64,000 nt of DNA, taken from contig AP019005.1 in assembly GCA_003945285.1 (NCBI GenBank), positions 1,874,001 through 1,938,000 of the forward strand, read 5' to 3'. The notes beneath the pieces are model-generated. The model worked only from the letters and a program-made list of their open reading frames with translations. It was not told the DNA's origin and made no database searches. Shown in pieces: positions 1-64,000 of the stretch. The first letter of the stretch is position 1, and every line of letters starts with the position of its first letter. The DNA is from Hydrogenimonas sp. Lineage in GTDB: Bacteria; Campylobacterota; Campylobacteria; Campylobacterales; Hydrogenimonadaceae. A program made the translations under genes and the position numbers.

Positions 1-387
1 CTTTCGTGGGCCAGCCATGCGGAGGGGGAGAACAAAGAGCTTTTGAAGACCCACTTCGGTATAGTGCGCCACTTCGTACAGGAGATTTTCGGATTTGAAA
101 CCAAAATCTCTCTGGTCAAGTCGGAAAATCCGCCCCCAAAGCCGAAGGCTCCCGAGAGGGAGCCTGAGAGAGAAGAGGCCCGGCCGGACGACGCAAACGC
201 ACAGAGCAACACCTCATCGATGATAGAGGAGGTGGAGTGCAACAGCGGCGGATGCGTAACCGGAAACTGCTCCGAAGAGCCACCCTCGAAAGAGTTCGAC
301 GCCAAAGAGATCCAGAACGATCCGATGGTGAAAAAAGCGGTTGAACTCTTCGGCGCCAAAAAGATAACGATACGCTCCAAAGTATGA
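1..387 (+). CDS. dnaX: DNA polymerase III subunit gamma/tau, C-terminal part (5' end outside window)
   Basis: The frame is open from base 1 and ends at a TGA that overlaps the next start. The visible 128 residues are a tail: a helical stretch (ENKELLKTHFGIVRHFVQEI) followed by an acidic, proline-rich, low-complexity linker and a conserved end reading DPMVKKAVELFGAKKI. That closing motif is typical of the tau C-terminus in Campylobacterota, where it ends the clamp-loader subunit. The ATPase domain lies upstream of the window, so identification rests on the tail only. It overlaps the NlpC/P60 gene by 4 bp (ATGA), suggesting co-translation. Confidence 0.75.
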   Translation, partial: LSWASHAEGENKELLKTHFGIVRHFVQEIFGFETKISLVKSENPPPKPKAPEREPEREEARPDDANAQSNTSSMIEEVECNSGGCVTGNCSEEPPSKEFDAKEIQNDPMVKKAVELFGAKKITIRSKV

Positions 388-1667
388 TACGGCTGCTTCT
401 TTGCGCACTGCTGACACTCTGGGTCGGCGGGTGCGCTCTGAAAAAGCCCTCATCTCCCGCCGTTTCCGAAAATATCGCCCCGTTTCTGAAGGGTGCTCCC
501 CCTCCCTTGGGCGAAAAAGAGAAGTCGCGGCTCTATGCGGACTTTTTACAAAAACGCTATACACCCTGGCTGCTGAATGAGGTCAACGCCACCGCAGAAA
601 CGGCATCCTGGGCCGTGCGACACTACGGAAAAAAGGAGCTCTACGGCGAAAACCGTCTGCCGCTTCAGAAAGAGCGCTGGCGAAGGTGGATCGAAAACGC
701 GGACTACTCTTCGCTCAACTCCCTGAAGCGCCGTGCCGTTACCGTATACCCCTGCTCCCTGCGCCTCTTTCCGACCGACCGCCCCATCTTCTACGACCCC
801 TCCCTGGACGGTGAGGGGTACCCGTTCGACTACAACCAGAACAGTGCGGTAAAGGCATTTACCCCTCTCATCGTCTCGCACATGAGCCGCGACGGCGGCT
901 GGGCCTTCGTTCAGACACCCTTCGCCCTCGGATGGCTCAAGATGAGAGATATAGCCTTTGTTACACAGGAGCAGACGGGGCGTGTAATGAAGATGCCTAT
1001 GGTTACCGTTTTGAAAGAGGGGGCGCCGATATATGACGGAAAACAGAACTTCCTCTTCTACGCCAAAACGGCGACCATCTTTCCGCTGCTTGGGGAAGAA
1101 GATGGCTTCTACCGTATTCTGGTGCCCAAAAAGAGAGAGCGGAGCCTGAAGCTCGAAGAGAGCCTGCTCCCTATCTCATGGGCTGTGCGGATGCCCGTTT
1201 CGATGAGTGCGTCCAACATAGGATCGATCGCAAAGAGACTCCTGGGTGAGCCCTACGGGTGGGGAGGAGTAGCGATGGACAGGGACTGCTCCGCGATGAC
1301 GCGCGACTTTTTCGCACCGTTCGGTATCTGGCTTCCGAGAAACTCCAAAAAGCAGGCAGAAGTCGGAGAGGTCACGGAGCTGAAGGGGTTGCCGGAGAAA
1401 GAGAAGGAGCGGCTCATCATCGAGAAAGGGGTACCGTTCAGAACGCTTCTGCACCTACCGGGGCATATTATGCTCTATGTCGGCTCTGTAGGAGAAAAGG
1501 TCTATGTGATGCACAACATATGGGGGGTTAAGATGAGAGAGGATAGACGCTACATAATCGGAAGGGCCGTCATAAGCACCCTCTATCTGGGCAAAGATCT
1601 GCCGGATGTCGACCCGGAGGCCCTGCTGATACGCAGAGTCGATTCGATGAATAGGGTAGCTCCCTAG
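384..1667 (+). CDS. SH3-domain NlpC/P60 family lipoprotein peptidase
   Basis: A 427-residue predicted cell-wall hydrolase. Residues 1-17 form a lipoprotein signal ending in VGGC, so Cys17 would be lipidated and the protein anchored to a membrane facing the periplasm. The middle has SH3b-like segments (for example GGWAFVQTPFALGWLKMRDI). The C-terminal third is NlpC/P60-like: catalytic Cys near residue 302 in DRDCSAMTRDFF, His near 361 in PGHIMLYVG, and a third polar residue in MHNIWG. Family members cut peptide stems of peptidoglycan. It starts inside the dnaX stop and its stop overlaps the convergent glycosylase gene by 4 bp. Confidence 0.85.
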   Translation: MIRLLLCALLTLWVGGCALKKPSSPAVSENIAPFLKGAPPPLGEKEKSRLYADFLQKRYTPWLLNEVNATAETASWAVRHYGKKELYGENRLPLQKERWRRWIENADYSSLNSLKRRAVTVYPCSLRLFPTDRPIFYDPSLDGEGYPFDYNQNSAVKAFTPLIVSHMSRDGGWAFVQTPFALGWLKMRDIAFVTQEQTGRVMKMPMVTVLKEGAPIYDGKQNFLFYAKTATIFPLLGEEDGFYRILVPKKRERSLKLEESLLPISWAVRMPVSMSASNIGSIAKRLLGEPYGWGGVAMDRDCSAMTRDFFAPFGIWLPRNSKKQAEVGEVTELKGLPEKEKERLIIEKGVPFRTLLHLPGHIMLYVGSVGEKVYVMHNIWGVKMREDRRYIIGRAVISTLYLGKDLPDVDPEALLIRRVDSMNRVAP

Positions 1668-2326
1668 AGCTCAAGAGCGGAGAGATCGACCGTTTTGCCG
1701 CGCTTGAACCGTTTGCAGTACTCCACTACCATGCCGTGAAAGAGGGCGTAGATCTGAGCTTTAGGCTCTGTGGGAAAGAGTCTTCTGACCTTTATATCGT
1801 TATCTTTCAACCCCTCTATCATCCACGCCTGCAGACCCCTGTAATCCTCGAACTCGTACCCCAAAGAGCGCAATAGTGCGGCTGTGTAACTGTCTACCAC
1901 CATCGCTTCGCGGTAGCAGGCGTAGTTCAATATGGCATCGGCGCTCTCTTCGCCGATCCCCTTCTTCCGAAGAAGCCACCCCCTGTCGACTTCGGCCTGA
2001 AAGGTTTCGAAATCTCCGAACTTGTCGCCGATGGCCTGGTTCAGCAGCTTCAGACGCCCGGCCTTCGTGTTGTAGAAGCCCGCAGGCTTTATGGCTTCAC
2101 GAAGCAGCTCTTCGTCGATCTGCGCCACCCCTTCGATAGTCAGCGCACCGAGACTCCCGAGGTTTTTCAGAGCCTCTTCCACTTTCTGCCACCTGGTATT
2201 CTGGGTAAGCAGCGCACCTATGACCACTTCGTAGCTGCCGCTGTTGGGCCACCACCACGGGTCGCGCTCTCTGACCGGAAGCTCCAGCCTGAAAAGAGCT
2301 TCGAGAAGTTCATAGCTGTTCACCAT
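1664..2326 (-). CDS. magIII: 3-methyladenine DNA glycosylase (MagIII-type, HhH-GPD fold)
   Basis: A 220-residue endonuclease III-like base-excision enzyme. The N-terminal WWWPN motif (24-28) followed by GALLTQNT matches the Helicobacter MagIII 3-methyladenine glycosylase. The helix-hairpin-helix is at about 118-137 (LLRKKGIGEESADAI) and the catalytic Asp is probably Asp145 in MVVDSYTAAL. No iron-sulfur Cys cluster is seen at the C-terminus, which separates it from Nth. The length equals that of the Helicobacter protein (about 218). It is 7 bp downstream of the ymdB-type gene on the same strand. Confidence 0.85.
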   Translation of the reverse strand: MVNSYELLEALFRLELPVRERDPWWWPNSGSYEVVIGALLTQNTRWQKVEEALKNLGSLGALTIEGVAQIDEELLREAIKPAGFYNTKAGRLKLLNQAIGDKFGDFETFQAEVDRGWLLRKKGIGEESADAILNYACYREAMVVDSYTAALLRSLGYEFEDYRGLQAWMIEGLKDNDIKVRRLFPTEPKAQIYALFHGMVVEYCKRFKRGKTVDLSALEL

Positions 2327-2333
2327 CTTTCAC

Positions 2334-3152
2334 TCACTCCTCTATCCGCGCCCTGAGCGCCGTCTCCTTCTCGCCTTCACTGTAGACCTTCACCTTGTAG
2401 GCCTCCACGGCGCGCCCGTTTTCAAGCTCCATAACGACCATCTGCAAAATCGACCTGCACTTGTCCGGCACCTCGAAACGCCCTGGAAGACCGGTAAGGA
2501 ACCGCTCTATGGGAACCTTCGCATCCATCCCTATAACATTGTCGCGGCAGCCTGTAAGCCCTACGTCGCTCACATATGCGCAGCCTCTGTCTATGACCAG
2601 GTCGTCAGTGCCCACATGGGTGTGTGTACCGATGACGGCACTAACCCTTTCTCGAAGCATCATCAGGAGAGCCCGCTTCTCACTGGTCGCTTCAGCATGT
2701 ATATCCACAACTATACTCTTTACGCCCTGCGCCTCCAGCGTATCTACAATACGGCTGGCGACGATAAAGGGGTTGTCGACCATAGGCATTGCGAAGTGGC
2801 CCATGATGTTGACGACGGCAAGCCGCTCGCCGCACACCTCGAAGATCTCCACACCCCTGCCCGGAACCCCATCCGGATAGTTGGCGGGCCGAAGCAGAGG
2901 CATCGTCTCGAGCAACCCTTTTATCTCTCTCTTGTCCCAGGTATGGTTCCCGCCTGTCATCATATCGATACCGGCCCCGAAGAGCTCACGCGCATTCTTC
3001 TCGGTAAGACCGAACCCGTGACTGGCGTTTTCATAGTTGGCGATGACAAAATCGAGCTCCTCCTCGCTTCTTAGCGAAGAGAGAAACTGCCGAACCATCC
3101 TCCGCCCGGGACGACCCACTATGTCACCTATAAAGCCTATCTTAATGTTCAT
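2334..3152 (-). CDS. ymdB: YmdB-family metallophosphoesterase (TIGR00282)
   Basis: A 272-residue calcineurin-like phosphoesterase. Metal-ligand motifs occur in family order: GFIGDIVGRPG at the start, NYENASHG near 40, GGNHTWDKRE near 68, VDIHAEATSEK near 150, and GTHTHVGTDD near 175. In Bacillus YmdB hydrolyses 2',3'-cAMP and affects biofilm genes; here the reaction is inferred. It has its own short upstream region with hairpins (3153-3308) and is followed closely by magIII. Confidence 0.88.
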   Translation of the reverse strand: MNIKIGFIGDIVGRPGRRMVRQFLSSLRSEEELDFVIANYENASHGFGLTEKNARELFGAGIDMMTGGNHTWDKREIKGLLETMPLLRPANYPDGVPGRGVEIFEVCGERLAVVNIMGHFAMPMVDNPFIVASRIVDTLEAQGVKSIVVDIHAEATSEKRALLMMLRERVSAVIGTHTHVGTDDLVIDRGCAYVSDVGLTGCRDNVIGMDAKVPIERFLTGLPGRFEVPDKCRSILQMVVMELENGRAVEAYKVKVYSEGEKETALRARIEE

Positions 3153-3308
3153 TTAATCTTGCCTCCGGCAAATACGATATGACGGCAAAGCCGACATATC
3201 TACGCTGACGCTGAGTCCGCTTCGGCAGCGGGCCCGCCGCGCTGGCGCGGCTTTCGCTTCGCTCACGCCGATTCAATCTACTGCAAACTGCACGCTGCAA
3301 ACTGCAAA
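3153..3308. other. Intergenic segment with several hairpins between sixA and ymdB
   Basis: No gene is seen. A near-perfect 11-bp inverted repeat with a 3-base loop lies at 3176-3200 (GATATGaCGGC / GCCGaCATATC). Further right are the palindrome GCGGGCCCGC and the hairpin GCCGCGC-CA-GCGCGGC. They may end the sixA transcript and/or shape the ymdB leader, but none has a clear U-run. The right end is a heptamer tandem repeat listed separately. Confidence 0.45.
3281..3308. repeat. Heptanucleotide tandem repeat (CTGCAAA-like, 4 units)
   Basis: Four consecutive 7-base units, CTGCAAA, CTGCACG, CTGCAAA, CTGCAAA, ending exactly where the sixA stop codon begins. It is one of three period-7 arrays of unrelated sequence in this window (also 15168-15195 and 58587-58642). 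Confidence 0.7.
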
Positions 3309-3809
3309 CTACCCACTTCTCACTCTCTTCGGATACTCAAAAACAACAGTATGCCCCTGCATCCTGCAAGCATCACTCCATTTCGCCGTATCGAACGCTA
3401 TTCCGACTACACCCGCCGTCGGAATGTTCTCGATCGTGATGTCGCCCAAAATATTCGCCAGCGTCGTGAATCCCGGGTTGTGGCCTATCAGCATAACCCG
3501 TTTGGCACTCTCCGGAAGGTTGCACACCAGATACAAAAGTGTCTGCGGCGAGGCTTCGTAGATGCTCTCTTCCCACTCTATGTTATCTTCCGGGTAGCCG
3601 AGTTTGCAGGCTATAATCTTCGCCGTCTTTTTGGCCCGTTTTGCCGGCGAAGAGATGATCAGGTCGGGCTTTATCCCCAGCTCTTTCAGGTATTCACCCA
3701 TAAGGGGCGCATCCTCTTTGCCACGGCTGTTGAGCGGGCGATCGAAGTCGCTGAGAGCTGGATCGTCCCAGCTCGATTTCGCGTGACGCACCAGAAACAG
3801 TTCTCTCAT
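3309..3809 (-). CDS. sixA: SixA-like phosphohistidine phosphatase
   Basis: A 166-residue histidine-phosphatase-superfamily protein. The N-terminal LVRHAKSSW is the RHG/RHA catalytic motif, the second catalytic His is in MLIGHNPGFTTLA, and SSPAKRAKKTA supplies the conserved arginine region. The short length and lack of extra domains fit SixA, which dephosphorylates histidines on phosphotransfer proteins; the substrate here is unknown. It lies 9 bp after the subtilase stop and is probably the last gene of the mfd-propeptide-subtilase run. Confidence 0.8.
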   Translation of the reverse strand: MRELFLVRHAKSSWDDPALSDFDRPLNSRGKEDAPLMGEYLKELGIKPDLIISSPAKRAKKTAKIIACKLGYPEDNIEWEESIYEASPQTLLYLVCNLPESAKRVMLIGHNPGFTTLANILGDITIENIPTAGVVGIAFDTAKWSDACRMQGHTVVFEYPKRVRSG

Positions 3810-3818
3810 AAACTCTCC

Positions 3819-4916
3819 TTAAAGGGCCTGAATCACCCTCAGTACATTTACCTTGCCGTAACCGCAATAGTCACTGTGGCCGTTGACATCATAACTGCAT
3901 TGTGCAAAATCTATCTTGTCGGCATAGCTCTCCAGCAGATTGACCAGCTGTTCTCTAGTAAGGTTGGAGTCGGCTTCCAGCAGAAGTGCGGATACACCGG
4001 TGACGATGGGTGCCGAAGCGGAAGTACCTCCAAACGCGTTGTTCGCATTGTAGGTAAGGTAGTTACCGGGATCATCTCCGGCAGAGCCCGTTCGGTCAAG
4101 TGTAGCTATACCCATATACTCTCCTCCGGGAGCCATGATGTCGAGCTCAGGGCCGTAATTGCTGTATCTGGTTCTCTCATTGAATATATTTGTGGCTCCG
4201 ACGGCTATCACTTCCTCAATACCTGACTCATCGTTTCCTATAGGATCTCCTACCCCGTCATCTCCGCCGTTCCCGGCAGCAAAGACCACTATCGTCCCCT
4301 TTCCGCCTCTGCCGTTAATTGCCACATCTCTTATGGCGGCCGCTACGGGAGCGCTGACATCACCGCTGCCCCAGCTGCAGTTGATCACATCCGCCCCCCA
4401 ATCTTTTGCCTTCTGAAACGCATCTATTATCATACTCTCGGTCAGTGAGGAGTTGAAAGGTATACGTATAAAATATATCTGGGCCCCAGGCGCTATTCCA
4501 GATATTCCGAGAGAGTTGCTGGTTGCTGCAGCAACTCCCGTAACTTCTGTGCCGTGGTTCTCTTCACCGTTTCTGGGAAGGACATTGGATGTCCCGCTTT
4601 CGGCATCGTAGGTTGCAATGACACCATCTTTTATATCTTCATGATAGATATCCAGAGCATCATCAATAATTGCGATTTTTACACCCCTGCCCGCATACTC
4701 CGTTGTGGGCCAGGGGTGGATATTGGCATCCGGGTCTATACTGTATGCGGCATAGAAGTTGTCATCTTTGTGAAAGTACCACTGTTGGTAGTAGAGCGGG
4801 TTCGACCCGTATGGTGCCACGCTCCTTTGGGTAACACTCTGACTGCTGCTATCTTCCACGCACCCCTGAAAAAGTATTGCGACCGAGACGGCCAGGCCAT
4901 AGATAAAGAGTCTCAT
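3819..4916 (-). CDS. Subtilisin-like (S8) serine protease, lipoprotein
   Basis: A 365-residue secreted protease, counted from the ATG at 4916, which overlaps the upstream stop as ATGA. The signal peptide ends in the lipobox-like FQGC (Cys19). The catalytic triad reads Asp85 (IAIIDDALD), His121 (HGTEVTG) and Ser299 (GGTSASAPI), with the oxyanion Asn216 in AAGNGG. The mature domain follows the signal closely, with no room for an I9-type propeptide. That domain appears instead as the separate upstream gene at 4913-5308. The target is unknown. An ATG 12 bp further upstream is possible but less well coupled. Confidence 0.88.
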   Translation of the reverse strand: MRLFIYGLAVSVAILFQGCVEDSSSQSVTQRSVAPYGSNPLYYQQWYFHKDDNFYAAYSIDPDANIHPWPTTEYAGRGVKIAIIDDALDIYHEDIKDGVIATYDAESGTSNVLPRNGEENHGTEVTGVAAATSNSLGISGIAPGAQIYFIRIPFNSSLTESMIIDAFQKAKDWGADVINCSWGSGDVSAPVAAAIRDVAINGRGGKGTIVVFAAGNGGDDGVGDPIGNDESGIEEVIAVGATNIFNERTRYSNYGPELDIMAPGGEYMGIATLDRTGSAGDDPGNYLTYNANNAFGGTSASAPIVTGVSALLLEADSNLTREQLVNLLESYADKIDFAQCSYDVNGHSDYCGYGKVNVLRVIQAL

Positions 4917-5308
4917 CTCAGACTCCACTCTCTGACGATATCCGGCTGCGCAAAGATTACATCGGGCTTCCCATACAGAAGGTTTGCAGCCTCGAGAGCC
5001 TTTTGCGCGCTCTCTGCCTCCAGAAGATAGATATCGCCGATATCGTACCGCTTCAGCAGTTTCAGGCCGTACTCCTCCAGATATTGCCGGATATTGTCCG
5101 AAGATTCGAACTTGACCAAAATACGTCCTGAGATACCTATCTCACTGCCGTCACTCTTCTTGAAGTATAGTATATCTTCGCCTAACGAATGTTTTTTCAC
5201 CGTCGTAACAGGCCCGTACAGCTCCACGGGCCTGTCGCCGTTCATATAGCGGTACTCTCCGGCAAACAGAGAGAGTGCACCCAAAATAAGTACTGCAGAC
5301 TTTTTCAT
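4913..5308 (-). CDS. Stand-alone subtilase propeptide-like (fervidolysin/I9-type) secreted protein
   Basis: A 131-residue protein with a signal peptide (MKKSAVLILGALSLFAGEYR). The C-terminal half resembles an N-terminal prodomain of subtilases: GRILVKFESSDNI, then a helix (QYLEEYGLKLLKRYDIGDIY), then YGKPDVIFAQPDIVREW, the usual end of such domains just before the protease starts. Known propeptides fold and inhibit the attached protease; here it would have to act in trans. Its start overlaps the mfd stop by 4 bp and its stop overlaps the protease start by 4 bp, so the pair is translationally coupled. Family assignment is from pattern only. Confidence 0.65.
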   Translation of the reverse strand: MKKSAVLILGALSLFAGEYRYMNGDRPVELYGPVTTVKKHSLGEDILYFKKSDGSEIGISGRILVKFESSDNIRQYLEEYGLKLLKRYDIGDIYLLEAESAQKALEAANLLYGKPDVIFAQPDIVREWSLR

Positions 5309-8286
5309 TTCCTGTTGCTCCTTAGATACTCCAACACGGTCGATATGAGGTCGTCGTCATCCCTGCTTCGTGCTTTCAGCAGAGTTTTGTTCTCCTCATT
5401 ATACTGTACCGTGATGTTTTCGTTATAGTTGCTGATACGTTCGACTCCTCTTTTCGCCGCCAGTATCTTTATGGTGACAAGATCGAGAAACTGTCTCGTA
5501 GGAAGGTCTGGTCGCCCGAACCGGTCCTCTATCTCCTGCTCAATCTCCACTACGTCGTGCGTATCGGATAGCCCGCTGAGACGCCTGTAGAGCTCAAGCC
5601 TCACACGCTCATGCGGAACGAGCTCTTCCGATATGTACGCAGTGATAGATAGTTTAATATCGACACTTTTGCGCTCCGGTGCAGCTTCACTGCTCAAAAC
5701 CCTTATCGCATCCTCCAGCATCCTCAGGTAGAGGGCGTATCCGATCTGTTTTATATGCCCGCTCTGGCTCTCCCCTATCAGGTTGCCGCCTCCTCTTATT
5801 TCGAGATCGTGGTACGCAAGTACCGCTCCGCTGCCGAGGAACGAGTTGGACTCCAGGGCTATCAGGCGCCTTTTGGCCTGATCAGTCAGCGCATCTTTGT
5901 TCTCCACCAGGAAGTAGCAGTACCCCTCGACCTTTCCGCGCCCCACCCTTCCGCGAAGCTGGTGCAGATCTGCCATTCCGAAGCGGTCAGCTCCGTCCAC
6001 TATCATCGTATTGACGCGCGGCATATGTATACCAGACTCTATGATCGATGTGCTAAGAAGCAGATCGTACTCGCCCGCTTCAAAACGTAGCATCTCCTTT
6101 TCCGTCTGTGCCGCGGTTATCTTCGAGTGCAGAACGGCTATTCGCAGATCGGGCAGGATCTCCAGCAGTTCATCTTTTTTGCTCTCGATTCCGGCGATTG
6201 AATTGTATACATAGAAGAGCTGCCCTCCCCTGCGCAACTCCCGCATCACCGCCTCTTTTACGACCGTCTCGTCGAAGCTTTTGACGAATGTCCTCACACC
6301 CTTTCTCTCGGTTGGAGGGGTGCGCAGTTCACTGTACCCTTTGATTTTGCTCAGCGCCATATTGAGGCTTCTGGGTATCGGCGTGGCGCTCATGCTAAGA
6401 AGGTGCACATCGGCACTCATCTGCTTCAGTGCCTCCTTCTGTTTGACTCCGAACTTATGCTCCTCGTCTATGATGACGAACCCCAGCCTCTTGAACTTCG
6501 CCCCCAAAAGTGCGTGTGTACCTATGACGAGATCGAGATCACCGCTCTCCAGCTCCTGCAGGATCTGCCGCTTCTCTTTAGCGCTCGTGAAGCGGTCCAG
6601 TTTCGCTATTCGCAGACCGAAAGGCTTCAGCCTCTCGCTGACACTCTTGAAGTGCTGCGCGCTCAGGAGTGTAGTTGGTACGACGAATGCGCACTGGTAA
6701 CCGGACTTCACCACGGCCAGAATAGCGTTCATCGCCACCTCTGTCTTTCCGAAGCCCACATCTCCGCTCAAAAGCCTGTCCATCACACGGCCCGAAGAGA
6801 GGTCGGCGAATATCTCCTCCACCGCCTTTGTCTGATCGGGGGTGTACTCGAAGCCCGCCGCACGCTGAAACTCAACTATCTCCGGCACCTCCGTATCTAT
6901 CACGGCACCCTCTATCAACATCCTCTTCGCCGACATGTTTATGATCTCGGATGCTATGGCGAAGAGCCTCTCTTTCACCTTCGCCTTGAGCCTGCCGAAA
7001 CTCCCTTTGCCAAGCCTGTCCAGTACCGGAAGAGATCCCCCTTCCGCTATGTAACGGTCGATCATATCGAGATTTTCGACCGGCAGCAGCAGCGTATCGT
7101 CGTTCTGATAGGCTATATGCACGAAGTCGCGTACCGCTCCCAGAACCTGATGCGGCTCTATCCCTTTGAAGATTCCGACACCGTAGTTCTCATGTACGAC
7201 GTAGTCGCCGGGCTTAAGATCGTCGAGCAGTATCGTCGGACGCTTCACCGCCCGCTTTCTGAACGGCTTGTTCAGAGATACGATGATCTTTTCGGGAGTC
7301 AAAAGGTTTACTATTCCATCATCTCTTACGATCTCCGCTCTCGCCATCTCCTTTATCGGACTCCGCCTGACGAGAGCTTCGGAGGAGGCGATGATGACCA
7401 GCTTCCGCTCCGGGTAGTTCTCCGTAAGAGTATCGACATTGATCGGCTCTATCACTCTGCTCTTCTGCGCGGGAGGTAGCGTCGGCAGGTCGAAACGCTC
7501 TTTGGGAAGCGCCTTTTTCGCATCTTCGTAGGCGAACGCCACCTCTTCGGAGATATCACCGGCAAAGATCCCCTCTTTTCCTTCCATGAGGTCGCAGGCC
7601 ATATCTTCAAGATACCAGAGTCCCAAAGATGCGGCATCTTTTACAAAGACGTCACTCCCGCTCTTCTCTATTCGTGCGGAGAGCGAGTCGAACTGCTCTT
7701 TTGTCAGGGAGAAGAGCGCAGGTGCTATCTCCACCTCCTCCAGCTCATCCTCCCGGCTGGACTTCTGGCTCTCAACTTCGAATCTTCTTATACTCTCTAT
7801 CTCGGTATCGAAGAGGCTGATTCGCCACGGCTTTTCACTTCCGGGAGAGAAGATATCGATAATATCCCCCCGTATAGAGACCTCCCCTTTCGTCTCCACC
7901 ACATCCACGAAGCTGTAGCCCCACAGGTAGAGCCGCTCCTTGAGCTCCTCCGGGTCTATCTCCTGTGCGAAGGAGAGTCTCATGCTCTTCAAGAGCTCAG
8001 GTCCCGGCAGCGGGTAGAGCAGTGTGCGCAGCGGCGCTATCAGGAGGCTCTCCGCTCCGGAGCCGTAGTAGCGTCTCAGGGCGCTGTTTAACTCGAAGAG
8101 CTCATCGCGCCAGCTGCGCAGATCTTCTCCGTAGACCGCCCTGAAGTCCGGAAGTACCGTGGAACCGATACCGTGAAGTTTCGCGACCGTCGCCGCGGTT
8201 CGCGCATCTTTGTCGTTTTCGCAAACGATTATCTGCGGCCTTTCGCCGCTTTGAAAGTAGTCATACAGTGAGGCTTCAAACCCCAT
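5305..8286 (-). CDS. mfd: Transcription-repair coupling factor Mfd
   Basis: A 993-residue SF2 translocase that removes stalled RNA polymerase and recruits UvrA. The N-terminal UvrB-like region is followed by the polymerase-binding CarD-type domain (LKPGDYVVHENYGVGIFKGI), the helicase motifs (P-loop GDVGFGKTE near 507-515, DEEH in VIIDEEHKFG), motif GRVGRGKVEGYCY and the C-terminal TRCF domain. It is somewhat shorter than the 1,148-residue E. coli protein, as usual in Campylobacterota. It follows the bactofilin gene by 4 bp. Confidence 0.96.
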   Translation of the reverse strand: MGFEASLYDYFQSGERPQIIVCENDKDARTAATVAKLHGIGSTVLPDFRAVYGEDLRSWRDELFELNSALRRYYGSGAESLLIAPLRTLLYPLPGPELLKSMRLSFAQEIDPEELKERLYLWGYSFVDVVETKGEVSIRGDIIDIFSPGSEKPWRISLFDTEIESIRRFEVESQKSSREDELEEVEIAPALFSLTKEQFDSLSARIEKSGSDVFVKDAASLGLWYLEDMACDLMEGKEGIFAGDISEEVAFAYEDAKKALPKERFDLPTLPPAQKSRVIEPINVDTLTENYPERKLVIIASSEALVRRSPIKEMARAEIVRDDGIVNLLTPEKIIVSLNKPFRKRAVKRPTILLDDLKPGDYVVHENYGVGIFKGIEPHQVLGAVRDFVHIAYQNDDTLLLPVENLDMIDRYIAEGGSLPVLDRLGKGSFGRLKAKVKERLFAIASEIINMSAKRMLIEGAVIDTEVPEIVEFQRAAGFEYTPDQTKAVEEIFADLSSGRVMDRLLSGDVGFGKTEVAMNAILAVVKSGYQCAFVVPTTLLSAQHFKSVSERLKPFGLRIAKLDRFTSAKEKRQILQELESGDLDLVIGTHALLGAKFKRLGFVIIDEEHKFGVKQKEALKQMSADVHLLSMSATPIPRSLNMALSKIKGYSELRTPPTERKGVRTFVKSFDETVVKEAVMRELRRGGQLFYVYNSIAGIESKKDELLEILPDLRIAVLHSKITAAQTEKEMLRFEAGEYDLLLSTSIIESGIHMPRVNTMIVDGADRFGMADLHQLRGRVGRGKVEGYCYFLVENKDALTDQAKRRLIALESNSFLGSGAVLAYHDLEIRGGGNLIGESQSGHIKQIGYALYLRMLEDAIRVLSSEAAPERKSVDIKLSITAYISEELVPHERVRLELYRRLSGLSDTHDVVEIEQEIEDRFGRPDLPTRQFLDLVTIKILAAKRGVERISNYNENITVQYNEENKTLLKARSRDDDDLISTVLEYLRSNRK

Positions 8287-8290
8287 ACAC

Positions 8291-8605
8291 TCATCCTTTT
8301 GTTGTTCGTATCGCTTCTATACTGCCCAGGCACTCCGCACCTTCGTAGAGCTCAAGCTCTATAGCCCATATATCACCGTATACGGTTCCGCCGATGTAGA
8401 CATCCCTCGCCTCCACATCTCCCTTGACGACTCCGGTGGAGGTCACGATGACGTAGCTTTCGGCTTTGACGTCTCCTTCGACCTCTCCGTCGATATGGAC
8501 TCCCCCCGAGCTGAAGATGGAGCCTTCGACTCTTGTTCCCGGGGCGATGACGGCGGTATCGCCTGGGCCGCCATCTGACTTATCAGTGCTATGAAAGATT
8601 CCCAT
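8291..8605 (-). CDS. ccmA: Bactofilin (CcmA-like polymer-forming cytoskeletal protein)
   Basis: A 104-residue bactofilin starting at MGIFHSTDKSD. The core carries the repeated beta-helix pattern typical of DUF583: GTRVEGSIFSSGGVHIDGEVEGDVKA, continuing to GDVEARDVYIGGTVYGDI. In Helicobacter pylori CcmA works with Csd endopeptidases to set helical cell shape. The first 163 bp lie inside the 3' end of the upstream M23 peptidase gene in another frame, an arrangement also reported in Helicobacter. A longer version from 8656 is open but starts deeper inside the peptidase gene. Confidence 0.88.
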   Translation of the reverse strand: MGIFHSTDKSDGGPGDTAVIAPGTRVEGSIFSSGGVHIDGEVEGDVKAESYVIVTSTGVVKGDVEARDVYIGGTVYGDIWAIELELYEGAECLGSIEAIRTTKG

Positions 8606-9420
8606 GGTACCTTCTTTACCTTTTTGAATATCGAGCTGTAGCTCTCTCTTTTCCACTTCAGAAACGGATAGGGGTTGAGCGGCCGGGTCAAAAAGCGGAT
8701 TTCATAGTGCAGATGCGGAGCGGTACTGAGACCGCTGTTTCCGCTGAGTCCTACCAGGTCCCCTTTTATAAGTGTATCACCTGTACGCACGTTCACCTTT
8801 TTGAGGTGGCCGTAGTAGGTTTTGAAACCGAAACCGTGGTCTACTATGACCAGGTTTCCGTAGCCGCTCCTCTTGTGGTAGCCGGCATACTCGACGACTC
8901 CGTTGGCCGTAGTCCAGACAGGCCTGCCGTTCTTGGCCCTCAGGTCGATTCCTGAGTGAAACTCTCTGCTTCCCTTTATCGGGTGTTTTCTCCAGCCGAA
9001 CGCGCTTGTAACACCATTCATGGGAAGCGGTGCCCCGCTCGGCACCATGGAGAAAAGAAGCGCAAGCTGGGCCGCCGAAAGGGTGACGTTCCGGATCCTG
9101 GCCGAGGCGGAGAAATCCTTTCCGGGCTTCTCCCCTACGAAAATTTCTAGATCGCTCAGGCGGTCACCGAGACGTGCAAGAGCCTCCTGGCGCTCTTCAA
9201 CCATGCCGTTCAATACGGAGATCTCATGCTCCAGAACCTTCTGTCTAAGCTTTGCCTCTTCATAGGCGTTTTCCAACCACTTCACATAGACGTAGGTTGC
9301 CGCCGCACCCAAAAGAAAGAGGGAGAATAATCCGATAAGCAGCCGTTTGAATATCTGCCCGAGTGTAAACTGCCTGAAGCCCCTTGTGTCGGTAACAGTG
9401 ATCAGTATCTTATGTTTCAT
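8443..9420 (-). CDS. M23 family metallopeptidase (Csd1-like peptidoglycan endopeptidase)
   Basis: A 325-residue membrane-anchored cell-wall endopeptidase. One transmembrane segment (about 25-46) is followed by a coiled coil (50-95) and the LytM/M23 domain. Zinc ligands are visible: His155 and Asp159 in FHSGIDL, and His236/His238 in HLHYEIR. GNLVIVDHGFGFKTYYGHL is the conserved middle strand. In Helicobacter the neighbouring homologue trims cross-links for curvature together with CcmA, whose gene overlaps this one here. The Ser/Lys-rich tail after residue 295 is encoded by the overlapping region. Its ATG overlaps the folC stop by 4 bp. Confidence 0.9.
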   Translation of the reverse strand: MKHKILITVTDTRGFRQFTLGQIFKRLLIGLFSLFLLGAAATYVYVKWLENAYEEAKLRQKVLEHEISVLNGMVEERQEALARLGDRLSDLEIFVGEKPGKDFSASARIRNVTLSAAQLALLFSMVPSGAPLPMNGVTSAFGWRKHPIKGSREFHSGIDLRAKNGRPVWTTANGVVEYAGYHKRSGYGNLVIVDHGFGFKTYYGHLKKVNVRTGDTLIKGDLVGLSGNSGLSTAPHLHYEIRFLTRPLNPYPFLKWKRESYSSIFKKVKKVPWESFIALISQMAAQAIPPSSPREQESKAPSSARGESISTERSKETSKPKATSS

Positions 9421-10562
9421 AACCGCTTCAAAAAGGCTTCGGCGACATAGAACGAACCGAATACAAGATATAGGCTCTTTTCATCTACCCCTCTGAACTC
9501 ATCGACCTCAATATCGAGCTTTTCGGCTGCTTCTACGATCTTTCCGGGCTCCATCGCTCTTGCACCCTCTATCTCTATGAGCTCCAGCCTCGAAATATGC
9601 GGGGCAAGTATACCAAGAATCTCATCTACATCCTTGTCCGCCAGCGCATTATATACCAGAACAGGTTTGAGAGAGTCGAGTGCGTCGGCGACAGCACGGG
9701 CACCGAGCGCGTTGTGACCCACGTCGAGAATTATATTTTCGGCTACTCTCTCAAAGCGCCCTCTTATTCTCACCTGCCCGATCACAGAGAGATCGCACTC
9801 CTCTCCCGTGAGCAGGGAGGCTGCGGCAAGAGCGGTTGCGGCATTCTGCGCCATAAAAGGGGGCCACCCCCTGCCGCGGCATAGATCGGCTACCCTATCC
9901 TTCGTTTCCGAGTCCAGCATATCTTCGGCAAAGTAGAGCTCACTCCCTTTCGAAGCCGCTATACGGCAAGCTATATCCAGGCTCTCTTTGAATGGCTGGG
10001 CTGATACTACCGCCCTCCTGCCGATGCTTCTGAGTTTGGTGGCCGCTATCTCTTCGACGGTATCCCCGAGAAACGCCTGATGGTCTAGCCCTATGGGGGT
10101 CACTACGCTCAACTCCTTCGGGACTACGGAGGTGGCGTCGAACTCTCCGCCCAGCCCGGCTTCCAGAACAGTATAGTCGAGGTTTTCAAAAGCGGTGAGC
10201 GCCAGGAGTGTAGTATACTCGAAGTAGCTCAGGGAGTCCGCAACACTCTTCGGAAGCCTCTTGGCAAGCTTTTCGTGGGCCGTTTGAAGATCGTCGTCGG
10301 ATATGTCGTCGCCCTCTATCCATATTCTCTCGTTGAAGCGGCTTATATGCGGAGATGTGTAGTGGCCGACCCTGTAGCCGCGGCTCCTCAAAAGTTCCGC
10401 CAATATCCGCCCGGTACTCCCTTTGCCGTTTGTACCTATGATATGGACCACCCGGCCGGGATTCAAATATCTCTCCACCAGCGCGTACGCTCCCGGCATA
10501 CGGCTCAGATCTATCTTGTCGTAGTAGAGCGGTTTGCTCCGTAGAAAGTCGTTCAGATCCAT
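9417..10562 (-). CDS. folC: Bifunctional folylpolyglutamate synthase / dihydrofolate synthase
   Basis: A 381-residue Mur-ligase-family enzyme that adds glutamate to folates. The P-loop GTNGKGS is at 43-49, the folate-loop motif YTSPH near 67, and LEAGLGGEFDATSV, TPIGLDHQAFLG and ILDVGHNALGARAV follow in family order. The start chosen is MDLNDFLRSK at 10562; the frame is open further upstream but would run into the diguanylate cyclase gene. It is 4 bp downstream of that gene and overlaps the M23 gene by 4 bp. Confidence 0.93.
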   Translation of the reverse strand: MDLNDFLRSKPLYYDKIDLSRMPGAYALVERYLNPGRVVHIIGTNGKGSTGRILAELLRSRGYRVGHYTSPHISRFNERIWIEGDDISDDDLQTAHEKLAKRLPKSVADSLSYFEYTTLLALTAFENLDYTVLEAGLGGEFDATSVVPKELSVVTPIGLDHQAFLGDTVEEIAATKLRSIGRRAVVSAQPFKESLDIACRIAASKGSELYFAEDMLDSETKDRVADLCRGRGWPPFMAQNAATALAAASLLTGEECDLSVIGQVRIRGRFERVAENIILDVGHNALGARAVADALDSLKPVLVYNALADKDVDEILGILAPHISRLELIEIEGARAMEPGKIVEAAEKLDIEVDEFRGVDEKSLYLVFGSFYVAEAFLKRL

Positions 10563-10566
10563 CGGC

Positions 10567-12117
10567 TCAGACAACAACTCTGTTACGCCCGCCCTCTTTG
10601 GCCAGATAGAGCTTCTCGTCGGCCGCTTTGAGCATCCTCTCCATATCACCGTAAGATGAGCGGTCCGCGACTCCCCCGCTTACAGTTACGGGGATACGTC
10701 TTCCCCTGTACAGAAACTTGCTTTTTTCGACAACTTCACGCAGTTTTTCCGCAAAGCGGCCGGCACCCTCCCTGTCGGTTTTGGGAAGGATGACAAGAAA
10801 CTCCTCTCCGCCCCAGCGCCCCACTATATCGAGCTCCCTGCTGTAACGGCGAAGCTGTTTAGCGAAAGAGGCCAAAACCATATCGCCCGCGTCGTGTCCG
10901 TATGTATCGTTGATACTCTTGAAGTGGTCGAGGTCGAAAAGTACGACCGAGTAGTTGTCGTTGTAGCGCTTGAACGCAGCCTCCATCTTGGCGAGACTCT
11001 CATCTAGTCCCCGCCTGTTGGGAAGCTTTGTAAGGGTGTCTGTCGCCGACTTTTTTCGCTCCCTGTGCAGGGCCGACTCCAGTATCCGCACCTTCTCCTG
11101 AAGCTCGTTTATACGCTCCCTGCTTCTGTACATCTCTTCGCTGAGAGTCCTGGTCTCCCTCTCCAGAGATGTCGCCACGGCAAGCAGTTTTTTATGTATC
11201 GCCTCGAAAGAGTCCGCCTTCAGATCGATACTCTCCAACTCTCCCTGAATAACTCCCAGGGCCTCCTTGTTCCCCTCCCCGGAATCTATGACCCTCGTAA
11301 GCGCCAGATTTATATGCTCTATTACAGTATCGAGCTCTCCGATTCGGTCAACCACCGCCTTTTTGTCCAGCTCAATCCTCTTCCTGACCATATGTTTAAG
11401 ATCTTCTATCATCGCGTCCGATGTAAGAAGCTCCGGGTTCGACCTGATCTGCGAACTTATTGTGGCCAGTTCGTCATCCATTCCTGAAGCAATCGACGGG
11501 GACAGAGATGCGATTACTACCTGGGCAACCGTATCCAGAGCCTCCGAAGAGTGCGGGCTCTCTACTCTCTTGGAGCTTCTGAAACAGTCGACAATATCGT
11601 CCACCATCGACTCCAGGTCGGTTTTGTCCACCTTACAGTATGGGTCCAGTCTCTGCAGAAAAGCGTCGCTGTAATCCATGACGAAGCGGTTCCACCTCTC
11701 CCTTACGGCATCGATCTGCGCCCTGTCGGAGTGCTCTCCCAAACTTTCTCGATCCTCCTCCGCCATAGCCGCGGCCTCTTTGTCGTGAAGAAGGGTTATT
11801 GCCTGAAGCAGCCTTTTTGCAAGCAATAAATAGGCCCGGATAATCTCGGAGCTCCCTTTCGAGTCGCTGCGTGAGAGTTCCGCAGCCAGGTACTGCACCA
11901 GTTGATCCACCGTCGCCACATGTCTCTTTTTGAGATCTCTCTGAAGCTCAGGGGGTAGCTTCTTTAGAAACTTCTCCACCCTCTGGCAGTCTTCGACTAT
12001 GACGTTGGCCTTTTTCGCCTCTTTGCAGAAGAGGTCGGTATAGATATCTGGGGTCAGATTCTGCCCGCGGGATTTGACCTCCATCAGTGTCTTCTTGATA
12101 ATCTCCTGGATAGTCAT
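10567..12117 (-). CDS. Diguanylate cyclase (GGDEF domain) with unassigned helical N-terminus
   Basis: A 516-residue cytoplasmic-looking protein; no membrane segment is seen. The C-terminal GGDEF domain has the active motif GGEEF at about 436-440 and an allosteric I-site RELD five residues before it, so it should make c-di-GMP with product inhibition. The N-terminal 300 residues are helical and ERE/KR-rich, with a coiled coil just before the GGDEF domain; no known sensor domain is recognised. It lies between lptE and folC in an otherwise conserved block, with ATGA overlap to lptE. Confidence 0.9.
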   Translation of the reverse strand: MTIQEIIKKTLMEVKSRGQNLTPDIYTDLFCKEAKKANVIVEDCQRVEKFLKKLPPELQRDLKKRHVATVDQLVQYLAAELSRSDSKGSSEIIRAYLLLAKRLLQAITLLHDKEAAAMAEEDRESLGEHSDRAQIDAVRERWNRFVMDYSDAFLQRLDPYCKVDKTDLESMVDDIVDCFRSSKRVESPHSSEALDTVAQVVIASLSPSIASGMDDELATISSQIRSNPELLTSDAMIEDLKHMVRKRIELDKKAVVDRIGELDTVIEHINLALTRVIDSGEGNKEALGVIQGELESIDLKADSFEAIHKKLLAVATSLERETRTLSEEMYRSRERINELQEKVRILESALHRERKKSATDTLTKLPNRRGLDESLAKMEAAFKRYNDNYSVVLFDLDHFKSINDTYGHDAGDMVLASFAKQLRRYSRELDIVGRWGGEEFLVILPKTDREGAGRFAEKLREVVEKSKFLYRGRRIPVTVSGGVADRSSYGDMERMLKAADEKLYLAKEGGRNRVVV

Positions 12118-12659
12118 AGACTCTCTCCTCGCATAGCCATGCGTGATATGAAAGCGTCCAGCGCCTTCTGTGCACCGAAACGGATCGCTTCGAAACGTTT
12201 CGCATCGGATATGACCGCATTCGGTTCGATAGGGAAGTCGTAGAAGCCGAGCACACTCTCCGAACCCTTTTTCTTGGGCGACTCGTAGCGAACGGTCAGA
12301 TTCACGTTGGCACGATAGTAGACCGCATACCCGTTGGCGTCATACTGGATCGGGGAGAATGAAACGGACTTGAAGCGGATCCAGAGCCTCGTAGTCGCAT
12401 CCTCTTTCTTCGTTATCTTCGCCCCGAACCGGCTCACCACCGCCTCGTTCATCGCATCTTTCACCAATACGGCATTTTCGGGATCGCGCAGGTAGACCTC
12501 CACCTCCGTATACACCTTGTCGGTAAAGACCCTTTTAGTATAGGCCGTCATCGGCTTGTAGCCGCAGCCTGAAAAGATGAAAAACGAAATAAAAGAGAGG
12601 ATGAGCATAAATCCGAATCTGTCAAGCTTCGAATTATCAGATCCGGCTGTTGCGCACAT
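12114..12659 (-). CDS. lptE: LPS assembly lipoprotein LptE-like
   Basis: About 181 residues. A hydrophobic signal ends in FIFSGCGYKP, a lipobox followed by GYKP, the usual start of mature LptE. The rest is the small alpha/beta fold of the family (VYTEVEVYLRDPENAVLVKD). LptE plugs LptD in the outer membrane during LPS export. Position between leuS and folC matches other Campylobacterota. The start is uncertain: ATG at 12659 (12 bp after the leuS stop) keeps charged residues before the signal, while an ATG at 12608 sits directly before the hydrophobic core. Confidence 0.82.
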   Translation of the reverse strand: MCATAGSDNSKLDRFGFMLILSFISFFIFSGCGYKPMTAYTKRVFTDKVYTEVEVYLRDPENAVLVKDAMNEAVVSRFGAKITKKEDATTRLWIRFKSVSFSPIQYDANGYAVYYRANVNLTVRYESPKKKGSESVLGFYDFPIEPNAVISDAKRFEAIRFGAQKALDAFISRMAMRGESL

Positions 12660-12670
12660 CCTCTCTCCCA

Positions 12671-15115
12671 CTATTTTACGACCAGATTCACAAGCTTTTT
12701 CGGTACCACTATCTCTTTTACAACCGTTTTGCCCTCGAGCCATTTCGGCACCGCCGCTTTGGCGACCTGTATGATCTCCTCGTTCGAAGCTTCCGGGGCC
12801 ACCTCTATCTGCGCTCTCGGTTTCCCGTTGACGGAGACCGCCATCTGCACCGCTTCCACTTCGAAAACTTCCTCTACGATCTTCAGTAAGCCAAAATTGT
12901 TCCTTTTAAACAGGCGGTCGCTCAATTCCCATGAAATATGGGGTACTATCGGCTCCAGAAGATTCAAAATTATCCAGATTCCCTCCTGCCATACCTTTTC
13001 GTTCTCCTGCCTGTCCAAAGCGTTCAACGCCTCCATGCAGGCGGCTATCAGGGTATTGAAGGTAAAGCGCTCACTGTAGACCTCCTCCCCTTTTACCAAC
13101 GCCTCGTAGACCTTTCTCCTCGCCTCTTTTTCGTTTTTCTCCAGCCCTGAGTGCAGAATCTCGGGAAGCTCTTCGCACCCTTCTATCTTCACGGCCCTGT
13201 CGTAGAGCCTTCGCAGGAATCGGTGTGCCCCCTCCACCGCACTGTCGTTCCACTCCAGCTCCTGCGTCGGAGGTGCGGCGAAGAGAATGAAAAGACGCGC
13301 CGTATCTGCTCCGTACCTCTCTATCAGCGCATCGGGATCTACGACATTGCCTTTGGATTTGCTCATCTTTGCACCGTCTTTGAGAACCATACCCTGCGTA
13401 AGAAGCCTCTTGAACGGCTCGTCGACATCGACATACCCGAGATCCCTCAGCACTTTCGTGAAGAAGCGGGCGTAAAGGAGGTGCAAAATGGCGTGTTCGA
13501 TTCCTCCGACATACTGGTCCACCGGCATCCAGTAGCCTGTATCCTCTTTCGTGAAGGCGGTCTCTTCCCAGAGCCTCCGAGGTGTCGTAAAGCGGAGGAA
13601 ATACCAGCTAGACTGCACGAAGGTGTCGAGTGTATCGGTCTCCCTTTCGGCATCGCCGCCGCATTTGGGGCACTTGGTAAATTTCCAGGCCGGATGGTGA
13701 TCCAGAGGATTCCCCTCTCCGGTTATCTCCACATCCTCGGGAAGTGTGACGGGAAGGTTCTCCTTGCTCTCCGGAACAACACCGCAGACCGGGCAGTGGA
13801 CCATGGGAATCGGTGCACCCCAGTAGCGCTGGCGGCTCACTCCCCAATCTTTCAGGCGGAAGTTGACAACCCTCTTTCCAAGCCCCTTCTCTTCGAACCA
13901 GCCGATTATAGCGTCACGCGCCTCCTCTCCGTAGAGGCCGTCGAAACCGTCGCACCCCCTGACAACACCATCCTCCGTATAGGCTTCATCTTCGGGAAGA
14001 GCCCCCTCTTTTGGGAAGATAACCGGTTTTATCGGAAGCCCGTACTTTTTCGCGAAGTCGTAGTCCCTGCTGTCGTGGGCCGGAACGGCCATGACCGCGC
14101 CGCTTCCGTACTCCATCAGAACGAAGTTGGCCACCCATACCGGAACCTTCTCCCCCGTAACCGGATGGATCACATCTATGCCGAGCGGCACCCCCTCTTT
14201 CTCCGCCATGTTTCGCTCTCGTACAGGCATACGCTGCATCTGCCCTATCTTTTCCGCCGCCGAAGGGTCGAGCAGACCCTTTTCGAGCAGAGATTTCACA
14301 ACCGGGTGTTCCGGGGCGACCGCGGCGTAACTGACTCCGCAGATCGTATCGGGACGGGTCGTAAAGACTTCCAACTCATCTATTCCGCACTTTTCGCGGC
14401 TCCGCTCATCCAGCCTGAAGGAGAACTCCAGCCCCACACTTCTGCCGATCCAGTTGCGCTGCATAGCTATAACCTGACTCGGCCACCCCTCTTCGAGCCT
14501 CTTCAGGTCGTCCAGAAGCTCCTGCGCATAGTCGGTTATTTTGATGTAGTACTGGTACATCTCTTTCTGCACTATAGGGGTGTCGCAGCGCCAGCAGCGG
14601 CCATCTATGACCTGCTCGTTCGCCAGCACCGTCTTATCGTGGGGACACCAGTTGAGATACCCCTTCTTCCTGTATACGAGCCCCCTCTCCCACATATCTA
14701 TGAAGAAGCCCTGCTCATACTTCGTATAGAGCGGGTCACATGTCGCAAACTCGCGCTCTTTCGAGAAAGAGAGCCCCAGCGAAGCGAGCTCTTTGCGCAT
14801 ATACTCTATATTTTCATATGTCCACTTTCCGGGATGGACCCCGTTTTTTATAGCCGCATTCTCGGCAGGCATTCCGAAAGCGTCCCACCCTATAGGGTGC
14901 AGAACATTGTTTCCCTTTTTTCGCCAGTAACGCGCCAGGGCATCTCCTATGGCGTAGTTGCGCACATGGCCCATGTGGATTCTGCCGCTCGGATACGGAA
15001 ACATACTAAGAATATATTTTTTGGGCAAAGTTCTATCTTCACTCGGTTCGAAACTGCCCTTTTCGTCCCAGAATCTCTGCCACTTTTTCTCAATCTCGGA
15101 AGGATTGTATTTCAT
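12671..15115 (-). CDS. leuS: Leucyl-tRNA synthetase
   Basis: An 814-residue class I synthetase. The HIGH-type motif is in [16 protein letters not shown] near 37-52, the CP1 editing domain contains [20 protein letters not shown], and the KMSKS motif is in [17 protein letters not shown] zinc-binding [14 protein letters not shown] and CPVCG/CPKCG clusters are present. Length is normal for bacterial LeuRS. It leads the lptE-DGC-folC run and lies 102 bp after secF. Confidence 0.97.
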
Positions 15116-15167
15116 TCAAAACTCTCATTTTATGATGGGATAAAAGATGGATATCTCCCTCGGGCTT

Positions 15168-15195
15168 CATCCATCATCCATCATCCATCATCCGC
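15168..15195. repeat. Heptanucleotide tandem repeat (CATCCAT-like, 4 units)
   Basis: In the gap between secF and leuS the sequence runs CATCCAT three times and then CATCCGC, a clean 7-base period. No gene or hairpin explains it. It is comparable in period, but not in sequence, to the arrays at 3281-3308 and 58587-58642. Confidence 0.7.
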
Positions 15196-15217
15196 AAACG
15201 GGCAAAGCCCGGTTGCG

Positions 15218-16189
15218 TCAAACGGTCCCCTGTTCGTACATGGCACGCAGGCGGGCCTTCTCCTCTTCTCTCTTTTTCTTTTCGGCAAGTTTTTTGCGGT
15301 AGTTTTCAACATTGAACTTCATAGCCATCAGGAGAGGCGAGGCTATGAAGATGGAGCTGTAGGTACCGACGACGATACCGACAAGCAGCGTAAAGCTGAA
15401 GCCGTGGATAATCTCTCCACCCATAAGGAAGAGAGTAAGAACCACGAAGAAGGTGGTCAAAGATGTCAGGGTCGTACGCGAAAGCGTTCTGGTAACCGAC
15501 TCGTCTATGACATCTGCCAGCTTCGAACTCCTGACGGTGACCAGCCCCTCCCTGATACGGTCGAAGACGATTATCGTATCGTTCAGAGAGTATCCCAGGA
15601 TCGTCAGAAGCGCCGCGAGGATATCGAGATTCACCTCCACGTTGAAGAGCACTATCGCACCCATCGCTATAGATATGTCGTGCACGAGTGCAACTACGGA
15701 AGCGATAGCGAAACGCCACTCGAAACGGAACGATACATATATAAGAATACCGGCGATCGCGAGCACAAGCGCCATTATCCCCTTCTCACGCAGCTCGTTT
15801 CCGACCTTCGGCCCGACCATATCGACCCGCCTGATCTCAAACTTGCCGGTACCTTTGAGCAACTCTCTGGCTTCGTCACCTATATCGGTTCCGAGCTTCT
15901 TACTGCTGGTGCGCACCTTTATGACTATCTCGTCGTCACTGCCGAAGAAGTTGACCGACGCCCCTTCGAAAATCTCCGAAGCGCGGATAGCCTCCCGGAC
16001 CTTGTCTATCGGTGCTTTACCGTCGTACTTCACCTGCACGACGGTACCGCCGGCGAAGTCGATACCGAGGTTGAAACCCTTGGTGAATATCAGGACGTAT
16101 GAGGCGAGAACGGCTATAAGCGATATCGTGAAGAATATCTTCGACTTTGCCATCAGAGGGATCGGTTTTCTATATCTGAACAGTTCCAT
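15218..16189 (-). CDS. secF: Protein translocase subunit SecF
   Basis: A 323-residue inner-membrane protein of the Sec accessory complex, using the proton gradient to help export. It starts at MELFRYRKPI, 2 bp after the secD stop. Six transmembrane segments are apparent; conserved signatures are GIDFAGGTVVQVKY in the first periplasmic loop and LTILGYSLNDTIIVFDRIRE near residue 200. The tail is Lys/Glu-rich. It works with SecD and YajC encoded just upstream. Confidence 0.96.
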   Translation of the reverse strand: MELFRYRKPIPLMAKSKIFFTISLIAVLASYVLIFTKGFNLGIDFAGGTVVQVKYDGKAPIDKVREAIRASEIFEGASVNFFGSDDEIVIKVRTSSKKLGTDIGDEARELLKGTGKFEIRRVDMVGPKVGNELREKGIMALVLAIAGILIYVSFRFEWRFAIASVVALVHDISIAMGAIVLFNVEVNLDILAALLTILGYSLNDTIIVFDRIREGLVTVRSSKLADVIDESVTRTLSRTTLTSLTTFFVVLTLFLMGGEIIHGFSFTLLVGIVVGTYSSIFIASPLLMAMKFNVENYRKKLAEKKKREEEKARLRAMYEQGTV

Positions 16190-16191
16190 TG

Positions 16192-17772
16192 CTATCTCCC
16201 TTCGGCTTTCGTGACAGGCTTTATGCCGAACCAGATGTTGAGTCTCTCTTTGGAAACCTTCGACTCGAGCATCTGCCATATACCGTGGGTTCCCAGTATA
16301 GCCGTCAGCATCGAGGCGAGTATACCTATACTCATGGTTATTGCGAAGCCTTTGATCGGACCCGTACCGTAGGCGTAGAGCACGACCGCGGCTATCAGAG
16401 TGGTTATGTTGGCATCCAGAATCGCGCTGAAGGCGTTGGCATACCCCTGCTCTATAGCCTTGGTGACGCTTTTGCCTTCATACAGCAGCTCCCTTATCCG
16501 TTCGTTTATGATGACGTTGGCATCCACAGCCATACCGACCGTAAGGACTATACCCGCCATTCCGGGTAGCGTCAGCGTAGCGCCGAAGAGTGCCATTATC
16601 GCCAGTATAAGGAAGAGGTTCACTATCAGGGCCACGTCGGCTATGACACCCGAGATTCCGTAATAGAAAACCATAAATATGACAACCGCTATAAACCCGG
16701 TTATAAGCGCTATCATCGACGCCTTGATGCTGTCCGCACCGAGGCTCGGCCCCACGCTTCGCTTCTCCTCCATGAAAACCGGGGCCAGAAGTGCGCCGCT
16801 GCGGAGTGCGATTGCGACATCATGCGCCTCTTTGACGCTGAAACCGCCCGAAATCTGTCCGCTTCCGCCGCCGATCCGCTCCCTGATCACCGGTGCGCTG
16901 TAGACCTTGTCGTCAAGAACTACCGCGAGCCGTTTGCCGACGTTTTTCCCTGTAAAATCACCGAATATCTGGGCCCCCTGTGAGTTGAGGGAGAAGTTTA
17001 TAACCGGCTGGTTGTTCTGGTCGAAGGCGACGCGGGCGTCGGTAAGCATCGAACCGTCTAGTATCGGAATCTCTTTCACAAGGTACTTCCGGCCGTTCTG
17101 CGCACCCTCGAGAATCACATCCCCGTACCTGGCCGCCTCCGCCGGTGTCATATTGTCGACGTTCGCCGCGCGCTCCTCATCTATCGCCATGAGCTGCAGA
17201 TGTGCGGCCTTGGCGATCAGCTCGCGGATACGCTGCTCCTGCTCCGGGGTCTTGATGCCGGGTACCTCCACGAGAATCTTATCCTTACCCTGCTTGGCGA
17301 CGGTAGGCTCTGCCAGGCCGAACTGGTCGAGACGGTTTCTTATCGTATCAACCGCCTGGGTAATGGCATATCTCTTTATGGACTCCTTCTCCTCGGGGGT
17401 GAGCGTAACCGTATATTTCAGCCCCTCTTTCTGAACCGAGATCCCCTCCATCTTCTTAAGAATCTCATCCATCTTGGGCATATCGTCCCTGTCGAGAAGC
17501 TCGAACTCGACCCTTCCGTTTCTGACCTTGAATCCGTCAATTATCAGCTCTTCATCTTCGGCCGCGTACTTGATAGCGGAGGCGAGAGACTTTATTTTCG
17601 ACCGTATAGCTTCGTCGGTATCGACACCCAGGAGCATATGGAGCCCCCCCTGAAGATCGAGGCCGAGAGTTATCTTCGACCCCTTTTCGGTCTGAAGCAG
17701 AGAGGGCATCGAGAGCGCTATGCCGAAAACGGCCGCGGCTATGAAGATTACGACGCGGTAGTTAAGCTTCAT
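16192..17772 (-). CDS. secD: Protein translocase subunit SecD
   Basis: A 526-residue inner-membrane protein. The start [10 protein letters not shown] at 17772 overlaps the yajC stop by 11 bp. Signatures: [16 protein letters not shown] after the first membrane segment, the periplasmic P1 region ([20 protein letters not shown]), and the membrane half with [20 protein letters not shown]. It forms the SecDF complex with the next gene. Confidence 0.96.
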
Positions 17773-18046
17773 CCTCGATCTTTCTTGCAACGTAATCGGG
17801 GACCAGCTTCACGATCGTATCGTCGTTAAGCTTGATTTTGATAAAATCCTCTTCAGGCTTGATCACCTCGGCAATGAGACCGCCGGTAGTGACTATCTTA
17901 TCGCCTTTTTTAAGCGAAGCGACCATCTCTTTGTGCTGTTTCGCCTGCTTCTGCTGCGGGCGGATCACCAGAAAATAGAAGATCGCAAACAGAATCAGAA
18001 GCGGAAACAATGAAGCTAAAATATTCCCCTGCTCGGCACCGTTCAT
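17762..18046 (-). CDS. yajC: Preprotein translocase subunit YajC
   Basis: A 94-residue single-pass membrane protein: hydrophobic segment [20 protein letters not shown] followed by the conserved [20 protein letters not shown] and TTGGLIAEV. YajC associates with SecDF; the gene leads yajC-secD-secF. It is divergent from lnt with only a short gap. Confidence 0.95.
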
Positions 18047-18073
18047 CTTTAATCCTTGTATGTGAAAATTTTG

Positions 18074-19285
18074 ATGCGATATTTTAACACCGCTACGCTA
18101 AGTTTAGGCTTTCTTTCCGCACTTTGTGCCTCGGCTTTCATCTATCTGTTTCATTTCGGCCTCCAATTTCCGTATCTACAGACTCTTCTGGGGCTGTCTG
18201 CTCTCTACTTCTGGCTCACTCTCGAACGTCCCGCACTCTTTTGGAGCGGCTTTTTTACCGCACTCTTCTGGTTCTGGTGGATAGCCCTCAGTTTCAGGTA
18301 CTACGACCTTGCATGGATGATCCCTCTCGTCATGCTCGGTGTATCGCTCGTATACGGGGGGATATTCTGGCTCATAGGCTCTTTGGGGCATACCGCGCTC
18401 AGGGCTCTCGCCCTGGGTCTGATAGAGTGGCTCCACCCGATGGGTTTCGACTGGTTCAGGCCGGCCCTTCTCTTTACCGGATCCATTCTCGGAGACTCCC
18501 TCTGGCAGCTATGGGCGGTACTCGCCTCTTTGACTCTCCTCATAATTCTGCGCACAAAGCTGCGGTGGATTGCGGCAGCGGGGATTGTCGCGGCACTCCA
18601 TATTCCGCAGGAGGCACACCCTCCCGAAATTCCGGTCAAACTGGTCCAAACCTCTCTCGACCAGCGCGACAAGTGGGACCCGAGGTATCTGAGGGTGATA
18701 GTGGAGGCGAATATCGCATCGGTCAAAGAGGCGGAGAGAGAGGGGTACAGGGCCGTAGTTCTCCCCGAAAGCGCATTTCCTCTCTACCTCAACCGGGAGA
18801 TTGAGCTTATAGACCGGCTGCTGAAGCTGAGCCGAAAGATCACAATTCTGACCGGGGCTCTCTACTACGAAAAGGGCAGGTCGTACAACTCATCCTACCT
18901 CTTCAAAAACGGCGAAATGAGGGTGATGCACAAGGTGGTACTCGTACCTTTCGGGGAGGAGGTCCCGCTGCCCTCATGGATAGGAAGATGGGTCAACAAA
19001 ATATTCTTCGGCGGAGCGAGCGACTACAAAACCGCTCCAAACCCCAGCGACTTCACGATGGCCGGAGTCGAGTGGCGAAACGCCATCTGCTACGAAGCTA
19101 CGACCGACAGACTCTTTGAGAAGAGTCCGAAGTATATGGTCGCCATAAGTAACAACGCATGGTTTCTGCCATCCATAGAGCCCTCTTTGCAGAGGCTCCT
19201 TCTTCAGCTTCAGTCCGACCGCCACGGCACGATAATCTACCATGCGACAAACGGCCCGATTACGACCGTGATAACGCCACGTTAA
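18074..19285 (+). CDS. lnt: Apolipoprotein N-acyltransferase
   Basis: About 403 residues. The N-terminal half has several membrane segments; the C-terminal half is a nitrilase-like domain with the Glu-Lys-Cys triad: Glu235 in VLPESAFP, Lys287 in [11 protein letters not shown] and Cys339 in AICYEAT. It adds the third acyl chain to lipoproteins such as the NlpC, subtilase and LptE products encoded here. It is shorter than E. coli Lnt (512), in line with the phylum. The start is uncertain: ATG at 18074 is used, TTG at 18056 is also open, and neither has a clear ribosome site. Confidence 0.9.
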
Positions 19286-19368
19286 GAGTGCGAAGTGCAG
19301 TCGGAGAGAGTTTTGCCGAGACAAATTTCACATATTTTACGCTCATAATTCATTTTTATTATCTCTTA

Positions 19369-19377
19369 TGCTACTAT
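19369..19377 (+). promoter_or_regulatory. Candidate extended -10 promoter of cysK
   Basis: TG-C-TACTAT fits an extended -10 in an AT-rich stretch (19321-19390) between lnt and cysK. No good -35 is seen, which is usual for the main sigma factor of this phylum. It lies about 75 bp before the chosen start. Confidence 0.35.
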
Positions 19378-19449
19378 CATATAAATGAAACCGTGGATAT
19401 ACCCGAACGAGAGCCTGTAGAGATGATATTTGCAAGGAGACAGGAAATT

Positions 19450-20379
19450 ATGAATATAGCCAACGACGTAACCGAACTCATAGGAAACACTCCGCTGGTA
19501 AGGCTTAACGCCCGGAGCGACGAGACCGGGTGTACGATTCTGGGAAAGTGCGAATTTATGAACCCTGGAGGTTCCGTGAAGGACCGAATCGGCAAAAATA
19601 TGATAGAGCGTGCACTCGAACGCGGCATTATAGATGAAAACAGCACGGTTATAGAGCCTACAAGCGGCAATACCGGTATCGCCCTGGCGAGTATCTGTGC
19701 CGCGAAAGGGATCAGGCTCATACTAACGATGCCGGAGTCGATGAGTATAGAGAGGAGAAAACTTCTCAAGGCGCTCGGGGCCCAACTGGAACTCACCCCG
19801 GCCGCCGAAGGGATGCAGGGGGCGATAGACCGCGCCGAAGAGTTAAAAAGAGATATAAAAAACTCCCTGATACTCCAGCAGTTTGAAAACCCCGACAACC
19901 CGGAGATACACAGAAAGAGCACCGCCGAAGAGATACTTCGAGATACCGGCGGAAATGTGGATATTTTCATAGCCGCCGTAGGAACGGGAGGAACCGTAAC
20001 CGGGGTTGGAGAGGTCCTGAAGCAGAGGCTCCCTTCAGTCAAGGTCATAGCGGTGGAGCCGAGCAGCTCCCCGGTCCTCTCCGGTGGAAGACCCGGCCCC
20101 CACAAGATCCAGGGTATCGGTGCCGGTTTCGTCCCGAAAATATTGGACACCGAAGTTTACGAAGAGGTTATAAAGGTCTCCAATGAAGAGGCTTTCGCCA
20201 TGAGCAGACGCATAGCGAAAGAGGAGGGGATACTGGTCGGAATCTCATCCGGCGCCAATGTGCACGCAGCCGTAAAAGTCGCCTCCCGTCCCGAGAACAG
20301 AGGCAAGACCATCGTTACCGTTCTGTGCGATACCGGCGAACGATATCTCAGTACGGAGCTCTTCAGCGAAGATACATAG
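19450..20379 (+). CDS. cysK: Cysteine synthase (O-acetylserine sulfhydrylase)
   Basis: A 309-residue PLP enzyme making cysteine from O-acetylserine and sulfide. The PLP lysine is Lys44 in [20 protein letters not shown] binds the substrate carboxylate; [14 protein letters not shown] binds the PLP phosphate; IGAGFVP is the CysK-type motif. The start [17 protein letters not shown] is preceded by AAGGAGA at a normal distance; the frame is open further upstream but lacks such a site. CysK and CysM types are hard to separate by eye. Confidence 0.92.
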
Positions 20380-20453
20380 CGGACTCCGCTCCGCCTCTTG
20401 CGCTTCGGCATATGCGCACTGGGTTCCCGGGCATAGCAGAAAAAGGAGCAATA

Positions 20454-21032
20454 ATGCTTTTTGAAACCATACGCATCCACAACGGATCGATACAGCATCT
20501 ATCCTACCATCAGGCCCGTTTCGACTCCAGCAGAGCCGCACTCTTCCCTGACGAAGCGAAAGATATAGATCTAGCCTCCATCATACACCCTCCGACCGGT
20601 TCCGGAATACTCAAATGCCGCATCAGATACGGGCGGGAGGTTACCGATATCGACTACTCACCATATATACCGAGAGAGATAAGAAGATTGAAGATCGTCC
20701 ACTCCTCCATCGGCTACGCACACAAGTTCAGCGACAGGAGAGAGCTGGACGAGCTCTTCGAAAAGAGGGGTGACGCGGATGAGATTCTGATAGTCCGCGA
20801 CGGGTTTGTGACGGACACTTCGATAGCCAATATCGCTTTTTTCAACGGACGCACCTGGGTGACCCCCAAAAGACCTCTTCTGCGCGGCACGACCCGTGAA
20901 AGGTTGATAAGAAGCGGTTTCCTGGTCCCCAGGGATATAAGAGTAGACGAGATACGCGGCTTTGACAGGTTCGCACTGCTGAACGCGATGATCGGGTTCG
21001 AGCCGGTAGAAAGTGGTATAATAACCGAATAG
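20454..21032 (+). CDS. Aminotransferase class IV family protein
   Basis: A 192-residue fold-type IV PLP protein starting at MLFETIRIHNG with AAAGGAG just upstream. The lysine region reads YAHKFSDRRELD, and VTDTSIANIAFFNGRTWVTP plus LLRGTTRERLI match the aminodeoxychorismate-lyase/branched-chain branch. It is shorter than PabC (about 270), so the N-terminal subdomain is reduced. Reaction unassigned; 4-amino-4-deoxychorismate lyase for folate synthesis is a possibility. Confidence 0.75.
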   Translation: MLFETIRIHNGSIQHLSYHQARFDSSRAALFPDEAKDIDLASIIHPPTGSGILKCRIRYGREVTDIDYSPYIPREIRRLKIVHSSIGYAHKFSDRRELDELFEKRGDADEILIVRDGFVTDTSIANIAFFNGRTWVTPKRPLLRGTTRERLIRSGFLVPRDIRVDEIRGFDRFALLNAMIGFEPVESGIITE

Positions 21033-21060
21033 AGAATAATAAAGCACCAAAGATGGCAAA

Positions 21061-21516
21061 ATGATCGTCAAACTTGTAAACAGCCCCGATTTTCGGGATA
21101 TGATGCAGGCGCATCTGAAAGATATGATCGCGTTTCTGCTGGATGAGGGCCTGGCTTTCGGACTCCTTTGCAATATCGAACATGTCGACTTCGATCCCCC
21201 TCTGCCTTCGGAGCTCTACGAACAGCTTCCGAGCGTCACTCTTTTCATGATCGCCGGATACACATTCGAAAGTTTTGAGTTAAGTGAGCGAAAGATATAT
21301 TTCGAAGCCGGTTTCGGGCCTCAGAACTTCGGAAGCGTGGTATCGATGCCGATTCTGGCAGTTTTACAGGTCATAGTGGAGGAGACGCCTCTGCTGATAA
21401 ACATGGCGCTTCCTCAGGAAACTGAAGAGATTCAAAAGGAGAAGCCCGGCGAGAAGAGCTCCATGGAGGCCTTTTTAAGCAATCCTGAAAACAGGAAGTT
21501 CATCAAAAAAAGCTGA
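21061..21516 (+). CDS. Conserved hypothetical protein, acidic
   Basis: A 151-residue protein without signal or clear domain. A central part is hydrophobic and strand-rich (SVTLFMIAGYTFESFELSE, FGSVVSMPILAVLQVIVEET) and the tail is charged, ending in NRKFIKKS. It follows the aminotransferase by 28 bp and is probably co-transcribed. It was not recognised as a named family. Confidence 0.6.
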   Translation: MIVKLVNSPDFRDMMQAHLKDMIAFLLDEGLAFGLLCNIEHVDFDPPLPSELYEQLPSVTLFMIAGYTFESFELSERKIYFEAGFGPQNFGSVVSMPILAVLQVIVEETPLLINMALPQETEEIQKEKPGEKSSMEAFLSNPENRKFIKKS

Positions 21517-21524
21517 GCCCCGCT

Positions 21525-22430
21525 CTAGCACTTGGCCTGCTGCAGGTAACCTACCACATTCTCGATGAATGCATCGTGCTTGCGCTCTTTGGAGTAGGCT
21601 ATGTAGAGTTTTCTCTTTATGCGGTGGCCTCTGATTTTCGCTTCGTAAAGGAGTCCGTTTTCAACCTCGTCCGCAACGGCGGCATGTGATATGACCGATA
21701 CTACCGGCGGCTTGCTCTCATCTTTGTCCGCTTTCAGAATCGAGGCTTTGAGTGTGGATGTGCTGTCAACTTCATACAGAACATCGAGTCCGTTACAGTC
21801 GAATCCGATCTCTTCGAAAACCTCTTTCACCAGCTTCCTGGTATGTGAAGACTCGTTTCTGCAGATCCATCGGAAACTTTTGAGATCCTCCGGCTTCAGA
21901 TACCGGGGAAGAGGCCTGTTGCTGAAGATCACAAGCTCGTCATCAAGCCATTCGCGGTAGATCACGTCATCTTTGAAAACCGGAGACTCTATGAGGCCGA
22001 GGTCTATCTTCTTGTCCAGAATATCGTCTATAACCTGCGCCGACAGCTCCACTTTCACCTGTACGTCATTACGGATGACCTCTTTGATGTTGTTGAGGCA
22101 TTTGCCGGGAATGACGAAGTTGCCGATGGTGAAAGAGGCTCCTATTCTGAAGGTGATCTCTTTGTTTATGATCTTTATCAGATCTCTCTCGGCACTGTTG
22201 ATGCACTTCTCGAGACGGAGTGCGATACGGTATAGATCTTCACCCTCTTTGGTAAGGATCACCCCGTTTTTTTTGCGTTCAATCACTTTACAGTCGAGAT
22301 ATTTTTCGATAAACTTGATCTGCTGCGTGACAGCAGGCTGGGAGATCCCGAGCTTCGCCGAAGCTTTGGAAAAACTATGTTCCCGGATGACCGTCAAAAA
22401 GGTCTCCAGTTTCGCAAAATCTTTCAACAT
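21525..22430 (-). CDS. LysR-family transcriptional regulator
   Basis: A 301-residue regulator. The N-terminal winged helix-turn-helix is classical (FLTVIREHSFSKASAKLGIS, then QPAVTQQIKFIEKYL), followed by a periplasmic-binding-like effector domain with RIGASFTIGNFVIP. Proteins of this family sense small molecules and often act on divergent genes; here the divergent neighbour is the uvrD-type helicase, 363 bp away. The effector is unknown. Confidence 0.9.
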   Translation of the reverse strand: MLKDFAKLETFLTVIREHSFSKASAKLGISQPAVTQQIKFIEKYLDCKVIERKKNGVILTKEGEDLYRIALRLEKCINSAERDLIKIINKEITFRIGASFTIGNFVIPGKCLNNIKEVIRNDVQVKVELSAQVIDDILDKKIDLGLIESPVFKDDVIYREWLDDELVIFSNRPLPRYLKPEDLKSFRWICRNESSHTRKLVKEVFEEIGFDCNGLDVLYEVDSTSTLKASILKADKDESKPPVVSVISHAAVADEVENGLLYEAKIRGHRIKRKLYIAYSKERKHDAFIENVVGYLQQAKC

Positions 22431-22598
22431 AATCTATCCTTAATATTTTTATTTGTTATTCTAGCAAATTATCTTTCCAAAAGCAATAATTTTTTATTAT
22501 TTGTTTATTTTTACGGACAAATTATTTTCCCTCACAGAGGCAGCCTTTCGGGAATAACCGAAATATTAAAATTTTTTTGGTATACTTAATTTAATTAC
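22431..22598. other. AT-rich intergenic region between lysR and uvrD-type helicase
   Basis: The region between the two start codons is 363 bp long and has no gene. This left part is strongly AT-rich (poly-T/A tracts at 22480-22580) and likely holds both divergent promoters; the right part is an inverted-repeat element (22599-22760). Confidence 0.5.
22578..22586 (+). promoter_or_regulatory. Candidate extended -10 promoter upstream of helicase gene
   Basis: TGG-TATACT preceded by a T-tract fits an extended -10 element. If used, the inverted-repeat element at 22599-22760 would lie inside the 5' leader of the helicase mRNA. Confidence 0.4.
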
Positions 22599-22760
22599 CG
22601 ATGTTATGCAAAATGTATCTACCCCGCGGTTTGAGTGGAAAGATATCGTTTTGAAAAACCGCACCTATCCGTAAGTGAACCGGGAAGGTCGGCGTTTTTC
22701 GGATATTCTGCGGCATCCGGCTGACAGTTGCATTCGGCGCGTGGATTTTGCGCAACATCA
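22599..22760. repeat. 162-bp inverted-repeat element, family 1, diverged copy
   Basis: The ends are inverted (left CGATGTTATGCAAAAT, right ATTTTGCGCAACATCA). Interior blocks ATATCGT, AAAACCGC, CCGTAAG and GATATT line up with the 162-bp element at 50705-50866, and the total length is the same. Flanking 9-mers (TTTAATTAC / GCTAGTTAC) agree at six of nine positions, as an old target duplication might. No protein is encoded. It ends 33 bp before the helicase start. Confidence 0.7.
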
Positions 22761-22793
22761 GCTAGTTACCGATTTAAAAAGACAAGCGATTCG

Positions 22794-24839
22794 ATGGATA
22801 AGATATTGGAAGAACTGAACCAGCAGCAGCGTGAAGCGGCCCGTCATATCGACGGACCCCTGCTCATTCTTGCCGGGGCCGGCAGCGGGAAGACGAAGAC
22901 CATCACATCCCGCCTGGCCTATCTGCTCTCTTTGGGAATAGATCCGGCAAATACGCTCACACTCACCTTCACCAACAAAGCGGCCTCGCAGATGAGGGAG
23001 AGAGCCCTCTCCATGATAGAGAACCCGGTATACCCGCCTCTTCTGTGCACCTTCCATAAATTCGGTCTCCTCTTTCTGAAGTTCAATATCGAGAGACTGG
23101 AACGGAAAAACGACTTCATAGTCATCGACACTGACGACAAGAAGAGAATCGTCAAACAGATAAGCAAAGAGCTCCCTACACCGCTGGTGGCGAGCGAGAT
23201 ATCCAGATACAAAAACTCTCTCATAGATCCCGATCAGGCGGTGGAGCAGGCCGAACATCCGAACTACAAGACGATATCGAGAATCTATAAAATCTACCAG
23301 GAGTACCTCGAAGAGAACAACCTTGTCGATTTCGACGACCTTCTCATGCTCACCTACAAAATCCTGGACAAAGACGAAGATATCAGAAAGAGCATCAGCG
23401 AACGCTACAGGTATATAATGGTAGACGAGTACCAGGATACCAACGAACTGCAGCTGCAGCTGCTAAAAAAGCTCTGCCACTCACATACAAACCTATGTGT
23501 AGTCGGGGACGACGACCAGAGCATATACGGCTGGAGGGGCGCCAACATAAAGAACATACTGGAGTTCTCCAACATGTTCGAAGGCACGAAAGTGGTGAAA
23601 CTGGAGAACAACTACCGCTCCACCGAAGAGATTCTCTCGGCGGCGAACCTTCTCATCCAGCATAACCGCGGAAGGCTTGGAAAGAGGCTGATCAGCACAA
23701 AAGGGAGAGGTGAACCGGTAACACTTTTTCAGAGCCATGACGAAAACGAAGAGTCAGACAAGATTGCCCGTGCTATAAAGCAGCTGATCGATAGCGGTGT
23801 TCCTGCCGGCGAAATAGCGGTTCTATACCGTATAAACGCCCTCTCCCGCTCCCTTGAAGAGGGGCTCAACCGTGCAGGCGTAGCCTATCAGCTCGTAGGG
23901 GGTGTACGCTTCTATGAACGGGCGGAGATCAAAGATGCCATAAGCTACCTACGCATCATAGCCAACAGCCACGACGACTTCAGCTTCAAAAGGGTGATAA
24001 ACAGGCCGAAAAGGGGAATAGGCAAAGCGACCATCGACAAGATAGAGAGGGCGGCCTTCGAACGGCGGCAGTCGCTCTACCAATTCCTTGCCGAAACACC
24101 GAAGTCGGAGCTCTCCAAGCTTTTGAGCAAAAAAGCCTACGCCTCAATAAACAGGTTCATAAACGACCTGGAGATACTGCAGGAGACACTGGAGCGCTCC
24201 ACTATGGAGTTTATAGAGATGCTGGAACCTACAATCGGCCTAAAAGAGTACTACGCCTCCATGCCCGACGGAATGGAGAGAGTGCTCAACCTCGACGAGT
24301 TCTACGGCCTGTTCCGCGATATGGTGAAGAAGAGCCCCGATATGAGCCTGGACGCCTTCCTCAACGAGATATCTCTTCAGAGCGAGCAGGACCAGATAAA
24401 GGGGGAGCAGATATCCATCATGAGTGTCCACGCTTCGAAGGGGCTGGAGTTCAGGCACCTTTTCGTTATAGGTATGGAGGAGGAGTTCTTTCCGCTCCTT
24501 GGAGACGGCTGCGATATAGAAGAGGAGCGAAGGCTCGGCTACGTGGCGATGACGAGAGCCAAAGAGAGCCTTACACTCTCGACGGTACAGAGCAGATTTC
24601 ACAAAGGGCGCAGGAAACAGCTGGAGAAGAGCCGCTTCCTGACAGAAGCGGGGCTGCTGGAGGGCTCTTTGGTCATCGAGAAATCGGTAGGATACAAAAA
24701 AGGGGATCTCGTGAAGCACAAACTCTTCGGTATCGGGCGTGTTCTCGGCGTCTCACGTGCCGGGAGAGATTTCAAACTCCAGATAAACTTCGGCGGCGAC
24801 AGGAGGGAGATTCTCTCCTCGTTCGTCGAAAAGGTCTGA
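22794..24839 (+). CDS. uvrD: UvrD/Rep-family ATP-dependent DNA helicase
   Basis: A 681-residue SF1A helicase starting at MDKILEELNQQQREA. Motifs in order: Walker A AGAGSGKT, Ia TLTFTNKAA, II VDEYQDTN, III GDDDQSIYGWRGA, IV LENNYRST, V MSVHASKGLEF and VI YVAMTRAKESL. These support repair or replication restart. It resembles both UvrD and Rep/PcrA; the symbol is the common choice for this phylum. Confidence 0.92.
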   Translation: MDKILEELNQQQREAARHIDGPLLILAGAGSGKTKTITSRLAYLLSLGIDPANTLTLTFTNKAASQMRERALSMIENPVYPPLLCTFHKFGLLFLKFNIERLERKNDFIVIDTDDKKRIVKQISKELPTPLVASEISRYKNSLIDPDQAVEQAEHPNYKTISRIYKIYQEYLEENNLVDFDDLLMLTYKILDKDEDIRKSISERYRYIMVDEYQDTNELQLQLLKKLCHSHTNLCVVGDDDQSIYGWRGANIKNILEFSNMFEGTKVVKLENNYRSTEEILSAANLLIQHNRGRLGKRLISTKGRGEPVTLFQSHDENEESDKIARAIKQLIDSGVPAGEIAVLYRINALSRSLEEGLNRAGVAYQLVGGVRFYERAEIKDAISYLRIIANSHDDFSFKRVINRPKRGIGKATIDKIERAAFERRQSLYQFLAETPKSELSKLLSKKAYASINRFINDLEILQETLERSTMEFIEMLEPTIGLKEYYASMPDGMERVLNLDEFYGLFRDMVKKSPDMSLDAFLNEISLQSEQDQIKGEQISIMSVHASKGLEFRHLFVIGMEEEFFPLLGDGCDIEEERRLGYVAMTRAKESLTLSTVQSRFHKGRRKQLEKSRFLTEAGLLEGSLVIEKSVGYKKGDLVKHKLFGIGRVLGVSRAGRDFKLQINFGGDRREILSSFVEKV

Positions 24840-24878
24840 ATCTCCGATGGCGATCTCCATCTCGGCAGGGCTGTAGGG

Positions 24879-25718
24879 TTGTCCTCTCAAAACCGCCTCT
24901 TTGTGGCCAGAAAACCGATGTTCACCGGCTCCAACCACCTACTCTCCCGCATAAAGAGGCGCTACGGTGTGAAAAAAGCGGGATTCTCCGGTACACTGGA
25001 CCCTTTCGCATGCGGAGTTCTCATAATAGCTTTCGGCCAGTATACGAAACTCTTCCGCTTTCTTAAAAAGAGCCCAAAAACATACAGGGCGACTCTATGG
25101 CTCGGTGCCGAAAGCGAGACTCTCGATATAGAGTCGGTAAACCGCATAACACCCCTGCCGCCGCTCCCGGAGGAGAGGATAGTATCGACTCTTGAGTCGT
25201 TCAAAGGCGAATTCAGATACACCCCTCCGAGCTTCAGCGCCAAACGCATAGAGGGCAGAAGGGCATACGACCTTGCACGCGCCGGGGAGGAGGTGAAGCT
25301 GCAGGAGTGCACCTCTACGATCTACGATATCAGGTTTCTACACTACAGCCATCCGTTCATCACATTCGAAGCGGACGTAGGAGAGGGAACCTACATCCGC
25401 TCTCTCGGCGAAGCGGTCGCCGCAGAGCTTGGATCTGCGGGGGCGCTCAGCTATCTTGAGCGCATACGTGAAGGGGCGTTCATATACGAAGATGAGAAGC
25501 CTCTTGATCCCCTCGACTACCTGGAGCCGCCTGAAAACCGCTATCTTGGGGATCATAAAGATCTGCTTCTCGGCAGAAAACTGGAAAAGTCGAAATTCGA
25601 GAATCGAAATCCCGGCATATACCACACACTTTTTGACAAATATTTTGCTATTATAGAGATTGATGACGGCGACCGGGTTGCCTATCTGCTAAACAAGGTG
25701 GAACTATGCTCGTACTGA
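24879..25718 (+). CDS. truB: tRNA pseudouridine(55) synthase TruB
   Basis: A 279-residue enzyme that makes pseudouridine 55 in tRNA. The catalytic Asp is in AGFSGTLDPFACGVL near residue 46; later motifs are YTPPSFSAKRIEGRRAY and VGEGTYIRSLGEAVA. The start is TTG at 24879 (SSQNRLFVARKP), because no upstream ATG is in frame. It overlaps csrA by 13 bp. Confidence 0.93.
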   Translation: MSSQNRLFVARKPMFTGSNHLLSRIKRRYGVKKAGFSGTLDPFACGVLIIAFGQYTKLFRFLKKSPKTYRATLWLGAESETLDIESVNRITPLPPLPEERIVSTLESFKGEFRYTPPSFSAKRIEGRRAYDLARAGEEVKLQECTSTIYDIRFLHYSHPFITFEADVGEGTYIRSLGEAVAAELGSAGALSYLERIREGAFIYEDEKPLDPLDYLEPPENRYLGDHKDLLLGRKLEKSKFENRNPGIYHTLFDKYFAIIEIDDGDRVAYLLNKVELCSY

Positions 25719-25939
25719 CACGCAAAAAAGATGAAGCGATTCGTATCGGTGAAGATATCGTAATCAAGATAATTTCATGCGACAGGCATGGAGTGCGCAT
25801 CGGAATAGAGGCCCCCGGAGATGTCACCATACTCAGAGAGGAGCTCTTTCTTGCAGTAAGCGAAGAGAACAGAAGAGCCTCCAAAGAGGCACCCTCCCAG
25901 CTGATCGACAAACTCAAGGAGAGACTCGCCGAATCATGA
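25706..25939 (+). CDS. csrA: Carbon storage regulator CsrA
   Basis: A 77-residue RNA-binding translational regulator. The start MLVLTRKKDEAIRIGEDI is the strongly conserved strand 1, and GVRIGIEAPGDVTILREEL holds the RNA-contact residues. The C-terminal tail is longer than in E. coli (61), as in Campylobacter, where it represses flagellin and other mRNAs. It overlaps truB by 13 bp and ispE by 4 bp (ATGA). Confidence 0.96.
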   Translation: MLVLTRKKDEAIRIGEDIVIKIISCDRHGVRIGIEAPGDVTILREELFLAVSEENRRASKEAPSQLIDKLKERLAES

Positions 25940-26697
25940 AGCGCCTCGCACCGGCCAAAATCAATATCTTCCTGAAGATAACCGGAACAAGGGGTAGATA
26001 CCACGAGTTGCGCTCCCGTTTTGTTCGCATAGATTCGCTCTACGATACGCTGAGTTTCGAAAAGAAGAGCAGACCCTCCGCCGGATTCGAACTGGAGTGC
26101 GACACCCCGCTGCCGGAGAGAAACAGTGTAAGCGAAGCCTACCGCCTGCTGAAAGAGGAGGCGCCCGGAATCGACTCTTTTTTCAAAGAGTACGGAGTGC
26201 GTCTGCAAAAGAGAATACCCCAGGGGGCGGGGCTGGGAGGAGGAAGCTCGGATGCGGCCGCATTTTTGCACCTTTGCAACGAAGTGTGCTCCCTCAACAT
26301 ACCCGCAAAGAGACTGGCGCGGATAGGGGAGAAGATAGGCGCAGACGTTCCGTTCTTCGTCTACGGCTACAGGAGCGCCAACGTGGAGGGAATCGGAGAA
26401 GATATAACCCCCTTCGAAGAGGAGCCTCCTGAGGTAGAACTCTTCACGCCCCCCCTGCATTGTGATACCACCCTGGTATACAGGACCTTCAGAGAGAGGC
26501 TTGCGGAGAGAATCGATCCGATAGCCGGAGAGGAGTGGCTGGAGCTTCCGAGCGCCCGGATAATGGAGGAGGTCGACCCCCTGACGGCCAACGACCTCTA
26601 CGCGGCCGCGCTGCTAGCATACGGAGAGCTGGAGAGGTATGCCGCACCGGGCAGGTTTTTCAGCGGAAGCGGCAGCACATTTTTCGAAAAGCTCTGA
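25936..26697 (+). CDS. ispE: 4-diphosphocytidyl-2-C-methyl-D-erythritol kinase
   Basis: A 253-residue GHMP kinase of the MEP isoprenoid pathway. It starts MKRLAPAKINIFLKITGTR, the signature first strand with the catalytic region, and has the phosphate loop QGAGLGGGSSDAA near 96-108. DVPFFVYG and FFSGSGSTFF are the other family motifs. The order truB-csrA-ispE-smpB is typical of the phylum. Confidence 0.95.
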   Translation: MKRLAPAKINIFLKITGTRGRYHELRSRFVRIDSLYDTLSFEKKSRPSAGFELECDTPLPERNSVSEAYRLLKEEAPGIDSFFKEYGVRLQKRIPQGAGLGGGSSDAAAFLHLCNEVCSLNIPAKRLARIGEKIGADVPFFVYGYRSANVEGIGEDITPFEEEPPEVELFTPPLHCDTTLVYRTFRERLAERIDPIAGEEWLELPSARIMEEVDPLTANDLYAAALLAYGELERYAAPGRFFSGSGSTFFEKL

Positions 26698-26775
26698 CCG
26701 CTGACGTTACGCCAGGCCACGGTAGTTCAAAACCGTAACCGGAGGCCGGTGTTTCACTCTCTTCCGATAGATCAG

Positions 26776-26865
26776 CCCGCAAATATACATAACCAGACGG
26801 TTTTTCCAAAGTGCACGGCCGCAACGATCGTGACGGGTACCTCTCTCTATTTCGGAATTTGTGGG
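26776..26865. repeat. Inverted-repeat element, family 2, shortened copy (90 bp)
   Basis: The ends are CCCGCAAAT and ATTTGTGGG, inverted with one mismatch, flanked by TCAG on both sides. The right 70 bp, centred on GTGCACGGCCGCAACG, match the 122-bp element at 43948-44069; the left part is missing. Non-coding; it lies between ispE and smpB. Confidence 0.65.
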
Positions 26866-26888
26866 TCAGATTATTACCTCCGCTGGGG

Positions 26889-26894
26889 TATAAT
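26889..26894 (+). promoter_or_regulatory. Candidate -10 promoter of smpB
   Basis: TATAAT preceded by CTGGGG lies 56 bp before the smpB start, right after the family 2 repeat element. No clear -35 is seen. Confidence 0.45.
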
Positions 26895-26949
26895 TAGAGG
26901 TGCCTAAAGTCAAAGATGCCCGCATGGGCAACAGAAGGATATCAGAGAT

Positions 26950-27405
26950 ATGTCGATCAAAATCGTCGCAAGAAACAAAAAGGCGTTTCACGAGTATGAG
27001 ATTCTCGAAAAGCTGGAAGCGGGTATAGAGCTGCTCGGCAGCGAGGTGAAGTCGATCCGGATGGGGCGCGTAAACCTGAAAGACAGCTATGTGAGGATCA
27101 TAAAGGGGGAGGCGTGGGTTTTCGGAATGCATATAACCCTGCTCGAGAGCACCAACCCCCACTACAAACCTGACGAAAAACGGCCCAGGAAGCTCCTTCT
27201 GCATCGCAAACAGATCGACAAGTGGCTAGGCAAAGTGAAGCAGGAGGGGCTTGCCATCGTTCCGTTGATGCTATACTTCAATGAGAGAAACCGGGCAAAG
27301 CTGCAGATAGCGCTTGCGAAGGGGAAGACGAAACACGACAAGAGGGAGAGCCTCAAAAAGAGGATGGCGGACCGCGAAGCGCGTGCTGCGATGAAAAGGT
27401 ACTGA
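26950..27405 (+). CDS. smpB: SsrA-binding protein SmpB
   Basis: A 151-residue tmRNA-binding protein for ribosome rescue. Conserved motifs: [39 protein letters not shown], and RPRKLLLHR; the basic tail ([20 protein letters not shown]) enters the mRNA channel. No tmRNA gene was recognised within the window. Confidence 0.96.
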
Positions 27406-27484
27406 AACCATTCCATAACACCGATTCGACACCTTCGGTGAAACTGCCCGCCAAACGGGCAAATTATGAAAATCAGGAGAGCGG

Positions 27485-28567
27485 ATGTTTTCTACACTGC
27501 AAAAACAGAAAAGGGCCGAAAGTCTCATAGAAGAGGCTCGTCATATCATAGAGGAGACGGACGAGAAGTGCGCACTTGCGCGGGAGAGACTCGAGAAAAG
27601 GGTGGCCGTAGCCGACAATTTCCGAAACCGGCTGGCCAGGAAGATATTGAAGAGATTTCACGACCTGTTTTTCAAAATAGAGGGTGCCCCGGCCGTTGAG
27701 ATGGCGGATATACCCGAGCGCCCCTTTGCGGCGCAGCTACATGATCTTACAGAGCGTATCGATGAGATCGAAACTCCGGAGATATCTGCGGCGAAAAAGG
27801 GGAAGCTAAAAGCCGTAGCGGCCTCCGTTGCCGCAGCATTTATCACGGTGCTGGCGGCACTCGCCGCGGCCTTTGTAGCTACGGGAACGCCTCCGGACCA
27901 GCAGATATTTACGGACCCCTCTACTATTGAGAAACTACTTCTGTGGATAGGTGGCGGAGCGCTCGGCTACCCAGACGCATCACCCCTGCTGGGAGGGGGC
28001 GGACTGGCGGTCGCTGCCCTTGCCGCCGCACTGATAACATGGTCGATACTTATGTCGAAGAGTTCCGGCCGGAACCTGATGGAGGCCGAAAGCAGCCACG
28101 CAGACGCCGAGAATTACCGCGACCGCAAAGAGCACTTTATCTCTTCGATGGAGAGGCTGGATTCTGAGATTTCGGAACTCGGGGATATTCTCGAGACATT
28201 CGATGTTTTCCTGCAGGAGTACAATGCCGTCATCAGGCGTATTCTCTATACGGAGGGGGCGGAGTTCGAAAACTACAAAGAGAGTTCCAGAAAGCTTCTC
28301 TCAAGGGCTGCCGTATGTGCGGAAGCTCTTGTTCCCATACTCAATATAACGGTCGTTACGATGGAGGGGACTCCGTCCGAGCAGCTCTCCGAAGCGCTGG
28401 AGAGAGGGAGAGCTTTTAGAAAAGCGCTCATCGAAGATGGGGAGCTTCCAAACGAAGCAGCTATACGGAAAGAGTCGGCTGAAAAAAAAGAGGAGCCGAC
28501 CCCAGCAGACCGGGAGGTTGAGAAGCCCTCTTTGTCGGTGGAGGATAGCCTCGGGGAGGTCAAATAG
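27485..28567 (+). CDS. Hypothetical membrane protein with coiled coils
   Basis: A 360-residue protein of unknown function. The N-terminal 60 residues are charged and helical. Two hydrophobic segments (VAASVAAAFITVLAALAAAF near 120-140 and LAVAALAAALITWSILM near 175-195) enclose a short Gly-rich loop. A long helical region (200-310) follows, then an acidic proline-containing tail. There is no signal peptide or enzyme motif. The two-segment hairpin plus coiled-coil layout resembles membrane-remodelling or scaffold proteins only in outline. A small GCCCG/CGGGC hairpin lies before it (27446-27460). Confidence 0.6.
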   Translation: MFSTLQKQKRAESLIEEARHIIEETDEKCALARERLEKRVAVADNFRNRLARKILKRFHDLFFKIEGAPAVEMADIPERPFAAQLHDLTERIDEIETPEISAAKKGKLKAVAASVAAAFITVLAALAAAFVATGTPPDQQIFTDPSTIEKLLLWIGGGALGYPDASPLLGGGGLAVAALAAALITWSILMSKSSGRNLMEAESSHADAENYRDRKEHFISSMERLDSEISELGDILETFDVFLQEYNAVIRRILYTEGAEFENYKESSRKLLSRAAVCAEALVPILNITVVTMEGTPSEQLSEALERGRAFRKALIEDGELPNEAAIRKESAEKKEEPTPADREVEKPSLSVEDSLGEVK

Positions 28568-28611
28568 ACCGTTTGCGGCTGACCGGCTACAAAAAGGGGC
28601 CGGCCGGCAGA

Positions 28612-29151
28612 TCAATCTACAACTTCGGCCTTCATAATCTTTATATCCCGCAGAGGTCTGTCGTATCTGTCGACACCTGTTTCGGATATCTTTATCACGA
28701 CATCCATCCCGTTTTTGACATATCCGAAAATCGTGTGGCGGCCGTTAAGCCAGGGGGTGGGAGCTACCGTAATGAAAAACTGGCTGCCGTTCGTGTTTCT
28801 TCCCGCGTTTGCCATCGCCAGAATACCGGGCCTGTCGAATACCACGTTGGGAGCAAACTCATCTTTGAAGGGCTTGCCCCAGATAGACTCGCCTCCTCTG
28901 CCCGTTCCCGTCGGATCGCCTCCCTGGATCATGAAATCCTCGATGACACGGTGAAACTTCGTGCCGTCGTAGTAACCGTTCTTTACATGTGTAAGGAAGT
29001 TTTCGCTTGCAAGAGGGGCATAATCGGGACGTATCTCCAGAACTATGTCACCCATGTTCGTATGGAGCACCACTTCAGGGTGGGCCTTGCCTGAACTCTG
29101 GGCAAAGAGCATGGAGATCAGAACCGTTACAAACGCAATAACTTTTTTCAT
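28612..29151 (-). CDS. Cyclophilin-type peptidyl-prolyl isomerase, exported
   Basis: A 179-residue protein with a signal peptide (MKKVIAFVTVLISMLFAQSS), so periplasmic. The cyclophilin core shows FHRVIEDFMIQGGDPTGTGR, SQFFITVAPTPWLNGRHTIF and GYVKNGMDVVIKI, with the catalytic Arg in FHRV. It catalyses proline cis-trans isomerisation during folding. Convergent with the unknown membrane gene. Confidence 0.92.
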   Translation of the reverse strand: MKKVIAFVTVLISMLFAQSSGKAHPEVVLHTNMGDIVLEIRPDYAPLASENFLTHVKNGYYDGTKFHRVIEDFMIQGGDPTGTGRGGESIWGKPFKDEFAPNVVFDRPGILAMANAGRNTNGSQFFITVAPTPWLNGRHTIFGYVKNGMDVVIKISETGVDRYDRPLRDIKIMKAEVVD

Positions 29152-29333
29152 GGGGTATTCCTTGTCTGAAGTATAGGGGGTTGTCTATCTCCGGTTGGCC
29201 GGAGAGAAGAGAAACCTTCTCTTTTCAAAGGCGTTAAAAGATTTTGTAAAAACAGAGAGGCTGGGAACATAAATCCGGCAATAGCACCGGAAGAAGCAGT
29301 CATGATCATTGAAGTCATGTGCTTACTGAAAAG

Positions 29334-29354
29334 GCCGGGAGCCGTAGCCCCGGC
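29334..29354 (-). terminator. Candidate intrinsic terminator of the ffh-rplS operon
   Basis: Read on the minus strand just after the rplS stop, GCCGGGG-ctacgg-CTCCCGGC forms a GC-rich hairpin followed by CTTTTC. This fits the end of the ribosomal operon; the U-run is short. Confidence 0.5.
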
Positions 29355-29361
29355 AAAAGAG

Positions 29362-29721
29362 CTATTTTCTTCGAAGCTCTTTGATTCTTGCGGCTTTTCC
29401 GCGCAGTTCACGCAGGTAGAAGAGTTTCGCCCTGCGGACACGTCCGCGTCTGAGAACCTCTATCTTTTCGATACTGTCGGAGTAGATCGGGAATATACGC
29501 TCCACGCCCACATTGTTGGCACCGATCTTTCTGACGATGAAAGTCTTGCCGGTACCCTCTCCCCGAACGGCGATGCAGACACCTTCGAAATTCTGTACAC
29601 GGGTCTTCTCACCCTCTTTGATGTTGACGGCGACGCGAACCGTATCTCCTGCACGGAACTCCGGAATACTCTTGCTCTCAATCTGAGACTTTTCGAATGA
29701 CTCAATATATCGATTTCTCAT
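29362..29721 (-). CDS. rplS: 50S ribosomal protein L19
   Basis: A 119-residue L19. It begins [14 protein letters not shown] and has the conserved [29 protein letters not shown] and [20 protein letters not shown]. It closes the ffh-rpsP-khpA-rimM-trmD-rplS operon and overlaps trmD by 20 bp. Confidence 0.97.
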
Positions 29722-30415
29722 CACTTTCCCTTTGGGTAAATTTCAAATATCGCTCCGGGCGAAAATATTTTGTTTTAGATAACGCCAGCGTTTTTTTCAG
29801 GGCGTTAATTTTACTATGATTTCCCTTTAATAACTCTGAAGGTATGCTTAAATTATGGAAACTTTTAGGTCTGGTGAACGACGGTGCCTCCAGGAGAAGA
29901 GATTCGAAGCTCTCCGACTCCAGGGATTGTGCATTTCCGAGAACACCTGGTACTATCCTGCTTATCGCATCGGCCATCACCATCGACGGCAGCTCGCCTC
30001 CGGTAAGTATATAGTCGCCGATAGAGAAGCACTCGTCCGCCCATCTCTCTATGACGCGCTCGTCTATCCCCTCGTACCGCCCGCTCACAAACACGATGTG
30101 GCTCTTTTCGGCCAGCCTTTTGGCATCTTTTTGCACAAACGGCTTTCCGACCGGTGTCGGGAATATGATATGAGCGTCACGCGAACTCTCTTTTATATGC
30201 GCAAGCGTATCGAAGAGGGGCTGCGGCATCATGACCATTCCGGCACCGCCGCCGGCCATCGTGTCGTCCACTTTGCGGTGTCGGTCGGTCGTGAACTCTC
30301 TCGGATCCAGATGGTCTATCTCAAGAATACCGCTCTCGACGGCGCGCTTTAGAATGGAGTCCTTGAAGTAGCCCTCCATCAGCGGCCAGAATAGTGTGAC
30401 GAAAGTGAAACGCAT
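29702..30415 (-). CDS. trmD: tRNA (guanine-37-N1)-methyltransferase TrmD
   Basis: A 237-residue SPOUT methyltransferase for m1G37. Motifs: [13 protein letters not shown], the knotted S-adenosylmethionine site [15 protein letters not shown] and [13 protein letters not shown]. The start overlaps the rimM stop by one base (TGATG). Confidence 0.96.
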
Positions 30416-30942
30416 CAGCTGGCTTCCAGGATCTCTTTTGCGCCCGAACTCTCTACTATCCCCTCTTTCAGGTCGACACCGACGATGTAGCGGTCGATAT
30501 ATGGCACAAGAAACCTCTTCGCGGCCCCCTTCTCTACCAGGGCCGCGGATGTCTCGACCTGAAGGTAGTCCGTTCCGGCAAGCCGCTCTATATCGGAGAT
30601 ACGGCCGATCTTTTCACCATCTTCGACAAGCTCAAGGCCTATTATCTGATACCAGAAATACTCATCTTTACCGAGTCTGCATGCAGCTTCGCCGGCCTCT
30701 TTCGTAGTGTAGAGATATGCGTTGGTAAGAGGTTTCGCTTCGTCTACACTCTCTATGCCCCTGAACCTGATCACCCCCCTCGAAGGGTTGTAGGATTCGA
30801 CAACCAGATCACCCCTGTCGCTCATAAACTTTGCACCGGGTTTGAACTGCTCGGGAAAATCGCTCAGCAGATTGAGGCGCATATCGCCTTTGAGCCCGAC
30901 ACTCTTCCCTATCCGGGCTACAGGAATCTTTTCGGGGTTCAC
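30415..30942 (-). CDS. rimM: Ribosome maturation factor RimM
   Basis: A 175-residue factor for 30S assembly. The N-terminal domain starts IPVARIGKSVGLKGDMRLNL, and the C-terminal PRC-barrel has DEYFWYQIIGLELVEDGEKI and VPYIDRYIVGVDL. It sits in the standard order and overlaps khpA by 4 bp. Confidence 0.95.
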   Translation of the reverse strand: MNPEKIPVARIGKSVGLKGDMRLNLLSDFPEQFKPGAKFMSDRGDLVVESYNPSRGVIRFRGIESVDEAKPLTNAYLYTTKEAGEAACRLGKDEYFWYQIIGLELVEDGEKIGRISDIERLAGTDYLQVETSAALVEKGAAKRFLVPYIDRYIVGVDLKEGIVESSGAKEILEAS

Positions 30943-31193
30943 CCCTTCGACTCCTCTATCGCCTGTACATTTACCCGGTAGCTGATGCCGTCTTTGGCCT
31001 TGCAGCCGCTGATAACGGTTTTCAGGGCATTGATCATACGCCCCTCTTTTCCTATCAGTTTGCCGGCATCCTCTTTGTGCGCGTAGATTACGATCTCATC
31101 GAAGTTTTCACCCAGGTTCTGCCGTTTTACTGATATCAGCCCGGGGTGTGATGCGATCATCTTCGCAAAATCGCGCACAAAATCTTCGACCAT
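30939..31193 (-). CDS. khpA: KH-domain RNA-binding protein KhpA
   Basis: An 84-residue single KH-domain protein starting at MVEDFVRDFAKMIASHP, 1 bp after the rpsP stop. The KH signature is DAGKLIGKEGRMINALKTVI. Homologues bind RNA and influence cell division and translation. The position between rpsP and rimM is standard. Confidence 0.93.
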   Translation of the reverse strand: MVEDFVRDFAKMIASHPGLISVKRQNLGENFDEIVIYAHKEDAGKLIGKEGRMINALKTVISGCKAKDGISYRVNVQAIEESKG

Positions 31194-31194
31194 T

Positions 31195-31422
31195 TTACTT
31201 TCCGGTGAGTTTCTTGACACGCTCACTCGGCTTGGCGCCTACGCTGAGCCAGTAGTTGAGTCTCTCTTCGTCTATCTTGACGGTAGCGGGCTCGGTCATC
31301 GGATTGTAGTATCCTATGGACTCTATCCAGCCGCTGTCACGTCTTTTTCTGCTGTCTGTCACAACGATTCTGTAAAAAGGTCTCTTTTTGCGTCCCATGC
31401 GCGTAAGTCTTATGGTAGTCAT
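31195..31422 (-). CDS. rpsP: 30S ribosomal protein S16
   Basis: A 75-residue S16: [20 protein letters not shown], then [25 protein letters not shown] stands before this ATG, which fixes the start rather than the upstream in-frame codons. A long hairpin (31465-31503) lies in its leader after ffh. Confidence 0.97.
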
Positions 31423-31464
31423 CTTTTCTCCTTGAAGATATTTTGTTTTCGTTACCCTAAGAGG

Positions 31465-31503
31465 CATTGACCTAAGCGATTGACGGGATCGTTTAGGTCA
31501 ATG
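31465..31503 (-). promoter_or_regulatory. Long inverted repeat between ffh and rpsP
   Basis: Two 16-base arms (CATTGACCTAAGCGAT and ATCGTTTAGGTCAATG) are complementary except one position, which is G-U tolerant in one strand of RNA, with a 7-base loop. On the coding strand it is followed by a purine/A-rich stretch, not a U-run, so it is not a plain terminator. It may be an mRNA processing or stability element, or a binding site. Confidence 0.6.
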
Positions 31504-31516
31504 TCCCGCGGTAGTT

Positions 31517-32860
31517 TCAGCGGGGGAACCCGCCGCCCTGCATCTGGCTCATCATATTCTGGAGATCCTGCATCCCCTTTTTGCCGGAAAACTTTTTGGC
31601 CATCTTTGCTGCGTTTTTGAACTGTTTCAGAACCTTGTTGACCTCCATCTGGTTGAGGCCGGCCCCTTTGGCTATCCGCCTCTTGCGGCTGTTGTTGAGA
31701 AGATCGGGATTCTCCCTCTCCGCCGGAGTCATCGAGCTTATAAGCGCCTTGATCTTCTTGATCTCTCCGGAGTTCTCGAGGTCCATATCTTTGAGGGCGT
31801 TGGCCATCTTTCCCATCCCGGGAATCATGCCTACTATGGACTTCAGGCTTCCCAGCTTCTTCATCTGCTCAAGCTGCTCAAGGAAGTCGTTGAAGTTGAA
31901 CTGCCCCTTCTTGATCTTTCTCGCGACCCTTTTGGCCTCTTTCTCATCGATGACCGCGGAGGCTCTCTCGGCAAGAGACTCTATATCTCCCGCGCCCATG
32001 AGACGTCCGACGATACGGTCGGGAATGAAAACCTCCAGGTCGGGCATCTTCTCTCCCGAACCTATGAAGCGAAGCGGTACCCCGACCTGCTTGGCTATAC
32101 CCAGAGCCACACCGCCCTTGCTGTCTCCGTCATATTTGCTCAGGATGACACCGGTAACTCCCAGCTCCTTGTTGAACGCTGCCGCACTTCTTACGGCATC
32201 CTGCCCGGTAAGGGAGTCGGCGACATAGAAGATCTCGTCGGGGTTCAGAACCTCTTTTACCCTCTTGATCTCATCCATCAGCTCCTCGTCGATAGCCAGA
32301 CGGCCCGCGGTATCGACTATCAGAACGTCGTAGTTTCCATCTTTGGCCTTCTGCAGCGCTCTTTTCGCCACCTCGACCGGATCTCCTATCGACTCGTCGG
32401 CGAAAACGTCGACCTCGATCTGCTCCGCTATCTGCCTGAGCTGCTCTACTGCGGCAAGGCGCTGGAGGTCGGCCGCCGCAAGAAGAACCCTCTTCTTTCT
32501 GAGCTTGAGATAGTAGGCGAGCTTACCCGATGTCGTCGTCTTTCCGGATCCCTGCAGACCGGCCATCATCACGACGGTAGGGGGAGTCGAACTGTAGACG
32601 AAACCCTGCTTTCCCGGTGCTGTCAGGATCTGCGTCAACTCCTCCTTGAGGGCTTTTAGAAAGTTCTCTTTACCTATTCCGGCGAGTTTTGTTTCACGCT
32701 CCACTACACTGAGCAGCTCTTTGACCACTTTATGGTGTACGTCAGCCTTCAGCAGAGACTTTTTCAGCTCACCCAGAGCACGCTTGAGCGCCTTTTCGTC
32801 ATCTCTGAAACGTATCTTCGATATGGCATTTTGAAAACTGCTGCTTAACGACTCGAACAC
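31517..32860 (-). CDS. ffh: Signal recognition particle protein Ffh
   Basis: A 447-residue SRP54 GTPase targeting nascent membrane proteins. The N domain is followed by G1 GLQGSGKTTTSGKLA, G3 DTAGRLAIDEE, G4-region LSKYDGDSKGG and the C-terminal Met-rich M domain (MIPGMGKMANALKDMDLE, ending GMQDLQNMMSQMQGGG). It is the first gene of the S16-L19 operon. Confidence 0.97.
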   Translation of the reverse strand: MFESLSSSFQNAISKIRFRDDEKALKRALGELKKSLLKADVHHKVVKELLSVVERETKLAGIGKENFLKALKEELTQILTAPGKQGFVYSSTPPTVVMMAGLQGSGKTTTSGKLAYYLKLRKKRVLLAAADLQRLAAVEQLRQIAEQIEVDVFADESIGDPVEVAKRALQKAKDGNYDVLIVDTAGRLAIDEELMDEIKRVKEVLNPDEIFYVADSLTGQDAVRSAAAFNKELGVTGVILSKYDGDSKGGVALGIAKQVGVPLRFIGSGEKMPDLEVFIPDRIVGRLMGAGDIESLAERASAVIDEKEAKRVARKIKKGQFNFNDFLEQLEQMKKLGSLKSIVGMIPGMGKMANALKDMDLENSGEIKKIKALISSMTPAERENPDLLNNSRKRRIAKGAGLNQMEVNKVLKQFKNAAKMAKKFSGKKGMQDLQNMMSQMQGGGFPR

Positions 32861-32894
32861 GCCTGCTCCATTATATAATATTTATTTTGTTCAC

Positions 32895-32921
32895 TGATCT
32901 TGCGCAAAATTTGTTAGCCCA
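32895..32921. repeat. Left-end fragment of a family 1 inverted-repeat element
   Basis: The first 27 bases (TGATCTTGCGCAAAATTTG and following TTAGCC) match the left end of the element at 50705-50866 with few changes; the match then stops and no right end is found. It lies in the 208-bp gap upstream of ffh, which otherwise holds nothing recognisable. Confidence 0.5.
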
Positions 32922-33068
32922 TGCTTCGGCAGGGACTTACCCTCCTCAGCACCCCCTAAAGCTGTGAAATCTCAGATTTCGAAATGATGCCGCGCCGGTT
33001 TCACAACATAAGTTGAAAGGGCTCTACTCAAAGTCTGGAATTTTAGCTTATAAACACTTTAATTTTGA

Positions 33069-33827
33069 TTAGGCGCCTGCAAATACGTCGAACCCTTTCG
33101 GCTCTTTCGCCCTGAAGTCGTAACCTAGCAGCTTCAGCTCCAGTGCGTGAAGAAGCATCCGGTTCGTCTGCGCCGACACCACTCCATACTGCGAATCACC
33201 GATAATCGGATGCCCGATGCTCCTGAGGTGCACTCTTATCTGATGGGTACGTCCCGTCTCTATCGTGACCCTCAGCTTCGTACGGCTGCCTACGATCATC
33301 ACCGGCTCTATATGCGTAACGGCATCTTTCCCCCTGCGATCCACCTTGCTGTATGCGACACCGTTTTTCTTGACCGTTTTGATAGGCTTCTCTATCGTCG
33401 TCGGTTCGCTTACGATTCCCTGAACCTAGCAGGTATACACCTTGTAGACCGCCCTGGCCCTGAACGCCTCCTCCGCACGCTTATGGAAAGATTTGCTCCT
33501 GGAGAGGAGCAGAACACCGCTCGTTTCGCGGTCGAGCCTGTGCAGCAGCCTGGCACCTTTGAACGATGAAGCCGCTTCGTCGCTTGTAAGGAAAGCGGGT
33601 TTGTCTATAGCCAGCACTTCATCGTTTTCGAAAATGACCCTCGGCTCGTTGAGCTTCAGAACACGAAACTTCGTCTCTACCGGCAGCTCCCCTCTGGCTA
33701 TCGCGACTTTTCTGTTTCCCACATAGACTACACCCCTGTCTATCAGCTCCTTGGCCTTGGAGTTCGAAAGCCCCATCTGTACCGCCAGAAGTTTGTAAGC
33801 CTTCTCTCTCTTCTCATCTGTTTTCAT
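33069..33827 (-). pseudogene. RluA/RluD-family pseudouridine synthase interrupted by an amber codon
   Basis: Two open segments in the same frame (33827-33429 and 33425-33069) make one complete pseudouridine synthase of about 252 codons. The first has the S4-like start and the catalytic Asp in LLHRLDRETSGVLLLSRS; the second has GRTHQIRVHLRSIGHPIIGDSQYG. They are split only by TAG at 33426-33428 within KVYTC-stop-VQG. A TGG-to-TAG change (Trp) is the simplest explanation. No frameshift or other damage is seen, so it is a very recent nonsense mutation, a sequence error, or a read-through case. It overlaps the next gene upstream by 14 bp. Confidence 0.8.
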
Positions 33828-34101
33828 TAATGAACTCTTCCACTTTTTCGTTTATCGGGAGGCGAAGCCTCTTTCTTTTTCCTGTCTCTCCGGAGAGGAG
33901 GACTATCTCGCTTTTCGGAATTTTGAAGCTCTTCGAGAGGAACTTCACCAGCTCCCTGTTTGCCGCACCCTCTACCGCGGGCGCTTTTATGTAGATCTTC
34001 AGGGTATCGTCGTAGATACCGGCAAAAGCGTTTTTGCCGCTCGATGGTCTCGCTGTGACGAAGAGATCCACATACCCCTCTTTCCTTATATCATACCACA
34101 T
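33814..34101 (-). CDS. DUF167 (YggU-like) protein
   Basis: A 95-residue protein with the family core VTARPSSGKNAFAGIYDDTL and IKAPAVEGAANRELVKFLSK, ending SGETGKRKRLRL. Function is unknown across bacteria. It overlaps waaA upstream by 11 bp and the pseudouridine synthase downstream by 14 bp. Confidence 0.85.
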   Translation of the reverse strand: MWYDIRKEGYVDLFVTARPSSGKNAFAGIYDDTLKIYIKAPAVEGAANRELVKFLSKSFKIPKSEIVLLSGETGKRKRLRLPINEKVEEFINENR

Positions 34102-35335
34102 CGGAAATCCCCTTCAACAGACTCTCCAGTGAGACTCTCCTTCTAAGCCGCGGTGGCTCTGAATCCCTGGCTTTACGGAGAGTCTCAGCAAGCTCCGGAA
34201 GATCGCAGAAGAGCACTCCCTCCATCTGGTCGAAGATCGCTTTCTGGTTGAATATCCGCCTTCCCGTGACAAGCCTGCATCCGAAGGGGAGAACCTCCGC
34301 CGGATTGTGCCCGCCTACCGGTGCGAAGGCTCCGCCGAGAACCACGATATCGCTCACCGCATAGAGGTTTATCAGCTCCCCCATCGCATCTATTAGAACG
34401 ATATCGCCCTCCAGGCTCCGGGTTTCGCTCCATCTGTGCAGACTCAAACCCTCTTCACCGGCACGCTTTTTCACAGTTTCGTAAACCCTGTCGAAACGCT
34501 CGGGGTGTCTCGGAACTATCAGAAGTTTCGCATCTTCACACCCCTTTTTCCACTCTATGAAGGCCTCCAGAATGCCCTCCTCTTCACCTTCGTGCGTACT
34601 CGCAGCCGTTACGACCGTACCCGGCGGCTTCGCATACTCCCTGGTGACTCGCGCCGGCTCTGCCAGTTTTATGTTTCCGATCACCTCCACATTTTTCGCA
34701 CCGAGTCTCTCGAGCCTACGCCTGTCGGTTTCACTCTGCGCGTATACTTCGTCTATCAGGTCGAAGATTTTCGAGTAGAACCATCGGAAGCGGAGGTAAC
34801 TCTTCCACGATCTGTCCGAAATACGCGCATTTATAAGCACCGTTTTCGCCCCGCGCAGTTTGGCTATGTAAAAGAGGAGAAACCACAGCTCCGCCTCCAT
34901 TACGGCCAGCACCTTCTGGCGGCCTGTCCAGAACCACAGGAGCGGTTCGAAAGGTAGGTAGCGTACCTCGTCAGAAATCTTCCGGGCCTCTTCGAATCCG
35001 GTCTGCGTGATGGTCGTGACGGCACACCTGCTCCGCCCCAAAGCCTCTATTATAGGTTTGAGCGCCCTCGTCTCTCCGAAGCTGCACGCATGGAACCAGA
35101 TCTTCCCTTCTTCAAGCGGCGGGTTGCGCCAAAGCAGAAAACGGGCGGGAATGGAACGGCGGTATTTTTTTCTGAATGAGAGCAGGAGTATCAGCGGAAG
35201 AGAAAGCAGATAGAGCCCCCCCGCCGCAAGCGTATAGAGGGCTGCGAAGAGGTTATGCTTCAGCGCTCTCTTCTTCTTTCCGGACTTCGAGATAGAGGAT
35301 TCGTCCGCAGTGCGGGCAGGTGGTAATCTCTTCAC
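34091..35335 (-). CDS. waaA: 3-deoxy-D-manno-octulosonic acid (Kdo) transferase
   Basis: Up to 414 residues. After a membrane segment (LYTLAAGGLYLLSLPLILLL) comes a GT-B glycosyltransferase with WFHACSFGETRALKPIIEAL, ITQTGFEEAR, RISDRSW, VIGNIKLA and GGHNPAEVLPFG, as in KdtA/WaaA. It adds Kdo to lipid A at the inner membrane. The ATG at 35335 lies 83 bp inside the preceding zinc-ribbon gene; no good start is seen closer to the membrane segment, so the exact N-terminus is uncertain. Confidence 0.92.
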   Translation of the reverse strand: MKRLPPARTADESSISKSGKKKRALKHNLFAALYTLAAGGLYLLSLPLILLLSFRKKYRRSIPARFLLWRNPPLEEGKIWFHACSFGETRALKPIIEALGRSRCAVTTITQTGFEEARKISDEVRYLPFEPLLWFWTGRQKVLAVMEAELWFLLFYIAKLRGAKTVLINARISDRSWKSYLRFRWFYSKIFDLIDEVYAQSETDRRRLERLGAKNVEVIGNIKLAEPARVTREYAKPPGTVVTAASTHEGEEEGILEAFIEWKKGCEDAKLLIVPRHPERFDRVYETVKKRAGEEGLSLHRWSETRSLEGDIVLIDAMGELINLYAVSDIVVLGGAFAPVGGHNPAEVLPFGCRLVTGRRIFNQKAIFDQMEGVLFCDLPELAETLRKARDSEPPRLRRRVSLESLLKGISDVV

Positions 35336-35984
35336 CTTTGATCACCTCGGCATAGGTCTTGTCGTTTATCTTCATATAGCAGCCCATGCACGCCTGTTTC
35401 CGTACAGGTACGACCGCACTGTTTTTGGCCCATCGGCGTATCTTGTCGTAGAAAGCGAGTATCTTCTGGCTCATTTTTGAAACCAGGTTCTGCTTCTCTT
35501 CGAAGAGTCTCTGCCTCTCTTTTTCGATCTCGGCGAGCTCATTTTCGACCTCCTCTTTGATGAGGGCGTTCTTCTCACGCAGAGCGGCAAGCTCAGCCTC
35601 TTTCGTCTCTATCTCACTCTTTCTCGTCTCGATGAGCGCCTCGAGCCGTTCGATCTCCTCATGGGCGAAATCGAGCTGCTCTTTCGCGATCTCCTCTTCG
35701 AGCTGCAGCGCCTTTATCTCTTTTTCCGTCTTGGCCTCCGCACTCTTCTTTCTGTTCGCCTCGAGCTTGTCGCCGAGCTCCTGGATATGGAGTTCGTTTT
35801 TCGCCTTCTTGAGCTCGCTCTCCCTGATCTCGTCGGAGAGCTGCTGGATCTCTTTCTCTACCGCGGTCTGCTCCTCTTCGACGGCGTTAAGCCTGGATCG
35901 GGCCTCTTCTATCTTCGGTTCAAACGCGTCTATTGTCCGATCTATGCCGGAGAGCTTGATCAGATCTTCAAGATGCTTGTTCAT
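35253..35984 (-). CDS. Coiled-coil zinc-ribbon protein (zf-RING_7 type)
   Basis: A 243-residue protein; residues 10-170 form a long Glu/Lys-rich coiled coil, and the C-terminus has a zinc ribbon, CMGCYMKINDKTYAEVIK followed by TTCPHCGRILYL. This layout is conserved in Campylobacterota and many other bacteria; a role as nucleic-acid-linked scaffold is assumed but unproven. Gene order with nif3 and waaA is typical. Confidence 0.88.
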   Translation of the reverse strand: MNKHLEDLIKLSGIDRTIDAFEPKIEEARSRLNAVEEEQTAVEKEIQQLSDEIRESELKKAKNELHIQELGDKLEANRKKSAEAKTEKEIKALQLEEEIAKEQLDFAHEEIERLEALIETRKSEIETKEAELAALREKNALIKEEVENELAEIEKERQRLFEEKQNLVSKMSQKILAFYDKIRRWAKNSAVVPVRKQACMGCYMKINDKTYAEVIKGEEITTCPHCGRILYLEVRKEEESAEA

Positions 35985-35996
35985 GGAATTCCTTGG

Positions 35997-36719
35997 TTAA
36001 ATGTAGGTAAAGGGGTTGATTGATTGTGCAATTATAACCGGAATCGGCAAATTTTTCAAACACTCCGCAAGAGCGTCGGCAAAATGGCGCTCACTCTCGA
36101 AATGGCCTATATCGGCCATCATAATACCTTTCGAACTGGCTTTCATAGCGTCGTGAAACTTGATGTCGCCTGTCAGAAAAAGATCGGCATCTACCGTGTC
36201 GAGCAGACTTGCCCCCGCTCCGGTGGTCATGGCCACGCTTCTTAGCACCCTGCTCTCCCCGACTACCCTCATCCGCTCGAGCCCCAGTCTCGCTTTTATA
36301 TCCGCGAGCAGTTCGTCGCTTCTCCACTCCCCCTCCGCACGGCAGATGAAATCTTCGCAGTGTGACGTTTCGAAACCCAGGACCTTTTCGAATACGTATC
36401 GGTTCAGATGGGTCCGGTCGAAGTTGGTGTGCATGGCGATCAGCGAATGCCTTTTTGCGACCATCTTTTCGAGCAGGTTTGCCGGATATTCGTCCCATAC
36501 AAGCCGTTTGAGCCCCGAGAAGATCAGCGGATGGTGGAGGACGAAGAGTGTTCCCTCCGCCGCCTCTTCGATCATCCCGGCATCGATATCGACACTCAGA
36601 ACGATACGCTCCGCACCTCTTGTTCCATCTCCCAGAAGAAGACCGCTGTTGTCCCAGCTCTCCTGAAGCTCGAACGGGCTGATGGAGTCCAGAAGCTCGT
36701 AGACTTCGCCGACAGTCAC
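35997..36719 (-). CDS. Nif3-like dinuclear metal centre protein
   Basis: A 240-residue Nif3/YbgI family protein. The start is GTG at 36719, overlapping the glyQ stop (GTGA). Metal-binding motifs: [37 protein letters not shown], and the C-terminal [14 protein letters not shown]. It may be a GTP cyclohydrolase I type 2-like or metal chaperone protein; the family function is unsettled. The same frame is open far upstream, but that part is glyQ shadow. Confidence 0.9.
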
Positions 36720-37606
36720 GCCGTCACGCCTTTCACTCTCGCCTCTCTTTCGGGCTCCTGCTCCTTGTAGAGCTCTGCACACCCTTTTGCCAGATCGCGT
36801 ATCTTGAGTATGTAGTTCGCCCTCTCGGTAACGGAAATCGCCTTCCTTGCATCCAGCGTATTGAAGATATGCGAAGCGATCATACACTGGTCGTAAGCCG
36901 GCAGAGGGAGCCCGGCGTCGAGACACCTGCGACACTCCGCGGCGGCATCGTCGAAGTGCCTGAAAAGCATTCTGACATCGGCGATTTCGAAGTTGTACCT
37001 GCTGAACTCGTACTCGCTCTCCTTGTGGACATCCGCATATCTGGTTACATGCCCATCCTTCATGCTCCAGACTATATCGAAAACGGACTCCACCCCCTGG
37101 AGGTACATCGCCAGACGCTCGGTTCCATACGTTATCTCCGCGGCGACCGGATCGCAGGCTATGCCGCCGACCTGCTGGAAATATGTAAACTGCGTAACCT
37201 CCATGCCGTCGAGCCAGACCTCCCAGCCCAGCCCCCATGCACCCAGTGTCGGAGACTCCCAGTTATCCTCGACGAAACGTATATCGTGCTTCGAGAGGTC
37301 AAGCCCGATATACTCCAGGCTCTTGAGGTAGAGATCCTGTATATCGTCGGGGCTCGGTTTTATGAGCACCTGAAACTGGTAATATGCACCGAGCCGGTTG
37401 GGGTTTTCACCGTACCTGCCGTCGGTGGGACGCCTGCTCGGAGCGACATATGCGGCAGACCAGGGGCCGGAGTCGAGACTCCGCAGAAGCGTAGCAGGGT
37501 GAAACGTTCCCGCACCCGAAGGTATATCGTAGGGCTGAACGATGTTACACCCCTGCTCGGCCCAGAAGGTCTGGAGTTTCAGAAGAAGGTCGCTGAATGT
37601 GATCAT
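36716..37606 (-). CDS. glyQ: Glycyl-tRNA synthetase alpha subunit
   Basis: A 296-residue class II synthetase subunit: [59 protein letters not shown] and [12 protein letters not shown]. The beta subunit gene (glyS) is not in this window, as is common in the phylum where they are apart. It overlaps the glutaredoxin-like and nif3-like genes by 4 bp each. Confidence 0.97.
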
Positions 37607-37860
37607 TTAAGTTCCAATGCTTTCTTTATTTTCGGCTCGTCGAATCCGCAGATCCACTGACTGCCTATGAGAACGACGGGTACACCGCGGCATCCGTGCC
37701 GCTCGCAATCTTTCGCCGCCTGCTTGTTGGTGCTTATATCGATGGTTTTGAACTTCACACCGTTCTTTTTGAAAAAGGTTTTGGCCCGGGTGCACCAGAC
37801 ACATCCCGGCGAGGTAAAGAGAACAACCTGTTTCTGCCGTTTCGGTTTCGCCTCTGCCAT
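37603..37860 (-). CDS. Glutaredoxin-like protein (CxxC)
   Basis: An 85-residue thioredoxin-fold protein with active site CVWC in [18 protein letters not shown] and the cis-Pro in [17 protein letters not shown]. Cytoplasmic; likely a disulfide reductase of the NrdH/glutaredoxin type. It precedes glyQ with ATGA overlap. Confidence 0.88.
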
Positions 37861-37910
37861 TATTACCTCCTTTTACCGAAAAATTTCTGTGAAATTATAT
37901 CACTTCCGCC

Positions 37911-38408
37911 TCACTTTTCAAGCGAGAGGGCATTCATGATATACATCTCCACGTTTGCGCCGGTGACACCTCTTTCAAGGGCGTCTGTGTAGTATTTGGC
38001 CACCTTGGCATGGTAGGTATCGAAGTCGTAGTAGGGCAGATGCAGTTTCCACGCCTTCTTTATCTGGTTGAGCGCCATTCTCTCGATCGCCCATGATCTG
38101 AATATTGAGAGCACCCCGAAAAAGAATAGTGTGAAAAAAACCGCCAGGACGATCATGATATGGCAGTCTATCTTGGCCAGCAGCTTGTGGAAAATGAGTG
38201 CCGGGGGGAGAAATATCAGATTCCAGATAACGATCATAAAGATATAGAGGCGTGAGAGCCTCAGCTTTATTCCCGGTATTCTACCCTCAAGGGGGATATG
38301 GTCTACCAGCATCTTGTTGGCCTGCATCAACTCGTTGAAACGCATGGGGTGCTTCGGCTCCCTGAAAAGAAAAGGGAGTATCTTCTCATCAAGCAGACGC
38401 TCAAACAT
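37911..38408 (-). CDS. Conserved hypothetical membrane protein
   Basis: About 165 residues with two transmembrane segments (LYIFMIVIWNLIFLPPALIF near 52-72 and CHIMIVLAVFFTLFFFGVLS near 82-102) and cytoplasmic ends. No domain recognised. The ATG chosen overlaps the DUF89 stop; a GTG one codon upstream is also open. Confidence 0.65.
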   Translation of the reverse strand: MFERLLDEKILPFLFREPKHPMRFNELMQANKMLVDHIPLEGRIPGIKLRLSRLYIFMIVIWNLIFLPPALIFHKLLAKIDCHIMIVLAVFFTLFFFGVLSIFRSWAIERMALNQIKKAWKLHLPYYDFDTYHAKVAKYYTDALERGVTGANVEMYIMNALSLEK

Positions 38409-39279
38409 CACCGGCTCCTTTGTAATTGTAGTGGCATATTATATCTCCTATTTTCTCCCCCAGGGAGGAGGCTACGACATTGCATTTTATCTTCATCAGG
38501 TAGAAGACGGGTCTGGCAGATCTATCGTTCAGCGATTCGTAGTTACCCATCCCTTTCGAGATAACCAGATCGGCACTTTCATAATATTTTCGAGCATCTG
38601 GACTTAGCCGCTCCGGGTCGAACCCGGGCGTATCGACCCCGCTGTCTATAATGACGGCTACTTTATCTATGGATGCCTCTTTCGCATACTCCGCCGTAAC
38701 GTCGTTGATTATCGGCCGGCCGCGTACCGCATAGCCGATCTCGACGGCGGGGTAGAGCTTTCCGATCTGCTCCATAAGTACCCTGTCGAAGAGATGCTCG
38801 CCGACATTGTCGCCTATCACGAGCAGACGTCCGGCATCTTCGAGCATCCTCTTCAGTTTCGGGCTATCATCCAGCGCAAAAGGGGTTTCGAAAACTCTTT
38901 GCACCTCCTCTTCGAGGCTGAAGCTGTGCGTTGCCGCCAGATCTATTACGTTGCCGGCAACAGAGGCTTTCAGTGCCGCATGGAGCCTGTCATCGCTCTC
39001 TTCCACCCTTTTTATCACAGCCGGCAGAAGCCTTTCTGCGTGCTTCACCGCCTCCCTCTTCTGCTCCGCATAGATATCATCGACCCCGAGGATTTCGGCT
39101 ATTTTTGGATAGACCCGGGCCGCCACCTGCGGAGGGGTCTCGGAGAAGGAGAACCCCGGTATCATCAGGGCTACCTCGTCAAGGACCCTCTTGGTATCCT
39201 CTTTCGGGATATGCAGAGTTTCACAAACCCTGAGCGCCTGCGAAAAGATACATGTTATGCACTCCGGCTCGAGTTTCAA
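38401..39279 (-). CDS. DUF89 / ARMT1-like protein
   Basis: A 292-residue DUF89 family protein. The N-terminal CITCIFSQAL holds a CxxC; the core shows LLVIGDNVGEHLFDRVL (metal-binding Asp-Asn), VRGRPIINDVT, DSGVDTPGF and LVISKGMGNYESL. Related proteins are metal-dependent phosphatases that remove damaged sugar phosphates; the bacterial substrate is not known. It overlaps the DUF3972 gene by 4 bp. Confidence 0.87.
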   Translation of the reverse strand: MKLEPECITCIFSQALRVCETLHIPKEDTKRVLDEVALMIPGFSFSETPPQVAARVYPKIAEILGVDDIYAEQKREAVKHAERLLPAVIKRVEESDDRLHAALKASVAGNVIDLAATHSFSLEEEVQRVFETPFALDDSPKLKRMLEDAGRLLVIGDNVGEHLFDRVLMEQIGKLYPAVEIGYAVRGRPIINDVTAEYAKEASIDKVAVIIDSGVDTPGFDPERLSPDARKYYESADLVISKGMGNYESLNDRSARPVFYLMKIKCNVVASSLGEKIGDIICHYNYKGAGDV

Positions 39280-39758
39280 CTACCCTCTCCCCCGTGCTTC
39301 TCTATAACCTTTCCCCACATAAGCCTGTATTTGCGCTTCATGAACTCCAGCTCCTCCCTGACGGCATTCAGCTCTTCGGTTAGAGTCTCTATCGTCCTGC
39401 GGTCCTCGTCGTAGAGCTCCTGCATCGAGAGGAGCGCATCTTTCAAAAAGCTGTTCTCCTCTTTGAGTGTCTGAAGGGTCTCATCCTTGGCGTCCATAAC
39501 CTTTTCGTGCATGTTCAGGATGGTGCCTATCGTCTTTTCGACGAACTGTATCCCCTCTCCTGTCTGCATGTCAACCTTGAGTACCTCTCCCCCTCTTACC
39601 GGCGCGCCGGGCAGCCTCTCCTGGGAGTCCGCCTCTATATAGATCTCGCCATTCTCCTCTTTGGAGACTACGGCACCGCTGTCAACGAGTCCGAGTACAT
39701 AGTCGAAATCCCGGTCTATAAGTTTCGCATACGCGCGAATACTAAGCCATGTTTTCAT
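39276..39758 (-). CDS. DUF3972 protein with coiled coil
   Basis: A 160-residue protein: an N-terminal domain MKTWLSIRAYAKLIDRDFDY and VVSKEENGEIYIEADS resembling a small helix-turn-helix or DUF3972 domain, then a coiled coil (85-150). DUF3972 is largely restricted to Campylobacterota. Function unknown; it is coupled to the DUF89 gene. Confidence 0.75.
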   Translation of the reverse strand: MKTWLSIRAYAKLIDRDFDYVLGLVDSGAVVSKEENGEIYIEADSQERLPGAPVRGGEVLKVDMQTGEGIQFVEKTIGTILNMHEKVMDAKDETLQTLKEENSFLKDALLSMQELYDEDRRTIETLTEELNAVREELEFMKRKYRLMWGKVIEKHGGEGS

Positions 39759-39819
39759 CGTGTCTCCTCTGTAGCGGCGACTCCGGATTCAAAATTGCGG
39801 CAGATGCAAAAACCGTTCA

Positions 39820-40320
39820 CTACTCTGAAATTCTGACCTCTATCTCAGCAGAATCGGTCTCCACCTTCTTCGCCTTGGCAATTCTATCCTCATTCAGCTT
39901 CACATTGAGTTCGTCATCGTCTATCGCCAATATCTGCATCGCAAGATATGCACTGTTGATGGCACCGGCCTTGCCTATAGCAAGCGTAGCCACCGGCATT
40001 CCGGCCGGCATCATAACCGTACTCAAAAGGGCATCCTCGCCGCGTAGGTCCGAAGAGCTCATCGGCACGCCTATTACCGGTTTTATCGTTGTGGCCGCGA
40101 CCGCTCCGGCCAGGTGCGCCGCCATTCCCGCGGCGGCTATAAAGACTACCGCACCCCTCGACTCGGCATCTTTTATGTAGCTCTTCGTACGCTCCGGGCT
40201 TCTGTGTGCCGAAGATATTATGAGCTCGTATGGAACACCGAACTTCTCCAGCGTCTTGCCGCACTCTTTCATCACCTCGTAATCGCTCTTGCTTCCTATT
40301 ATGATGGATATAAACCTCAT
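39820..40320 (-). CDS. purE: 5-(carboxyamino)imidazole ribonucleotide mutase
   Basis: A 166-residue class I PurE of purine synthesis: IIGSKSDYEVMKECGKTLEK, SAHRSPERTKSYI and AAAGMAAHLAGAVAATTIKP then GVPMSS, which line the active site. It follows the small membrane-protein gene by 4 bp. Confidence 0.96.
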   Translation of the reverse strand: MRFISIIIGSKSDYEVMKECGKTLEKFGVPYELIISSAHRSPERTKSYIKDAESRGAVVFIAAAGMAAHLAGAVAATTIKPVIGVPMSSSDLRGEDALLSTVMMPAGMPVATLAIGKAGAINSAYLAMQILAIDDDELNVKLNEDRIAKAKKVETDSAEIEVRISE

Positions 40321-40324
40321 GACT

Positions 40325-40702
40325 CTACTCCTTGTTTATATTTTTTGAGTTCAAAACCAAATCCCGCTCTCCGGAACTTGCCTCCGAACTCATCTCTTCC
40401 GGTGCGGCATAGCTACCGGGCTCTTCGCCGTCTACGAGCTTCTGCTTTACTTCGAATCTGAAATCCCCATAATCTTTTTTTAGCGCAAATCTGAAAAAAT
40501 AGAACGAGGCGAATATCGCCACTCCCGTATATATAATGTTTCCGAATACCATTATGTTCTGTTTCGACATCCCCAGCAGTGCGGCAAAAAAGGCGAAAAC
40601 GGCGATCAGAACAAGTGAGCCTACAAAAGTAGCCACAACCGCTCTCCACTGCATCGCCCACCAGGCCCTGAGCGCCATTTTTGTAGTCAGCTTCTCATCC
40701 AT
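40325..40702 (-). CDS. Conserved hypothetical membrane protein
   Basis: A 125-residue protein with two hydrophobic segments (AVVATFVGSLVLIAVFAFFA and NIIYTGVAIFASFYFFRFAL) and a polar acidic C-terminus. No named domain. It overlaps the U32 gene by 8 bp and precedes purE. Confidence 0.65.
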   Translation of the reverse strand: MDEKLTTKMALRAWWAMQWRAVVATFVGSLVLIAVFAFFAALLGMSKQNIMVFGNIIYTGVAIFASFYFFRFALKKDYGDFRFEVKQKLVDGEEPGSYAAPEEMSSEASSGERDLVLNSKNINKE

Positions 40703-41954
40703 CGAGCCTCTTTCTCAAAAAGGTGAAAGCAGGGAGCGGGGCCGGCAGGAGAATAGGGTTTTCGTTGCCGCTGTGAATGACGCTGTACCTTCTCCCTTTC
40801 GGAGTCTCGAGGCGTCTCACCTTCAGAAACCAGCGCCCCTCTTTTTCATAAATCTCTCCACGCTCGTTATCTACGGCACGCTCTATCGGGCCGGGTGCCA
40901 TTATCTCCAACTCATCACCCTCTTCGATCCTCTCCTTCACATGGAAGGCTAGCCCATGCTCATCGACGAGGGCATGCACCTGGCAGCTGCCTTCGCTTAT
41001 CGAACTCTCCAGGCTCTGGGTACCATCCTTTTCGAACGGCCTGTGGATAAGGTAGGCATCGGTGAATCCTCTATGTTTCGTCGTATGAAGCTCCCTCTGG
41101 TACCTGGAGGCGTCGAACCTGCCGGCATAGAAGTCGTCTATCGCCTGCCGATAGGCGTTTGCCGTAACGGCTACGTAGTAGGGGCTTTTGGTCCGCCCCT
41201 CAATCTTCAGCGAATCTACCGCCCCGCTTTCGAGAATCTCGTCGATATGCGAGGCGAGATTCATATCTTTTGCGTTCATGATGTATGTGCCTACCCCCTC
41301 CTCCTCTTCAAGCCTGAAAGTTACGCCCGTCTCCGGATTCTCGGCATACAGAACATACGGGAACCTGCAGTCGTTCGCACAGCTGCCCCTGTTGGGAACT
41401 CTTCCGCTCTGCACGGCGCTTATCAGGCATCGGCCGCTATATGCGAAACACATGGAGCCGTGGACAAACACCTCCAGTTCCAGATCCGGAAGCTCCCTCT
41501 TTATCGCCACAAGATCATTGAGGCTTATTTCGCGAGCCGCTATGATCCTCCTGACGCCGAGATCGTAGTAGAACCGGGCATCCATCACATTCATCACATT
41601 CGCCTGTGTGGAGAGGTGCACCGGGATTTCAGGGGCGGTCTCGAGCGCCATCCTGACAAGCCCGGGAGTGGCTATAATGAAGGCGTCGGGCCCCATTTCG
41701 GCCATCCTCTCCATATGGCTTCTGTAGAGTTCGAGCTGTGAGTTGAAGGGGAAGCCGTTGATCGTGACGTAGACTTTTCTGCCCATGGAGTGGGCGTACT
41801 CTATCCCCTCCGCAAAACTTTCGTAGGTAAACTCCTTGCCGCTTCTTATACGCAAAGAGAAGTGGCTGACTCCGCCGTAGACCGCATCGGCCCCGTAGGC
41901 CAGCGCAATTTTGAGCTTTTCCAGGTTACCCGCGGGGGAGAGGAGTTCGACCAT
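40695..41954 (-). CDS. trhP: U32 peptidase-family protein, TrhP-like tRNA hydroxylation factor
   Basis: A 419-residue U32 protein. The N-terminal barrel starts VELLSPAGNLEKLKIALAYG and GADAVYGGVSHFSLR; the cluster-binding cysteines are in HGSMCFAYSGRCLISA and NRGSCANDCRFPY; the C-terminal beta domain follows. In E. coli TrhP (YegQ) takes part in prephenate-dependent 5-hydroxyuridine formation in tRNA. The subfamily choice is by overall layout, so other U32 activities are possible. Confidence 0.82.
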   Translation of the reverse strand: MVELLSPAGNLEKLKIALAYGADAVYGGVSHFSLRIRSGKEFTYESFAEGIEYAHSMGRKVYVTINGFPFNSQLELYRSHMERMAEMGPDAFIIATPGLVRMALETAPEIPVHLSTQANVMNVMDARFYYDLGVRRIIAAREISLNDLVAIKRELPDLELEVFVHGSMCFAYSGRCLISAVQSGRVPNRGSCANDCRFPYVLYAENPETGVTFRLEEEEGVGTYIMNAKDMNLASHIDEILESGAVDSLKIEGRTKSPYYVAVTANAYRQAIDDFYAGRFDASRYQRELHTTKHRGFTDAYLIHRPFEKDGTQSLESSISEGSCQVHALVDEHGLAFHVKERIEEGDELEIMAPGPIERAVDNERGEIYEKEGRWFLKVRRLETPKGRRYSVIHSGNENPILLPAPLPAFTFLRKRLDG

Positions 41955-41958
41955 ACGC

Positions 41959-42624
41959 CTATTTTCCGAACTGGGCGATAAGCGCCTCTATATCATCGTT
42001 GCTGATCACCTCTTCGGTCGATGTATCGCCCGCAATATGGCGGGCCGACTTGACACGCTTCTCATCTTCGACACTCCCTTCGAAGAGTGCGCTCATATAG
42101 CGGCTGAGTGCACGCATGATATTGATTACACGCTCTATCTTCTGCCGGTGGATATCCTGGTACTGCATCGTATCCATCGCCCCGAGGATCTGGTCGTTCG
42201 AGCTCTGCAGCATATCGGTTATCTCATCCGAAAGCTCTCTCAGCCGTACGGCTTCGTCGGCGGCACTTTCGAATCTCTTGACATTCGGAAACTTCTCTTT
42301 GAGGGTAGAGAACATATCCTCAAATCCGCCGGCTATCTCCCTGATCTTTTCGATGGCGGAGAGAGCTCCTTCAATATCGCTCATCACGGCATCCAGTGCA
42401 TCGAAAATCTCGCTGGCCTTCTCTTCGGAGTCACGCGTCACATCATCCAGTTGATGTACCACCTGATGCTCTTTTGTCGCCGGAGGCGGTGTAAGCACCT
42501 CATCGTCACCGCCGGCCTTCCCTTCAACAGAGGTAGTCTCATCGGCCTCCATCTTCGTCGGCTCCTCTTCGGCATCCAGATCGAGATCACCGGCCATCAA
42601 CGCGTCAAGCTCTTCCTGTGTCAT
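41959..42624 (-). CDS. cheZ: CheZ-like CheY-P phosphatase
   Basis: A 221-residue protein of the remote CheZ family of Campylobacterota. The helical core contains DTMQYQDIHRQKIERVINIM: Asp157 and Gln161 match the catalytic Asp/Gln pair of CheZ. The N-terminus TQEELDALMAGD looks like the CheY-binding FliM peptide, and the C-terminus ISNDDIEALIAQFG resembles the CheZ tail that binds CheY. It would dephosphorylate CheY-P in chemotaxis. An IS3 element lies 55 bp upstream of its start and may have displaced its promoter. Confidence 0.83.
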   Translation of the reverse strand: MTQEELDALMAGDLDLDAEEEPTKMEADETTSVEGKAGGDDEVLTPPPATKEHQVVHQLDDVTRDSEEKASEIFDALDAVMSDIEGALSAIEKIREIAGGFEDMFSTLKEKFPNVKRFESAADEAVRLRELSDEITDMLQSSNDQILGAMDTMQYQDIHRQKIERVINIMRALSRYMSALFEGSVEDEKRVKSARHIAGDTSTEEVISNDDIEALIAQFGK

Positions 42625-42731
42625 AAGGCCATTCCTATTGTTTTGGGATTGTTACCGCTGCCGCACTATGCAACGGTATTGACCTGCCCCCAAATTTAGG
42701 TCCAATCCCAGAGTTAGATTTTGATTGTATA

Positions 42732-43562
42732 TCAGGCGACATATTTTCTGCCTGAAACCTTGGCCGGTGGCTGTTTGTCCAGTGAGCTGTGCGGTCGTTC
42801 GTGATTGTAATGATTTCGCCATTTTTCGATGATGACAGCGGCCTCTTTCCGATTGTAAAACCACTCCCTGTTCAGACACTCGTCCCTGAATTTTCCATTG
42901 AAGCTTTCCACATAGGCGTTCTGCCAGGGAGAGCCTGGCTTGATGAAAGCCGGACCGATATCATTGTCTGTCAGCCATTGAATAACCGCCTTAGCCGTGA
43001 ACTCCGGCCCATTGTCACTGCGGATGAATTTGGGCCTGCCGTACAGTGTCATCAGGCGAGAGAGCGTATCGATGAGATGGTGCGTCCTGATGGAAGCCGC
43101 TACCTCCAGTGCCAGGCATTCTCTTGTGTATTCGTCTACGACCACCAGAATCTTGAGCTTCTGCCCATTGGCGGCACGGTCGCTGACGAAATCGTAGCTC
43201 CAGACATGATTGATATGCCCGGATTGCAGTTTGATCGGGTCGGTTCCCGGACGTCTGCGCCTGGGACGCTTCTTCGGCAGCTGCAGGTTCAGCATTGTCC
43301 ATAGGCGATAGATCCGCTTAGCGTTGATCGTCTCGTTCATTTCCCAACCCAGCATCACACCGATGCGGCGATAGCCGAAACGGGGATATTTCTCGCTGAG
43401 CGCTTTGACCGATTCGGCCAGCACCTCGTCCTTGAAGGGCTGTCTCGGTTTGTAGACCATACTCGACCGGCTCACGCCGATCTCCTGGCAGGCCCGCCGT
43501 TGCGAGACGTTGTGCGCTTGCATCATCCGCACCGCTGCACGCTTCTGGTCGGGCCTTACCAC
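42732..43562 (-). CDS. IS3-family transposase OrfB (DDE integrase domain), copy 1
   Basis: About 276 residues from the point of frameshift. The rve integrase core shows the DDE triad: Asp in HVWSYDFVSDRA, Asp in FIRSDNGPEFTA and Glu in NAYVESFNGKFRDEC. IS3 elements make the active OrfAB fusion by -1 slippage; here an A7G run (43563-43569) lies just before the orfA stop and joins KDVVEKK to VVRPDQKR. The frame is open further upstream (to 43703), but that part is orfA shadow. Confidence 0.92.
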   Translation of the reverse strand: MVRPDQKRAAVRMMQAHNVSQRRACQEIGVSRSSMVYKPRQPFKDEVLAESVKALSEKYPRFGYRRIGVMLGWEMNETINAKRIYRLWTMLNLQLPKKRPRRRRPGTDPIKLQSGHINHVWSYDFVSDRAANGQKLKILVVVDEYTRECLALEVAASIRTHHLIDTLSRLMTLYGRPKFIRSDNGPEFTAKAVIQWLTDNDIGPAFIKPGSPWQNAYVESFNGKFRDECLNREWFYNRKEAAVIIEKWRNHYNHERPHSSLDKQPPAKVSGRKYVA

Positions 43563-43819
43563 TTTTTTTCGACAACATCCTTCAGCGCATCGTTGACGAG
43601 TATCTGCTCCGCCAGCAGCTTTTTCAGCCTGGCGTTCTCCCTTTCGAGCTCTTTGAGCCGCTTGACCTCGGAAACCCCCATGCCTCCATAGAGCTTTTTC
43701 CACCGGTAGAACGTCGTATCGGATATATTGTGCTTTCGGATGACCTCCTGGTCTGTCGCGGCCCGCTCCGCCTCCTGCAAAATTTTGACGATCTGCTCTT
43801 CACTAAATCGTTTCTTCAT
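43556..43819 (-). CDS. IS3-family transposase OrfA (helix-turn-helix), copy 1
   Basis: An 87-residue DNA-binding protein: MKKRFSEEQIVKILQEAERA, then the helix-turn-helix IRKHNISDTTFYRWKKLYGG and a leucine-zipper-like tail (RLKELERENARLKKLLAEQI). It binds the element ends. Its stop lies after the A7G slippery run used to reach the orfB frame. Confidence 0.93.
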   Translation of the reverse strand: MKKRFSEEQIVKILQEAERAATDQEVIRKHNISDTTFYRWKKLYGGMGVSEVKRLKELERENARLKKLLAEQILVNDALKDVVEKKW

Positions 43820-43947
43820 GTTTGGCTTCCTTTGTTAGAAATTATATTCTAACTCTGGATATGGCTTGAATTTCGGGGAGCAGGTCAGTATGATTTTGAA
43901 TCTAATGTTTAGATTATAGTGCGTTATTCATTACAGGAAAATTATAC

Positions 43948-44069
43948 CCCAAATCTCGAAATAGAATAGTTTGAAATCGTTGCGATGTTAACGGTCGGGC
44001 GGTTTTTTCCCGAAGTGCACGGCCGCAACGGTCGTGACGAGCTCTTCTATCTCTATTTCGAGATTTGGG
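43948..44069. repeat. Inverted-repeat element, family 2 (122 bp)
   Basis: The ends CCCAAATCTCGAAATAGA and TCTATTTCGAGATTTGGG are perfect 18-bp inverted repeats. TTATAC flanks both sides (43942-43947, 44070-44075), a likely target duplication that includes the stop codon of the RND gene. The interior shares GTGCACGGCCGCAACG and neighbouring bases with the shorter copy at 26776-26865. No protein is encoded, so it is MITE-like. Confidence 0.8.
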
Positions 44070-47000
44070 TTATACCTTTCTACCGACAGGCTCTATGCGA
44101 TTGACGACGGCATAGAGTGTCGGGAGGTAGTAGAGATTGAGTATCGTACCCCAAAGAAGGCCGAATCCGATAGAGACCGCTATGGGCTGCAGAATAACCG
44201 CCTGCCCGGTCGCGAAGAAGATCAGGGTGGATAGTCCGAGAAAGGTTGTGGTCGAGGTTATCAGAATCGGCCTAAGCCTCAACCCAGCACGTTTGAAAAA
44301 CTCCCGGCTCTCCTTCGTTCCGTGCAGGAAATCGAGCATGATGATTCCGTCGTTCACGACAACCCCTGCCAGTCCAAGTATTCCTATTATAGAGGCCATG
44401 GAGAGGTTTATACCCAGCAGAAGATGGCCCAGCAGGGCCCCGAGTATGGAGAAGGGTATTACGGAGATGACCATGAGAGCGTACCTCATCCTGCTGAATA
44501 TCAGCAGCAGTGAGAGGAGTATAAGAAAGAGTGCGAGAAGGGTGGCACTCTTCATCTCCTTCGCAAGCTGCCTGTTTTTCTCCTTCTCCCCCAGAATCGT
44601 TACCTTGACACCCTCACCCTCTATCTTCGATATGAGAGCGGAGAGGCTGTCGAGCACATCGTTTGCGGTGGTCCTGTATTTGTCAATGGAGGCGAACACG
44701 CTCTTGACCACTTCGCCGTCGCGCTTCTTTATCTGGGCGTAATCCCGCGATATTTCGAACTCCGCAACACTGTCGAGCCTTACGAATCTCCCATCTTTCA
44801 GCGGAAGCTGGAAGGCTCTCAACTCCTCGAGGCTATCTTTTCTCAGATCTTCTGTACGAATCTCAACTACTCCATCCCTGCCGAATGTCAGGGCGTGTCT
44901 CTTCTGCAGGAAATAGCCGGAAAGGAGCGAGGCGACCTTCACCTCGTCGAGACCGAGCCTCTCTCCGTAGTCGTTGATTTTTATCTTGTACTCCCTCTTT
45001 CCGTACTTCAGATTGTCGCTTATGCCGACAACCCCGTCGATCTTCTCCAGCGCCCTCTCGACAAGACGCATACTCTCCTCTACAAGCTTCTCGTCATCGC
45101 CTGAAAAGTTGATCTTTATATCGTTTCTTATGACCCCTACATGTCTCTGCCTGACACCCAGCTCCTCCATCGGGTAGCGCTCTCTGAACGGCTCGACGAT
45201 CCTCCCCAGCGGCTCCGCCAGCTCATATGTCTTCAGTTTCCGTCTCTTGTTCGGGTCGTTGAAGTCGAAAGAGAGGTTGAAAAGCGGATTTATGTACCGG
45301 TTGACGAAATCCCTCTCTATCAGGTCATAGAGCTCAACTGTCACGTAAAAAGCTCCGTTGTCACTCTCCTTCTCTCCTCCAAGGGTGGTCCTGGAGCCTG
45401 CAACGGCCGAAACCGACTTTATGCCGAGCTCATCTTTATGCTTGAGTATCGCCCTCTCGATCTCCTTCGCGACCTTCGAGGTGTGCTCTACCGGGGTATT
45501 GGAGTCGAGCTTGCCTGTAACGTATATGTAGTTGCTGTCGAAACTGGGGAAAAACTGGAAGTGCATCGACTTGAGAATAAGATAGGTCGAAACAGGTATT
45601 CCGACCGCAAAGAGCAGGAGAAAGCTCTTTTTATATTTCACACAGAAGTTCAATGAGCGCTTATAGAGCCGCTGGAGCGGGCTCCAGTCGACCATGGAGC
45701 GCCCTTTCGAAAGGAGCTCTTCGGCATGGAGCGGAAGAAAGAGGAAGCTCTCTATCAAAGAGCCCGCAAGAACGGCGACTACGACCACCGGAATGAGTAT
45801 TATGAAGTGGGAGATCTCGCCGGAGAGCATAAAGAGGGGCAAAAAGGCGGCGAAGGTTGTGAGTGTTGCGAGTGTAACCGGCAGTACCATCTCTTTCACG
45901 CCTCTCAAAACGGCGGACCTTCTCTCCATCCCTTCATCTATGTAGCGCTGTATATTCTCCGCGACCACCACGGCGTCATCGACGACGATACCGATGACTA
46001 TCAGCGCTCCGAGCAGCGAGACTATGTTTATCGTATACCCCATGAAGTGCAAAATTATCACTCCTATCGCAAACGAGAAGGGGATACCGAGGGTGACTAT
46101 CGCGGCGATACGGAAATTTATCAGCAGGGTCATCGTCAGAAAGATGAGTACCAGCCCTATGAGAATATTCGATATTATGACGTTCAGCCTCTTCTTTATG
46201 GGCTTCGAGGTGTCGTGATAGATGTCTGCCATGATCTCTGGGCGGCTCTTCTTCAGACTCTCCACATATCTGTGCAGCTTTTTCGACAGAGATATCGCAT
46301 CGCCGTTGGAGCTCTTGTAGACCTTGAGCGTGATGTTGTCGCGTCCGTTGAAGGAGGAGAGTGTGGCGGTATCGGCGAGCTGCCTGCTCACCTTTGCGAC
46401 ATCACTCAGGCGTACGAACCTGCCGTTCACTTCTATAAGGGCGCTCTCCCACCCTTTTATATCCTTGCGGCCGTGCACGGTAGAGAGGTAGAGGTAGTCT
46501 CCCGGCTGCTCTATATCGCCTACCGGATAGATATAGGAGAGTCCCGAAATCGCCGCGATGAACCCTCCCGGGTCGATACCGTAGGCGGCCAGTGCCCCGC
46601 TATCGATCCTTAGCAGAATCTCCTCGTCGGAGTCGCCGTATATCTTCACCTCGGCGATATCTGGCATCTGCATTATCTGTCGCTTTATCTCCTTCGCCTC
46701 CTTCAAAAGCGACTCTTTGTCGAGTCTCTCGGAGGAGATGGATATGGAGAGCAGATCGCGCTTGCGGGTCAGGTGTGTCGCTGTCGGCTCGGTCATATCG
46801 GCCGGCAGGTACTGCCTGCTAGCCGCAACGGCATCCTTTACCTTGCTCAGTACATCTATAGGGTCCGCTTCGTCGTCGAGTGTCAGGATTATGTCGAATC
46901 TTCCGGGCACGATGACGGTTTCGGTACTCTTTATGCCGCTTATACCTTCGATAGACTCTTCGATATCCCTGACGGCCATCTTGTCCAGTATCCTGGCGCT

Positions 47001-47162
47001 GGAGCCGGCGTAGCCGCCGCTGACCCCGATCATATTGAGTGTAACGTCGGGGAAGAGCTCTTTGGGCATCTCTTTGTAGCTGTATATGCCCGCTACGAGT
47101 ATGAAAAGCAGAAGGAGGTGGTTGAGTCGTCTGTTGCTTATGAAATATTCGATAATCCGCAT
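44070..47162 (-). CDS. RND-superfamily efflux transporter permease
   Basis: A 1,030-residue inner-membrane pump of the AcrB/CusA type with 12 predicted membrane segments and two large periplasmic loops. It begins MRIIEYFISNRRLNHLLLLF; conserved parts include FSFAIGVIILHFMGYTINIV, VVDDAVVVAENIQRYIDEG and GILGLAGVVVNDGIIMLDFL. No adaptor (MFP) or outer-membrane channel gene is next to it, so partners must be elsewhere, or it works alone. The substrate is unknown. The stop codon is part of the direct repeat flanking the family 2 element. Confidence 0.9.
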   Translation of the reverse strand: MRIIEYFISNRRLNHLLLLFILVAGIYSYKEMPKELFPDVTLNMIGVSGGYAGSSARILDKMAVRDIEESIEGISGIKSTETVIVPGRFDIILTLDDEADPIDVLSKVKDAVAASRQYLPADMTEPTATHLTRKRDLLSISISSERLDKESLLKEAKEIKRQIMQMPDIAEVKIYGDSDEEILLRIDSGALAAYGIDPGGFIAAISGLSYIYPVGDIEQPGDYLYLSTVHGRKDIKGWESALIEVNGRFVRLSDVAKVSRQLADTATLSSFNGRDNITLKVYKSSNGDAISLSKKLHRYVESLKKSRPEIMADIYHDTSKPIKKRLNVIISNILIGLVLIFLTMTLLINFRIAAIVTLGIPFSFAIGVIILHFMGYTINIVSLLGALIVIGIVVDDAVVVAENIQRYIDEGMERRSAVLRGVKEMVLPVTLATLTTFAAFLPLFMLSGEISHFIILIPVVVVAVLAGSLIESFLFLPLHAEELLSKGRSMVDWSPLQRLYKRSLNFCVKYKKSFLLLFAVGIPVSTYLILKSMHFQFFPSFDSNYIYVTGKLDSNTPVEHTSKVAKEIERAILKHKDELGIKSVSAVAGSRTTLGGEKESDNGAFYVTVELYDLIERDFVNRYINPLFNLSFDFNDPNKRRKLKTYELAEPLGRIVEPFRERYPMEELGVRQRHVGVIRNDIKINFSGDDEKLVEESMRLVERALEKIDGVVGISDNLKYGKREYKIKINDYGERLGLDEVKVASLLSGYFLQKRHALTFGRDGVVEIRTEDLRKDSLEELRAFQLPLKDGRFVRLDSVAEFEISRDYAQIKKRDGEVVKSVFASIDKYRTTANDVLDSLSALISKIEGEGVKVTILGEKEKNRQLAKEMKSATLLALFLILLSLLLIFSRMRYALMVISVIPFSILGALLGHLLLGINLSMASIIGILGLAGVVVNDGIIMLDFLHGTKESREFFKRAGLRLRPILITSTTTFLGLSTLIFFATGQAVILQPIAVSIGFGLLWGTILNLYYLPTLYAVVNRIEPVGRKV

Positions 47163-47216
47163 GCGCTATTATGCCCTAAACATCATTGAAATCGCCATCT
47201 AAAGCCCCTTTTTGGA

Positions 47217-47222
47217 TATAAT
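47217..47222 (+). promoter_or_regulatory. Candidate -10 of cvfB placed for a leaderless mRNA
   Basis: TATAAT ends 6 bp before the cvfB ATG at 47229, so transcription would begin at or next to the start codon. No ribosome-binding site is seen between them. Confidence 0.4.
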
Positions 47223-47228
47223 ATCTCC

Positions 47229-48080
47229 ATGAATATAAATGAATATCCGGAACTTGGAAAGATAAACCGTCTCAAAGCGGTAAGAGAGAGCGACCACGGT
47301 CTGATCTTCGCCTCTTCGAAAGAGAAAGAGGTGCTGCTTCCGAGGCGCTACGTGACGGAAAATATGGGGCCCGGATCGGTCGAAGAGCTCTTTCTATACA
47401 CAGACAGCGAGGATCGTCTGGTGGCTACGACCCTGAGACCCTTCGCGATGCTGGGAGAGTTCGCAGTGATGGAGGTAGTGGATACGACACCGCACGGAGC
47501 TTTCGTCTACTGGGGCCTTCCCAAAGATCTTTTCGTTCCCGCGGCGCTGCAGCGCAGGGCTATGAAAAAGGGAGAAAAACATCTCATTTATGTCGACTAC
47601 GACGAAAGAAGCCACCGTCTCGTAGGGGTGCAGAAGGTGGAGAGAAGATTCGACAGGCAGCCGCAGAGACTGAAACGCAACGAAGAGGTAGACCTGCTCC
47701 TCTTCGACAGAACCGAGCTCGGTTTCAAGGCGCTGGTGAACGGACGCTACGAAGGGCTGGTTTTCCACTCCGAAGTATTCTCCGAACTGCAGGTAGGAGA
47801 GAGATGCAGAGGCTATGTCAAAAAGGTGCGTGACGACGGGAAGATAGATATACTTATGCGCCCCATAGGCAAAAAGAGCGACGACCTGGCCGCAGAGAGG
47901 ATCGTGGAGTATCTGAAAAACAACCGGGGAGTGATACCGCTCGTCTACAAAAGCGACCCGGAAAGAATCGGTGAGCTGCTGGGCCTGAGCCGGAAAAACT
48001 TCAAAAGGGCGCTGACTCTGCTTGTCAAAAAGGGTGTGATAGAGGTAAAAGAGAACGGGACATTTTTGAGACTCAAATGA
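47229..48080 (+). CDS. CvfB-like S1 RNA-binding protein
   Basis: A 283-residue protein with tandem S1-like domains and a C-terminal winged helix (IGELLGLSRKNFKRALTLLV). Motifs such as GAFVYWGLPKDLFVPAALQR and LVNGRYEGLVFHSEVF match the CvfB/YitL family, RNA-binding regulators of virulence genes in Gram-positives. It overlaps the PHP phosphatase by 4 bp. The upstream -10 is unusually close. Confidence 0.85.
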   Translation: MNINEYPELGKINRLKAVRESDHGLIFASSKEKEVLLPRRYVTENMGPGSVEELFLYTDSEDRLVATTLRPFAMLGEFAVMEVVDTTPHGAFVYWGLPKDLFVPAALQRRAMKKGEKHLIYVDYDERSHRLVGVQKVERRFDRQPQRLKRNEEVDLLLFDRTELGFKALVNGRYEGLVFHSEVFSELQVGERCRGYVKKVRDDGKIDILMRPIGKKSDDLAAERIVEYLKNNRGVIPLVYKSDPERIGELLGLSRKNFKRALTLLVKKGVIEVKENGTFLRLK

Positions 48081-48889
48081 AAAAGATGAACGAAAAAAGA
48101 GTTATCGACCTGCACAACCACACTTCGCGCTGCAACCACGCCGAAGGCACCATCGACGACTATATAGAAAAAGCCATATCGGAAGGTATAGATATTTTCG
48201 GGTTCAGCGACCATGCGCCTATGGACTTCGATCCGAGATACCGCATGGGGTTCGATGAGATGAGAGCGTACGAAGAGGAGGTTCTGCTCGCGAAAGAGAG
48301 GTACAAAGAGAGAATCGACATCCGCCTCGCATACGAAGTCGACTATCTTCCGGGCCATATCGACGAACGGGTGCTAAAGGCCGATGTGGACTACCTGATA
48401 GGCTCGGTGCACTTCATAGACCGGTGGGGATTCGACAACCCGGAGTTCATCGGCAAGTACGCGGGAGCCGACATAGATACGATTTGGCAGGACTACTTCG
48501 ACCTCGTAGAGAGTATGGCAGACTACGGAAAGTTCGATATAGTCGGCCACCTGGATCTAATTAAAGTATTCAAATATGTTCCCAAAACGGATGTCAGACT
48601 CATCGCCCAAAAGGCTATGGACGCCATAAAGCGTGCGGATATGGCCATAGAGATAAATGCTGCAGGCTTTCGCAAGCCGATCGGAGAGCAGTACCCCTCC
48701 AGGGAGCTCCTAGAGATGGCTTTCGAAAGAGATATACCCGTTACGTTCGGCTCGGATGCGCACAAGCCGGAACAGGTGGGGTACAAAAAAGATGAGATCG
48801 CCGCCTTCGCCGCCTCGGTTGGATATACGGAGGCTGTCCACTATATAAAGAGGGAGCGCTACAGCGTGAAATTCCGCAACGGGATGTAA
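48077..48889 (+). CDS. hisJ: Histidinol-phosphatase (PHP family)
   Basis: A 270-residue PHP-domain phosphatase. Metal ligands are visible in IDLHNHTSRCNHAEGTI, FGFSDHAPM, IGSVHFIDRWGFD, VGHLDLIK and TFGSDAHKPEQVGY. It would convert histidinol phosphate to histidinol; other PHP phosphatases have related substrates, so the exact reaction is inferred. Coupled to cvfB. Confidence 0.83.
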   Translation: MKKMNEKRVIDLHNHTSRCNHAEGTIDDYIEKAISEGIDIFGFSDHAPMDFDPRYRMGFDEMRAYEEEVLLAKERYKERIDIRLAYEVDYLPGHIDERVLKADVDYLIGSVHFIDRWGFDNPEFIGKYAGADIDTIWQDYFDLVESMADYGKFDIVGHLDLIKVFKYVPKTDVRLIAQKAMDAIKRADMAIEINAAGFRKPIGEQYPSRELLEMAFERDIPVTFGSDAHKPEQVGYKKDEIAAFAASVGYTEAVHYIKRERYSVKFRNGM

Positions 48890-48904
48890 CCTTTCATCCC
48901 GTCC

Positions 48905-48923
48905 GGGGCACTGCCTCTTTTTT
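48905..48923 (+). terminator. Intrinsic terminator after the PHP phosphatase
   Basis: GGGGC-act-GCCTC forms a hairpin (one G-U pair) followed directly by six T. A second small hairpin GGGATG/CATCCC precedes it at 48881-48900. Together they separate hisJ from the glnA promoter. Confidence 0.6.
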
Positions 48924-48957
48924 AATCAATCCTTTCACTTCCGCTTTACAGATTTTT

Positions 48958-48966
48958 TGTTACAAT
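48958..48966 (+). promoter_or_regulatory. Candidate extended -10 promoter of glnA
   Basis: A T-tract followed by TGT-TACAAT is a good extended -10; the glnA start lies 35 bp downstream with AAGGAGAG as ribosome site. No sigma-54 (GG/GC) type site is seen. Confidence 0.5.
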
Positions 48967-49000
48967 ACCCGATATTCCAAAAATAACCCAAGGAGAGACA

Positions 49001-50431
49001 ATGGGCAAATTCGTCAACAATGTCGAAGAGTTCTTCAGATACTGCGCGGAAAACGAAGTCAAATTCGTCGATCTCCGCTTCACCGATATAAAAGGCGCAT
49101 GGCACCACCTCACATATCTTCTGAGTGCACTCGACAAAGATATGCTTACAAACGGACTTCCGTTCGACGGAAGCTCCATAGAAGCGTGGCAGCCTATCAA
49201 CAAATCGGATATGATCCTCAAGCCCGATATCGAAACGGCGTTCCTTGATCCTTTCACCGCAGATCCCACCATCATAGTATTCTGTGACGTTTACGATATC
49301 TACAAAGGCCAGATGTACGAGAAGTGCCCCCGCTCCATAGCGAAAAAGGCACTCAAGTATCTGGAAGAGTCCGGTATAGGCGATGTAGCCTACTTCGGTC
49401 CGGAAAACGAATTCTTCATTTTCGACGATGTGCAGATAAAAGACGAGATCAACGAGTCCTACTACCGTGTCGACAGCGAAGAGGGAGAGTGGAACGACCC
49501 GAGCCGCAACGACGACTTCGGAAACATAGGCCACAGACCGCGCACAAAAGGCGGCTACTTCCCCGTAGCTCCTACGGACAGCATGGTCGACCTCCGTGCC
49601 GAGATGATGCAGGTTCTCGAAGAGGTGGGTCTAGAAGTAGTTCTCGGACACCACGAAGTGGCACAGGCTCAGGGAGAGATAGGTGTCAAGTTCGGCACCC
49701 TGGTCGAAGCGGCTGACAATGTTCAGAAGTACAAGTATGTAGTCAGAATGGTCGCACACCTCAACGGCAAGACGGCTACATTCATGCCCAAGCCTCTCTT
49801 CGGAGACAACGGAAACGGAATGCACGTACACCAGTCGATCTGGAAAGATGGGAAGAACCTCTTCTACAAAGAGGGAGAGTACGGAAACCTGAGTGAAACC
49901 GCCCGCCACTATATGGGTGGAGTTCTGAAACATGCACAGGCGGTTGCCGCGTTTACAAACGCTTCCACAAACTCCTACAAGCGCCTCATTCCCGGATTCG
50001 AAGCTCCTTCGATCCTGACATACTCCAGCCAGAACAGATCGGCTTCAATCCGTATTCCCTACGGTGCGGGAGAGAAAGCTACAAGAATCGAAACACGCTT
50101 CCCCGACAGCTCATCCTGCCCCTATCTCGCCTTCACGGCACTGCTTCTTGCCGGTCTTGACGGCATTAAAAACAAATATGAGCCTGTAGGCCCGATGGAT
50201 ATAGACCTCTTCGAACTGAGCCTGGACGAAATCAGGGAAAAAGGTATCCAGCAGATGCCTCACACACTTCGGGAAGCGGTCGAAGCGCTTATCAAGGACA
50301 ACGACTTCCTCAAGCCCGTTATGACCGACGACTTCATCGATACATACAAGAGCTACAAATTCGAAACACAGATATGGCCGGACGAATCACGACCGACCGC
50401 TTTCGAATTCAAAACCACATACTCCTGCTAA
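49001..50431 (+). CDS. glnA: Glutamine synthetase type I
   Basis: A 476-residue ammonia-assimilating enzyme. Motifs: [59 protein letters not shown], and [19 protein letters not shown]. Where E. coli has NLYDLPPEE with the adenylylated Tyr397, this protein reads [11 protein letters not shown], with Phe at that place, so control by adenylylation is unlikely. Isolated gene with its own promoter and a UUCG-type hairpin after the stop. Confidence 0.96.
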
Positions 50432-50437
50432 ACATCT

Positions 50438-50455
50438 CCGCACCTTCGGGTGCGG
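50438..50455 (+). terminator. Hairpin after glnA with TTCG loop
   Basis: CCGCACC-TTCG-GGTGCGG is a perfect 7-bp stem with a stable tetraloop 6 bp after the glnA stop. No strong U-run follows, so it could be a stabilising 3' end hairpin rather than a complete terminator. Confidence 0.5.
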
Positions 50456-50561
50456 GCTCCTGCCGCCCCTTCGTTTACAGACATTTAAACTTGGTTGACG
50501 GCCCGTTGACCGCCGGCATGTAAGATACTCCCGATATATGAAAGAGGGAGGCTTTTCAATC

Positions 50562-50684
50562 ATGACCATACGACTGTTCGCACTGTTTTGTGCCGTTCTT
50601 CTCACTATAGGTTCCGCTATGCAAAAACCGGATGACGGAAGAGACGAGATCCACAGCGGCAAAATCCCGATTTTCAAGAAATAA
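50562..50684 (+). CDS. Small exported protein, 40 residues
   Basis: A short ORF, too short for routine calls: MTIRLFALFCAVLLTIGSAM followed by a polar tail ending KIPIFKK. The first 19 residues look like a signal peptide and AGGGAGG stands 7-10 bp before the ATG (an in-frame ATG at 50538 lacks this). It lies between glnA and the response regulator on the same strand, so it may once have been co-transcribed with the two-component genes. The 162-bp element now separates them. Function unknown; coding status is inferred. Confidence 0.5.
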   Translation: MTIRLFALFCAVLLTIGSAMQKPDDGRDEIHSGKIPIFKK

Positions 50685-50704
50685 GAGTATAATATGTTGG
50701 AAAC

Positions 50705-50866
50705 TGACCTTACGCAAAATTTGTCAGCCTTGGGATTTGAGCGGAAAAATATCGTCAAAAAACCGCGCCTGCCCGTAAGGGTGCCGAAGGCGTTAGCGGT
50801 TTTTAGATATTTTGTAGCGTCCCACGGGGCAAATCCCGCTCGGCGTGCAGATTTTGCGTAAGGTCA
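50705..50866. repeat. 162-bp inverted-repeat element, family 1 (MITE-like), intact copy
   Basis: The ends TGACCTTACGCAAAAT and ATTTTGCGTAAGGTCA are perfect 16-bp inverted repeats. The 9-bp sequence GTTGGAAAC is duplicated directly outside (50696-50704 and 50867-50875). There is no coding capacity. A diverged copy of equal length is at 22599-22760 and a left-end fragment at 32895. It is not related to the IS3 element ends and must have been moved by another transposase, likely one that makes 9-bp duplications. Confidence 0.88.
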
Positions 50867-50916
50867 GTTGGAAACAGACGCTGCACCGACGCAAATCCCG
50901 GATCAAAGGGGGAAGC

Positions 50917-51582
50917 ATGATCAACATTCTGATGATAGAAGACGATATAGACATAAGCACCCTTCTGACGAAGTACCTCGGACAGTACGGGATGGATGTC
51001 CATAGCGTGGAGACACCCAAAGCTGCACTCAATGCACTAGAGTTGGACCATTACGACCTGATAATACTCGATCTCACTCTCCCGCAGATGGACGGCCTCG
51101 AGCTATGCAAGATCATCAGAAAAGATCACGACATACCCATAATCATCTCCAGTGCACGTAGCGATCTGACAGATAAGATAATAGGGCTGGAGTACGGTGC
51201 CGACGACTACCTTCCGAAACCCTACGAGCCGAGGGAGCTTGTCGCCAGAGTACAGAGCATACTGCGTCGCTACCGTCCCACTCTTCAGCCCCACGGCACC
51301 GATTTCGAACTGGATGAGAGCAGAATGCAGATAACCCATAAAGGCGAAGTGCTTGATCTCACCACGGCCGAATATGAGATCTTGAGACTCTTTCTGCTCA
51401 ACCCGGCAACTGTTCTCAGCAGGGACTACCTCGCCAACAACGCCGAATCGATCTCATGGGAGAGCTCCGAGCGGACAATAGATGTCATTATAAGCCGGAT
51501 AAGAAACAAGATCGGCGACAATCCGAAACAGCCGCGCTACATAAAATCTATTCGCGGAGCAGGATATAAATTTACACCGTGA
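50917..51582 (+). CDS. OmpR-family response regulator
   Basis: A 221-residue regulator. The receiver domain has the acidic pair in MIEDDIDI, phospho-acceptor Asp52 in LIILDLTLPQMDG, and Lys in DDYLPKPYEPRELV; the C-terminal winged helix is of OmpR type (DLTTAEYEILRLFLLNPATV to IRGAGYKFTP). The start MINILMIEDD has AAAGGGGG upstream. It is co-translated with the kinase gene (GTGA overlap). The resemblance to ArsR of Campylobacterota acid sensing is suggestive only. Confidence 0.92.
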   Translation: MINILMIEDDIDISTLLTKYLGQYGMDVHSVETPKAALNALELDHYDLIILDLTLPQMDGLELCKIIRKDHDIPIIISSARSDLTDKIIGLEYGADDYLPKPYEPRELVARVQSILRRYRPTLQPHGTDFELDESRMQITHKGEVLDLTTAEYEILRLFLLNPATVLSRDYLANNAESISWESSERTIDVIISRIRNKIGDNPKQPRYIKSIRGAGYKFTP

Positions 51583-52835
51583 ACCGCCACTCGATATTTT
51601 TCAAACTCAACCTGATATTCATATTCGCTCTCGGCGCTCTGATAGCGCTTTTCGCCATGATGGTGAAGGAGATCGAGAGCCAGGAGATGCGGATTCTGGA
51701 GAAGAAGGCGATCGAATGCGAAGCCGATATCCGCAAGATCATAGTTCAAAACGGAACCCCTCTTAAGGAGAGATTCGAAGAGCACGGTTATACCGTCATC
51801 GAGCATCCCGAGGAGATAAATGTCAATCTGCGCCCCATCTTCCAGCCTCCCCCGCCCTCGTTTTCACCTGCGTTGAGAGAGCGTATCGAAGACGGGCGGC
51901 TTAGAATCTACCGTGACGACAGCAGAATCTATTTCGAACTTGTAGGGCCCAAAAGCTCGAGAATGGTGGCGGCACCCATAGAGGTCTACCGCCCCAAGTG
52001 GATAGCACTCTTTTTCGGAGGAATGACCGGTATAATCATTCTTCTCTACTGGACTCTCAGAAGGAGCCTGATTCCGCTAAAAACGCTTGCGAAGCAGATA
52101 AGACGTTTCGGGGAGGGAGAGACGGATATCTCCACTCTCTCGAACAAACGGGACGAAATTGCCTTCGTAGCCAACCAGTTCGATGCGACCGTAAAAAAGA
52201 TAAATGCGATGAAAGAGGCCCGTACACTCTTTATGCGTAACATAATGCACGAGTTGAAAACTCCGATAACCAAAGGGAAACTGAGTGTAGCCCTGCTCAA
52301 GGAGGAGCAGGAGGCGAAGATACTGCAGCGCGCTTTCAGCCGGATGGAACACCTGATACACGAAATGGCGGAGATGGAGATGATAACCTCCCGCTCACTC
52401 GATCTGAAGAGCGGCGTCTGCGATTTCCGCTCACTCGTCAAAGATGCGGCGAACCTTCTCTTCATAGAGGAGGAGCGTATAGTCGTCTCCTGCCGCTCAT
52501 GCCATATCGAGGCGGACTACAACATGATGGTGATAGTCCTCAAAAACCTCATCGACAACGCAATAAAGTACGGTTCGGAGGATAAGGTCCATCTCTCTTT
52601 CAGAAAAGGTACCCTGGAGGTGATAAACAGGGGTGAACCGATGTCGGAGAGTTTCGAAAAACTTCTTGAACCCTTCAGCCGGGACGAAAACGGAGATAGG
52701 AGAGAGAGTTTCGGCCTGGGGCTCTACATTGTACGCTCCATTCTCGAAGCTCACGGCGCTACACTCTCCCACCGCTACGAGAAGGGATATCACATATTTT
52801 CGATCGATGGGTTGAAAACGGTCAAACGAAAGTAG
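51579..52835 (+). CDS. Sensor histidine kinase (ArsS-like)
   Basis: A 418-residue kinase starting at GTG. Two membrane segments (NLIFIFALGALIALFAMMVK near 10-30, and IALFFGGMTGIIILLYWTLR near 145) frame a periplasmic sensor of about 110 residues with a Pro-rich stretch (PIFQPPPPSFSP). HAMP-like linker, then the H-box IMHELKTPITKGKL (His224), N-box LKNLIDNAIKYG and G-box SFGLGLYIVRSIL. Partner of the preceding regulator. Confidence 0.92.
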   Translation: MNRHSIFFKLNLIFIFALGALIALFAMMVKEIESQEMRILEKKAIECEADIRKIIVQNGTPLKERFEEHGYTVIEHPEEINVNLRPIFQPPPPSFSPALRERIEDGRLRIYRDDSRIYFELVGPKSSRMVAAPIEVYRPKWIALFFGGMTGIIILLYWTLRRSLIPLKTLAKQIRRFGEGETDISTLSNKRDEIAFVANQFDATVKKINAMKEARTLFMRNIMHELKTPITKGKLSVALLKEEQEAKILQRAFSRMEHLIHEMAEMEMITSRSLDLKSGVCDFRSLVKDAANLLFIEEERIVVSCRSCHIEADYNMMVIVLKNLIDNAIKYGSEDKVHLSFRKGTLEVINRGEPMSESFEKLLEPFSRDENGDRRESFGLGLYIVRSILEAHGATLSHRYEKGYHIFSIDGLKTVKRK

Positions 52836-52840
52836 TTCAG

Positions 52841-52855
52841 GGCCCCGACGGGGCC
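52841..52855. terminator. Hairpin between convergent kinase and htpG genes
   Basis: GGCCCC-gac-GGGGCC is a perfect GC stem in the 31-bp gap between the two convergent stops, so it could end both transcripts. No strong U-run is present on either strand. Confidence 0.45.
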
Positions 52856-52866
52856 TATCTGAGAGA

Positions 52867-54678
52867 TCAGATAGCTTTCGCTATAAGCCTGTTCAGGCGC
52901 GCATTGAAACCGGCTATATCATCCACTTCCAGACCTGCGGCCATCTTCGCCTCATCCAGTACTATATGTGAAACCTCGCGTATGGATGATTCATCACCCT
53001 TCTCAAGAAGCTTGACAAATATCTCGTGCCCCGGATTGATCTCCAGAATCGGCTTGGGCGGCTCGACCTCCTGACCCATCTGGCGAAGAATCTGCTGCAT
53101 GGCAACATCGGGGTCATTCTTGTCGAACACCACAACCGCGGGAGACTCCTTCAGCCTGTTTGTCAGACGTATATCTTTTACACTATCGCCGAGCTCGGCT
53201 TTCATGGCCGCAATGACGGAGGCGAACTTCTCTTTGGTCTCCTCCGATACCTCGCTCTCCTCTTCTACATTGGCGATATTCTGCAGAGGTGTACCGTCAT
53301 ACTCGCTGACCGAAGGCATCACTATAGTATCCACCTCGTCGTCGAAGAGAAGCACCTCTATACCCTCCTCCCTGTACTTCTCCAGCAGCGGGGAGTGCCT
53401 GAGCAGATTCTCATCTTCTCCCATAATATAGAATATCTTCTCCTGCCCCTCTTTCATCGACTCTTTATACTCTTTCAGGGTCACATACCCCTCTTTCGAG
53501 CTGGACTTGAAGAGCATGAGGTCGAGAATCTTATCCCTGTTTTCGAAGTCGCTGTAGATCCCCTCTTTCAGAGCCTTGCCCATCTCTTTGAAGAACCCTT
53601 CGTAAGCCTCCCTATCTTTTTCGAGAAGCTTTTTCAGCTCTCCGAGTATCTTCTTGACACTCGCCTTCTTGATCTTGGAGAGTACTATATTCTCCTGCAG
53701 TATCTCCCTGCTGACATTCAGGGGAAGATCCTCCGCATCTATGATGCCTCTCACGAAACGCAGGTATGTGGGCAGAAGCTCCCTATCCTCGTCGGTGATG
53801 AAAACCCTCTTGACATAGAGCTTGACACCGGGTTGGTAATCTACCCGGAAGAGATCTATCGGAGCCTTTTTGGGAACATAGAAGAGGGTGTAGTACTCAA
53901 GTGTACCCTCGGCCCTCGTGTGTATCCAGAGCAGCGGATCTTCACTGTCATGGCTGATCTGCTTGTAGAACTCTTTGTAATCTTCATCTTTGAGCTCGCT
54001 TTTTGGGAGTCGCCACAGGGCGGAAGCCTTGTTTATCTGCTCCTCTTCGCCCTTTTCGTTAACCAGGTATATCGGGAAAGGTATATGGTTGGAGTACTTC
54101 TCCACGATTCTCTTAATGCGCCATTCGTTTGCGAACTCGACGGCATCGTCACGCAGATGGAGGGTTATCTCTGTCCCGTAACCTTCCTTTTCCGCCTCCA
54201 CTATCTCGTATGAGCCGTCACCTTCGCTCACCCATTTCCACGCCTTCTCTTCAAGCGGCTTGCGGCTTAGAACCTCCACCTTTTCGGCAACCATGAACGA
54301 GCTGTAGAACCCGACACCGAACTGGCCTATGAGATGGCTGTCTCTCTTGGCGTCTCCCGTCAGACTCTCTATGAAACTCTTCGTTCCGCTCTTGGCAATC
54401 GTTCCGAGATTCTCTACCATCTCCTCATCGTTCATACCTATACCGGTATCGCTGACTGTAAGACTCTTCTTCTCTTTGTCGTAGGAGATCACAATTTTGC
54501 TCGGAAGGTCGAGCTCCTTGTACTTTTCATCCGTTAGTTTGAGATACTCCAGCTTGTCGAGGGCATCACTCGCATTTGATATAAGCTCCCTTAGAAATAT
54601 CTCCTTGTTCGAGTAAAGCGAGTGGACCATCAGATGAAGCAGCTGGTTCACTTCGGTCTGGAACTCATGTTTTGACAT
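52867..54678 (-). CDS. htpG: Chaperone HtpG (Hsp90)
   Basis: A 603-residue Hsp90. Start MSKHEFQTEVNQLLHLMVHS with AGGAG upstream; the ATP site is in LRELISNASDALDKLEYL, VSDTGIGMNDEEM and GQFGVGFYSSFMVAEKVEV; the middle-domain Arg region is PLNVSREILQENI. The 224 bp upstream (to 54902) show no CIRCE element or other clear heat-shock operator. Confidence 0.96.
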   Translation of the reverse strand: MSKHEFQTEVNQLLHLMVHSLYSNKEIFLRELISNASDALDKLEYLKLTDEKYKELDLPSKIVISYDKEKKSLTVSDTGIGMNDEEMVENLGTIAKSGTKSFIESLTGDAKRDSHLIGQFGVGFYSSFMVAEKVEVLSRKPLEEKAWKWVSEGDGSYEIVEAEKEGYGTEITLHLRDDAVEFANEWRIKRIVEKYSNHIPFPIYLVNEKGEEEQINKASALWRLPKSELKDEDYKEFYKQISHDSEDPLLWIHTRAEGTLEYYTLFYVPKKAPIDLFRVDYQPGVKLYVKRVFITDEDRELLPTYLRFVRGIIDAEDLPLNVSREILQENIVLSKIKKASVKKILGELKKLLEKDREAYEGFFKEMGKALKEGIYSDFENRDKILDLMLFKSSSKEGYVTLKEYKESMKEGQEKIFYIMGEDENLLRHSPLLEKYREEGIEVLLFDDEVDTIVMPSVSEYDGTPLQNIANVEEESEVSEETKEKFASVIAAMKAELGDSVKDIRLTNRLKESPAVVVFDKNDPDVAMQQILRQMGQEVEPPKPILEINPGHEIFVKLLEKGDESSIREVSHIVLDEAKMAAGLEVDDIAGFNARLNRLIAKAI

Positions 54679-54902
54679 TGTAAAACTCCTTTTTTTACCG
54701 GTCTGATATAAGGACACCCCAAAAATCCCGGGGGTTTTGTAGGCGCCCGTTACGCAGCTTGAAACGCCCCCTCTGCGAAGCTCCGAAAAAGAGCTTCCCG
54801 GGACGCCCTCACATCTTCTGCTCTGTATTTTGTATGGAATTTTACAACATTGATAGTGCTATTGTCAATATTTATAAGTTCTATACCTTAAGATTCTTTT
54901 GC

Positions 54903-56096
54903 TCAAGAAAGTATCTTTTTGAACAATACTTTCATTCTTGCTAAATTACCTACTTTAAAACTTATATTATCCAAGACAATGTGTGTTATCTTCTTAGTAT
55001 GCTTCTCAGTTAAAAAATAGATGAAATAGCTATAGCAATAAATCAATATTATCATACATAGGAAAAAGAGAAAATTCGAATAACTCACCGTCTTTTTAAA
55101 GTCGTAGAAAATCAAATAAAATATATTGACAAGCAGTAGCATAAAAGGAAAATGTAGCAGATATAAACTATACGAAAAATCTGCTAAAAAAGCATTAAGT
55201 TTTGTTTGAATTGTCCTTTCTACAATACGTGGTATTTTAGGGATTGATTTAAAATATATAATAATTAAACCAAAGATTATGCCGACTAACAAGTCTCCTA
55301 TAAAGCCTGAAATATAACGGGAATATGCAACTACAGAAATAAAAAGTGCTGTCAATAAAAACCCAGGATAGGGTAATTTATTTAATAGATTTTCGTCAAT
55401 AAACCAAATTGCCATACCAAGAAGCCATATCAAAAAATACAATATGATTTTCTCATTTATTAACATGGCGATTAAAATGAGCGTAATCAAAGATAGCAAT
55501 TTTATTTTCCACTGCCGGGAAAAAAAGAATGTTGCAATCAATGGAAACATTAGATAATACCAAAACTCATAAGCCAAGCTCCACAATGGGTCGTTAGAGC
55601 CGAATAGAGGACCATAACTATGTTGCAGCATAAAAAGATTTAAAAGAAAAGTTCCAAAGCTCTCTTTTCCACCTTCAAAAAAACTATCATAACCATTTAG
55701 ATCATTGAAAAAAAAATATCCTAAATGATCCAATATTGATGTCAAAAACAGTGCGGGAATTAATACTATATAGAGTCTAATTACTCTTTTTATTGTATAT
55801 TTTCTCCAATTAAATTTTTGATTGACCATTCCTCGTAAGATTTCTCCACCAATCAAAAAACCACTTAGAACAAAAAATATAATCACAGCTTCATGCCCCA
55901 AAGATGTCATAAAATAAAATAACTTCCAAACTATCTCAGATTTTCCCAACTCCGCATAACTTGGGAAAGTTACTGCACGAACATGTGACAAAACTACTAT
56001 AAAAGCAGCTAACCAACGGGAAAAATGCAGAAAATTAGATAAAAAAGGATTTATATAGAATTTTTTTTCTTTTTTATAGAAATAGAAACTGTTCAT
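54903..56096 (-). CDS. Acyltransferase 3 family membrane protein (OafA-like)
   Basis: A 397-residue integral membrane acyltransferase with about ten hydrophobic segments. The family start motif is FSRWLAAFIVVLSHVRAVTF, and IIFFVLSGFLIGGEILRG, WRKYTIKRVIRLYIVLIP and NDPLWSLAYEFWYYLMFP follow. Such proteins O-acylate surface polysaccharides. The gene is far more AT-rich than its neighbours, with many Lys/Ile/Asn codons ending in A/T, a sign of transfer from a low-GC donor. Its ATG overlaps the dynamin-like stop by 4 bp. Confidence 0.88.
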   Translation of the reverse strand: MNSFYFYKKEKKFYINPFLSNFLHFSRWLAAFIVVLSHVRAVTFPSYAELGKSEIVWKLFYFMTSLGHEAVIIFFVLSGFLIGGEILRGMVNQKFNWRKYTIKRVIRLYIVLIPALFLTSILDHLGYFFFNDLNGYDSFFEGGKESFGTFLLNLFMLQHSYGPLFGSNDPLWSLAYEFWYYLMFPLIATFFFSRQWKIKLLSLITLILIAMLINEKIILYFLIWLLGMAIWFIDENLLNKLPYPGFLLTALFISVVAYSRYISGFIGDLLVGIIFGLIIIYFKSIPKIPRIVERTIQTKLNAFLADFSYSLYLLHFPFMLLLVNIFYLIFYDFKKTVSYSNFLFFLCMIILIYCYSYFIYFLTEKHTKKITHIVLDNISFKVGNLARMKVLFKKILS

Positions 56097-57481
56097 ATGT
56101 TTTCATTTTTCCCTGACGGACTGACAAACTGGTCGTTGAGCTTCTGTATGGAGCGCCTGCTCTGGTTTATCACCTCTTCGAGTCTCTGCTGTGCACGCTT
56201 GATCCAGCCGCTCATTCCGGCCCTGAATATCGGACGGTACCAGCGGGTATTACGCAAAAACGCCTGTGCCAGTGCCGCATCGCCGGCTTCGAGCTTCCTG
56301 TATATTCTCCGCCCTACGAAATTCCTGACCTTGAAATGGAGTATCGCCAAAACCGAGAGAAGAACCGCAACGGAGGCTCCCAGGGAGAGGGGGGAGCCGG
56401 AGATCGAACTTACAAATCCGAACTGCCACTCAAGCACCCCTATACCGGCAAAAAGCAGCAGAAAAAGTACCGCATCGACAACCGCGACACCCCTCAACCA
56501 CTTCTTGAGCGCGCTCTGGAGGGCCGGAAGCTTTCTATCTTTGATCTCCCGGGCGAAATCTTCGAGTGCTTTCGTGATTCTGTATGCCCTCTCTATTCCC
56601 ACTTTGTCCATCCGCTCCACGATCTGCCGCAGATCCTCATCGCGTTTGCGCTTCATCCTCTCCGCGAGAGCTTCGTCGTCGATGGGCACCATCGCCTCCT
56701 CGCTGTAGATGGCGAAGAAGTTGCCCGAAACCAGCCCCTGCTGGGAAAGCGCCCTCTGCCAGGAGCCTATGACATCTTCGAGGTTATCCTCTTTGGCCGT
56801 TGTATCTATCTGGTTGAGTATATATAGAATCTTGTTGGCATCCCTGTGTGATATCGCGGCACCCACAAGATGCTCCAGCGTATCTCTCATCGCTCCGGGC
56901 TCCGGGTGTCTCGCGTCGAAAAATATCAGAACCAGGTCGGACATGTCTATGATGTGGCTGGTGATCCGCAAGATCGCATCGCGCTGGCTGTCGGCATCGA
57001 AACCGGGAGAGTCTATGAGTATCTTTCCCTTGACGGCATCGGAGCGTACGGTTTTAAGCTGAAGGTAGAGGTTGACACGGCTCCCCTCCCCCGCATCCAC
57101 CTTCTCCACCTCTTCGCTTATGTTATAAAATGGAAAACGGGGATCTGCATCTAGAGCAAGGCCGGGAAGGGTCGTCACATCTTCGGCGGAGCCGTAGCAG
57201 ATGACCGTAAACTTGTCATCCACAGCCTGGTTGCCGGTACTCTGCACCTTTCTTCCCAGATACTGGTTTATAAACGTCGACTTTCCGGATGAAAAGGTTC
57301 CGAGTATAGAGATCAGCGGCCACCAAGATATGTGTGCCGTATAGGTATCTTCAGGATCCAAAAAACCGTGTGTATGCGCGATTTTGTCCAGAGTCTCGTA
57401 CCGTTCGATAACATTCAGCAGTACGGGATTCTCCTCCGAAAGATGCTGCTTGAGTTTCCTGTATCGCTCCTTGGGCGTCAT
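56093..57481 (-). CDS. Dynamin-like GTPase with membrane hairpin
   Basis: A 462-residue dynamin-superfamily GTPase: G1 GTFSSGKST (61-69), G3 DSPG (157-160), G4 NQID (223-226). Helical region (230-330), two hydrophobic segments (AVVDAVLFLLLFAGIGVLEW and LGASVAVLLSVLAILHF), and a charged helical end. It would bind and remodel membranes or tether vesicles; role unknown. The start MTPKERY has GGAGAA before it and a TATAAT at 57509-57514; the frame extends to an ATG at 57547 that overlaps the upstream stop, which is less likely. Base composition is like the core genome, unlike both neighbours. Confidence 0.83.
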   Translation of the reverse strand: MTPKERYRKLKQHLSEENPVLLNVIERYETLDKIAHTHGFLDPEDTYTAHISWWPLISILGTFSSGKSTFINQYLGRKVQSTGNQAVDDKFTVICYGSAEDVTTLPGLALDADPRFPFYNISEEVEKVDAGEGSRVNLYLQLKTVRSDAVKGKILIDSPGFDADSQRDAILRITSHIIDMSDLVLIFFDARHPEPGAMRDTLEHLVGAAISHRDANKILYILNQIDTTAKEDNLEDVIGSWQRALSQQGLVSGNFFAIYSEEAMVPIDDEALAERMKRKRDEDLRQIVERMDKVGIERAYRITKALEDFAREIKDRKLPALQSALKKWLRGVAVVDAVLFLLLFAGIGVLEWQFGFVSSISGSPLSLGASVAVLLSVLAILHFKVRNFVGRRIYRKLEAGDAALAQAFLRNTRWYRPIFRAGMSGWIKRAQQRLEEVINQSRRSIQKLNDQFVSPSGKNENI

Positions 57482-57508
57482 ATGCTTCTCCGTTGAGTGT
57501 ATTGTGAT

Positions 57509-57514
57509 ATTATA
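57509..57514 (-). promoter_or_regulatory. Candidate -10 promoter of the dynamin-like gene
   Basis: On the minus strand AGTATAATATC lies about 28 bp before the ATG at 57481, with GGAGAA between them. It supports the shorter start and an original promoter independent of the AT-rich gene upstream. Confidence 0.45.
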
Positions 57515-57543
57515 CTCTTTTTGAATAGATAGCTTAAAATCAG

Positions 57544-58077
57544 TCATTGAGACTTGATAATTTCCCTCTTTTTCTCAAAGATCAATTTTATGATAAAGAC
57601 CAATATAACGGGCAGCACCATCCACTTTAATGTGGCTATAAATGAGTGAATGAAAAATAGAACATTTGAAAAATCATCAGGTTTGCTTATGAACAACAAT
57701 TCAAGCGTATTTTCAATCCAATCTAACAGACCCGCGGCAAAAGGAAGATAGATTACTGAGTTATACTTTGTAATATTTTGTACTTCTTTTTTTGATATCA
57801 GCGCTGAAAGTATTGAAGCAAAAAGTATTGAATAACTTAAAGCATAAATATAGTCGGTGAATATGTATCGGTTAAAATACTCGATTCCTGACGGCGACCA
57901 ACTCTTTATAATCTCAATTCCGACATTTTTATTAAAAGCAACTTGTAAAGCTATTACACCCATCCCGTTTCTACCGTCAATAGATGGATTCACTATAAAC
58001 ATCACTACTATGAACATAACCGATGTTGCAACAGATGAAAAAATTAAAACTTTTTTCCGACTTAATATATTAGACAC
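57544..58077 (-). CDS. Hypothetical integral membrane protein, AT-rich
   Basis: A 177-residue protein with four hydrophobic segments (near 10-30, 75-95, 105-125 and 150-170: VLIFSSVATSVMFIVVMFIV, YALSYSILFASILSALI, YLPFAAGLLDWIENTLELLF, WMVLPVILVFIIKLIF). Family not recognised. AT-rich like the acyltransferase gene; divergent from the HxlR regulator, which is the obvious candidate to control it. Confidence 0.65.
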   Translation of the reverse strand: MSNILSRKKVLIFSSVATSVMFIVVMFIVNPSIDGRNGMGVIALQVAFNKNVGIEIIKSWSPSGIEYFNRYIFTDYIYALSYSILFASILSALISKKEVQNITKYNSVIYLPFAAGLLDWIENTLELLFISKPDDFSNVLFFIHSFIATLKWMVLPVILVFIIKLIFEKKREIIKSQ

Positions 58078-58177
58078 TGTCTATCCTTCTTTTCGTTGAA
58101 GTAGTGAAATAGTATCATTTATATGCTACCATATCTAGTACATACAATAAAGTTATATACATACCGAAAGGATACTA

Positions 58178-58516
58178 ATGGCCATAGTTTACCAGGGGAA
58201 AACGTATGAATGCTCTTTTGAGCTGGCACTTGATATGTTTAGCGGAAAGTGGAAAGGATTGATATTATGGCACTTGAGTCACGGTACTATGAGATATGGG
58301 GAGCTTAGAAAAGCTTCCGGTAAAATTACGCAAAAAATGTTGACTCAAACCTTGAGAGAATTAGAGAAAAATAGACTCATTACTAGAAAGGTTTATCCGG
58401 TAGTACCACCGAAAGTAGAATATACTTTAACTGATAATGCCAAGAGATTGATTCCCATTTTAAAATCTATTCAGTCTTGGGGTGACGAGCTGGTTAGAAA
58501 CAGTGAGGGAACCTGA
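58178..58516 (+). CDS. HxlR-family transcriptional regulator
   Basis: A 112-residue winged-helix protein. The N-terminal CSFELALDMFSGKWKGLILW and LSHGTMRYGELRKASGKITQ, then KMLTQTLRELEKNRLITRKV and PPKVEYTLTDNAKRLIPIL, are the standard HxlR pattern, with a conserved Cys near 12 that in some members senses reactive species. It faces the AT-rich membrane-protein gene across 100 bp of AT-rich sequence and is followed by the trailing end of the CRISPR array. Confidence 0.9.
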   Translation: MAIVYQGKTYECSFELALDMFSGKWKGLILWHLSHGTMRYGELRKASGKITQKMLTQTLRELEKNRLITRKVYPVVPPKVEYTLTDNAKRLIPILKSIQSWGDELVRNSEGT

Positions 58517-58551
58517 CATCTACGACGTAAGCCTTCGGAGTTGCCTTAATA

Positions 58552-58580
58552 TGTGTAAACACCACATCCGTGGGGAACAC
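58552..58580 (-). CRISPR. Degenerate terminal CRISPR repeat
   Basis: A 29-base segment identical to the consensus over its last 14 bases (through GTGGGGAACAC) but changed at several positions in the first half. It lies at the leader-distal side of the array and is separated from the first regular repeat by 60 bp of mostly heptamer repeat instead of a 32-bp spacer. Confidence 0.75.
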
Positions 58581-58586
58581 TTAATG

Positions 58587-58642
58587 GTCGATAGTCAATA
58601 GTCAATAGTCAATAGTCAATAGTCAATAGTCGATGGTCGATG
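58587..58642. repeat. Heptanucleotide tandem repeat inside the CRISPR trailer (8 units)
   Basis: Eight units of 7 bases: GTCGATA, GTCAATA five times, then GTCGATG twice. The last unit runs into the first two bases of the outermost regular CRISPR repeat (GTTCATC follows in the same register). It fills the place where an old spacer and repeat would be expected. Confidence 0.8.
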
Positions 58643-59279
58643 GTTCATCCCCACGTCCGTGGGGAACACGGCGACGCCAATCCGGCTCTGGTCACACGGG
58701 TCGGTTCATCCCCACGTCCGTGGGGAACACATCTCGTCAGTTCCGTTACCAGGGAAAATATTCGGTTCATCCCCACGTCCGTGGGGAACACTGGATGGTG
58801 ACTCCCATACTCACCTCCTTTTCCGGTTCATCCCCACGTCCGTGGGGAACACGATATTCCCCATAGTGAAGAGCTGAACTGGGTCGGTTCATCCCCACGT
58901 CCGTGGGGAACACTTCCGACCAAGATGAAACATACCATATCCCATCGGTTCATCCCCACGTCCGTGGGGAACACATAGAAATCTTTTACTAGGCGCAACC
59001 CCTCGTCGGTTCATCCCCACGTCCGTGGGGAACACGTACCATCTAGGCATTGCGCCGCTAATGGGTAAGGTTCATCCCCACGTCCGTGGGGAACACATTC
59101 CCTGTTCTGACCGGAACCAAAAGTTTTGCGGTTCATCCCCACGTCCGTGGGGAACACAGAAAACGTAGGATTATGTTTTGAGAATCAGGCGGTTCATCCC
59201 CACGTCCGTGGGGAACACTGAAAAAGTATTGGTAAGGCTGTTGAACTGGTCGGTTCATCCCCACGTCCGTGGGGAACAC
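58641..59279 (-). CRISPR. Type I-E CRISPR array, 11 repeats and 10 spacers
   Basis: Repeats of 29 bp start at 58641, 58702, 58763, 58824, 58885, 58946, 59007, 59068, 59129, 59190 and 59251; all ten spacers are 32 bp, giving an exact 61-bp period. The repeat (plus strand starts CGGTTCATCCCCACG) contains the CCCCACG/CGTGGGG stem. Its reverse complement begins GTGTTCCCC, like the transcribed E. coli I-E repeat, so transcription runs leftwards from the cas2e side. Only first-base variants are seen: T in the outermost repeat and A at 59068. No spacer obviously matches another part of this window. Confidence 0.97.
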
Positions 59280-59339
59280 ACTTGCTTAGAGTGTGCGGTT
59301 TTATGGGGTTTTCAACCTTTCAAGAAATTGTACCAACTT
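59280..59339 (-). promoter_or_regulatory. CRISPR leader region
   Basis: Sixty bases between the cas2e stop and the youngest repeat. On the minus strand it is AT-rich with A-tracts, as I-E leaders are. It should hold the array promoter and the integration signals. It is intact despite the IS element in cas2e. Confidence 0.6.
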
Positions 59340-59342
59340 TTA

Positions 59343-59579
<237 letters not shown>

Positions 59580-59615
59580 TTAGGTCCAATCCCAGAGTTA
59601 GATTTTGATTGTATA

Positions 59616-60446
59616 TCAGGCGACATATTTTCTGCCTGAAACCTTGGCCGGTGGCTGTTTGTCCAGTGAGCTGTGCGGTCGTTCGTGATTGTAATGATTT
59701 CGCCATTTTTCGATGATGACAGCGGCCTCTTTCCGATTGTAAAACCACTCCCTGTTCAGACACTCGTCCCTGAATTTTCCATTGAAGCTTTCCACATAGG
59801 CGTTCTGCCAGGGAGAGCCTGGCTTGATGAAAGCCGGACCGATATCATTGTCTGTCAGCCATTGAATAACCGCCTTAGCCGTGAACTCCGGCCCATTGTC
59901 ACTGCGGATGAATTTGGGCCTGCCGTACAGTGTCATCAGGCGAGAGAGCGTATCGATGAGATGGTGCGTCCTGATGGAAGCCGCTACCTCCAGTGCCAGG
60001 CATTCTCTTGTGTATTCGTCTACGACCACCAGAATCTTGAGCTTCTGCCCATTGGCGGCACGGTCGCTGACGAAATCGTAGCTCCAGACATGATTGATAT
60101 GCCCGGATTGCAGTTTGATCGGGTCGGTTCCCGGACGTCTGCGCCTGGGACGCTTCTTCGGCAGCTGCAGGTTCAGCATTGTCCATAGGCGATAGATCCG
60201 CTTAGCGTTGATCGTCTCGTTCATTTCCCAACCCAGCATCACACCGATGCGGCGATAGCCGAAACGGGGATATTTCTCGCTGAGCGCTTTGACCGATTCG
60301 GCCAGCACCTCGTCCTTGAAGGGCTGTCTCGGTTTGTAGACCATACTCGACCGGCTCACGCCGATCTCCTGGCAGGCCCGCCGTTGCGAGACGTTGTGCG
60401 CTTGCATCATCCGCACCGCTGCACGCTTCTGGTCGGGCCTTACCAC
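59616..60446 (-). CDS. IS3-family transposase OrfB, copy 2
   Basis: The same protein as in copy 1 (about 276 residues from the frameshift point), with the DDE residues in SYDFVSDRA, RSDNGPEFTA and YVESFNGKF. Produced as an OrfAB fusion by slippage on A7G at 60447-60453. Confidence 0.92.
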   Translation of the reverse strand: MVRPDQKRAAVRMMQAHNVSQRRACQEIGVSRSSMVYKPRQPFKDEVLAESVKALSEKYPRFGYRRIGVMLGWEMNETINAKRIYRLWTMLNLQLPKKRPRRRRPGTDPIKLQSGHINHVWSYDFVSDRAANGQKLKILVVVDEYTRECLALEVAASIRTHHLIDTLSRLMTLYGRPKFIRSDNGPEFTAKAVIQWLTDNDIGPAFIKPGSPWQNAYVESFNGKFRDECLNREWFYNRKEAAVIIEKWRNHYNHERPHSSLDKQPPAKVSGRKYVA

Positions 60447-60703
60447 TTTTTTTCGACAACATCCTTCAGCGCATCGTTGACGAGTATCTGCTCCGCCAGC
60501 AGCTTTTTCAGCCTGGCGTTCTCCCTTTCGAGCTCTTTGAGCCGCTTGACCTCGGAAACCCCCATGCCTCCATAGAGCTTTTTCCACCGGTAGAACGTCG
60601 TATCGGATATATTGTGCTTTCGGATGACCTCCTGGTCTGTCGCGGCCCGCTCCGCCTCCTGCAAAATTTTGACGATCTGCTCTTCACTAAATCGTTTCTT
60701 CAT
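60440..60703 (-). CDS. IS3-family transposase OrfA, copy 2
   Basis: The same 87-residue helix-turn-helix protein as in copy 1, reading in the same direction as cas2e. Transcription from the cas operon could pass into it. Confidence 0.93.
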   Translation of the reverse strand: MKKRFSEEQIVKILQEAERAATDQEVIRKHNISDTTFYRWKKLYGGMGVSEVKRLKELERENARLKKLLAEQILVNDALKDVVEKKW

Positions 60704-60831
60704 GTTTGGCTTCCTTTGTTAGAAATTATATTCTAACTCTGGATATGGCTTGAATTTCGGGGAGCAGGTCACCGGCTCTAATCTCAAGCATCCAAATTGC
60801 AAGCCGCCCTCTTAGCGCATCGGGCGCCGCT

Positions 60832-61746
60832 TCAAGTACGATAACCGTCATCTGCGATATTCTCCTCCGGTTCTTCGAATGCAGGGCCGACAGACTCAGG
60901 AGGTGCTGTCGGTCTATCCAGTCCACCCGCCGAAAGTACCTCTTCTATTAACGGAATCAATTTGGCCAATACTTTTTTACGGCGAAAAAGATCACGACAT
61001 GCCAGTCGCACTTCCCTTTCCGGATTAAAAGGTGAATCGGAGGCAATTTTAAAAGCCAGGGGGACGACTGTGTCGAATTTAATCAAATCGGCTATATCAT
61101 ACACGAAAGAGAGTGGTTTCCCCGTATGAATAAATCCCACTGCAGGAGCATATCCGGCCGCCAATACCGCTGCTTCGGTCACACCGTAAAGACAGGAAGT
61201 GGCGGAACTTAAACAGCGGTTGATTGTGTCTGAGCCGGCCCAATCCTGAACATCATATCTTCGTCCGCTCCAGTGGATACCGTAACGATTGGCCAGATGC
61301 TGATAAAGCTTTTTGACTCTGATGCCTTCGATACCTCGCAATTGCTGAATGCTGCGACGCTGAGGAGCTTTCTCCCCAAAACGAAGCTCATACATTTTTC
61401 GAACTACATTCAGGCGTGCAGTATCGTCCAGAGCCAATTTCGCCTGGTATAGCAGCTTGTCCGACCGGGCACCGCCGGGCTGACCGGAGGCATAGAGGCG
61501 CACGCCTGCTTCTCCCACCCAGACAATCAATGTTCCTACCCTTGCTGCCAGCTCTACGGCACGATGGCTTATGCGAACGCCCGGTTCCAGCATAATACAC
61601 GCAATGGAACCTGCGGGAATTTGTGTATGCACACCATCTTTGGTAATCATGACGAATGCTCCGTTAACCACATCCACATTGCACTTTTCAATAAAAAGCA
61701 GCGCCATGCGGTCCTTGATGGGAATGGGTTTCAACCTGGGAAGCAT
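60832..61746 (-). CDS. cas1e: CRISPR-associated endonuclease Cas1e
   Basis: A 304-residue type I-E Cas1, length as in E. coli (305). The start is MLPRLKPIPIKDRMALLFIE at 61746, overlapping the cas6e stop by one base (TGATG). Signatures are PAGSIACIMLEPGVRISHRA, GTLIVWVGEAGVRLYASGQP, and the active-site region with Glu in LYGVTEAAVLA, His in AVGFIHTGKPLSFVYDIADL and its Asp. It integrates spacers together with Cas2, whose gene downstream is disrupted. Intact itself. Confidence 0.96.
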   Translation of the reverse strand: MLPRLKPIPIKDRMALLFIEKCNVDVVNGAFVMITKDGVHTQIPAGSIACIMLEPGVRISHRAVELAARVGTLIVWVGEAGVRLYASGQPGGARSDKLLYQAKLALDDTARLNVVRKMYELRFGEKAPQRRSIQQLRGIEGIRVKKLYQHLANRYGIHWSGRRYDVQDWAGSDTINRCLSSATSCLYGVTEAAVLAAGYAPAVGFIHTGKPLSFVYDIADLIKFDTVVPLAFKIASDSPFNPEREVRLACRDLFRRKKVLAKLIPLIEEVLSAGGLDRPTAPPESVGPAFEEPEENIADDGYRT

Positions 61747-62339
61747 CACTGCATCCTTGCAAGGCTTAAAAGACCGAAACCAAATCCTTTTGCCGGGCCG
61801 ATACCTTCCAGGCATGACCGTATTAGTTTCTCCGGATCGCTGACTATAAGATATCCCTCATAGCGGACCGACTTGAATTCGAGAGACTTCTCCTCCCTTT
61901 TGCCGATTATTCTACCTTCGTCGATTATATTTTGAATTTGCCAATCGGCACCGATTTTTTTGCGCAATAGCCATTGGCGCTGGTCGGATTCCCTGATGAG
62001 ACCGTAGCGCTTTTTGTTACGGGTAACGACCGGATTGGCCCGCAGGCGGAACGTCAATAGCTCTCCTTTACGAAATTGCGGGTTGTAGTATTTGGTTTCA
62101 ACCTGTACGCTGTGACGGGGCAGGTGGTTCCAGTCCGGCTCCCGGAGGCTCTGAACCAGCAAATTTGCAAACCTCTCTCTTCGCTCCGGCTCCAAACGAA
62201 AGAGGACTCTACCAAGCTTCTCCGGCGGATAGGTTTTGAATCCTCCCATGATAGAGCGATGCAGCCTATAGACATCGGAGAGTAGCGATTGGTTGGTTCG
62301 ATCCAATAGGTCAAGTTCCATTTTGCTAAGATATATCAT
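61746..62339 (-). CDS. cas6e: CRISPR RNA endonuclease Cas6e
   Basis: A 197-residue CasE/Cse3. His27 in DVYRLHRSIMGGF matches the catalytic histidine of Cas6e; the C-terminal Gly-rich loop is GIGPAKGFGFGLLSL. It cuts pre-crRNA in the repeat hairpin and stays in Cascade. It overlaps cas5e by 14 bp and cas1e by one base. Confidence 0.95.
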   Translation of the reverse strand: MIYLSKMELDLLDRTNQSLLSDVYRLHRSIMGGFKTYPPEKLGRVLFRLEPERRERFANLLVQSLREPDWNHLPRHSVQVETKYYNPQFRKGELLTFRLRANPVVTRNKKRYGLIRESDQRQWLLRKKIGADWQIQNIIDEGRIIGKREEKSLEFKSVRYEGYLIVSDPEKLIRSCLEGIGPAKGFGFGLLSLARMQ

Positions 62340-63000
62340 CGCAATTCTCCCAAAAGATTTCTACATAGCGTGAAGCGAATTTTCGTTTTCCCAGAGCAAA
62401 ACTGATGGGTTGATCCTGCCGGATGTATGGTGTGGGATCTTTGCTTTCTATCACGAAACGAATTGCCTCTGTGCGATTGTCATTCTCCGAATGCAAGCTT
62501 TCTCTACCTGCAAAGGGGGATAGAAACGGATAGTTTTTCAGCGCTTCGGATACGCACTCGTCTCGTATGCCGTCCAAAAGCCATGGTGAGCGTGACGGCA
62601 CATAGGACTTTCGGCCCAAACTTAATGGCCAGACAGGAGTGCGTAGAGCTTTGTGGATTTTTTCGAGAATCTCTCTATCTCCTTCCAGCCCTACAAGGAA
62701 AACGGCATCGGCAAGATACCAGCGATCTGAAGTCAGTGTTCTTCTTCCCCCGCCGGCCGTTGCGGCATTTTGGATGGTTTGATAATCTTTCTGGACAACT
62801 CCTTCGCGATCGACCCTAACCCCCATCTTCAAACCGGCAAGGTCATCTATCGGTTCGTTGCGATCCCGTCCGAGGGCAGCACACACCATGCCGATAATCC
62901 CGCTTTTGCTCGGCTCTCTTTCTGTATCTCTTTGGGTAAAGTGGCTTCTGGTTCCCCAGCTCTGCATCGGGCCGGCGATTGCCATCAACAGCGTTGGCAT
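62326..63000 (-). CDS. cas5e: Cascade subunit Cas5e
   Basis: A 224-residue CasD. The N-terminal RAMP strand reads LLMAIAGPMQSWGTRSHFTQ and SKSGIIGMVCAALGRDRNEP, a typical Cas5 start; DYQTIQNAATAGGGRRTLTS follows. It caps the 5' handle of the crRNA. Its ATG overlaps the cas7e stop by one base (TAATG). Confidence 0.95.
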   Translation of the reverse strand: MPTLLMAIAGPMQSWGTRSHFTQRDTEREPSKSGIIGMVCAALGRDRNEPIDDLAGLKMGVRVDREGVVQKDYQTIQNAATAGGGRRTLTSDRWYLADAVFLVGLEGDREILEKIHKALRTPVWPLSLGRKSYVPSRSPWLLDGIRDECVSEALKNYPFLSPFAGRESLHSENDNRTEAIRFVIESKDPTPYIRQDQPISFALGKRKFASRYVEIFWENCDDIS

Positions 63001-64000
63001 TACGATTCCTCTGGTGAGAAATATGCGGCAAGCCGCTTTTGCAACTCTTCAATGAGTGCTGGAACGCAGAGAGTTTGGGAATCATAAAAATCGGCTTCCA
63101 GCATCCATTTAGGTCCAGATCCCAAGAACTCTTCCGTACGTCTGGCCTCTTCTTTGAGAGCTTCGATAGAAGATCGTTCCACGGAGCGGTCTTTGCGGAC
63201 TGGAATCGGTTTTTCGAACGCATTGGCTAGAGATAGAGGTGCCTCTGTCAGCTCCAGTCGAATGTATTTGGGAGGAGTATGAGCGGCAAAGCTGTTTTGC
63301 ATTCCTGTGGGAATCGCCTTTATCGCCGCTTCGACGAATCCTGTAACGGCAGCTACCGCCTGGTCACTGTGCAGTTCGCCAAGATTTTCCGATAGTTTGT
63401 TCAAATCTATGTCGGCATAGCGGTAATAGGTAGCACTGGTAAATTCAATAATGCCCATCATTCCGGCACCGCTTTCATCCTCAGGCAGCAGGTCGTCTAC
63501 AGCCGTATAAAAGTCCGTCTGCAGAGAATTGGCCGACGTTCCTACGGCATGAGCCACCTGACAGGCCGCATCTACATTTAGGTTTTTATCATCGGCCATC
63601 ATACGGCCAAAGAGTGCAATGTCGGCGGCATAGCCAGATTTTTTGGCACGCTCCGACAGGATGGTTTTCATTTGCTTTTCGGTGGTTTTCTCGAACTCGG
63701 GTTTTTTTGAATCTTTTACAGCTTCCTGCCAATGATCCAAAGCGATGTCAGCCAGTTCTTCAATCTCTTTATTGCCAAGAAAAAGCAGGTACTGGGTTTT
63801 TTCGCTTTTACTAGCTTTTTTGATTCCGATGGCTTTCAGGATTGCCTCAATGGTCTTTTCAATTTCCTCGTCGGGCCGGCCGGCATTTTGAAAAATCTCT
63901 TGCAGGCGTTCGGTAAGCCTTGCGGTTCGAACCCCCAAGTCCCCGCCTGACTCTTCAATACGTCGGCGGAAGGATGGATGGGTTCGGATGCTGCGTTTTT
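63000..64000 (-). CDS. cas7e: Cascade backbone subunit Cas7e (N-terminus outside window)
   Basis: The frame is open to the right edge; about 333 residues are visible of a protein usually near 350-360. The edge sequence KRSIRTHPSF followed by GVRTARLTERL belongs to the family start region just after the usual SSQCLKR motif. Later motifs are AQVAHAVGTSANSLQTDFYT, TAVDDLLPEDESGAGMMGII and EFTSATYYRYADIDL. Cas7 forms the helical backbone on the crRNA. cas3, cas8e and cse2 would be expected further to the right and are not visible. Confidence 0.95.
   Translation of the reverse strand, partial: KRSIRTHPSFRRRIEESGGDLGVRTARLTERLQEIFQNAGRPDEEIEKTIEAILKAIGIKKASKSEKTQYLLFLGNKEIEELADIALDHWQEAVKDSKKPEFEKTTEKQMKTILSERAKKSGYAADIALFGRMMADDKNLNVDAACQVAHAVGTSANSLQTDFYTAVDDLLPEDESGAGMMGIIEFTSATYYRYADIDLNKLSENLGELHSDQAVAAVTGFVEAAIKAIPTGMQNSFAAHTPPKYIRLELTEAPLSLANAFEKPIPVRKDRSVERSSIEALKEEARRTEEFLGSGPKWMLEADFYDSQTLCVPALIEELQKRLAAYFSPEES

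Follow-up and report, generated by a model that had tools for sequence, protein, structure and literature searches.

In the window, the whole 64,000-nucleotide stretch of Hydrogenimonas sp. DNA analysed here, a subtilase and a prodomain protein are encoded by two adjacent genes, and we consider it probable that this pair is a subtilase zymogen made as two proteins: an ORF2-like external chaperone and inhibitor, and a kexin-like lipoprotein protease. A division at the maturation site would allow the enzyme to keep its N-terminal anchor. Subtilases mature with the help of a cis intramolecular chaperone that is removed by autoproteolysis. An earlier note, made from the sequence alone, had placed a split subtilase at positions 3819-5308; both reading frames were found exactly there on the minus strand, with the ATGA overlap of start and stop that it described at 4916-4913 (Table 1). 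A further ATGA, at 5305-5308, joins the stop of mfd to the start of the prodomain gene. Just upstream of mfd (8291-9420, minus strand), a bactofilin-like gene and an M23 peptidase gene lie in different frames and overlap by well over 100 nt.

Table 1. Features of the split subtilase locus, in positions of the window
Feature	Positions	Strand	Basis or detail
Prodomain gene, 131 aa	4913..5308	-	ATG start at 5308, stop at 4913; C-terminus ...REWSLR*
Lipoprotein S8 subtilase gene, 365 aa, without cis prodomain	3819..4916	-	ATG at 4916, stop at 3819
ATGA stop/start overlap of prodomain gene and protease gene	4913..4916	-	Sequence
Predicted Sec-type signal peptide of prodomain protein, residues 1 to ~17 (cleavage site approximate)	5258..5308	-	MKKSAVLILGALSLFAG, no lipobox
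Fervidolysin_NPro-like prodomain core, residues 59-123	4940..5134	-	Pfam PF22148
Arg131, last residue of trans prodomain	4916..4918	-	Alignments and register with fused chains
Predicted lipoprotein signal peptide of protease; putative lipid-acceptor Cys19, codon 4860-4862	4860..4916	-	...AILFQGC
Peptidase S8 catalytic domain, residues 76-354, kexin/furin-like fold (predicted)	3855..4691	-	PF00082 and Foldseek
mfd, directly upstream of prodomain gene (context, outside the mechanism)	5305..8286	-	Open reading frame

In order to characterize the smaller protein, we compared it with domain families and known folds. The prodomain occupies the C-terminal half of this exported protein, where residues 59-123 match PF22148 (Fervidolysin_NPro-like; E=1.2e-6, 29.2 bits at a Pfam cutoff of 21). 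PF18492 (ORF_2_N) reached 13.1 bits on the same protein against these 29.2, and the best member of the family scored 24.2 bits (4.1e-5), under the PF18492 cutoff. The N-terminal hydrophobic segment is conserved among homologues (alignment A1), and between signal peptide and prodomain lies a short conserved module, EYRYMNGDRPVEL in the window and EYYYMNGGKRVEL in most relatives. The AF2 model has a bab-bab core with a pLDDT of about 94. When it was compared with the PDB by Foldseek, the first matches were all subtilase prodomains: that of PC1/3 in its complex with furin (9fid), the ORF2 chain of ASP:ORF2 from Aeromonas (3wqb_B) and propeptides of subtilisins, followed closely by fervidolysin (1r6v). 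The best E-value is a modest 4e-3, which is usual for so small a domain, and the top matches agree. A search of PDB sequences with the prodomain profile gave no true relative, and relatives emerged by the fold search only. The earlier note had read the gene before the protease as a signal peptide plus a propeptide-like domain, and the Pfam match and the fold bear this out, so the objection of an unrelated fold, which the note itself had raised, fails. Three trans prodomains of other loci (L190 at 4893-5282, L054 and L113) have a Cys closing their own signal peptide (LNAC, QVGC and QYGC, respectively), and some trans prodomains may thus themselves be lipidated in places.

The protease carries a single Pfam domain, PF00082 (residues 76-354, E=8e-48), in which the catalytic triad and the oxyanion Asn (D85, H121, N216, S299) are invariant in 23 homologues, as in a Peptidase S8 enzyme. 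Its start is the ATG at 4916; a GTG at 4928 does not correspond to the start conserved in relatives. The lipoprotein signal, MRLFIYGLAVSVAILFQGC, leads to Cys19, which is invariant in 23 of 23 homologues. The window lipobox, ILFQGC, differs from the textbook residues at -3 (Phe) and -2 (Gln), and homologues read LLQGC, LTGC, LAGC or LVAC; from its sequence the protease is probably lipidated at Cys19. No prodomain was found in the protease by Pfam search, and the stretch between the lipoprotein signal and the S8 domain resembles none, so that an enzyme with its own lipoprotein signal and no prodomain, as originally proposed, was recovered. A P-domain (PF01483) or an equivalent C-terminal domain was likewise absent in the Pfam search. 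The predicted structure is closest to Kex2 and furin, and also to mirolase and ASP (Foldseek). Kex2 and furin cleave after basic residues, and the kexin-like fold thus fits the basic C-terminus of the prodomain. D186 and D229 may correspond to the S1 aspartates of furin and Kex2, which is a lead only.

The position of the split was examined in related loci, which were gathered with the protease alignment. The fetched neighbourhoods comprise 47 prodomain-first pairs, 6 reversed pairs and 13 fused chains, and one further fused chain was seen separately (14). Of the 47 prodomain-first pairs, 45 have a trans prodomain with a C-terminal Arg, and the other two end in Lys and Gln; Arg131 is invariant in alignments A1 and A3. 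A conserved P-[DN] motif lies ten residues before the end of the trans prodomain. The fused forms looked for in relatives were present, and in the same register they have an Arg (10/13) with the catalytic module immediately after it; a fused chain reads PDFLVPAKMR/SLDPLFYQQW where the window reads PDIVREWSLR-stop. The claim that the small protein ends where the protease would normally begin is thereby upheld. From its position, this Arg is the likely cleavage site of the fused forms, and because the terminal Arg shares its place with the fused-chain Arg that precedes the catalytic module, the gene boundary coincides with the presumed maturation site.

A characterized precedent is available in ASP of Aeromonas sobria, which matures only with ORF2, encoded downstream; ORF2 has its C-terminal Lys at the ASP catalytic site and inhibits ASP with an IC50 of 84 nM, and operons of the ASP/ORF2 type have been reported in four other genera (PMC5638518). 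The window pair shares with it a propeptide-less kexin-like subtilase, an adjacent gene for a protein of prodomain fold and a basic C-terminal residue, and the predicted folds of its prodomain and protease match chains B and A of 3wqb. It differs in several respects. The chaperone gene lies downstream of the protease in ASP and upstream in the window and most relatives (downstream in L190, L077, L078, L080 and L081); ASP has a P-domain, whereas the window protease is a 365-aa lipoprotein without one; the window prodomain scores as PF22148, not PF18492; and the single-chain relatives of the window pair show a split point at the presumed cleavage site. Because of gene order, P-domain and PF18492, we did not file the pair as a member of ASP/ORF2, and we regard the arrangement as a variant of the known trans-chaperone kind. 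By analogy, the pair in all likelihood works like ASP/ORF2, and the conserved C-terminal Arg is no more than suggestive of ORF2-type maturation and inhibition via the C-terminal residues. The earlier note had called such an arrangement unusual; the split is real, but it is common in Campylobacterota and has its precedent in A. sobria ASP/ORF2 (PMC5638518; PDB 3wqb). Operons closer to that precedent were also seen in Campylobacterota (L077, L078, L080 at 2766-7210 on the minus strand of its locus, and L081), where a lipoprotein with S8 and P-domain (PF01483) is followed by an ORF2-like prodomain gene. All of these proteases have lipoboxes, L080 holds two such pairs in tandem, and most of the ORF2-like chaperones end in residues other than Arg.

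Other known systems share single traits with the pair. Fervidolysin and the other single-chain PF22148-S8 subtilases have the same prodomain family and the same catalytic family, and differ in being one chain with a cis prodomain; those of Campylobacterota (14) have no lipobox. NalP and SphB1 are lipidated S8 autotransporters with an N-terminal lipid anchor and a C-terminal barrel, and we know of no separate prodomain gene for them. They resemble the window protease in the N-terminal lipid anchor on an S8 protease and differ as autotransporters with a barrel; the group is named in PMC9549277. We found no paper on lipidated split subtilases in a literature search that was thin on subscription journals.

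From sequence, predicted models and the ASP/ORF2 analogy, we infer chaperone and inhibitor activity in trans, binding included. Both chains would cross the inner membrane by Sec, the protease would be lipidated at Cys19, and the prodomain would fold in the periplasm and serve in trans as a folding template. Its tail (...SLR-COOH) would then occupy the active site as a cleaved product does, Arg131 filling S1, and the enzyme would therefore stay latent for as long as the prodomain is neither released nor degraded. With the split at the maturation site the enzyme would retain its N-terminal lipid anchor, which a single chain would lose together with the prodomain.

Fervidolysin-type prodomains are possibly dispensable for folding in some subtilases, which counts against the chaperone part of this proposal. 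It could be argued that the protease folds unaided and that the stand-alone prodomain is only a dedicated periplasmic inhibitor, like the yeast protease B inhibitor, POIA1, TgMIC5 and SUB1-ProM, and the terminal Arg and the kexin-like fold would indeed suit product-type inhibition. We nevertheless consider this unlikely. To our knowledge, the targets of such inhibitors are all made with their own cis propeptide, unlike the window protease, and both the coupling of adjacent genes and the need for ORF2 in ASP maturation favour a chaperone role as well. The four inhibitors and Arabidopsis SPI-1 are examples of a prodomain fold that acts on a subtilase as an independent small protein, and such inhibitors exist without a shown chaperone role; they differ from the window prodomain in being eukaryotic, described as inhibitors and free of operon coupling (PMC6993865).

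Returning to the two-protein zymogen, we investigated how consistently the genes occur together. The complete genome contains exactly one S8 and one PF22148 protein, side by side. In 14 of the 17 other genomes of the genus the prodomain is a short ORF followed by a lipoprotein protease, and all 14 relatives with the prodomain also carry the small protease, in the order mfd-prodomain-protease-SixA-YmdB, with the pair between mfd and sixA throughout the genus. The remaining three lack the prodomain and the small protease alike; two of these genomes are <85% complete, and one of the three (G003) has as its sole S8 a 1752-aa protein of a different type. This genus-wide layout is far beyond chance. 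Outside the genus the pair lies in other surroundings and is still together. Matches were obtained in 26 of 397 sampled Campylobacterota genomes from several families; named examples include MAGs of Sulfurimonas, Sulfurovum, Sulfurospirillum, Arcobacter and Thiovulum, and in one locus (L190) the gene order is inverted with lipobox and terminal Arg retained.

Among the 80 best relatives from about 85,000 species genomes, those outside Campylobacterota are nearly all single chains, and the PF22148 matches in 299 Pseudomonadota genomes lie almost all within long frames. In this sample, therefore, the split form with a lipoprotein protease belongs mainly to Campylobacterota. One Pseudomonadota locus (L205, minus strand; G443:C19) has the same split lipoprotein arrangement, with a GTGA overlap and a C-terminal Arg; as it comes from 1 of 78 genomes in its order, horizontal transfer is suggested and is the probable source. 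In two other Pseudomonadota contigs (G642:C18:3325-3950 and G666:C121:4057-4631), a short separate PF22148 ORF directly precedes a single-chain protein with its own PF22148.

Two loci count against our best explanation. L120 (4917-5975) is a lipoprotein subtilase next to trpA without an adjacent prodomain; its genome carries a reversed-order pair on another contig (L190, 3872-5285), whose distant prodomain the lone protease might use. L087 (4992-5396, minus strand) is an orphan prodomain protein ending in STY, beside an unknown secreted protein and with no S8 nearby, and may be a free inhibitor or a relic. Such separate occurrences are what would be expected if the 131-aa protein had another role, such as the inhibition of some foreign or unrelated enzyme of this kind, and its gene lay next to the protease gene by coincidence. 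We judge this highly improbable, because the genome's only S8 and only PF22148 adjoin, both genes are missing together in three genus members, and the pair stays together beyond the mfd neighbourhood, even in inverted order.

We also asked whether the split is genuine. All 15 same-genus loci with the split (14 genomes and the window) have a 4-nt overlap and a prodomain C-terminus of '-LR', and the split was also found in about 30 loci of other Campylobacterota lineages and in the one Pseudomonadota genome. Among the 46 prodomain-first pairs that could be read, about 30 overlap by 4 nt, and the spacing of the others varies between an overlap of 1 nt and a gap of 93 nt. That the two frames overlap, and that about 75 codons before the ATG of the window protease are free of stops in its frame, would fit a single gene broken by an assembly error or a recent frameshift, or joined by programmed -1 frameshifting, but we give this practically no weight. 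Dozens of genomes show the split, and both partners carry export signals of their own. In L057, L084, L092, L112 and L125 the reading frame of the protease closes within 0-2 codons ahead of the start, and the gaps are positive in L053 (7 nt), L107 (24 nt) and L055 (93 nt). At loci such as L057 a frameshifted fusion is excluded, because the frame closes just upstream of the start. The reading as two genes rather than one frameshifted gene was thus confirmed. Decay was seen in the second pair of one genome (L061/L197, G350:C4), where the protease is a C-terminal piece with an internal stop and the prodomain is kept, and the L071 protease is broken into two frames, as in a decaying pair.

In order to relate the split to lipid anchoring, we compared lipoboxes among the loci. 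They were present in 46 of 46 prodomain-first proteases with a readable N-terminus and in 6 of 6 reversed-order proteases, and in none of the 14 fused relatives. These counts come from an automatic scan followed by sequence reading, with a few judged by eye; the lipoboxes of L063, L078, L093, L102 and L114 were assigned by reading and not by the scan. A candidate in L072 was rejected, its Cys lying beyond the signal and being absent in the homologue L073. In the tree, the splits form two supported clades (28 and 12 rows) and a distant reversed-order group, and a single clade of forward-type splits was not rejected (AU p=0.356). The association thus represents 2-3 changes only, and is therefore a strong pattern with few independent contrasts.

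The lipid of a lipoprotein is attached to the first residue of the mature protein, and therefore a removable prodomain between lipid and enzyme would cost the enzyme its anchor. This conflict between anchoring at the N-terminus and removing a prodomain from it would be a topological reason for the split. With confidence evenly divided for and against, we propose that lipidation drives prodomain fission: Campylobacterota subtilases that became lipoproteins would have done so through a break in the gene precisely where maturation cleavage occurs. The prodomain of the resulting two-protein zymogen would have a product-like Arg C-terminus from the outset and need no autocleavage. Lipidation is not the only reason for splitting, since ASP is split and yet reported as an extracellular enzyme (PMC5638518).

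In summary, our results describe a probable two-chain subtilase zymogen that is kept across much of Campylobacterota, with a split that falls at the presumed cleavage site and goes together with lipid anchoring. For annotation they carry a warning: the small gene will probably be labelled hypothetical, and its partner will probably be taken for a prodomain-less protease. The split pair offers a natural system for telling folding help from inhibition, and lipid anchoring provides a testable reason for the split.
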